Below, piece by piece: positions 1 to 27,242 of a stretch of DNA of 27,242 nt. Numbering within the stretch: the stretch's first letter is position 1; each line of letters opens with the position of its first letter. The stretch covers positions 1 to 27,242 of the IMG/VR virus record IMGVR_UViG_3300006789_000123; one strand, written 5' to 3'. The notes beneath the pieces are model-generated. The model worked only from the letters and a program-made list of their open reading frames with translations. It had not been told where the DNA came from and searched no databases. The position numbers were made by a program, and so were the translations under genes. Source of the DNA: a virus.

Positions 1-945
1 CGGCTCACCGTACAGCACGCTAAACCCATGCTTGGTTAGCAACCCATCCACCAGCCACTCCACCGGCGGCATGTTGCGCAGATAGTGTACATCATACACA
101 TCGAATACGTCTGGGCGCTCTTCTTGTACGTTATCCTGTACGTCCGGGGCGTCCGACAGCACCGGGGTTGCCGCTGCTATCTCAGCCAGCCTGTCGCGCG
201 TACCGCCAGCCACCAGCCAGTCGTAAACGTCCTGCTTGTCTGTCAGCCCCGGTATCGTTACCAGCTTGACCGCCTTGGCCACCGGCATCACGTTAGATAG
301 CACGACTTCTGCGTGCCGCATGCCGGCTTCATCAGCGTCCGGGACGACAATCACGTTACGCCCGGCAAACCATTTATTTAGATCCGCCGACCAATTCTTT
401 GCGCCGCCATGGTTGGTGGTCGCCAGAAAGCCCTGCTTGATGAGTATCTGGGCGCACTTCTCGCCCTCTACCACCCACACCGCGCTGTCTTTGTCTGTGA
501 TGATGCCCGGCAGATTGTATGGGACGGGTACAACGTCCTTGATGTTCCATATCCACCCGCCCTTGCCGTCAGGTCTGCGCTGGCGGAATGTCTTTGGCTC
601 GTATCGCACGACCTGATAGATGCACTCTCCATGCTCATCTATATAATCGTATGCCTTGCTCATGTACCGCGCCGGTTGGATGGTCTGCTGTACTTGCTTG
701 GCTATGCCAAACTGCTTTTCTAATATCTCCGGCAGACTGCGTAGCTGTGCGCCTTCATTCACGCGCACCATGTCTATGACCCCGCCACCTTCGTTGGCCT
801 CGAAGTCAAACCATGTGCCTTTGCGTAAGTCTACACTGCGCGACCCGTGCGTACCCCAGCGCAACTCATGGCCGCGCTTTTCCTTTGGGTCGCCCCAGTA
901 ATACCGGGCTATCTGTTCTATATATGCTGCTATATTCTGTGTCAT
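1..945 (-). CDS. Toprim DNA primase-helicase, N-terminal 315 residues (runs off window)
   Basis: I translated this gene from the minus strand; it has no stop before base 1, so only the N-terminal 315 residues are present. Residues 25-55 (RGHELRWGTHGS, then KGTWFDFEANEGGG) match the cysteine-free N-terminal region of phage primase-helicases. Residues 155-235 form a Toprim domain with VVEGEK (158-163) and VVPDADEAG (200-208), the acidic metal-binding motifs. The last visible residues, around EWLVDGLLTKHGFSVLYGEP, are the usual entry into a RecA-like AAA_25 ATPase domain, whose Walker A motif must lie just beyond the edge. The expected role is primer synthesis and unwinding at the phage fork. 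The ATG at 945 is preceded by GGAAGAGGG, a good ribosome binding site. It follows the SSB-like gene in the same direction. The family is clear; whether this copy primes, unwinds or does both cannot be told from the fragment. Confidence 0.9.
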   Translation of the reverse strand, partial: MTQNIAAYIEQIARYYWGDPKEKRGHELRWGTHGSRSVDLRKGTWFDFEANEGGGVIDMVRVNEGAQLRSLPEILEKQFGIAKQVQQTIQPARYMSKAYDYIDEHGECIYQVVRYEPKTFRQRRPDGKGGWIWNIKDVVPVPYNLPGIITDKDSAVWVVEGEKCAQILIKQGFLATTNHGGAKNWSADLNKWFAGRNVIVVPDADEAGMRHAEVVLSNVMPVAKAVKLVTIPGLTDKQDVYDWLVAGGTRDRLAEIAAATPVLSDAPDVQDNVQEERPDVFDVYDVHYLRNMPPVEWLVDGLLTKHGFSVLYGEP

Positions 946-971
946 CTTATTCCCTCTTCCCCTTTGGAAAT

Positions 972-1012
972 GGTAGGGCGCCGGCAAAGGGAGGAAAACC
1001 CAGCGCCCTACC
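972..1012. repeat. Perfect 10-bp inverted repeat, intergenic hairpin
   Basis: GGTAGGGCGC (972-981) and its exact complement GCGCCCTACC (1003-1012) flank a 21-base loop between the SSB-like gene and the primase-helicase gene. On the minus strand the hairpin lies just after the SSB-like stop and about 27 bases before the primase start. No T-run follows on that strand, so it is not a standard intrinsic terminator. It could protect the 3' end of the mRNA, attenuate transcription or bind a protein; none of these is shown. Confidence 0.6.
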
Positions 1013-1017
1013 AACTG

Positions 1018-1635
1018 CTAGAACAGGTCAGCGCCCGTAGAGGCTGGCTGTTCAACAGGCGCAGCCGGTGTTGGAGCCGGTGCGCTAGGTGCTTCCGCAC
1101 CATCAAATGCCGATGGACGCTCTGTCCACTGGCTGATTTCCCACACCGGCACCTTGAAACGCTGTTCGCCTTGCGGGGTGTTAACGGTTGTGGTCTTTGT
1201 GGCTGTCACCTTCATCACAGGACACAGGCCGGGGTTGTTCGCGCGTTCAGCCTCGTATTGATTGTGTAGCTGGTCAAACGCAGACTGCACCATTTTTGAT
1301 TGACTGCTGAACTCACGCAAGCCAATCTCGCGGTTAACCAGCTTCACCCGGAACGCAGACTTGTGGTCTGGTGTCGGCTTGTCTGGCATGCGGTCGCCCA
1401 GCTTTACCATGTGGAAGTCCGGGCGGTTGCTGACAAACGCCATATAACCGACCTCGATGTTCTCCATGTCAATTGCGACCTCAAACGGCAACGCCATTTC
1501 GATGCTTTCACGCACCCATTCGCCGCCTACGTTCTCGCTCTCGACCCGGTAGAACTCACCCACCTTTGCATCGAATTTGATGATTGGCGTGATGTTACCA
1601 CCCCCGCCGCTTTCATTTACTAAACCAAGTGCCAT
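1018..1635 (-). CDS. Probable phage single-stranded DNA-binding protein
   Basis: A 205-residue protein. Residues 1-170 look like a compact beta-rich domain with many aromatic and basic residues. The tail from about 172 is low-complexity Ala/Pro and ends in TGADLF, an acidic and aromatic tip like the C-terminal partner-binding tails of SSB proteins. No catalytic motif is seen. The position, between a cytosine methyltransferase and a primase-helicase in one minus-strand run, suits a replication ssDNA-binding protein that coats exposed strands and recruits partners through its tip. The ATG at 1635 has AAGGAAAAG just upstream. The assignment rests on architecture and context, because no OB-fold signature is unambiguous by eye. 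The alternative is a recombination mediator. Confidence 0.6.
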   Translation of the reverse strand: MALGLVNESGGGGNITPIIKFDAKVGEFYRVESENVGGEWVRESIEMALPFEVAIDMENIEVGYMAFVSNRPDFHMVKLGDRMPDKPTPDHKSAFRVKLVNREIGLREFSSQSKMVQSAFDQLHNQYEAERANNPGLCPVMKVTATKTTTVNTPQGEQRFKVPVWEISQWTERPSAFDGAEAPSAPAPTPAAPVEQPASTGADLF

Positions 1636-1653
1636 TTTCTTTTCCTTTACACT

Positions 1654-2514
1654 TTACTGACCAGTTGCGCTGGCCTCGCATTGCCGTATGGCAATCCCTA
1701 TTTGCATCGCAATCTGTGGCACGATTGCGTTGCCTAATCCTTTAAGCTGGTCCACTCTGTTGGGTATCCCATGAGCCAGGCGACCCACTGGGGGTTCAGA
1801 GAGCCACCAATCTCCGCGTTTAGCGGCTTCGTATTGCGATTGTGCTGGCTCGCCCCACCATTGTTCTTCGCATCTTGCGCTGTCGGTGTCGGCCACATCC
1901 TCGCCTGATCCGCCAAATTCGCCCCGAATTTCAGGTCTGGGTTCGTCTTGCTTATGCGTCTGCCCTGTTCGTCCAGCTGTCTCGGCCCACCCGTTCCGTC
2001 CGATGCCCTCGGTGTCGCCCACATTTCGCCCGATGATCCAGACCCGGTCGCGTCTGTGCGGGGCATCGACACCGCAAGCCGGTACAATAAACGCCCTTGT
2101 GGCGTAGCCATCGGTTTCCAAGTCAGATAGCACCTGGTCGAGGCCCATAGAGACATGACCATAAACATTTTCGAAAACGCACCAAGCGGGTCGTTTTTGT
2201 GCAACAATCTCGCGGATGTGCGGCCAGATGTGGCGGTCATCTTCCGCGCCGAGGCGCTTCCCGGCTTGTGAGAATGGTTGACAAGGATACCCGGCAGTAA
2301 GAATTGTATCTCGTCCCCCGGCTGGGATTTTTTCTGGCTCATTTGCTAACACCTTTACATCTTCTTCGATTGGCACATCAGGCCAATGCTTTGCTAATAC
2401 TTTACGCGACCACGGCTCGATGTCGCAGAACATTGCCGGGCGTGATAGGCCAGCCCACTCGAACCCCAGCGCAAATCCACCGATGCCGCTACATAGGTCG
2501 ATATGCCGCATCAT
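1654..2514 (-). CDS. DNA (cytosine-5) methyltransferase
   Basis: A 286-residue C5-cytosine methyltransferase with its motifs in order: motif I DLCSGIGG (6-13, SAM binding), motif IV GYPCQPFS (75-82, catalytic Cys78), motif VI ENV (115-117), motif VIII HRRDRVWI (153-160) and motifs IX/X GLGNAIVPQIA (259-269). The region between VIII and IX (about 161-245) is the variable target-recognition part and is short. It would methylate cytosine in phage DNA, probably to evade host restriction; no matching restriction gene is seen, so it looks orphan. ATG codons at 2514 and 2511 are both possible. The start overlaps the stop of the upstream small gene (ATGATG against TGA). The target site cannot be read from sequence. 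Much of the gene is also open in a second frame (1734-2342). Confidence 0.95.
   Translation of the reverse strand: MMRHIDLCSGIGGFALGFEWAGLSRPAMFCDIEPWSRKVLAKHWPDVPIEEDVKVLANEPEKIPAGGRDTILTAGYPCQPFSQAGKRLGAEDDRHIWPHIREIVAQKRPAWCVFENVYGHVSMGLDQVLSDLETDGYATRAFIVPACGVDAPHRRDRVWIIGRNVGDTEGIGRNGWAETAGRTGQTHKQDEPRPEIRGEFGGSGEDVADTDSARCEEQWWGEPAQSQYEAAKRGDWWLSEPPVGRLAHGIPNRVDQLKGLGNAIVPQIAMQIGIAIRQCEASATGQ
1734..2342 (-). CDS. Candidate overlapping gene in the +1 frame of the methyltransferase
   Basis: A 202-codon open frame lies wholly inside the methyltransferase gene, same strand, shifted by +1. Its ATG at 2342 is the second codon after an in-frame stop and has AAGGTG (2350-2355) seven bases upstream. 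The product does not look like noise. It has CYLTWKPMATPQGRLLY (71-87), SMPRTD (92-97), two copies of a W-(A/P)-T-P-x-A-x-D motif (MWATPRASD at 107, MWPTPTAQDA at 149) and SLNPQWVAWLMGYPTEWTSL (181-200). From memory, these motifs recur in phage and prophage proteins encoded at or within methyltransferase loci. The open frame and ribosome binding site are seen; the family resemblance is recalled; expression is inference. It may be a real second product, or a remnant of an older frame of the methyltransferase C-terminus. Confidence 0.5.
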   Translation of the reverse strand: MSQKKSQPGDEIQFLLPGILVNHSHKPGSASARKMTATSGRTSARLLHKNDPLGAFSKMFMVMSLWASTRCYLTWKPMATPQGRLLYRLAVSMPRTDATGSGSSGEMWATPRASDGTGGPRQLDEQGRRISKTNPDLKFGANLADQARMWPTPTAQDAKNNGGASQHNRNTKPLNAEIGGSLNPQWVAWLMGYPTEWTSLKD

Positions 2515-2708
2515 TTGTTCGGCCGCCTGTTTGATCTGCGCCGTTGCATTGACTGCCGCGCAGTATGTGCAGATATAACAGAGCTACGCCACTTCGGGTT
2601 GCGCCACTTGTTTGTATCATTCCTGTTGCTGGCGTCAAACAACGCCGCCCGGCGTGCCTTTAGATACGCGGCAAACTCATCCACGCTCATTTCACTCGCT
2701 AGTTTCAT
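2511..2708 (-). CDS. Small basic protein of unknown function
   Basis: A 65-residue product. The N-terminal half, MSVDEFAAYLKARRAAL, looks like an amphipathic helix. The C-terminal third is very rich in Arg, Ser and Asn (RRRSNRRPNK at the end), so it could bind nucleic acid. I do not recognise a family. It sits between the Hjc-like nuclease, which it overlaps by 17 bases, and the methyltransferase, whose ATG overlaps its TGA, so the three are probably translationally coupled. An internal ATG at 2690 is an alternative start that would nearly abolish the upstream overlap. Confidence 0.6.
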   Translation of the reverse strand: MKLASEMSVDEFAAYLKARRAALFDASNRNDTNKWRNPKWRSSVISAHTARQSMQRRRSNRRPNK

Positions 2709-3129
2709 TGCACATCAACTCCCTCGCTACCATGCAGAAATCGTCAAACGTCATCTCGACTGCGTACTTCCAGTCATACCCGTCACCCATCTGGCGCTCA
2801 AACGTGGCCAGCATTGCCAGCGCCTCGATAGGCACGCGCCAACGCTCCGGCAGTCTATCGAATTTATAGACCAACGCCGGTATCTTCCCGGCCTTCGTTG
2901 CCGCCACGCAAACCTGATCCCAATGAGCCGGCGAGGCAAACGTGCTGCCCTGCCGGTAGCGTTTGCATTCAATTACAAACGGGAACGCGTCATCCTCGCA
3001 TGTTAGGTCAGGCAAGCCAGCCTCTGCCCATTGGTCTAGCACCCGGCGAAACTCCAGCCCAAGCGCATCGTGCAGCCTGTTCTTTACGTCACGCTCAAAC
3101 GATGCGCCCTTGTTGCGAGAGTTAACCAT
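2692..3129 (-). CDS. PD-(D/E)XK nuclease, Holliday-junction-resolvase-like
   Basis: A 145-residue protein starting MVNSRNKGASFERDVKNRL, with a Gly and Glu12 in the first helix, then LPDL (Asp41) and VIECK (Glu54-x-Lys56). Together these make the active-site pattern of Hjc- and VRR-type PD-(D/E)XK nucleases, and 145 residues is about the usual single-domain size. The likely role is cleaving branched DNA made by phage recombination or replication. It overlaps the ribbon-helix-helix gene upstream by 8 bases and the small basic gene downstream by 17. The fold and metal-dependent nuclease activity are well supported; true junction specificity is inferred from similarity and the replication context. 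Confidence 0.8.
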   Translation of the reverse strand: MVNSRNKGASFERDVKNRLHDALGLEFRRVLDQWAEAGLPDLTCEDDAFPFVIECKRYRQGSTFASPAHWDQVCVAATKAGKIPALVYKFDRLPERWRVPIEALAMLATFERQMGDGYDWKYAVEMTFDDFCMVARELMCNETSE

Positions 3130-3316
3130 TGCGTGCCGCCGCTATCACCCGGTCTAGGTCAGACCCGTCTTTGGTCAGGCGCTTTTCTAATTCCAGCGCC
3201 AGTATCTCGTCAGCCAATGACGCCATCGACCGATGCGCAGATTGCTCGACTGCTTCCTTCAGCATCAAAACTGTCTTAGTTCTGAGCCGTAATAATGTTG
3301 GTTTTGTGTTTGCCAT
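3122..3316 (-). CDS. Ribbon-helix-helix (Arc-like) DNA-binding protein
   Basis: A 64-residue protein with a short strand (TLLRLRT, about 7-13), a helix (about 15-27), a turn at HRSMA and a second helix (about 31-46). This is the layout of dimeric ribbon-helix-helix repressors such as Arc, which contact DNA through the strand. It is first in the leftward replication run and its ATG opens the divergent control region shared with the serine recombinase. That suggests it represses its own operon, the recombinase or both. The fold is fairly clear; the target is inference. The C-terminal 18 residues are a charged tail. Confidence 0.7.
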   Translation of the reverse strand: MANTKPTLLRLRTKTVLMLKEAVEQSAHRSMASLADEILALELEKRLTKDGSDLDRVIAAARNG

Positions 3317-3420
3317 GATATCGCCCTGATATATTTTTGCTATCTGTGCTTTACATTATGATATCAATGTGCGATAACAAAGTTGACGGCACGTTGACCG
3401 TCAGTTGAAAGGGAAGAAAA
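3317..3420. promoter_or_regulatory. Divergent control region with repeated half-sites
   Basis: These 104 bases separate the leftward replication run from the rightward recombinase block. ATGATATC occurs at 3315-3322 and 3358-3365, with a related TGATATA at 3327-3333. On the recombinase side TTGAC occurs at 3383 and 3394 and TTGA at 3404, spaced 10-11 bases (one helical turn), and GACGG/CCGTC form a small inverted repeat there. TATGAT (3357-3362) could be a -10 element toward the recombinase, but no good -35 is correctly spaced. AAAGGGAAG before 3421 is the recombinase ribosome binding site. The repeats are seen; that they are operators, for example for the ribbon-helix-helix protein, is inference. 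Confidence 0.5.
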
Positions 3421-4062
3421 ATGAAATTCATCGTTTACTACCGCGTATCAACTCAGCGTCAGGGCCAATCCGGCCTTGGCCTTGAGGCACAGAAGCACGC
3501 TTGTGCGCATTATGACATTGTCGCTGAGTACACAGAAGTCGAAAGCGGCAAGAAGTCCAACCGCCCGGAGCTTGCCAAGGCATTGGCGCACGCTAAAGAG
3601 ATAGGCGCGACACTGCTTATCGCAAAGCTTGACCGTCTGGCGCGTGATGCACGTTTCGCGCTTGAGCTAATGGACAGCGGCGCGCTGTTTAAGTTCGCCG
3701 ATATGCCAGACATCGACAACAGCACACCGCAAGGCCGGTTCTTCATCACACAGTTTGCGGCTATGGCGGAGCTAGAGGCCGCCATCATCAGTGAGCGCAC
3801 CAAGGCCGCGCTGGCCGCCGCCAAGCGCCGTGGCGTAAAGCTCGGCTCACCTGACCCAGCCAAGGGCGGCTCGGTCACAGGCAAGCAACGCGCCAGCGCC
3901 ACCGCACAGGTAGCGCCGCAAGCCATGCCTATCATTAACGCATTGCGCAAGGCCGGTCAGAGCCTACGCGCCATCGCATCCGCGCTGAACGAGGCGCAGA
4001 TACCAACCGCCATGGGCGGTCAGTGGCACGCATCCAGCGTGCGTAACCTAATCAACGCATAA
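3421..4062 (+). CDS. Serine recombinase (resolvase/invertase family)
   Basis: A 213-residue serine recombinase. The N-terminal catalytic domain has YYRVSTQRQGQSGLGLEAQ (6-24) with nucleophile Ser10 and Arg8, KLDRLAR (69-75) with the catalytic arginines, and ERTKAAL (125-131) in the long E helix. Residues about 165-213 (IINALRKAGQSLRAIASALN, then SSVRNLI) form a helix-turn-helix of the kind that starts the 'Recombinase' domain. The protein lacks the zinc ribbon and coiled coil of large serine integrases, so it resembles a resolvase or invertase more than a phage integrase. It may resolve phage dimers or invert a segment, but no inverted crossover sites are obvious here. It is the first gene of the plus-strand block. 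Confidence 0.88.
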   Translation: MKFIVYYRVSTQRQGQSGLGLEAQKHACAHYDIVAEYTEVESGKKSNRPELAKALAHAKEIGATLLIAKLDRLARDARFALELMDSGALFKFADMPDIDNSTPQGRFFITQFAAMAELEAAIISERTKAALAAAKRRGVKLGSPDPAKGGSVTGKQRASATAQVAPQAMPIINALRKAGQSLRAIASALNEAQIPTAMGGQWHASSVRNLINA

Positions 4063-4072
4063 GGGGATTATC

Positions 4073-4195
4073 ATGCAGAAAGTCGCAGGAATGTTATTTA
4101 TGTATGCGCTACTCAGCCTGTGGGTCATGGGCTGGATAGACATCTTCGGGCCAGAATATACTTGGTGGAATTTCATTTATCTGATGGGGAATTGA
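4073..4195 (+). CDS. 40-residue single-span membrane peptide
   Basis: A 40-codon gene starting 10 bases after the recombinase stop, with AAGGGG (4061-4066) at ideal spacing before its ATG. Residues 5-24 (AGMLFMYALLSLWVMGWIDI) are a clear membrane segment, followed by an aromatic-rich end (TWWNFIYLMGN). Its stop is two bases before the ATG of the GIY-YIG gene, and GGGG near its end serves as that gene's ribosome binding site. Function is unknown. It is too short to classify, and real use is inferred from the ribosome binding site and tight packing. Confidence 0.6.
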   Translation: MQKVAGMLFMYALLSLWVMGWIDIFGPEYTWWNFIYLMGN

Positions 4196-4196
4196 T

Positions 4197-5201
4197 ATGC
4201 TTGTTTATCTGGCCACCAATAAGGTCAATGGGATGCAATATGTCGGGGTTACCACGCGCAAAAAAATGTCGGATAGGATTAGGGAACATTTTAGATATGC
4301 GAAAAGATGCACCCCAGCGCAGGGGTCATTTCAAGAGGCTATAAAAAAATATGGCCAAGAAAATATATCTTTCAAAACTATTCAGCGCGCCAAAAATTTA
4401 GAAGAATTAAGTGATGCCGAGTGCGCTTGGATAGAAAAATTAAACACAATGCACCCGAATGGCTACAACCTAAAGAAAGGTGGCGTGCCAGCAACACTCC
4501 CAATTCGAGATAGAGTTTTCACTGTTGATGGCAAAAAGTACAACAGCGTGATGTCCCTCGCTGATGCTTACAATATAGACCACCACACTTTACGCTTCCG
4601 GCTTTTTAAATCTGTAAAGCCTTGGTCTTTGGAGCAAGCATTAGGATTTGAAAATCCACCAGAACATGAGGCGGCGAGGTTCTGCAAGCCGATAAAATTT
4701 AATGGCAAGTTTTTTAAATCTCATGCGGATGTCTGTAGGTATTACGGCATTAATAATTTTACAAACTTTCGGCAAAGGCTAAGGAATGGTTGGAGCATTC
4801 AGCAAGCCTTGGGGGTGGCTACTCGACAAACCATCAGAAAAAGCGGATGCGAAAAATGCGTGACGGTTGATGGCACACAGTTCGAGAGCATTGCTGCTGC
4901 TGCAAGACAATATAATATCAGCCCAAACATTGTCAGCCAAAGGCTTGGAAGGGGGTGGACAACAAGACAATCTCTTGAGGTAGACCCGCCGCCAAAAAAG
5001 AAAAAGCACGGGAAGTCCGTGGCCGGGTATGCTTCCGTTGCTGAAGCGGCTAGAGCTAACAATCTAAATATAACAACACTACACCAAAGATTAAAAAATG
5101 GCTGGGATATTAACGCTGCTTTATCTCACAAGCCGCAACCGGGCAGCAATCATTATAACACAATAGGAGTGAAAACTAATGGTCGGAAAACTAACACCTG
5201 A
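4197..5201 (+). CDS. GIY-YIG endonuclease with four C-terminal DNA-binding-like repeats
   Basis: A 334-residue protein. The N-terminus (LVYLATNKVNGMQYVGVTT, 2-20) is a GIY-YIG variant, followed by RIREHF (27-32, catalytic Arg) and an acidic helix with WIEKLNT (78-84, catalytic Glu). Residues 107-310 hold four copies of a module of about 40 residues, beginning near 107, 165, 222 and 273. Each has a G-x-x-(Y/F)-x-S-type entry, an Ala-rich helix ending in YxI or NxL, an R-L pair, a GW-x-x-x-x-(A/S)-L helix and a short linker, like repeated NUMOD-type DNA-binding units of homing endonucleases. The gene is visibly more AT-rich than its neighbours. Its last 23 bases overlap the exonuclease gene, whose AGGAG ribosome binding site lies inside it. 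It is probably a free-standing homing endonuclease acquired by transfer. Confidence 0.85.
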   Translation: MLVYLATNKVNGMQYVGVTTRKKMSDRIREHFRYAKRCTPAQGSFQEAIKKYGQENISFKTIQRAKNLEELSDAECAWIEKLNTMHPNGYNLKKGGVPATLPIRDRVFTVDGKKYNSVMSLADAYNIDHHTLRFRLFKSVKPWSLEQALGFENPPEHEAARFCKPIKFNGKFFKSHADVCRYYGINNFTNFRQRLRNGWSIQQALGVATRQTIRKSGCEKCVTVDGTQFESIAAAARQYNISPNIVSQRLGRGWTTRQSLEVDPPPKKKKHGKSVAGYASVAEAARANNLNITTLHQRLKNGWDINAALSHKPQPGSNHYNTIGVKTNGRKTNT

Positions 5202-6147
5202 TAACATGCTATCAGCTTCGCGCATCGCGCAGTTGATGGGGCAATCACCATACGCCACGCAAAACGAATTGCTTGCTGAATTTGTAGACCGGGACGCTGG
5301 CAAAGAGCCAGAGCCGTGGGAAGGCAACGAGCTAACACGCTGGGGAGATATCCATGAACCGGCTGTGATCGCAGAGGTGGCACGACGCCTCGGCCTTGTC
5401 GATGTCCAGGACGATTTCGAGCAAGCGTTCTTCCACGACAAGCTGCGCATAGCGGCATCGCTGGACGGCATGGCTACCGGCACGCGCTTGGTGAAAGAGG
5501 ATTACGCGCAGGGCATCATCATCCCCGGCCCCGCAAACGCAATCCAGATTACCGACAAAAAATTGTTGCTGGAAATTAAGACAACACAGGCAGCGCCAGA
5601 AGATCTGCCGCCACCACATCGGGGCGTGTTGCAGCTACAAGCGCAGATGATGTGCGCTGGCGCAGACATGGGCGCGGTGTGTGTACTTTATCGCGGGTCT
5701 ACCCTGCGCATATTCTTGTACCACGCTGACGCCGGGGTGCATTCACGCATCGCGCAAGCTGTGCATGAGTTTGAGCAACGCCGCGCCGACATTGATTGGT
5801 ATCCGCTGATGACGCCAGCCGATGGCAACGTAGCCTACAGCCGTGTCGATGATGTGGCGCATCCTTTGGACGTATCAGGCGGCGAGGTTCAGGACGCTAT
5901 CGAGGCTTTGGTAGAGGCGAAGCGCGCAAAAAAAGAATGCGACCAGATTATCGCTGACGCAGAGACGGTGATAAAGGATTTTATGGGTAACCATGAAGAG
6001 GCAAACACCGTTGTTGATGGCAAGCGTGTGATAGTTAAATGGGGTATGCGCAACATGAAGGCCACGCCGGAGAAAGTAACGCCGGCAAAGCCAGCCATGC
6101 GTGTGCGTCAGAATGCTTTGACTGTGAAAGAGCTTGGCAATGTATAG
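5179..6147 (+). CDS. YqaJ/lambda-type recombination exonuclease
   Basis: A 322-residue PD-(D/E)XK exonuclease of the YqaJ viral-recombinase family. Visible motifs are SASRIAQLMGQSPYAT (12-27), GDIHEP (56-61), SLDG (94-97, catalytic Asp96), LLEIKT (130-135, Glu132-x-Lys134) and QLQAQM (152-157). These match lambda exonuclease, which degrades the 5' strand at double-strand ends for annealing recombination. Residues about 235-275 are helical and may form a coiled coil; the Lys-rich tail could touch DNA. No Beta/RecT annealase is adjacent, but the SSB-like protein or a gene outside the window could serve. The ATG at 5179 follows AGGAG (5164-5168), which lies within the GIY-YIG gene. Confidence 0.88.
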   Translation: MVGKLTPDNMLSASRIAQLMGQSPYATQNELLAEFVDRDAGKEPEPWEGNELTRWGDIHEPAVIAEVARRLGLVDVQDDFEQAFFHDKLRIAASLDGMATGTRLVKEDYAQGIIIPGPANAIQITDKKLLLEIKTTQAAPEDLPPPHRGVLQLQAQMMCAGADMGAVCVLYRGSTLRIFLYHADAGVHSRIAQAVHEFEQRRADIDWYPLMTPADGNVAYSRVDDVAHPLDVSGGEVQDAIEALVEAKRAKKECDQIIADAETVIKDFMGNHEEANTVVDGKRVIVKWGMRNMKATPEKVTPAKPAMRVRQNALTVKELGNV

Positions 6148-6361
6148 GATAACACCAGCCCAGCATCGCGTTTTAAGCGCCATACAGACGCTGTCTGAGG
6201 CGCAGGGGTATGTTCCTAGCTATACACAGCTAGCGGCAACCCTGAACGTCTCTAAGCAAGCTATCGGCAAGCATGTGGAAATCATGTGCGACCGGGGCAT
6301 ATTGCGAAAAACCTACGGCCAGCGACACAGCATCGAGGTCGTAAGGCAGGGGGCGCAATAG
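6140..6361 (+). CDS. LexA-type winged-helix DNA-binding protein (no peptidase domain)
   Basis: A 73-residue protein whose whole length matches the N-terminal DNA-binding domain of LexA: ITPAQHRVLSAIQ, then GYVPSYTQLAATLNVSKQAIGKHVE (the helix-turn-helix) and a wing, RGILRKTYGQRHSIEV. The autoproteolytic S24 domain is absent, so it cannot self-cleave as LexA does. It may compete at LexA-type sites or regulate phage promoters. I chose the ATG at 6140, with AGAG eight bases upstream; a TTG at 6134 is in frame and would add two residues. The start overlaps the end of the exonuclease gene. The stop codon lies within the following terminator stem-loop. Confidence 0.8.
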   Translation: MYRITPAQHRVLSAIQTLSEAQGYVPSYTQLAATLNVSKQAIGKHVEIMCDRGILRKTYGQRHSIEVVRQGAQ

Positions 6362-6376
6362 CGCCCCTTACTTTTT
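6350..6376 (+). terminator. Intrinsic terminator closing the plus-strand block
   Basis: GGGGCGC (6350-6356) and GCGCCCC (6361-6367) form a seven-pair GC-only stem with a four-base loop (AATA), followed by TTACTTTTT. The loop contains most of the stop codon of the LexA-like gene. On the other strand no T-run follows, so termination is predicted only for rightward transcription. It lies exactly where the plus-strand block meets the leftward lysis/virion block. Confidence 0.75.
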
Positions 6377-6733
6377 GCGCTTTTCCATCAGCCCCTCGAC
6401 AGCACCGCCGCCAAAATAAAAGCCCAGAATGAGTAGCATAGCATAGTTAATGCTAAACTGATCCATGACCTTGGTCACATCATCCGGGTTGCCCTTGCCG
6501 GACAGTGTCATGCCCATCACAATTGCAAAGCAAGCCACATAGGTAAACCCAAACATGAATGCCAGCATGCGCTGCGCTATCTTGAATGGCGCGTATGCCT
6601 GTAGCAAATCTGTCTTGGCCTTCGACTTAGCGGCCACCTCTTCTTCGGTGCTGGTGTGCATGTCATCAATCAAGTCCATGCCTTTTTTAATGACATCACC
6701 AGACCCAAGTATCTTACCTAAAATTGCAATCAT
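6368..6733 (-). CDS. Holin (GTA/3TM-like)
   Basis: A 121-residue membrane protein. The N-terminal stretch (MIAILGKILGSGDVIKKGMD) is amphipathic. Membrane spans are seen at about 54-78 (MLAFMFGFTYVACFAIVMGM) and 95-113 (YAMLLILGFYFGGGAVEGLM), and a KRKK end marks the cytoplasmic C-terminus. The segment DLLQAYAPFKIAQRMLA is typical of the 3TM holin family found in gene-transfer agents and marine phages. It would open the inner membrane for the endolysin encoded two genes upstream. It is the last gene of the leftward transcript. Its TAA is immediately next to the convergent terminator, and its ATG overlaps the upstream stop by four bases. Confidence 0.8.
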   Translation of the reverse strand: MIAILGKILGSGDVIKKGMDLIDDMHTSTEEEVAAKSKAKTDLLQAYAPFKIAQRMLAFMFGFTYVACFAIVMGMTLSGKGNPDDVTKVMDQFSINYAMLLILGFYFGGGAVEGLMEKRKK

Positions 6734-7023
6734 TTTCTCATTCCCATTGCCAATTTAATTCTAGCTAGCTCTATCTCAATATCATGCACCCGGCTCACTG
6801 TGTCTTGCACAGCCTTTGGCGGTTGGAAGCTGTCTATCCAGTCGTCATTTTCCTCGACCTCTGCCATCGTCAGTTCGAGGTTGTGTTCTAAAAATGCTAT
6901 GCGCTCAACCAGCCCAAAGTAAACCCACACAGACACAGCCGTAAACGCAATCATGCTTACCAGATTGCGCAAGGGTATCGTAATCTCTGAGCCTTCGTTT
7001 ATTCTTGCTGCCACGCGCTTCAT
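6730..7023 (-). CDS. Single-span membrane protein with coiled coil, lysis-associated
   Basis: A 97-residue protein with a short charged N-terminus, a membrane span at about 20-40 (LVSMIAFTAVSVWVYFGLVE) and a helical charged rest with heptad-like spacing (about 41-95). The topology resembles an inner-membrane spanin or other lysis helper, and it lies between holin and endolysin. I recall similar short proteins beside holins in marine phages, without a proven role. No lipoprotein (outer-membrane spanin) partner is seen. The function as i-spanin is therefore only a suggestion. Confidence 0.65.
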   Translation of the reverse strand: MKRVAARINEGSEITIPLRNLVSMIAFTAVSVWVYFGLVERIAFLEHNLELTMAEVEENDDWIDSFQPPKAVQDTVSRVHDIEIELARIKLAMGMRK

Positions 7024-7395
7024 CTAATAGCTCCACACGTTAGACCGCGGTGGCTTGGTGTATGTGTCCAGGTGCAAGAAACGATTGCGCCCGGACTGCG
7101 CCACGCCGATGCCGGTGAAGCCTAGCTCAAACGCTAGCCGCATAATGTTGTATGCGTCAGACCCGCCGCACGCGATATCCACGGCCAGCCCCATGGTGTG
7201 TATGCCCGGCCTGTCTTTCTCAGCCTCGACCGGGTGCGTCTCATGGCGGTAGCCGCTGGTCACGGTCATCGCCTTGCCGTGCGCTGTGCGTAGCGCTTGC
7301 AGCTTTTCCATGAAGCTGGCTTGCATCTCACATTTGCCGGTGTGGCTACAAGTAAACTCAGCCTCGCTAAAATTTGGATAGTTGTCCCAGTTCAT
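7024..7395 (-). CDS. Endolysin, peptidase M15 family
   Basis: A 123-residue protein matching the phage M15 zinc peptidases (Peptidase_M15_3 type), which cut peptide cross-links in peptidoglycan. The visible metal site is His66 and Asp73 in IHTMGLAVDIA (65-75), with His108 in FLHLD (106-110). VTSGYRHETHP (45-55) is the usual substrate-side motif. There is no signal peptide, so release depends on the holin. The length is normal for a single-domain enzyme. It overlaps the nuclease gene upstream by four bases and abuts the membrane protein gene downstream. Confidence 0.9.
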   Translation of the reverse strand: MNWDNYPNFSEAEFTCSHTGKCEMQASFMEKLQALRTAHGKAMTVTSGYRHETHPVEAEKDRPGIHTMGLAVDIACGGSDAYNIMRLAFELGFTGIGVAQSGRNRFLHLDTYTKPPRSNVWSY

Positions 7396-7811
7396 ATGTC
7401 ACCTCTTACAACCGCCAGCGCATTGCGCCAGCTATCTATCTCTATATCAGGGTCATCGAAGTGCCGGGGGTTGATGCGCTTGCTTATTGCCTTTACGTCA
7501 TCGAGCGCTGTGTACATCACCCGGCGGTGGTCGATGGCCACTGATGCTATTATATCATACGACCCGCGTGCCGCCTTCTTTTTCTTCAGGCCCATGCCGT
7601 AGTTAAAGTGGTAGGTCGGGCTGCGCTTGTCGCTCTCATGCCGGATGCGGCACGACTTTACTTGTATCCGCAGATAGCCAAGATCATCCCACGCTATCAT
7701 GTCCACCATGTCTTGCTGACATAGGCTGGCGCCATTCACACCTGGCAAGCACAGCGTAGCAGCGCACGCGATATGCTCACCTATCAGCCCTGTCCTTGTT
7801 TCCCCCGACAC
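7392..7811 (-). CDS. PD-(D/E)XK nuclease-like protein inside the lysis cassette
   Basis: A 139-residue protein with TGLIGEHIA (Glu12 in the first helix), MVDMIAWDDLG (Asp37) and YLRIQVKS (Gln50-x-Lys52), the PD-(D/E)XK pattern with Q in place of the second acid, as in several phage and archaeal endonucleases. I start it at the GTG at 7811, because AAAGGG lies five bases upstream and the start overlaps the preceding stop as TAGTG. An ATG at 7841 is in frame and would add 10 residues while overlapping the upstream gene by 31 bases. Its role is unknown; placement between lysis genes is odd for a replication nuclease, so late host-DNA breakdown or superinfection exclusion are possible guesses. 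Confidence 0.7.
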   Translation of the reverse strand: MSGETRTGLIGEHIACAATLCLPGVNGASLCQQDMVDMIAWDDLGYLRIQVKSCRIRHESDKRSPTYHFNYGMGLKKKKAARGSYDIIASVAIDHRRVMYTALDDVKAISKRINPRHFDDPDIEIDSWRNALAVVRGDI

Positions 7812-8251
7812 TACAGCCCTTTCAAATAAAGCACCCACCACACAAGCACAGCAAGCCCTACAAATCCTGCTGTGATTAAAATACTTATTATAATAATTTC
7901 GATGATTTGTTTGTTGCGCTTTCGCCGGGCAGCTAGTGCCGCCTGTCTATTCTTACGCGCTACCGCCTGGTAGTTTAGCCAGTCCGTCCACAAGTTGGGC
8001 CTCCCGTGCCAGATCATTAGCTCTTTTAGCTCTTCCTCTTGGCGCTTCAGTTTTTCCAGATGCATGAACTCTTCTAGGTCGCCGGATGCAAATGGGCTAC
8101 GCTTTTTCTTTTCTGCGCGCTTGCGCAAGTCCTCTGTCGCGTTAACGTAGGATGCGATCTTGTCCGCGCAGTCTGCCAGTTCGCGGCCGTTCTGGACAAA
8201 TTGTTTTACGACCTGAAAGGCGGCGTTGGCGGCGGCAAGCTCGGCAAGCAC
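7811..8251 (-). CDS. Coiled-coil protein with C-terminal membrane anchor
   Basis: A 146-residue protein. It has an Ala-rich N-terminal helix (LAELAAANAAFQVVKQFV), a long charged helical middle (about 35-80, rich in Lys and Glu), the segment MIWHGRPNLWTDWLNYQ (79-95), and one membrane span at about 117-142 (IIIISILITAGFVGLAVLVW). I recall close relatives of this arrangement, near fibre and lysis genes, in marine phages, where function is unknown. The topology, with a large N-terminal domain and C-terminal anchor, would suit a membrane-tethered cytoplasmic protein or a virion protein. I do not assign a function. Confidence 0.7.
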   Translation of the reverse strand: MLAELAAANAAFQVVKQFVQNGRELADCADKIASYVNATEDLRKRAEKKKRSPFASGDLEEFMHLEKLKRQEEELKELMIWHGRPNLWTDWLNYQAVARKNRQAALAARRKRNKQIIEIIIISILITAGFVGLAVLVWWVLYLKGL

Positions 8252-8254
8252 TGG

Positions 8255-8404
8255 CTATTTATCCTTGTACAAGTTCCAGAGTTTCCAGCCGACATAGACT
8301 ATAGACATCAGACCCAGCACCAACGTGACCCACTGGTTAAGGCTTGGCAACCATAGCGGTGCGCTAACACCGCCCGTTGCTATGATTAGATCATCTGGCT
8401 TCAT
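8255..8404 (-). CDS. 49-residue single-span membrane protein, holin/pinholin candidate
   Basis: This 49-codon gene starts at the ATG at 8404 and ends with TAG at 8255. A 13-residue polar N-terminus is followed by a membrane span (WVTLVLGLMSIVYVGWKLWN, about 24-43) and a basic KDK tail. Size and topology are like small class III holins or pinholins and like the short membrane genes that follow fibre genes in T7-like phages. The cassette already has a larger holin at 6368, so it might instead be an antiholin or a signal-anchor regulator. It is supported by tight packing (3 and 9 bases to its neighbours) and by the hydrophobic span. Confidence 0.6.
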   Translation of the reverse strand: MKPDDLIIATGGVSAPLWLPSLNQWVTLVLGLMSIVYVGWKLWNLYKDK

Positions 8405-8413
8405 AACAACCTC

Positions 8414-8782
8414 TTATGCGTAAGGGCTATCACCTAATACGTCTGTATCCCAAGCGGCTTTTAAGCCAGCAATGTCAGTAGCGGAATCAATAGCAGATGC
8501 GGCTGGTGCATTACGCAGTGCATCTTTGGCAGTAGCAATAGCAGTTGTGCTAGTGCCAGCTTCCAACGCCTTCATCAGTTCCACATCTTTAGCTTCAAGA
8601 AGTGGGGCGCGTACTTCACGGATTTTGTCCTTGAAGATTTCCTTCGCCTTGTCCATGTCCTCAGAAATCACTGAGCCTGACAGTGACCAAGCGCCACGAA
8701 AGTCACGGTTTGCAGGAACGGTAGCAGTTGAGGCATCAATCTGATTACCGTCCTTGTCGACAATATAAGTTGTTACAGCCAT
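8414..8782 (-). CDS. Possible fibre-associated or tail-fibre-assembly-like protein
   Basis: A 122-residue protein. Residues 1-35 (TYIVDKDGNQIDAST) look like a short beta-rich start, followed by a helical segment, KDKIREVRAPLLEAKDVELMKALEAG (residues 51-76), and an Ala-rich helical end with DALRNAP. The R-x-x-LL-x-x-x-D-x-x-x-x-x-ALE pattern recalls phage tail-fibre assembly chaperones (DUF4376 type), and it sits downstream of the fibre genes as those do. The resemblance is loose, and the family call is tentative. Confidence 0.5.
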   Translation of the reverse strand: MAVTTYIVDKDGNQIDASTATVPANRDFRGAWSLSGSVISEDMDKAKEIFKDKIREVRAPLLEAKDVELMKALEAGTSTTAIATAKDALRNAPAASAIDSATDIAGLKAAWDTDVLGDSPYA

Positions 8783-8791
8783 TAGTTTCTC

Positions 8792-9250
8792 CTATGCGGC
8801 TAGTTCATCAGATATACGCCACGCATTGCGCCACGTTCTTGTTTGCGGTAACTGCTCTTTCTTGCAGATAACCATCTTCGGGCGGTTGCCCTCATCCCAA
8901 GTCTGCCACACAGACTGCGGAACATCTTTCATAATCAAATACTCAATAGCTTCTTCTTCAGTCATAGCATCCACTGGTGCTGTCTCATGCAGAAGATAAC
9001 CACGAGTATGTTTCTTAAAGTCTTCTTTAGCCTCATCTTTGGCTAGTTCCCAGTATACCCAGACCGGGGGTAGGATACCACCCTGCATAGCTGCTGCCAT
9101 CCAGTTAGGGTCAGGCACAAGTATCTTGGCACATTCATCTATGCTATCTTCGTATACCACCCGGTAGTCTGACTGGTAGGCTTCAAGGTTTTCCTTTGCC
9201 CAGCACAGTCTATCCCAGAGATGTGTGCCTTGAAATTCAGGTGTGTTCAT
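8792..9250 (-). CDS. Phage protein of unknown function
   Basis: A 152-residue soluble protein rich in Trp, Glu and Asp. The N-terminus HLWDRLCWAKENLEAYQSDY is helical, and the end contains MKDVPQSVWQTWDEGNRPKM and TRTWRNAWRISDEL, segments I recall from uncharacterised proteins next to fibre genes in marine phages. No catalytic motif or membrane span is seen. Its ATG overlaps the stop of the last fibre paralogue (TAATG) and its ribosome binding site is the GGAG of the repeated junction, so it is part of the fibre transcription unit. A role in fibre assembly or virion structure fits the context but is not shown. Confidence 0.6.
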   Translation of the reverse strand: MNTPEFQGTHLWDRLCWAKENLEAYQSDYRVVYEDSIDECAKILVPDPNWMAAAMQGGILPPVWVYWELAKDEAKEDFKKHTRGYLLHETAPVDAMTEEEAIEYLIMKDVPQSVWQTWDEGNRPKMVICKKEQLPQTRTWRNAWRISDELAA

Positions 9251-9264
9251 TATGCGAGGTCTCC
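9248..9264 (-). repeat. Fibre-gene junction repeat, copy 1
   Basis: On the minus strand this reads GGAGACCTCGCATAATG. It encodes the last residues Gly-Asp-Leu-Ala and stop of the third fibre paralogue, provides GGAG as ribosome binding site, and ends in the ATG of the 152-residue gene. It is identical to copy 2. Confidence 0.85.
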
Positions 9265-9639
9265 ATCAATTCCTATAACAACTAACTCTTGGTCATTAAG
9301 AGTGTTAGACGCAGAGCCGTTTCCGAACCCTCTTATTTCAGTGTTTCCTGTCGCTAGTGTTCTTGCTTCACTGTGAACACCGCCTGACCCCGTAGAGTTT
9401 CTTTTAACAGAATAATTAATCCCGTAGTTTGCGTTTGCAAAAGAAGTAGTAAACGAAAAATCATAACGACCAGTTCCATTGTCTGTTGTAGAACCAATGT
9501 TCAAAGAGTCATTGAGGGCTATTGTCCCTGTACCTGTTAAATTAGCCCAAGCCTTCGCACTACCATTCACAACATAGCTGGTGGAAATATCAGCACCAGC
9601 ACCTGTCTCAATAGTGTCTGCTATAATCTTGCCAGCCAT
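9250..9639 (-). CDS. Tail-fibre-like protein, paralogue 3 of 3
   Basis: A 129-residue protein of the small marine-phage fibre module. It opens with MAGKIIADTIETGAGADIS, then KAWANLTGTGTI, DSLNIGSTTDNGTGRYDFSF and FANANYGINY, and ends GIDGDLA. The K-x-W ... SLN-(I/V) ... TD-x-x-TG core is shared with the two preceding genes, so the three arose by duplication. Such beta-rich modules are known as the terminal parts of tail fibres, where receptor contact occurs. As a separate short chain it may assemble onto the main fibre. Start and stop are fixed by TAATG overlaps at both ends. Confidence 0.75.
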   Translation of the reverse strand: MAGKIIADTIETGAGADISTSYVVNGSAKAWANLTGTGTIALNDSLNIGSTTDNGTGRYDFSFTTSFANANYGINYSVKRNSTGSGGVHSEARTLATGNTEIRGFGNGSASNTLNDQELVVIGIDGDLA

Positions 9640-9653
9640 TATGCGAGGTCTCC
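9637..9653 (-). repeat. Fibre-gene junction repeat, copy 2
   Basis: It has the same 17 bases as copy 1, GGAGACCTCGCATAATG on the minus strand. It joins fibre paralogue 2 (ending Gly-Asp-Leu-Ala) to the ATG of paralogue 3, with GGAG as the ribosome binding site. Confidence 0.85.
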
Positions 9654-10028
9654 GTGAACTGTACAGTTAATAATAGCATCATCTGCTGAACTGCCACCGC
9701 TATTATATGTTTCTATCGTGTTGGTTCTGCTGGTCGTAGCGTCTGGCCCTGTTCCCTCATAACGAGTTCTAAAAGCACCTGTCATCGCTGGATGTGCAAA
9801 ATCATCGTTACCCATAGATGAAGAAAAATTACCAAAACAATGCCCTGTAGCTTCATCTGTAACTGAACTTATATTTAATGAATCCTGTGCCGCAGTGTAA
9901 TTAAAAGTGAACCAAGCCTTCGCCAAACCCTGTTGCAACTGCATCGTAGCAGAACCGCCCTCAGAGGTGATGGTCACATTGCCAGCCGCAGTCTTGCCAG
10001 TGAGGTTGTCTGTAATCACCGTACTCAT
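9639..10028 (-). CDS. Tail-fibre-like protein, paralogue 2 of 3
   Basis: A 129-residue protein starting MSTVITDNLTGKTAAGNVTI, with KAWFTFNYT, DSLNISSVTDEATG and a C-terminus VHGDLA. It has the same length as paralogue 3. I start it at the ATG at 10028, whose ATGA overlaps the upstream stop, with GGAG of the junction repeat at good spacing. An upstream in-frame start at 10055 would add nine unrelated residues (MGYVDRRPR) and lacks the family N-terminus. The middle and end have diverged strongly from the other copies, as expected of receptor-binding surfaces. Confidence 0.75.
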   Translation of the reverse strand: MSTVITDNLTGKTAAGNVTITSEGGSATMQLQQGLAKAWFTFNYTAAQDSLNISSVTDEATGHCFGNFSSSMGNDDFAHPAMTGAFRTRYEGTGPDATTSRTNTIETYNSGGSSADDAIINCTVHGDLA

Positions 10029-10465
10029 GCGAGGTCTCCTATCGACGTAACCCAAACTTTACACAAATCAAACATACCACCCTGAGAACTAGCACTTGAA
10101 CCATAAGCTGTAGCAAATTGAATTGTTGTTGTGGTGAGAGGGTCTATCGTGCTGTTTGAGTTTGTGCCAACAACTACTGTACCCATACCCCTTCCAGAAC
10201 CGCTTTCAATTGTAGCCCCATCATCATTGCTGTTATATAAAGTAGTAAAAATGCACCTATCATGCTGAGATGAATAAGCTGACGTTATGTTAAGCGTATA
10301 AACCCCTGTCTGCTCGTCTATGACACTGGTTACGTTGAGCGAACCCTCAATATCATTATTGACACCATCCCAAGAAATCCACTGTTTTACAGCTTCTTGC
10401 TTCGTCAGCGTTACAGGGCTAGAGCCGTCTGTAGCTACGATTGTATCTGCTTTTAATGTACTCAT
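10025..10465 (-). CDS. Tail-fibre-like protein, paralogue 1 of 3
   Basis: A 146-residue protein beginning MSTLKADTIVATDGSSPVTL, the classic opening of marine-phage fibre modules, then KQWISWDGV, GSLNVTSVIDEQTGVYTLNI and a divergent C-terminal half ending VTSIGDLA. It is about 17 residues longer than the other two copies. Its ATG overlaps the stop of the main tail fibre (ATGA). It probably forms part of the distal fibre or an alternative adhesin; the function comes from family and position only. Confidence 0.75.
   Translation of the reverse strand: MSTLKADTIVATDGSSPVTLTKQEAVKQWISWDGVNNDIEGSLNVTSVIDEQTGVYTLNITSAYSSQHDRCIFTTLYNSNDDGATIESGSGRGMGTVVVGTNSNSTIDPLTTTTIQFATAYGSSASSQGGMFDLCKVWVTSIGDLA
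10026..10039 (-). repeat. Fibre-gene junction repeat, copy 3
   Basis: On the minus strand this reads GGAGACCTCGCATG: the same 13 bases as copies 1 and 2 (GGAGACCTCGCAT), with TGA overlapping ATG in place of TAATG. It encodes Gly-Asp-Leu-Ala at the end of paralogue 1 and the ribosome binding site of paralogue 2. Confidence 0.85.
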
Positions 10466-12009
10466 GCTATCACCAAATTACCGTTGACGGTCAACGTAAC
10501 CCCTGTTGCCACTGTCAGGCTAAAGAAAGCCCCAGCGTTATCACCCGCCGCGATGGTGGTGTTTGTGTCCAACTGTTGCTCATGCACTCTGAAGATATCC
10601 CCTTTGCCGTTAGTGGTATCACCAGTTACACCGTTTTCACCCTGAAAGTAGCCAGCACCACCAGCACCAGCAGCTTCAAGAGAAATGTGACCAGTGCTAT
10701 TGTCGTATGTCAGAACGTAATCATCTTGTGATGCACCTACAGCCTGGTCTACATCAAACTCGTAGTTACCTAACAACACGTTGCCCGTGCCATTGGGTGT
10801 GATGTTAATATCCCCATTAGACGCTGAGACAATGCTGTTGCCGTTCACATCCAGATTGCCGCCAAGCTGTGGGGTGGTGTCCGATACAATGTCGGATATA
10901 CCCGGCACAACCGCAACCCAAGCACTGCCTGTGTAATATTTTAGCGCATTGCTGGTGGTGTTAAAATACAGGTCGCCAGCGTTTAATGGGTCACCGTCAT
11001 TATCTACAGTTGGGTCGGATGACTTGCTTCCCAGATATGTATCATCGAAAGTATCAGCACTTGCCGCCGCAGATGCCGCACTAGCCGCCGCTGCTGTAGC
11101 GGATGCGGCGCTATTTGTAGCCTGTGTTGATGATGTTGTCGCAGATGTTGCCGCATTGCCAGCTTGGGTCGTGGCCAAGGCAACCTGTGCAGCCGCCAAG
11201 GTAACTTGTGTTGCGCCGTTTGTGGTCGCGGCGGTAGCAGACGTGGCCGCTGCTGTCGCGCTAGTCGCTGCCGCTGTGGCACTAGCCGCAGCATTGGTTG
11301 CCTGTGTCGCCGCATAAGCCGCGTCAATCACCAGATCCCATTTAGCCACATCTGTGTTGCTACTGATAGGTGTAGACCCGCTGGATGTGTGCGCGGTGTT
11401 ACAGCGATAGATGTTATAGTTGCTGGCGTCACGCACGATATCACGCACGCCATACGCAACAGACGCCGCCCAATCGCCGCGCCAGTTTCCAATGTCCTCA
11501 CCGACAACCGGGTTGCCATCGCTATCAAACGCCAGCGTTTTGCCAGCGCGCGATGCTTTGGTTGGCAAAGTCATATCTACCACGCCGCCATCTTCTACCA
11601 GCGCCGGGTCGAATACAGGCGCGCGCATGGCACGGCGCCCCTCTTCCGATACTTGCTGGTCAAAGATTGTTAGGCTGTCTAGCTGTTCATTCAAGGATGA
11701 CGCAAGCAAGTCACCGGCGGTAACAAAGTCTGTGGTGCGCTCGATGTCACGCGCGCCAACGATTACAATCTGGTCTGATGCGGTTGGCGTGGATGGCACG
11801 TTGGTGCCGGTCACGATGGTTACGTCACCCGTGCCATTTGCGTTGATAGCTACGGTGTAGTCTGTGGTTAGCGTTAACAGTGTGGCATTGAAATACACAG
11901 CCAGGTCACCGCTGTCGATGATCTCAAACGTAAACGCGTATGGGCCTAGACCGGCTGACCCGGTAAAGACTGCGCGCCTTGTCACTGCGTTAATGTTGTA
12001 ATCTGCCAT
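10462..12009 (-). CDS. T7 gp17-like tail fibre protein
   Basis: A 515-residue fibre. Residues 1-150 match the T7 tail-fibre N-terminal domain (Phage_T7_tail): AVFTGSAGLGPYAFTFEI, LTTDYTV, IVIVGARDIERTTDF, SLNEQLDSLTIF. This domain anchors the fibre to the tail tube. Residues 174-228 (NWRGDWAASVAYGVRDIV, KWDLV) form a small carbohydrate-binding-like module. Residues 230-318 are an Ala/Thr/Ser-only stretch, probably a trimeric coiled-coil shaft. TPQLGGNLDVNGNSI (379-393) and ITPNGTGNVLLGN (403-415) are common fibre repeats. The end, TLTVNGNLVIA, is another short module. The DNA of the Ala/Thr stretch is repetitive and could shift in length. AAGGAG precedes the ATG at 12009. Confidence 0.9.
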   Translation of the reverse strand: MADYNINAVTRRAVFTGSAGLGPYAFTFEIIDSGDLAVYFNATLLTLTTDYTVAINANGTGDVTIVTGTNVPSTPTASDQIVIVGARDIERTTDFVTAGDLLASSLNEQLDSLTIFDQQVSEEGRRAMRAPVFDPALVEDGGVVDMTLPTKASRAGKTLAFDSDGNPVVGEDIGNWRGDWAASVAYGVRDIVRDASNYNIYRCNTAHTSSGSTPISSNTDVAKWDLVIDAAYAATQATNAAASATAAATSATAAATSATAATTNGATQVTLAAAQVALATTQAGNAATSATTSSTQATNSAASATAAAASAASAAASADTFDDTYLGSKSSDPTVDNDGDPLNAGDLYFNTTSNALKYYTGSAWVAVVPGISDIVSDTTPQLGGNLDVNGNSIVSASNGDINITPNGTGNVLLGNYEFDVDQAVGASQDDYVLTYDNSTGHISLEAAGAGGAGYFQGENGVTGDTTNGKGDIFRVHEQQLDTNTTIAAGDNAGAFFSLTVATGVTLTVNGNLVIA

Positions 12010-12041
12010 GTCAACTCCTTGCGGGTATTATACCTTATTTT
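12010..12041 (-). promoter_or_regulatory. Possible promoter and ribosome binding site for the fibre genes
   Basis: The gap between the large internal virion gene and the tail fibre holds, on the minus strand, a perfect TATAAT (12032 to 12027) and AAGGAG (12019 to 12014) before the ATG at 12009. The best -35 at 17 bases is TTCAAG, which matches the consensus at three of six positions. The ribosome binding site is clear; the promoter is uncertain. Confidence 0.35.
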
Positions 12042-15000
12042 TTACTGTTCTTGAAGCCGTGAAAGTCTGTATTTCAAAACCTGATCTTCTTCAAACAAAT
12101 CATCTCTAGCCTCTCTTCTTCTTGATGATATTATTTTGGATAGCTCTTCGTGCTTTACTTCATCTTCATAGCCCTGATACTCATCACTGCGGATGAAGTC
12201 CAAAAGCTCATCTGCTAGTGTTTGCCCCTGCTTGTAATCAGGGTTTTTCACCATTTCCCCGTCTACTTCAATTTCCGGCATATTACCAAAAAAGTCTGCG
12301 TGGTTCATAATTCGCAACATGCGGTTGTACTGCTGCGCATTCAACAACATGCCGTGCTGTTTTTTGTTGGGCATGGAGATGCCGTTTTTGAGCCTTAGTA
12401 TTTCATCATCGAGAGGTGAGTATTTTGTTTCTTGAACCCTAATCGGCGACCAAAACTCCCACTGCTCTCCAGACCCAGCGCGTATTTCTTCAGCCCAAAG
12501 GTTCAGCATTGGCTCAACCGCGTCTGAGAAAAACGGGTTGCGCGCTTTCATGCGCTGTAACTCTTGATAGAAGCCCCTTGTCAGAGCGTTGCCCTGCGTT
12601 GGATCTTCGCCAAACAATCCCTCTGATGGCAACATTGTTGACCGCACGGTTGGGTCTATCTGGCGCTCAATGCCAGCGCTAAATGACGATGCGCCCGGAA
12701 CAACAGACAGCCCTGTTTCGGTAGCCTTGCGCGCCAAAAACTCTACTAACTTTTCTGCGCGTTGCTTTGTGTTCCTTGTTGAGAGGATGTTTGTTAGCTC
12801 TTGCACACCTTGCAACAACGGCATTTGCATCATGTACTCTTGCATGCCCACAACGCTTGCCATTGCCAAAGCCTCAATCTTGCCGGCGTCATCTTCGTAG
12901 TTTGCATAATAAGCAAAGTCTGCCGCCATAGCCAATATGCCAGACACCGGGTCTATTCTAGAGTAAGTGGTGGATGTGTAAGTGCCATCCCAGTTCCCGT
13001 TTTTGTCATAATTCTTTATATTAATTGAATATGGCTGGATACCCTTTCGCGCTAACGCCTGTCTTTCTTGCGGCGAAGGTGGGCCGCTGCCCATGATGAT
13101 CATGTCCTCATCCGCGCTTTGTGACCCGGACGCGTATGAACCAAAGGCGTACATAATTCCACTGCCAGTGGCAATTCTAGCTAGCATCATGTCTAGCTCT
13201 CGGCCCCCCGCCTTAAAGGTTTTTGCAACCTGTGGGAAATTAAGCAACATCAATGGGGAGCGCTCACCAACCGCCTTCATCACATTTACCGGGGTCTTGT
13301 AAAAAGGCACTAGCATTTTAACTAAGGGGTGAGACATGCCGCCTTGGATAGACCCAAGCCACCCATCTAGGTCACCTTGGAATGTGCCAACCTCAGAAGA
13401 TTTCTGCGCTCTTTTTATTATTGTTTCTGTTGGGCTTGTGAGGACATTGTGTTTTTGTTTAGCGCCAATTGCAGTAGCCTCATCGCGTGTTTTGCCCATT
13501 GCAATAGCAGCATCGTAGGCGTTGCCACCGGCTATCTCTGCCTCTTGGCGCAATGCCATTCGATATCCTATGCCTTTAAAGAAAGCATCTTCCGCAAGCA
13601 AGAAACGCCCACCTAAACGCATGGACGAGCCAAATGTATTTGTTAGCCCGGCAAGCACGTTGCCTTCTCTGTACATAGACGCTATCTCGCCCAAGTCGCC
13701 TGTGCTGCCAATAGCTTGCATGCGGCGCACATCTATTTTAGACGCGCCGTCTGCCGGTATTTCTGTTTTTAATGTTTTCCCAGCAACAAGAGTGGCGTCT
13801 ATCCAGCTATCCCCTATGGCCTGTAGTTGTGCCACACCTTCCTTAAACCTGACCCTGTCCATGTTGCCGGTAATTGATGAACGCACCGTGCCAATGCCAG
13901 AAGCAACAAATGTTTCCAGAATTCTTTGAGTTTGAAATGAAGCGTTGCCAAGTATGTTAACGGCGTGAGTTACGGGCAGCGATAGAATAGAGTTAATCCA
14001 TATTTCAGTAATCACGTCCATGCCACGATTAAGCGCGCCAGCCGACTTTGCCAAAAACTGGTTTTTACTTGCGGTGGTTGTTAGGCCGGAATAAAGAATG
14101 CCTAAATGCTCTAGCGTTTCCGCACCCTCTGGGCCAAGCATTGAGCTAAAGTCGTCTGCTATGTTTTGTATGCTTGGCATATCTAGCGTCTTTTGCAACG
14201 CGCCCATTGCGTATGTAGTACGCGCCGCCTCTGAGCCACCGCCTGATACATTGATAGACAGGCGCTGTGTTAGTGTTAGCATGCGCAACCACTTTGAATA
14301 AGCATTTTGCTTTTCCACGCCTTCTGGCAAACTGTGAGCCTCTTCAAACAGTTCCCGCGTTTTTATAAACGCAGAACGCACGGCAAACACGCCGCCAACC
14401 ATTTCCTCTGGGTTTAGCGCTTCACCAGTTTTCCGGCGCAAAATGCGTTCAGTAATTTCATCCGCGCCCATTTCTTCAGCCAAACCTATTAATGCGTCTA
14501 GGTTTAGCGTGCCACGCCGCGCATCCTCAATAAGCTCTGCGTTTGCTGATTTAAATTTGTCAAACCAATCTGCCATATCAGCATCGCCCATGCCCTCAGA
14601 TATAGCTGGGAGATTTAGGCTTTTTAGGTAATCGCCGCCCATAGCGTTGTTTATTGTGGCGACTTCTTCCTCTGGCATTTCACGGATAACAAACCTACCG
14701 CCTATCTCTTGGATAGGCTCATCAGGCAAACCGGGGATAACTTTCTTCTCTGCCTCTGCCACTCTTTTAGCCAAAGGCTCCGCAATAAACTTTTTAAACG
14801 CCCCAACGCTAGCAACTTGCACGCCCTCTGGCTCACCTGTGTCTATCTGCGCTCTTTCCATACCAGCAACAAGCGCCTCTTGTACTTGCGGGTCTGGCTC
14901 TAGCGCTGTCTCCTGTACTACAGGCTCATCAGCAAACAGGTCATAGTTTTGCTCCGCCTGTTCCTCTTGCAGAATAGACGTTGCCTCTTGCTTGGCCTGT

Positions 15001-15047
15001 GCGCCAGCTACCATTTCGTCTGTTTTTTCTTCAAGCAGATCGGCCAT
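12042..15047 (-). CDS. Large internal virion protein (gp16-position)
   Basis: A 1001-residue protein, the largest in the window. The first 100 residues are acidic and disordered-looking. The rest is mostly helical, with a hydrophobic stretch at about 346-368 (VITEIWINSILSLPVTHAVN) that resembles a conserved motif I recall from large polyvalent and ejection proteins of phages. Other segments are GIGYRMALRQEAEIAGGNAYDA and MLVPFYKTPVNVMK. No lysozyme or protease motif was found. By position, last and largest of the internal proteins before the fibre, it should be the gp16 equivalent, ejected at infection to form the DNA-conducting channel. The homology with T7 gp16 is positional, not shown by sequence. 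Confidence 0.75.
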   Translation of the reverse strand: MADLLEEKTDEMVAGAQAKQEATSILQEEQAEQNYDLFADEPVVQETALEPDPQVQEALVAGMERAQIDTGEPEGVQVASVGAFKKFIAEPLAKRVAEAEKKVIPGLPDEPIQEIGGRFVIREMPEEEVATINNAMGGDYLKSLNLPAISEGMGDADMADWFDKFKSANAELIEDARRGTLNLDALIGLAEEMGADEITERILRRKTGEALNPEEMVGGVFAVRSAFIKTRELFEEAHSLPEGVEKQNAYSKWLRMLTLTQRLSINVSGGGSEAARTTYAMGALQKTLDMPSIQNIADDFSSMLGPEGAETLEHLGILYSGLTTTASKNQFLAKSAGALNRGMDVITEIWINSILSLPVTHAVNILGNASFQTQRILETFVASGIGTVRSSITGNMDRVRFKEGVAQLQAIGDSWIDATLVAGKTLKTEIPADGASKIDVRRMQAIGSTGDLGEIASMYREGNVLAGLTNTFGSSMRLGGRFLLAEDAFFKGIGYRMALRQEAEIAGGNAYDAAIAMGKTRDEATAIGAKQKHNVLTSPTETIIKRAQKSSEVGTFQGDLDGWLGSIQGGMSHPLVKMLVPFYKTPVNVMKAVGERSPLMLLNFPQVAKTFKAGGRELDMMLARIATGSGIMYAFGSYASGSQSADEDMIIMGSGPPSPQERQALARKGIQPYSINIKNYDKNGNWDGTYTSTTYSRIDPVSGILAMAADFAYYANYEDDAGKIEALAMASVVGMQEYMMQMPLLQGVQELTNILSTRNTKQRAEKLVEFLARKATETGLSVVPGASSFSAGIERQIDPTVRSTMLPSEGLFGEDPTQGNALTRGFYQELQRMKARNPFFSDAVEPMLNLWAEEIRAGSGEQWEFWSPIRVQETKYSPLDDEILRLKNGISMPNKKQHGMLLNAQQYNRMLRIMNHADFFGNMPEIEVDGEMVKNPDYKQGQTLADELLDFIRSDEYQGYEDEVKHEELSKIISSRRREARDDLFEEDQVLKYRLSRLQEQ

Positions 15048-15051
15048 TTAA

Positions 15052-15252
15052 TTATCCGTTTTCTAATCTAAATTCAGGCGGCAAGCCGTCCTCTACCTCT
15101 GCGCCAATCTCTTCTGGCACTTCTCCCATGTATGCGTAATAAAGATAATTTTCTCGCGTCATTTCAATATCGTACTTTTGCATTAACTGCAAAACTGGGT
15201 CAATCTTCCCAGCTTGGTTTGTCGATACCGCCGCCTCTTTCGATTGCAGCAT
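15052..15252 (-). CDS. Small acidic protein overlapping an internal virion gene
   Basis: A 66-residue acidic protein with VLQLMQKYDIEMTRENYLYY and EVPEEIGAEVEDGLPPEFRL. I recall similar short proteins in marine phage virion clusters, with no known function. AGGAGG lies seven bases before its ATG at 15252, one of the best ribosome binding sites in the window. Both that site and the first 18 codons lie inside the C-terminal coding region of the 652-residue gene, in another frame (53-base overlap). It may be a chaperone for a neighbouring virion protein; this is a guess. Confidence 0.65.
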   Translation of the reverse strand: MLQSKEAAVSTNQAGKIDPVLQLMQKYDIEMTRENYLYYAYMGEVPEEIGAEVEDGLPPEFRLENG

Positions 15253-17158
15253 CTTGCGCCTCCTGTAAATTTATTTCACCCTTTTTGTATTTATACCATA
15301 TATTGTTGACATCTTCCACAAACTGCTTGTCTCGCTTACTTACATCTGTGTACAGACCTCGCACAGCTTCCCAAGTTATAGACTGCATTTCTCTAGGCAA
15401 CACGCCGCGTTGCTTTGCAGCATCTCGGTACGCATCCGCATAAATGCCATACAGCCCCTTTACGCCGGTGACGTTTGTATTTGATACACCGCCCGCCCAC
15501 AAACTGTCGCGCTTTTTAGCATCGGGCGCAGACCCAAAGTTGTGATGCACTTCTGTGGCATCGCCAGCAAGCGGCCTCATCAGGCCAGCCGCAATGGCGT
15601 GCGTGTCAATAGTCACATCGCCGTTTGTTGATGCTGGGTTGTAAATGTTGTTGTAAAAATTACGCACTTTGTTTTGTTCGCCCATCGCATCAGACAGAAT
15701 TTTTAAATCGCCGCCACTTTCGATAGCTGTAATAGCTTTGCCTATTTCGTTCAGACTGCCCCAAGCAACTTTGCGATTTTGACCCTTGCCTGTTTTTACC
15801 GTGTCGCCAAATGTGCCTTCTGGGTTTACTATAGGATAGTTTCTTTCATTATATGTTTCATCATACACGCGTAGCCACATAGCCTTTTCAGCCGGTAGCT
15901 CAAGGTCGCTAAAAGACTTGCCTATAATTGCGTCCATAATGGATTTGTCTTTTGGCTTATTAGCATTAAATTTTTGCTTCATTACTTTGGTCATTTTCTT
16001 GTCCATGACCATGCCTTTTTCGTTGCCCTTTGTGACGCTGTTTATTGTCTCTATAACGCGCCGCCCAAGGTCAGCATTTTGATACCAATCTTTTTGCGGA
16101 GATAGCGCCGCCATTGCCCCCGCCACGCTCTCTAGTGGCAAGTTATATTTATCAGCGTAATCTTGCGATATTTTGTTTGCGCCGTCATACCACATTTTAG
16201 ACCTTTGTCTGGTGGCCTCTGGCACTTTGTCATGCAAGTAAAGCAAATTTTGCACCACATGCTCTTTTAAAACCTCTGCCGCAGCTTTAGGCTCAAGGCT
16301 CTCAAACCCTTCTTGCATGTTTGGATAAGCTGCGACCTTTTGGAAATTTGCTGTCAGCTTTGCTTCTGGCTGCTGCAACGTCACCGATGTATCTGTAACT
16401 AGTTTAGTAGCCACAGGATCTTCGGTTGCGGTTGCGCCAGTAGGCAAGCGCTGAGATATCAGCTTTTCTTCTGACAAGGGTTTTGACCGCATAGCCTTCA
16501 CAGCATCACCCGCCGCCGCAATCAGCGGGTCTGGGTTTGCGCCGCTAGTCAGCGTTGTGCCGCCTTCCATTCTTGCCTTTGCCGCGTCACCCGCGCCCTC
16601 GATAAAATCTGGCGCGGCCTTAACGCCCTTCTTAACAAGTTGATACGCGCCAGCTAATCCGGGTATGCCGCCAAATTCACCGGCTTGGTAGCCGGTCATC
16701 ATTGCGGCCTTTTCTTCGTCAGACACATCTAACTTGCCGACATGTTCTGCATACATTTCACCAGCTAATTCAGACCCATACTTGCCGGATATGCTAGACA
16801 AACCATCTAAGAACGCTTGCCCTTTTTCGCCTTCTTTAGCTAGCAACGCTTTTACGCCGCCGTACCCAAGGCCGATAATGTCTGGGATTGTCGTGGCCGT
16901 AGCTACAGCCGCGCCAGTGGCCGCGCCTTTAAGCGCCGGCACTTGCGCGCGCATTTCAGCTTCTTGCTCTTCCCGGCTCAGACCCATAGTGCGTGTGACT
17001 TCCTCTGCCGCAAGCTCACCAGCTGGGCCTATTGATGTTGGCAAGCTTTCCATAATCTCAGCGCGCGAGATGCCGTCAGCGCCGGGATTTGCATAAATAG
17101 GCTTGTCCAATTCATGCAAGTCCAAAACACGCATAATTTCTTTTTGTAAATCATTCAT
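15200..17158 (-). CDS. Internal virion protein with C-terminal DUF7178-like domain
   Basis: A 652-residue protein. Residues 70-105 and 155-175 are Ala/Gly-rich and hydrophobic (ALKGAATGAAVATATTIPDI), compatible with membrane insertion after ejection. Residues about 290-605 form a separate domain with MAALSPQKDWYQN (349-361), KVRNFYNNIYNP (497-508), VTIDTHAIAAG (515-525), YGIYADAYRDAA (570-581) and MQSITWEAVR (591-600). This set resembles DUF7178 proteins, which have a layout reminiscent of helix-hairpin-helix DNA glycosylases; that is recalled, not tested. It lies among the gp14-gp16-position genes, so it is probably packaged and injected. Its ATG overlaps the upstream stop (ATGA). Confidence 0.7.
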   Translation of the reverse strand: MNDLQKEIMRVLDLHELDKPIYANPGADGISRAEIMESLPTSIGPAGELAAEEVTRTMGLSREEQEAEMRAQVPALKGAATGAAVATATTIPDIIGLGYGGVKALLAKEGEKGQAFLDGLSSISGKYGSELAGEMYAEHVGKLDVSDEEKAAMMTGYQAGEFGGIPGLAGAYQLVKKGVKAAPDFIEGAGDAAKARMEGGTTLTSGANPDPLIAAAGDAVKAMRSKPLSEEKLISQRLPTGATATEDPVATKLVTDTSVTLQQPEAKLTANFQKVAAYPNMQEGFESLEPKAAAEVLKEHVVQNLLYLHDKVPEATRQRSKMWYDGANKISQDYADKYNLPLESVAGAMAALSPQKDWYQNADLGRRVIETINSVTKGNEKGMVMDKKMTKVMKQKFNANKPKDKSIMDAIIGKSFSDLELPAEKAMWLRVYDETYNERNYPIVNPEGTFGDTVKTGKGQNRKVAWGSLNEIGKAITAIESGGDLKILSDAMGEQNKVRNFYNNIYNPASTNGDVTIDTHAIAAGLMRPLAGDATEVHHNFGSAPDAKKRDSLWAGGVSNTNVTGVKGLYGIYADAYRDAAKQRGVLPREMQSITWEAVRGLYTDVSKRDKQFVEDVNNIWYKYKKGEINLQEAQDAAIERGGGIDKPSWED

Positions 17159-18885
17159 TGGCTATTCTTTACTAATTTAATAAATTGACCGTACTCAGTT
17201 ATTTGCTTAGAATTTCCGCTTTCAGCCAAGGCATCGTCAACTGTGTTAACATCAGAGTCTGGCGGCAGCTTTAGCAAAATAGCTAGAGCCCTAACTTTTT
17301 GTTTTGCCTCTGTTAATTTAGTGGGGTCAATAACAGCGTCCCGCTTTCTGAGGATGTCAATTTCTTTATCCACAAATTCCACAGGGTCAAAGTCAGCCGG
17401 TAAATTTGGGTCTAGTGATTTGCGTGTTAGTTTATCCATAATTGCAGAAACTTTGCGCTCTGCATCTCTTTGCACAACTGATGGGTTTCTAGATGGCAAC
17501 TCTGGCAAACCCAAGTTGTAACGCAAAATTTTGCCAGCAGCGGTAAACCTTCTGTCCTTTAGTGTTTTCACGCTAGACATATAAGTTTTAAAAGTAGTAA
17601 AGCTAATATTGCCTTTAACCCACTCATTAACTACAGCGTCAGCCGTTAGGGTCAGCCCAGCCTTTTCTAGCTCCAAAAATTCAACAGCGTCTGCGTTGTC
17701 GGTAACATCGCCGGATATAGAGCGAGTTTTAAAATCAATATATTTTTCTGGGTTTGTGTCTCTTAATATAGACAGCGCTTTATCTTGCGCATCTTCATCG
17801 CCACCCTCAAAAGCATCAATCCAATCTACCACAGCATCATCAGACGCCCTTTTCATATTGCGCTCTATTTGCTGGTTCAAAGCGCTTTCCCTAGAAAGCT
17901 CTTCGCCCCAAGCATCGCTAGCAGCTTTAATAGCAACCCTTCTTTGCGTTTCGTTTAAATTACCCATAAACAAGTCGCGCATTTTTACATCTTGAATTTC
18001 GCCGCTGCGCAACGCTCTCATGTGCTTTGCTGGGTTAACCAGAACAAAGTTTGACACCTCTGTGTTAATTGCCTCTACGATAGCATCGTCAAATTCCTTA
18101 AGGTACTTTTCTGCCCCAGCTTTATCAGTGACAGAAAAAGCCATTTCCTTTAAGCCGTTCCGCGCCGCGTCTATTTTTTCGCGCATAGACACATGCTGCA
18201 TGTCACCAAATTCATCATAAGTTGTTGTGGAACCCTCAGATATAATTTGCTGCGGTCGGCTAGGTATGCCCCTTGTAGCATCGCCATTAACAACAATATC
18301 CATGCTGCTTGTAATAGCAAACTGCTCTTGGTCTTGCTGTCGCTTTATCTGCGCCTTTGAATGCGAAAGCAAGGCGCTGTTGCCGACAGTCGCCATAGTG
18401 GCGCGAAAGTTTAGCGCCGCCGCCGGGCTGATGTCCTGTAGCGTTGATGTGTAGCCATCAATAATTGCGTTAGACTGTTCGGTAAACGTGGCGGTGTCCA
18501 TATCTTGCAGTTCGGCTTGCACTTGCAAGTTTATCATTTGCTCACGCGCCGACACTTCAAAGTTTGTCGTCATGCTCTGCAAAGCGGCCTTGCGTGCGGC
18601 ACGCCCAAACACGGTAGTCTGGTCGCCCGGTACTAGATCCTCGATATCGCCCTGCGCGTCCTGTAGCTGTTGCTTTGTAGGCGCGTTCTGGGCGCCGTAC
18701 TCAGCGCCCTCTATCAGCGCCTTTTCCTCAAACTTCTTTAGCGCGAAGTCTGTCATGCTATCCAAGCCACGCTGGATAGGCGCCATCGCTCTGGCTTGCG
18801 CCCGGCCCGTAGCCACATAGTCTACGGTTGGCACGGTGGGGATGCTAACGCCTAATGGTCTGTATCTTTTTAAACGCTCTGCCAT
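17155..18885 (-). CDS. Internal virion protein (gp15-position)
   Basis: A 576-residue, largely helical soluble protein with many charged heptad-like stretches (for example residues 100-260 and 470-560). No cysteines, membrane spans or catalytic motifs stand out. The start MAERLKRYRPLGVSIPTVPT and the segment QARAMAPIQRGLDSM recall second internal core proteins of T7-like marine phages. Placement directly after the gp14-like gene (one base apart) supports a gp15-type ejection protein of the core. The call rests on context, length and composition. Confidence 0.65.
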   Translation of the reverse strand: MAERLKRYRPLGVSIPTVPTVDYVATGRAQARAMAPIQRGLDSMTDFALKKFEEKALIEGAEYGAQNAPTKQQLQDAQGDIEDLVPGDQTTVFGRAARKAALQSMTTNFEVSAREQMINLQVQAELQDMDTATFTEQSNAIIDGYTSTLQDISPAAALNFRATMATVGNSALLSHSKAQIKRQQDQEQFAITSSMDIVVNGDATRGIPSRPQQIISEGSTTTYDEFGDMQHVSMREKIDAARNGLKEMAFSVTDKAGAEKYLKEFDDAIVEAINTEVSNFVLVNPAKHMRALRSGEIQDVKMRDLFMGNLNETQRRVAIKAASDAWGEELSRESALNQQIERNMKRASDDAVVDWIDAFEGGDEDAQDKALSILRDTNPEKYIDFKTRSISGDVTDNADAVEFLELEKAGLTLTADAVVNEWVKGNISFTTFKTYMSSVKTLKDRRFTAAGKILRYNLGLPELPSRNPSVVQRDAERKVSAIMDKLTRKSLDPNLPADFDPVEFVDKEIDILRKRDAVIDPTKLTEAKQKVRALAILLKLPPDSDVNTVDDALAESGNSKQITEYGQFIKLVKNSQ

Positions 18886-18886
18886 T

Positions 18887-19453
18887 TTACAGTAAACTCA
18901 TAAATTGCTGTGGTGATGTTTGTTGCAGCGGGTTATATGAAGCAGACGCGGCCAGAGGCTGGTATGTTGCCGGTGCGCTCAATCCCACGCCACCTGTCGG
19001 GCTAGGCGCGCCGCCAATGTTCATCCCGCCAACGCCAGCTTTTATCATGCCCATAATTGCCTGATTGCGCGCCGCCTTCATAACGGCGCTTGCCTGGCGC
19101 TCGTATTCCATGGCCTGTAGCTCACCTTGCCGGGTCACAATGGTCTGCCCCTCGCGTGTGGTGTAATACTCGCCAGCGCCAGCCTTTTGCGTCATCACAC
19201 GCATAAACGCCGCGCTACCAGAATACGCATCAATGTTGCCAGCGCCAGCGGCGGCTCTCTGTGTCGCCATGGTGCGTAGCATGTTGTCCAATACTCGCAC
19301 GCCCTGTTGCTTGTACTTCAGCGCCTCTGAGCGCGCTTGCATGCGTGTCTGCGTTGCTTGCGCGCCTAGACCGCGCGCCTCTGCCCTAGCGCCGCTTATA
19401 CCCGCCGCGCCTGATAGTGCGGCCACTCCTACTGGTACTGCAACCTGTGCCAT
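18887..19453 (-). CDS. Internal virion protein (gp14-like)
   Basis: A 188-residue Ala/Gly-rich protein. It has a hydrophobic, signal-like N-terminus (VAVPVGVAALSGAAGISGAR), a helical middle rich in Arg and Gln (residues 28-130, EARGLGAQATQTRMQARSEA), a second Gly/Met-rich hydrophobic segment (GMIKAGVGGMNIGGA) and a Pro/Ser tail. This matches the pattern of T7 gp14-type proteins, the first ejected, which insert in the outer membrane. It lies directly after the nozzle gene, as in T7-like phages, and one base before the next core protein gene. Confidence 0.7.
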   Translation of the reverse strand: MAQVAVPVGVAALSGAAGISGARAEARGLGAQATQTRMQARSEALKYKQQGVRVLDNMLRTMATQRAAAGAGNIDAYSGSAAFMRVMTQKAGAGEYYTTREGQTIVTRQGELQAMEYERQASAVMKAARNQAIMGMIKAGVGGMNIGGAPSPTGGVGLSAPATYQPLAASASYNPLQQTSPQQFMSLL

Positions 19454-19454
19454 A

Positions 19455-21485
19455 TTATTGCCCTATGCTCACTTTGTACTCGATGCCTAACACTGACATT
19501 TTCAGCGGTACATCTTGGGTTACTGTTATCTGGCCATCATAGCTATAGCCAAGCATGCCATTGATGGTCTTGATGCCTGTAAACTCTTGCACGGATGAGT
19601 TTAACACATTTGTGCCAAAACTGCGAAACGGTATCAACGACCCGTTAATAGACAAAGACTGCGTTTCAAACAATTCTGCGTTTACCTCAAAGATGCGTTT
19701 CTTAAATCCTTTTAACGACCCGCTAGGCAAGTTTGGCTCGACCGGCAATGTTTTCATTGTTGGCGTAAAGTTCAGCCCCACCTGAAAGCTGGCTGTCGCC
19801 GCTGACACAAACGTCACGGTCGATGGCGATGCGCCAACCACCTGTGTCGGCTCTACAATGCCGTCACGAATTATCTGCACAGTTTCTGCCTCTAGGTGCG
19901 GCATGTTAACTGACGCGCCTGTGGTGCCGGTTGTAGCGCTGTCTAGCAGGGTATTTGGGTCAAACACTTCCACATAGTAAACATCTGCGCTGTTTACGTT
20001 GCGCTTTACAATTACATAGATGTCATCAACATCCACGCCAATGTTTATAAACTCACCCTCGGTTGTCCACTCAGACGGCGCAATCACGTTCTGGCTGCGC
20101 AGCAATGTATAGCAAGCGATAGACCCATCATCGCCATTAACGAGCATCAGCCGGTCACCCTCATCTGTTGATGTTGCCACACGCACCGCCATCTCTTCTG
20201 GCGATTTCAGCAAATGCGATGATAGCAAAGATATCTTGTCTGATGTGTATGCGTTCACCGTATCGCTAAAGATAAACTCCTGGATGGCCTTCCCCTGCCG
20301 CTGGATAAATAGCGTGGCGCCGTCTACGTTCTGCACGCGCAAGCCAGGCTTCATGCCAAAAAACGTCTGCGCTTTTACAATAAGGTTAGCTGGGGTGATA
20401 GGGTCGTCCAGCGCTTGCGGCACATAAAACTCGCCGCCGGTAGTGAATATCTGTAGATTGCGCCCGGCATACATATCGACAATAGCATTGAAAGTCCCCG
20501 TGTCTAAGCTAGCCTCAACAGACGCATCGTCTAACGCCTCGCCGGGGTCAAAGTTAAAGAAGTCAGAAACACGACTGCCCCAGATAGTAGACGGGCGTTG
20601 CTTCGAGCCGCCAAAGTATAAACGCCCCTCATGGAACACTACGCTGCGCGGCCAGCCTCTGGTATTAGACCATGTGTCCTCATAACCCTCTTCAAGCTCC
20701 CAATCAGCGTCATCAATGTTGCCGGTGTCAAACAATGGCACTTCTGCAAAACACTCTAGCTTTGCATCGTTAACCTTGCGCACGATACGCAACCGGCCAA
20801 ACGGTGTGACGTTTATGTACTGGCCCACATAGCTACCCGATGCCGCCGCACCTGATGTAAATATGTTTGCATCAGACCCGCTATGCTTGGCGGTCACAGT
20901 GATGTTGCCCGATGTGCCGCTAACCTCAAGATGGTCGTGCGGAACACCGGTGTTAAAACTTGACCCTGCTGTAACTGTTAGCGTAAATGCGTGCTTTGGC
21001 ACAAAGTCAAATGAGATAGTGCTGGCTGTCCAATCGCTGTCTGTTGCACCGCGCACAATCTTTACCGGCGCTAGATCCTCATGCACCACAATCACAGTGT
21101 CGGCAGACTGCACCCAGTTCATTTCTGGCAATATGCTAGCAGTCAGCGTTGACACAACTAGAAAGTCATTGCCCGACCCGTTGATGTTTGTAACTAGCGT
21201 GCGGTTTTTGTAGACGTACATTTTGCCGGGCGTAAACACCAACATATAACTGTCGCTAACACTAAACTCAAACCCAACCATGCGCACGGCGTTAGCCGCA
21301 CCAGCGTCTAGCTCATGCACAAACTTAGTGCCGTCACGCCGCACTGCACCGCCCTGGGGTTGGATAGATACGTTCTGCGCTGTAGTTAGCGCCGACTTGT
21401 ACTGAGTGATGTCTGTCCGGGCGCGTAGCTTCGGGTCAATCTCACCAGACGTAAAGTCGTTTTGTATCTGTATAATCCGGCTCAT
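19455..21485 (-). CDS. Tail nozzle protein (T7 gp12-like, tail tubular protein B)
   Basis: A 676-residue beta-rich protein. The opening, IQNDFTSGEIDPKLRARTDI (7-26), followed by YKSALTTAQNVSIQPQGGAVRRDGT, is the diagnostic N-terminus of the gp12-like nozzle family. Further in, WSNTRGWPRSVVFHEGRLYFGGSKQRP matches the conserved 'P..v.f.q.RL.f.Gs...P..iw.S' propeller segment. Six copies of this protein normally close the tail tip. The length is near the usual 650-800. It is one base after the adaptor gene, as in T7. Confidence 0.92.
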   Translation of the reverse strand: MSRIIQIQNDFTSGEIDPKLRARTDITQYKSALTTAQNVSIQPQGGAVRRDGTKFVHELDAGAANAVRMVGFEFSVSDSYMLVFTPGKMYVYKNRTLVTNINGSGNDFLVVSTLTASILPEMNWVQSADTVIVVHEDLAPVKIVRGATDSDWTASTISFDFVPKHAFTLTVTAGSSFNTGVPHDHLEVSGTSGNITVTAKHSGSDANIFTSGAAASGSYVGQYINVTPFGRLRIVRKVNDAKLECFAEVPLFDTGNIDDADWELEEGYEDTWSNTRGWPRSVVFHEGRLYFGGSKQRPSTIWGSRVSDFFNFDPGEALDDASVEASLDTGTFNAIVDMYAGRNLQIFTTGGEFYVPQALDDPITPANLIVKAQTFFGMKPGLRVQNVDGATLFIQRQGKAIQEFIFSDTVNAYTSDKISLLSSHLLKSPEEMAVRVATSTDEGDRLMLVNGDDGSIACYTLLRSQNVIAPSEWTTEGEFINIGVDVDDIYVIVKRNVNSADVYYVEVFDPNTLLDSATTGTTGASVNMPHLEAETVQIIRDGIVEPTQVVGASPSTVTFVSAATASFQVGLNFTPTMKTLPVEPNLPSGSLKGFKKRIFEVNAELFETQSLSINGSLIPFRSFGTNVLNSSVQEFTGIKTINGMLGYSYDGQITVTQDVPLKMSVLGIEYKVSIGQ

Positions 21486-21486
21486 T

Positions 21487-22101
21487 CTAGAACCTTATGT
21501 CGGTGATTGGAAACTCTTGTATCTGTTGTGCCGGTCTGTCGGCGCCGTCAATGTTGATAGCCACACGCACTAAACCGCCGCGCATGTTTTCCGCTGGTGA
21601 GCCATAGGCACGATTGTGAAAATAGTCAGCCTTTGTAATTTGGTCAGTGATAGGCTCTGCAAATTCAGCCGCTAGCGCTGTCTTTAGCAAGCGCACAAAA
21701 TATGGTGGGAACTCAAATGGCTCCGGGCGATACTGGTAGTCTACCCAAACATTTTCGTAGTTTGTGTTTAGCCCGTCACCGTAGATCTCAAAGTCGCGCT
21801 GTGGTGATGCGCCGACAGCGCCCACGTTAAATACAGCCTTTGGGTTTCCAAGTAGGTTGCCCGGCAACTGGTAAATATATTTCCATTCGTTTATGGGAGC
21901 TTGCACTAGCTGCGCCAGCTTTACTTTTTTAATTGACCAGCTATAGGGGTACTGCATAAGCAATGTGTCGCGCACATCGTCATAGAGCCGGTCGGCCACT
22001 TGCGCCTCATCTGTTCCAACGGTGAAGCTAGACAAAGGTGTAGCGCCCAACATAATGAGCGCCTCAGAACAGATAGATAGTTTGGTATCGCCAGCAGCCA
22101 T
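21487..22101 (-). CDS. Tail adaptor protein (T7 gp11-like, tail tubular protein A)
   Basis: A 204-residue protein starting AAGDTKLSICSEALIMLGAT (2-21), then DEAQVADRLYDDVRDTLLMQYPYSWSIKK, the standard N-terminus of the gp11-type adaptor, and WKYIYQLPG and VDYQYRPE further in. It forms the ring between portal and nozzle. The length matches the family (about 190-220). It is the first tail gene after the hairpin that ends the capsid pair. Its start codon at 22101 lies about 20 bases from the stem, within the presumed attenuated read-through transcript. Confidence 0.93.
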   Translation of the reverse strand: MAAGDTKLSICSEALIMLGATPLSSFTVGTDEAQVADRLYDDVRDTLLMQYPYSWSIKKVKLAQLVQAPINEWKYIYQLPGNLLGNPKAVFNVGAVGASPQRDFEIYGDGLNTNYENVWVDYQYRPEPFEFPPYFVRLLKTALAAEFAEPITDQITKADYFHNRAYGSPAENMRGGLVRVAINIDGADRPAQQIQEFPITDIRF

Positions 22102-22121
22102 CTAATACTCCAAAGAATAAA

Positions 22122-22148
22122 GGCGGGGCGGCATACACCGCCCCAGCC
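22122..22148 (-). terminator. Hairpin between capsid and tail genes
   Basis: GGGGCGG (22125-22131) and CCGCCCC (22138-22144) pair with a six-base loop, and GGC/GCC can extend the stem past a bulged A. On the minus strand GCCTTTATTCTTT follows. The T-run is interrupted, so it is probably a partial terminator that lowers tail-gene transcription relative to capsid, and perhaps also an mRNA stabiliser. Confidence 0.55.
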
Positions 22149-22156
22149 AAATTGTA

Positions 22157-22429
22157 TTAGTCGGCGTCAGCGACACTTACAGAAGTGCCATCAGAACAAT
22201 CGACCACACCTGATGCGTTTGACAAAACAACAACAATTGACATTGTTGGAGTTGCGCTGTCATGCACAAAGATGATGTCGCCAACTGCTAGTGTGTCAGA
22301 CAGGTCGTTGAAGTAACCCGCTGTGTTCACGTCTGCAATCGCGTCTGCTGATGTGTAGGTGTACATTGAAGGAGCGTTGCCCTTCTTTGCTGCACCAATC
22401 ACGTTAAATCCTGCGTTTGAATAAGCCAT
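22157..22429 (-). CDS. Small virion-associated protein beside the capsid gene
   Basis: A 90-residue protein, MAYSNAGFNVIGAAKKGNAP, then YTSADAIADVNTAGYFN, GDIIFVHDS and an acidic end (SVSVADAD). It looks like a compact beta fold. I recall short proteins with this 'YTSADA...VNTAGYFN..GD' pattern next to capsid genes or as fibre-tip modules in many phages. It starts 13 bases after the capsid gene and is enclosed with it between two hairpins, so it is probably made in large amounts; a head decoration protein is the likeliest role. The pattern is seen; the role is inferred. Confidence 0.65.
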   Translation of the reverse strand: MAYSNAGFNVIGAAKKGNAPSMYTYTSADAIADVNTAGYFNDLSDTLAVGDIIFVHDSATPTMSIVVVLSNASGVVDCSDGTSVSVADAD

Positions 22430-22442
22430 TTCTCAAATCTCC

Positions 22443-23276
22443 TTATTCTGTGCAGCTAATTTTGACGATGCCTTCATCGTCAATTGCAATGGCTCCAGCG
22501 GAGAACATTGAAGAGACGAGGAAAGACGTTTTCTCTGGGACGTAATTTATCTCACTACGCTGGTTCATGCCGATGCCCATGCCGACTGCATCGCGGTGGA
22601 ATGCGAAACAAGTACGGGTTGATGGGATTGGCAAGCCACCTTCGTCACGGTCGCCGATTTGGACGAATTTAAATCCGAGAAAGGTGTCGATTTCTCCAGA
22701 CACTAAGCTGCGCACAGTGTTGAAGTCGATCGATTGGATTTCTGTTTCACCCAACAAGCCAGCCAAGCTATTGGCGTGGATTACCATGCAACGACCTTCG
22801 GACGGCACGTTGTTGGTGTCCATTAGCTTTTTAGCTTCAATCAGCTTTTCGATGTTCAGGTTTGTACCTGCACCACCGACTGTTGTAGCAACGGTTAGTG
22901 ATGTTGATGAAGCGTTTAGCGCGTCAAGCACTATTTGGTCCATGCGCCTGCCTATGGAACTAGCGCAGACTTCAACTAGTTCACGTCTTTCGTCGAAATT
23001 GACCTTTTGCTGTTGGAAAATATCGCTGTACTCAGCAGCAATGTAATCGGTCATCGACGCGGTCACCTGATTATAGGATACTGACAACGGCGTTACATCT
23101 GTTTGTGGTACGCGTACTGTTGCGGTGCCTTTCCCAATTTTCGGGAACTTTACCTGTGAGCCTTCTACATTTGTCCGTTCACGGGTCAAACCGGCAAGAG
23201 CGCGTGCGCCTTGATAAGCCTGTTTAACTTCCGCATCGAACATTTGTACGAAAGCGTTAGAAATAGCTACTGCCAT
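22443..23276 (-). CDS. Major capsid protein
   Basis: A 277-residue protein, AISNAFVQMFDAEVKQAYQG (4-23), then RALAGLTRERTNVEGSQVKFPKIGKG, SYNQVTASMTDYIAAEYSDIF, ERRELVEVCASSIGRRMDQIVLDAL, a GRCMVIHANSLAGLL segment and ISCTE at the end. These are typical of the short HK97-fold capsid proteins of marine podoviruses; T7 gp10 is longer (about 345). Placement downstream of portal and scaffold fits. GAGAGGAC precedes the ATG at 23276. A terminator upstream and a hairpin downstream of the small partner gene suggest its own transcription unit. Confidence 0.88.
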   Translation of the reverse strand: MAVAISNAFVQMFDAEVKQAYQGARALAGLTRERTNVEGSQVKFPKIGKGTATVRVPQTDVTPLSVSYNQVTASMTDYIAAEYSDIFQQQKVNFDERRELVEVCASSIGRRMDQIVLDALNASSTSLTVATTVGGAGTNLNIEKLIEAKKLMDTNNVPSEGRCMVIHANSLAGLLGETEIQSIDFNTVRSLVSGEIDTFLGFKFVQIGDRDEGGLPIPSTRTCFAFHRDAVGMGIGMNQRSEINYVPEKTSFLVSSMFSAGAIAIDDEGIVKISCTE

Positions 23277-23410
23277 TTTTCTGTCCTCTCGTTAAGAAAT
23301 GTTTTCAAAAAGTCGCATCAGGTATCCGGGATCCGGGCTGACAGCTTGGGCATAAACGCTACGCCCCCAAGCGGGTCGAACAGGCCATAAGGTTATCTGT
23401 CAAATGAATT
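23277..23410 (-). promoter_or_regulatory. Intergenic leader of the capsid gene
   Basis: This 134-base gap, after the scaffold terminator, is the longest non-coding stretch in the virion block. On the minus strand it has a perfect TTGACA (23403 to 23398); at 17 bases the downstream hexamer is TTCGAC, a poor -10, so a phage or other sigma factor may be used or there may be no promoter. Further down are a hairpin, GCTTGGG (23344-23350) against CCCAAGC (23366-23372), and a tandem ATCCGGG repeat (23324-23337), probably in the mRNA leader. The ribosome binding site GAGAGGAC lies near 23283-23290. I looked for a tRNA here and found none. Confidence 0.45.
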
Positions 23411-23444
23411 TTAACAAAAAAAAGCGCGGCCCGCAAGCCGCGCT
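23411..23444 (-). terminator. Strong intrinsic terminator after the scaffold gene
   Basis: On the minus strand AGCGCGGC and GCCGCGCT (arms at 23437-23444 and 23423-23430) form an eight-pair GC-rich stem with a six-base loop, followed by eight T (23422 to 23415). It lies six bases past the scaffold stop and ends the portal-scaffold transcript before the capsid gene. Confidence 0.9.
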
Positions 23445-23449
23445 ATTAT

Positions 23450-24253
23450 TTAGATAGCAGAGTAATCTTGCGTGCCATAGACTTGCTCGAACATCTTCTC
23501 AACTTTTGCCCGGAAGGCTGGGTCGGTCTGATACTCTGGCTTGCCTACCATCGCATTCAATTCCTCTTTAGATGGCGCGCCATCCACTGGGGTCATGTCC
23601 ACAGGAATAGGCCGGTCACCGTAATAGCTACGCACCTTCTGCAAAGCCTTTAGACCCTGCGCGGTGCCGCCCATAATCTTGAACTCTTCAAAGTCACCCT
23701 CTGACCAAACGCCCTTGCGCACCAAACCCTGCGCCCAATCTGTCATCGACTTAATAGTCGCATCAGCATTCGGGCCAAGTTTTGCATGCTCTTCCTTGAA
23801 CGAGATCTCAGCGCTCTCCTCTTCCTGTTGAGCCATAGCAATAAAGCTATTCGCAAGCTCGTCAAACGCACCCTGGCTAATACCATTGTCCTTCGCCCAA
23901 TCTCTATATGTCGAGAGCAACGGGTCATCATCAGGGATGTTCGCATCTTTAAATAAGCTATCATCGTATGCCTCCGGGGCTTTGTGTTTGCCCTGCGAAA
24001 ACTTCTTCTGCAATTCGCTGTAGGACTTGACCAAGTTTTCTAGGTCAGGCCCATCATCGTCATTCCAAAATTTTTCTGGATACCAATCAGGACGGGAAAA
24101 CTCTACCTCTTCATCTTCGCCAGCCACGGTTACATCATCGAGAGATGCCGGGCCTTCTTCCGGTTTGATGTGGGAGATTGTGCTTTCTTCGGGCTGCTGG
24201 TTGTCCTCGGCCTCAACTTGCGCTTGGGCCATCAGTCCTTCTTCTTCGTTCAT
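23450..24253 (-). CDS. Capsid assembly scaffolding protein
   Basis: A 267-residue acidic protein. The N-terminal 50 residues are Glu/Asp/Gln-rich and disordered-looking. RPDWYPEKFWNDDDGPDLENL is the signature of T7 gp9-like scaffolds in marine podoviruses, followed by KSYSELQKKFSQ. The middle and end are helical, with VEKMFEQVYG near the C-terminus, the part that usually touches the capsid protein. It directs capsid assembly and leaves before maturation. The gene overlaps the Bbp19-like gene by four bases and is followed by a strong terminator. Confidence 0.88.
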   Translation of the reverse strand: MNEEEGLMAQAQVEAEDNQQPEESTISHIKPEEGPASLDDVTVAGEDEEVEFSRPDWYPEKFWNDDDGPDLENLVKSYSELQKKFSQGKHKAPEAYDDSLFKDANIPDDDPLLSTYRDWAKDNGISQGAFDELANSFIAMAQQEEESAEISFKEEHAKLGPNADATIKSMTDWAQGLVRKGVWSEGDFEEFKIMGGTAQGLKALQKVRSYYGDRPIPVDMTPVDGAPSKEELNAMVGKPEYQTDPAFRAKVEKMFEQVYGTQDYSAI

Positions 24254-24516
24254 AATTGCCTCGCTCTCTGCATGCGCTTTTCTATTTCGCGCACTAGTGA
24301 ATTTTGCCCCTCTCTGGCAAACCCGTGTGAGGCGTCCTCACCCGGATACCAAGTGGGCTGCTCAATCGTCAGTGAGCGAAGGTGTGTTAGTAATTGTTGC
24401 CCATCCTCACTGGCGAATACCCGCAAATATAACCTGTCTATGTCATCTTGGTTATCTTGCTGCGTTAATCGCATCTGCGGCTCTACTGTCCGCAGACTAT
24501 CCCAACCCTCTTCCAT
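24250..24516 (-). CDS. Bbp19-like phage protein
   Basis: An 88-residue protein. LYLRVFASEDGQQLLTHLRS (29-48), PTWYPG and FAREGQNSLVREIEKRM (67-83) match the small Bbp19 family found between portal and scaffold genes in many podoviruses. The molecular role is unknown; it is probably a head assembly factor. It starts two bases after the portal stop and overlaps the scaffold start. Confidence 0.8.
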   Translation of the reverse strand: MEEGWDSLRTVEPQMRLTQQDNQDDIDRLYLRVFASEDGQQLLTHLRSLTIEQPTWYPGEDASHGFAREGQNSLVREIEKRMQRARQL

Positions 24517-24518
24517 AA

Positions 24519-26060
24519 TTACTCCCCTGTGGCTTCAGCCGCTTGCATCGCCATCTGCGCTGCTTGCATCTGCGCCATCTGTTCTGCCATTTGTTGTCGC
24601 TCTTCTGGTGATGTGCGTAGCTCTGCCGGGATGCCCATCTTGTCAGCCACATGGTCTGCAATGGCGCCGGTGCGCACTGCCATCTGGCCATCCTGTCCAA
24701 GTGATGCGGATAACTGCACCCACTGCATTACCTTCTCAATGCCACTCATGTTCTGCGCCTGTGCAATCGGCGACACCGGCTGCACCTTAACCTCTAACCC
24801 GTTCACCTTTAGCGGCATTTCGATAAGGCCACGCTCATCCATTACCGCCAGAATACGCGACACAACCGGGATCATAGTTTCTGTGATAAGTCTGCCAAAC
24901 GCGCTACCCATGTTAGTGGCTAGCTCAGATATCTTGGCCGACACTTCTGTGGCTGACCGGGCAGACATATTGTCTGGCGGCAGCGTGTCATCCATCATAA
25001 TCTTTTTGATATTCATGCGTAGGTCGTTGATAACAATCTGCGACACGTTGAAGTCGCCAGAACGTGGCAACATGCGTAAGCTCTCACCCTGCGGCCCACC
25101 GTTACGCGCAACCGGGATAATAGCACCCGGCGCAATGCGAATAGTCTGCGGGTTTAGCACGCCATCATCTGCCGCTGTATACACACCGGCGATAGACAAG
25201 CTAGCGTTTTTAAGCAATAGCTCTAGCGTTTTGTTCAGTGTCTTGATGTCAGCGATAGCTGTGACCAGTGGCCCCCGGCCATACACCTCACCGGCGACTT
25301 TCATGTAGCGCGCTACAATCCACGGGCTAGACTTCATGGTGCGCTCTACAATAGCCTCTTTGCCTTCCTTGTCGATAACATAGTAATTGTACTGGCCTGT
25401 CTCTATATCCAGACAAGTGGCCTCGACTAGCTCGACCTCTTCGGTGGGCTTCTCATCAATAACGCGTTGTAGCTTGGCCGGTATCTGCGCATCATCCCAG
25501 TGCTGCGTGATGGCCTCTGCTTTCATACGCATGCGCCGATACACGTTATCGACCTTGCCATGCGCGCCCTCTTCGATACACACCAGATATTGAGGCACGG
25601 CGGTGAAGCGGATGGGAGTGATGTCATCACCGGGTTGGATGAGCAACACCGCCGTACCAACTGCTAAGTCCATGAGAAACTCACCCATGGCCAAGTCAAA
25701 GTTTGTTTGACGCAACAGCGCAAACATCTTGTCGCTGTAAATATCTAGCGCGGCCTGTGCTTCGATACGGCGCTCAATAGGAATATCTGGCCCCGGCTCT
25801 AGGCGGCACCAATTAGATTGCGGCGGGAATAAGCCAGACTGAATGCGATTGGCAAAGCGCTGCGTGGAATTGATAGCGGTGCTATCAAACACGCGCGCCA
25901 TTTTGTTTTGGCCGGGCGACCCGCCGCCCTCATAATAGCCATCGTACAAATTACGCTGTGGCAGCGCGAACTCGTAGCAATCTTCATAAATCTGCCGCCA
26001 GTTATCCTTGCGGCGCTGCGCCAGTTCATGGCGCTTTAATATTTGTGCTGGGGTCATCAT
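24519..26060 (-). CDS. Portal protein (T7 gp8-like head-tail connector)
   Basis: A 513-residue protein of the Head-tail_con family. Matching segments are LAQRRKDNWRQIYEDCYEFALPQR (13-36), NKMARVFDSTAINSTQRFANRIQSGLFPPQSNWCRL, EFLMDLAVGTAVLLI and GPLVTAIADIKTLNKTLELLLK. The C-terminus is Gln/Met/Ala-rich and helical, like the barrel and crown of gp8. The length is normal. Twelve copies form the ring through which DNA is packaged and ejected. The start is MMTP; an internal ATG at 26057 is possible. It overlaps the preceding small gene by four bases. Confidence 0.95.
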   Translation of the reverse strand: MMTPAQILKRHELAQRRKDNWRQIYEDCYEFALPQRNLYDGYYEGGGSPGQNKMARVFDSTAINSTQRFANRIQSGLFPPQSNWCRLEPGPDIPIERRIEAQAALDIYSDKMFALLRQTNFDLAMGEFLMDLAVGTAVLLIQPGDDITPIRFTAVPQYLVCIEEGAHGKVDNVYRRMRMKAEAITQHWDDAQIPAKLQRVIDEKPTEEVELVEATCLDIETGQYNYYVIDKEGKEAIVERTMKSSPWIVARYMKVAGEVYGRGPLVTAIADIKTLNKTLELLLKNASLSIAGVYTAADDGVLNPQTIRIAPGAIIPVARNGGPQGESLRMLPRSGDFNVSQIVINDLRMNIKKIMMDDTLPPDNMSARSATEVSAKISELATNMGSAFGRLITETMIPVVSRILAVMDERGLIEMPLKVNGLEVKVQPVSPIAQAQNMSGIEKVMQWVQLSASLGQDGQMAVRTGAIADHVADKMGIPAELRTSPEERQQMAEQMAQMQAAQMAMQAAEATGE

Positions 26061-26323
26061 GCTTTTTTATGCCTATTTGCAAAGTTGCGTGCTGCTTCTT
26101 TAGAGCCAAAGCCCCATGCCCTTAGTGCCAGCCCAAGGCGCGTTGGCTTGCCGTCCTTTTTCTCCGCGCCTTTCATGCCAGCAAAGCGTGCGGCAAATGA
26201 CACGCGGCGCGGGTTGGTGCCTTTCTTTACCGGGCGCTTTAGGTTGGCGCCTTCGGTGCGCTTGAAGTGTTCGCGCCCGGCCTCGCTCAAACCACCCTTG
26301 GGGTTCTTATGTACTTTTCGCAC
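26057..26323 (-). CDS. Small basic protein, DUF6321-like
   Basis: An 88-residue, very basic protein starting at a GTG (26323). GGLSEAGREHFKRTEGANLKR, RRVSFAARFAGMKG and KPTRLGLALRAWGFGSKEAA match, from memory, DUF6321 proteins of cyanophages and other marine phages ('GLN.AGRK.Y....G..LK.PV', 'R.SFCARM.GM'). The function is not known to me; charge suggests contact with nucleic acid or the terminase-DNA complex. The position just before the portal suggests a role in packaging. It overlaps the 57-residue gene by 17 bases. Confidence 0.75.
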   Translation of the reverse strand: MRKVHKNPKGGLSEAGREHFKRTEGANLKRPVKKGTNPRRVSFAARFAGMKGAEKKDGKPTRLGLALRAWGFGSKEAARNFANRHKKA

Positions 26324-26480
26324 GGGCGGCTCTCATGTTGTCAATAAGGTTGGGATATGGACGGCCAGCCTTTGCTGCGGCACGCTGTGCGCTACGCTTT
26401 TGCGCTGGGGTCAAGCCCTTCGGCTTACCCAATCCTTTAGGACGCTTTTTGTCCCAGACAGCTTTCTTTTTCTCAGCCAT
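26307..26480 (-). CDS. 57-residue basic protein
   Basis: Read from the ATG at 26480 to TAA at 26307, this protein starts MAEKKKAVWDKKRPKGLGKP, continues KGLTPAQKRSAQRAAAKAGR and ends AARAKST. About one third of its residues are Lys or Arg, and the middle is a probable basic helix. I do not recognise a family beyond short Lys-rich proteins of marine phages. It overlaps both neighbours (8 and 17 bases), which argues that it is real and translationally coupled. Confidence 0.65.
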   Translation of the reverse strand: MAEKKKAVWDKKRPKGLGKPKGLTPAQKRSAQRAAAKAGRPYPNLIDNMRAARAKST

Positions 26481-26616
26481 TCTTATCGCCCTCTGCTATT
26501 TTTGCTTTCATGCGCTGGTAGAACTTCCACATCTTCTGGCCAGTGGTTTCTGTTGGCGTGCCTTTTTGGCCCTTGTATTGTTTACCAAGGCCAATTTTAT
26601 CAGCTATTTTTGCCAT
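26473..26616 (-). CDS. 47-residue basic protein
   Basis: It starts at the ATG at 26616 (MAKIADKIGLGKQYKGQKGT) and includes TGQKMWKFYQRMKAKIAEG, a probable amphipathic basic helix. Its TGA lies inside the start of the next gene (ATGGCTGA). No family is recognised. Overlaps on both sides and consistent direction support it. Confidence 0.6.
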   Translation of the reverse strand: MAKIADKIGLGKQYKGQKGTPTETTGQKMWKFYQRMKAKIAEGDKNG

Positions 26617-26764
26617 AAGGTTTCTTCTTCGCCATTTTTGTTTTCATGGATGCGCCAGCTACACGACCGCCAGTTTGCTTGGCGTATTCTTTCGCCGCAC
26701 TCATGCCAGCCTTTGTGTACGCAAATGTGCGCGCCTTACCGTCTTTAGAAACTACCTTTGGCAT
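26600..26764 (-). CDS. 54-residue basic protein
   Basis: It starts at the ATG at 26764 as part of TAATG, reading MPKVVSKDGKARTFAYTKAG, then AAKEYAKQTGGRVAGASMKT and a KMAKKKPYGKNS tail. I recall short phage proteins with this 'GK.R.F.YT..G...A..YA..TG..V' pattern, some noted beside packaging genes, with no proven role. It overlaps the 47-residue gene by 17 bases. Confidence 0.65.
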   Translation of the reverse strand: MPKVVSKDGKARTFAYTKAGMSAAKEYAKQTGGRVAGASMKTKMAKKKPYGKNS

Positions 26765-26985
26765 TACCCTGCCCCCAATGTTGTTTGTTCACCTTCACCA
26801 CCGCCCAAGCGACCACCGCCAAGCAATGACCTACGCCCTGCACGGCGCGACCTAAGAGACGCCGCTTGCGCACGCTGTTCGCGTGTTGCGCCCTGTGGCG
26901 CGGCCTCTGGCTCTGGCACGGCTACTGGTGCCGGTGCCGACTTCTTTTTACGCGAACCCATGATCGCACCTACTACGCCACCCAT
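26764..26985 (-). CDS. Small Gly/Arg/Pro-rich protein, possible paralogue of its upstream neighbour
   Basis: A 73-residue protein. It opens MGGVVGAIMGSRKKKSAPAP, has a Pro/Ala linker, a basic stretch (REQRAQAASLRSRRAGRRSL) and ends EQTTLGAG. The neighbouring 76-residue protein has the same plan (MGG start, RR-x-G-x-R-x-LL, and a T-L-G-x-G end), so the two may be ancient duplicates. Both ends are TAATG junctions. The function is unknown. Confidence 0.65.
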   Translation of the reverse strand: MGGVVGAIMGSRKKKSAPAPVAVPEPEAAPQGATREQRAQAASLRSRRAGRRSLLGGGRLGGGEGEQTTLGAG

Positions 26986-27215
26986 TATACGCCTCCACCT
27001 AGTGTTGACTGAATGCCTGTCTCAGCGTTTTGACGCGCTGTGCTTAATAACATACGCTTGCCGCCTGTACGGCGCGCACGTTGACGCGCAGATATAGCAC
27101 GCATCTTCTGTTGCTCATCTGCCTCAAGGCGCTCTTCTTGACGCTGTTGTGCCGCCGCAAGTTCTGGGTCTGGCGGTGGTGGTTTCGGAGTTTTAGGGGA
27201 TAGCAAACCGCCCAT
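26985..27215 (-). CDS. Small Pro/Arg-rich protein
   Basis: A 76-residue protein: MGGLLSPKTPKPPPPDPELA, then a charged helix, AAAQQRQEERLEADEQQKMR, a basic part, RQRARRTGGKRMLLS, and QSTLGGGV at the end. Proteins of this MGG...PPPP type followed by a basic helix recur, as I recall, upstream of portal genes in marine phages; a head or packaging role is plausible but unproven. The ATG at 27215 has GAGG at suitable spacing. The stop overlaps the next start (TAATG). Confidence 0.65.
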   Translation of the reverse strand: MGGLLSPKTPKPPPPDPELAAAQQRQEERLEADEQQKMRAISARQRARRTGGKRMLLSTARQNAETGIQSTLGGGV

Positions 27216-27242
27216 TAAAAGTACCTCGCAAACATAAAATAA
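27215..27242 (-). CDS. Possible 3' end of a gene entering from the right
   Basis: On the minus strand the last 28 bases read in one frame as YFMFARYF followed by TAA, which overlaps the ATG at 27215 as TAATG, the same junction type as the next two genes. Eight codons are too few to identify a product, and an untranslated leader remains possible. Confidence 0.3.

Follow-up and report, generated by a model that had tools for sequence, protein, structure and literature searches.

The window analysed here is the whole of a 27,242-base virus record, and two overlapping genes, which we call alpha and beta, are encoded on its minus strand (Table 1). The beta reading frame lies wholly inside that of alpha, in the +1 frame, and its start has the context TAG CAA ATG, with the ATG located one codon past an in-frame stop. 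An initial annotation of this DNA had picked out this 202-codon frame, the preceding stop and an AAGGTG ribosome binding site, all of which are found exactly where it had placed them. The two W-[AP]-T-P boxes it described (MWATPRASD and MWPTPTAQD) and the peptides GRLLYRLAVSMPRTD and LNPQWVAWLMGYP are likewise present in beta, and the segments LNPQWVAWLMGYPTEWTSL of beta and EPPVGRLAHGIPNRVDQLKGLGNA of alpha are indeed encoded by common DNA. Two genes upstream of alpha we find a PDDEXK_15/RusA-like resolvase gene (2692-3129, minus strand), and the methyltransferase operon is adjoined by a serine recombinase (3421-4062, plus strand). Also encoded next to the operon are a YqaJ-type exonuclease (5179-6147, plus strand) and a GIY-YIG protein (4197-5201, plus strand) in which intron-endonuclease-like DNA-binding segments are repeated.

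Table 1. Features of the alpha/beta locus, in window coordinates.
Feature	Position	Strand	Evidence
Alpha: predicted catalytic subunit, C5-cytosine DNA methyltransferase, 286 aa	1654..2514	-	Motifs I-VIII and X, no motif IX; PF00145, phrog_363, AF2 match to M.HhaI
Beta: overlapping +1-frame putative subunit, 202 aa (N-domain, two W-x-T-P modules, motif IX)	1734..2342	-	phrog_1008; kept in the same +1 frame in 319/322 loci; frame-specific constraint
AAGGTG, Shine-Dalgarno-like site of beta, 7 nt before ATG	2350..2355	-	Sequence; Shine-Dalgarno enrichment in relatives
In-frame TAG bounding beta upstream	2346..2348	-	Sequence
Alpha motif IV, catalytic PCQ	2278..2286	-	Sequence; invariant in alpha alignment (A4)
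Alpha motif VI, ENV	2164..2172	-	Sequence; invariant in alpha alignment (A4)
Alpha motif VIII region, HRRDRVWII	2032..2058	-	Sequence; H and both R invariant
Alpha residues about 170-246, predicted disordered; beta modules in +1 of the same DNA	1777..2007	-	AF2 pLDDT; overlap-aware rates
Alpha motif X, LKGLGNAIVPQIAMQIG	1693..1746	-	A4 conservation; AF2 helices 253-261 and 266-284
Beta N-domain, residues 1-98, SGR...LTWKPMATPQGRLLYRLAVSMPRTD, opposite alpha motifs IV-VIII	2049..2342	-	Alignments A1/A3; drop in alpha third-position variability, 0.463 to 0.264
Beta module 1, WATPRASDGTGGPRQLDEQGRRISKTNPDLKFGANLADQAR	1896..2021	-	Module family at several positions in other proteins
Beta module 2, WPTPTAQDAKNNGGASQHNRNTKPLNAEIGG	1800..1895	-	81% identity to a module of L032 at another position in the chain; alpha cores 47%
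Beta motif IX (putative), LNPQWVAWLMGYPTEW	1752..1799	-	Motif IX profile; position equals GGRRLTARFAEWLMGLPDGWVT-(X) where IX and X share a frame

Alpha matches the families PF00145 (E=6.3e-34), with the match confined to residues 2-168 of 286, and phrog_363 (E=1.7e-69). Its AF2 model, calculated from 74 sequences, has a mean pLDDT of 78.5. The catalytic core (pLDDT over 90) and the two motif X helices are confidently predicted, and residues 175-246 are mostly disordered, with a pLDDT of about 45-50 over about residues 170-246. The modelled fold is that of M.HhaI (Z 24.4, 204 residues aligned). With motifs I, IV (PCQ), VI (ENV) and VIII and an HhaI-like large domain, alpha satisfies the criterion for a C5-methyltransferase (C5-MTase). 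We found neither a motif IX nor an ordered target-recognition domain in the window alpha, and the presence of all motifs I-X in one chain is not met. Judged from its motifs and predicted fold, alpha is the catalytic subunit of a C5-cytosine DNA MTase.

Beta matches phrog_1008 over residues 2-199 (E=5.8e-30). This PHROG is labelled 'DNA methyltransferase', which is silent on the overlap with an MTase gene and on the part of the enzyme concerned. Searches of Pfam with 97 beta sequences and of NCBIfam with the window beta returned no family, and a comparison of the beta sequence with solved structures gave nothing credible. The AF2 model of beta alone is weak (pLDDT 65, pTM 0.31), and its comparison with solved structures, in which no row exceeded Z 3.9, is uninformative for a model of such low confidence. 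The best BFVD match of the model is a viral protein named cytosine-specific methyltransferase. In nearly all members, the beta C-terminus reads G-x-L-N-P-x-W-V-x-W-L-M-G-[YF]-P, the spacing of which fits the canonical motif IX, R-[KR]-L-T-P-R-E-C-A-R-L-M-G-[FY]-P, with the canonical PRE residues missing. A motif IX profile built from HhaI-like enzymes gives the window beta a score of 3.5, compared with -3.4 for the shuffled 99% level. The best profile match is at the expected site in 112 of 119 non-redundant beta members, and only 63 of the 119 exceed the shuffled level. This profile is narrow (the motif X of alpha also scores low), and the main argument for a motif IX in beta is thus its position together with the actinophage loci described below, which bridge the two arrangements. 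In known C5-MTases, the small domain contains the variable region and motif IX (PMC3404938). Beta very probably has a role in target recognition, an assignment that rests on position, modularity and motif IX because its AF2 model is weak and no solved fold matches it.

It is conceivable that only alpha is coding, and that the openness and conservation of the +1 frame are mere by-products of alpha codons and composition. Every window-type beta relative overlaps an alpha, as this explanation would have it, and no standalone beta without alpha was found among the window-type loci; the exceptions L074, L208, L218 and L309 look like indels or broken ORFs. We asked how often alpha alone would leave the +1 frame open. 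In the window, synonymous shuffles that hold the alpha protein and its codon usage fixed do so in 0.7% of cases, with 4.8 stops expected and none present, in a region that is defined by the beta ORF itself. The nested ORF is present in the same +1 phase in 319 of 322 related viral and bacterial loci, drawn from IMG/VR, species genomes, and phage and plasmid records. Among the loci retrieved with alpha as the sole query, 77 of 78 carry beta in this phase. For 48 non-redundant alpha-ascertained loci, the region was set by alpha motifs, which avoids defining it by the beta ORF. Here, all 48 frames are open, and 10,179 codons contain no stop, compared with 258 expected with the alpha protein fixed. 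A second alpha-only scan, which used a divergent relative as query and likewise avoids a region defined by beta, found 66 of 69 frames open and 5 stops versus 313 expected. In contrast, 79 HhaI-like C5-MTases from the same collection are at expectation (994 stops versus 978 expected), with none of the 79 open. The nested second frame is real and not a product of chance. The protein-coding appearance that had been attributed to it is borne out by stop counts far under the synonymous-shuffle expectation. Two outcomes named beforehand as refuting it did not materialize: stops in homologues are absent from the 48 alpha-ascertained loci, and relatives of the second-frame protein exist, down to about 30% identity.

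Purifying selection acts on both frames. In pairs with 30-50% identity in alpha, beta identity is 0.298, compared with 0.200 for a null in which alpha codons are resampled, and lies above the null in 142 of 144 pairs. The reverse test in pairs of the same range gives an alpha identity of 0.358 versus 0.225, above the null in 144 of 144. We next consider differences at alpha codon positions 1/2/3 in closer pairs, which are 0.163/0.086/0.463 in the alpha-only segment before beta begins and 0.172/0.096/0.264 where beta overlaps motifs IV-VIII. They become 0.338/0.182/0.207 in the modules and variable region and 0.149/0.064/0.094 at motif IX, and are 0.112/0.078/0.413 past the end of beta, in the alpha-only 3' end. 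By this codon-position variability, the dominant frame changes from alpha over motifs IV-VIII to beta over the variable region, the latter being inferred because position 1 of alpha is the wobble position of beta. Overlap-aware rates give an omega_alpha of 0.11-0.16 before the overlap, and an omega_beta of 0.28-0.44 and an omega_alpha of 0.51-0.82 in the modules and variable region. Alpha is nearly unconstrained opposite the modules (dNN/dSN 0.82), where beta is constrained. Normal synonymous variation across the overlap, the third outcome that would have spoken against the second frame, is not seen; the variation is suppressed. The suppression at third positions, the switch of the dominant frame and the excess of beta identity over its null all argue against a shadow cast by alpha, as do two properties of the modules outlined below, namely their higher identity in the beta reading and their occurrence in alpha's own frame in L512. 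Taken together, synonymous-shuffle nulls, HhaI-like controls and codon-position profiles rule out a shadow of conserved alpha codons, to which we attach practically no weight.

Beta proteins contain 1-7 segments that start with W-x-T-P and have a median length of 38 residues, with two in the window beta. These modules were counted by a simple pattern, and a few of the counted segments are pieces of the N-domain. Enzymes with <50% identity in their alpha cores can have module segments that are 70-93% identical, often at a different position, and module 2 of the window is such a case (Table 1). Module peptides show 90% identity, compared with 35% for the alpha translation of that DNA. This comparison is biased, as pairs were picked by beta similarity; the codon-position and overlap-aware rates use nucleotide alignments. 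The C72C1 locus (L001) and L020 have the N-domain of the window almost unchanged and different modules, and L009 and L010 retain the first module of the window with a different second one. A published TL motif, P(STCA)PT(ILV)(TASV), occurs in target-recognition domains 10-50 residues ahead of motif IX (PMC2413257); we regard its resemblance to the beta box P-T-P-T-A as a lead and not as a test. In a Paenibacillus bovis plasmid (NZ_CP021170, L484, about 2992-3393), an extra non-overlapping fragment downstream of the alpha/beta pair consists of one module and a motif IX (WPTPMASGHQIVAPRRGKGQIVTLSQQLAIYEPDHIGEVINPAWIECMMGFPEGWTSL). Its annotation is 'hypothetical protein', and it may be either a leftover or a spare cassette. 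Two separate records, L507 and L511, have a stretch of one module (HGPTLDDEVSFLLP) in the alpha frame but the beginning of that module, like the module after it, in +1.

We sorted all loci by the frame of their modules, motif IX and motif X relative to alpha motifs I-VIII and obtained four layouts. Modules and motif IX are in +1 and motif X is in frame 0 in 334 window-type loci plus 5 others. All three are in +1 in 25 actinophage-type loci. In Streptomyces phage Samy, alpha stops just past motif VIII, and the +1 frame contains the N-domain, the modules, motif IX (RRLAARFAEWLMGLPDGWVT) and motif X (GNGVVP). Five loci, among them L507, L519 and Gordonia phage Rabbitrun (L555), have modules in +1 and motifs IX and X in frame 0, and six, including L512 and Mycobacterium phage Fancypants (L556), have all three in frame 0. 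In this last group, the modules are located between motifs VIII and IX of one chain, which corresponds to the target-recognition position. Tandem exchangeable modules occupy this place in the single-frame relatives, their function in recognition being inferred. In L512 and L556, the beta N-domain and a first module can still be recognized in +1. L512 and Samy share the module DWKSGASNL...NSRPLNE, encoded in frame 0 by the former and in +1 by the latter, so that what is conserved is the module peptide. Comparison of the relatives shows that the modules as well as motifs IX and X have changed frame. The initial annotation had offered two readings, a dual-coding gene, perhaps with a target-recognition partner, and an enzyme family whose C-terminal third changed frame, with both frames retained. 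Both are supported as parts of one history: the two frames are each under purifying selection, with partnership and target recognition being inferred, and the beta frame carries the cassette-like modules and motif IX.

The Roseovarius MAG chromosome OX638333.1 contains five loci (L181-L185) with equal match statistics at different positions, which are apparently copies of one alpha/beta locus. A Klebsiella phage-plasmid locus (L559), with modules in its +1 frame, adjoins a replication endonuclease gene. Chromosomal relatives of this locus are present in 66 of 5,426 complete E. coli genomes, where they are mostly annotated as one 'DNA cytosine methyltransferase'.

Modules and motif IX stand in the order expected of an ordinary MTase yet out of frame. 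A programmed +1 shift could join alpha motifs I-VIII to them, in which case beta would not be a separate protein. Such a fusion actually exists in L074, where an apparent indel has joined alpha I-VIII to the beta modules and motif IX in one ORF, with motif X in another. However, the beta N-domain is located upstream of any such shift, and it is conserved and suppresses alpha third positions, which makes a frameshift fusion less likely. In addition, the first beta start lies within 3 codons of an in-frame stop in 123 of 184 relatives, and an AGGAGG-type core (at least 4 nt) precedes it in 68%, compared with 16% at internal start codons, which points to independent initiation. The AAGGTG of the window is weaker than this criterion. 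We consider a programmed shift very unlikely and favor beta as a protein with its own start.

Our proposal is a two-polypeptide C5-MTase in which the specificity half is overprinted on the catalytic half, and we hold it to be highly likely, with translation, assembly and specificity remaining inferences. Dual coding, the assignment of motifs to frames, the exchange of modules, the alpha fold and the disorder of the alpha variable region follow directly from the computations. Alpha, in frame 0, would form the large catalytic domain, with motifs I-VIII binding AdoMet and carrying the PCQ nucleophile, and the chain would return at its C-terminus with the motif X helix. Beta, in +1 with its own start, would provide the small domain, composed of an N-terminal dock, 1-7 target-recognition modules and motif IX. 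In M.HhaI and M.HaeIII, motif IX is found in the small domain alongside the target-recognition region. The two chains would be translated independently from one mRNA and assemble into one active enzyme. The beta modules would set the methylated sequence or sequences, so that a module swap would change specificity. Phage MTases are usually explained by protection of phage DNA from restriction, and protection from host restriction is the benefit assumed here. Translation of beta, its assembly with alpha, the modules as target-recognition domains and the protection from restriction are all inferred, in the absence of translation, binding or methylation data. Beta might also be translated and act as a regulator, inhibitor or anti-restriction factor rather than as the specificity half, given that no solved fold matches it and that functional data are lacking. 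Yet this would leave alpha without motif IX and without an ordered small domain, and beta has a motif IX and modules at the target-recognition position of single-frame relatives. We accordingly see little room for a regulator and retain beta as the putative specificity half.

The arrangement is kept in hundreds of phages and prophages, including E. coli prophages, and is usually annotated as a single gene. Annotation pipelines usually list alpha only or label both frames 'DNA methyltransferase', and as a consequence beta is missing from Pfam and NCBIfam, and a probable specificity determinant has been overlooked. In Paenibacillus larvae phage Shelly, the same nested ORF is annotated as 'g55 internal gene' (SHELLY_56), with no function assigned. 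In our literature search, we did not come across any account of the family as a nested pair of wide distribution, nor of its breadth, the strict +1 phase, the beta cassettes, the opposed disorder of alpha and the series of frame layouts. To our knowledge, there are few documented cases of long, ancient and demonstrably dual-coding genes from DNA phages and bacteria, and the locus represents a natural test of two constrained frames sharing one DNA. We lean towards the view, with some reserve, that a whole specificity half has been overprinted here as exchangeable cassettes, with a disordered linker in the catalytic frame tolerating swaps and with modules and motifs IX and X moving between frames, in a very widespread family. 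If this is true, a phage could alter its methylation specificities, or stack several, and would need no separate gene for specificity. The cassette set is readable, at about 40 residues each, and methylome sequencing could serve to decipher its recognition code.

We compared the window pair to other C5-MTases. The multispecific Bacillus phage enzymes SPR and M.H2I (phage H2) have tandem target-recognition domains in one enzyme (PMC8936443). The window modules are arranged in tandem like these domains, but SPR and M.H2I are single chains, whereas window-type modules are usually read in +1, and multispecificity is without functional data in our case. M.AquI (CYCGRG) is a natural two-chain C5-MTase with motifs I-VIII in the larger chain and the distal variable region, IX and X in the smaller (PMC3404938). 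Its layout is like that of Samy and the 25 actinophage-type loci, in which IX and X are both in the smaller chain. This criterion is not met in the window, where motif X is in alpha and the genes are nested in two frames. In M.EcoHK31I (YGGCCR), the smaller chain is reportedly encoded in another frame inside the gene of the larger chain, and both are said to be needed for activity. The larger chain of this two-polypeptide C5-MTase contains I-VIII and X, the smaller motif IX alone, and the target-recognition domain is predicted in the larger chain (PMC3404938). The window locus is alike in having I-VIII and X in the larger and IX in the smaller chain, and the smaller chain is nested in the other frame. 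A target-recognition domain in the larger chain is not met; the window modules are in beta, and alpha is disordered and nearly unconstrained there. Window-type carriers, in addition, are mainly phages and prophages, with 1-7 modules. Although no sequence comparison with M.EcoHK31I was made, the best explanation by analogy is that the window pair is of the M.EcoHK31I kind, in a phage-wide variant with module cassettes.
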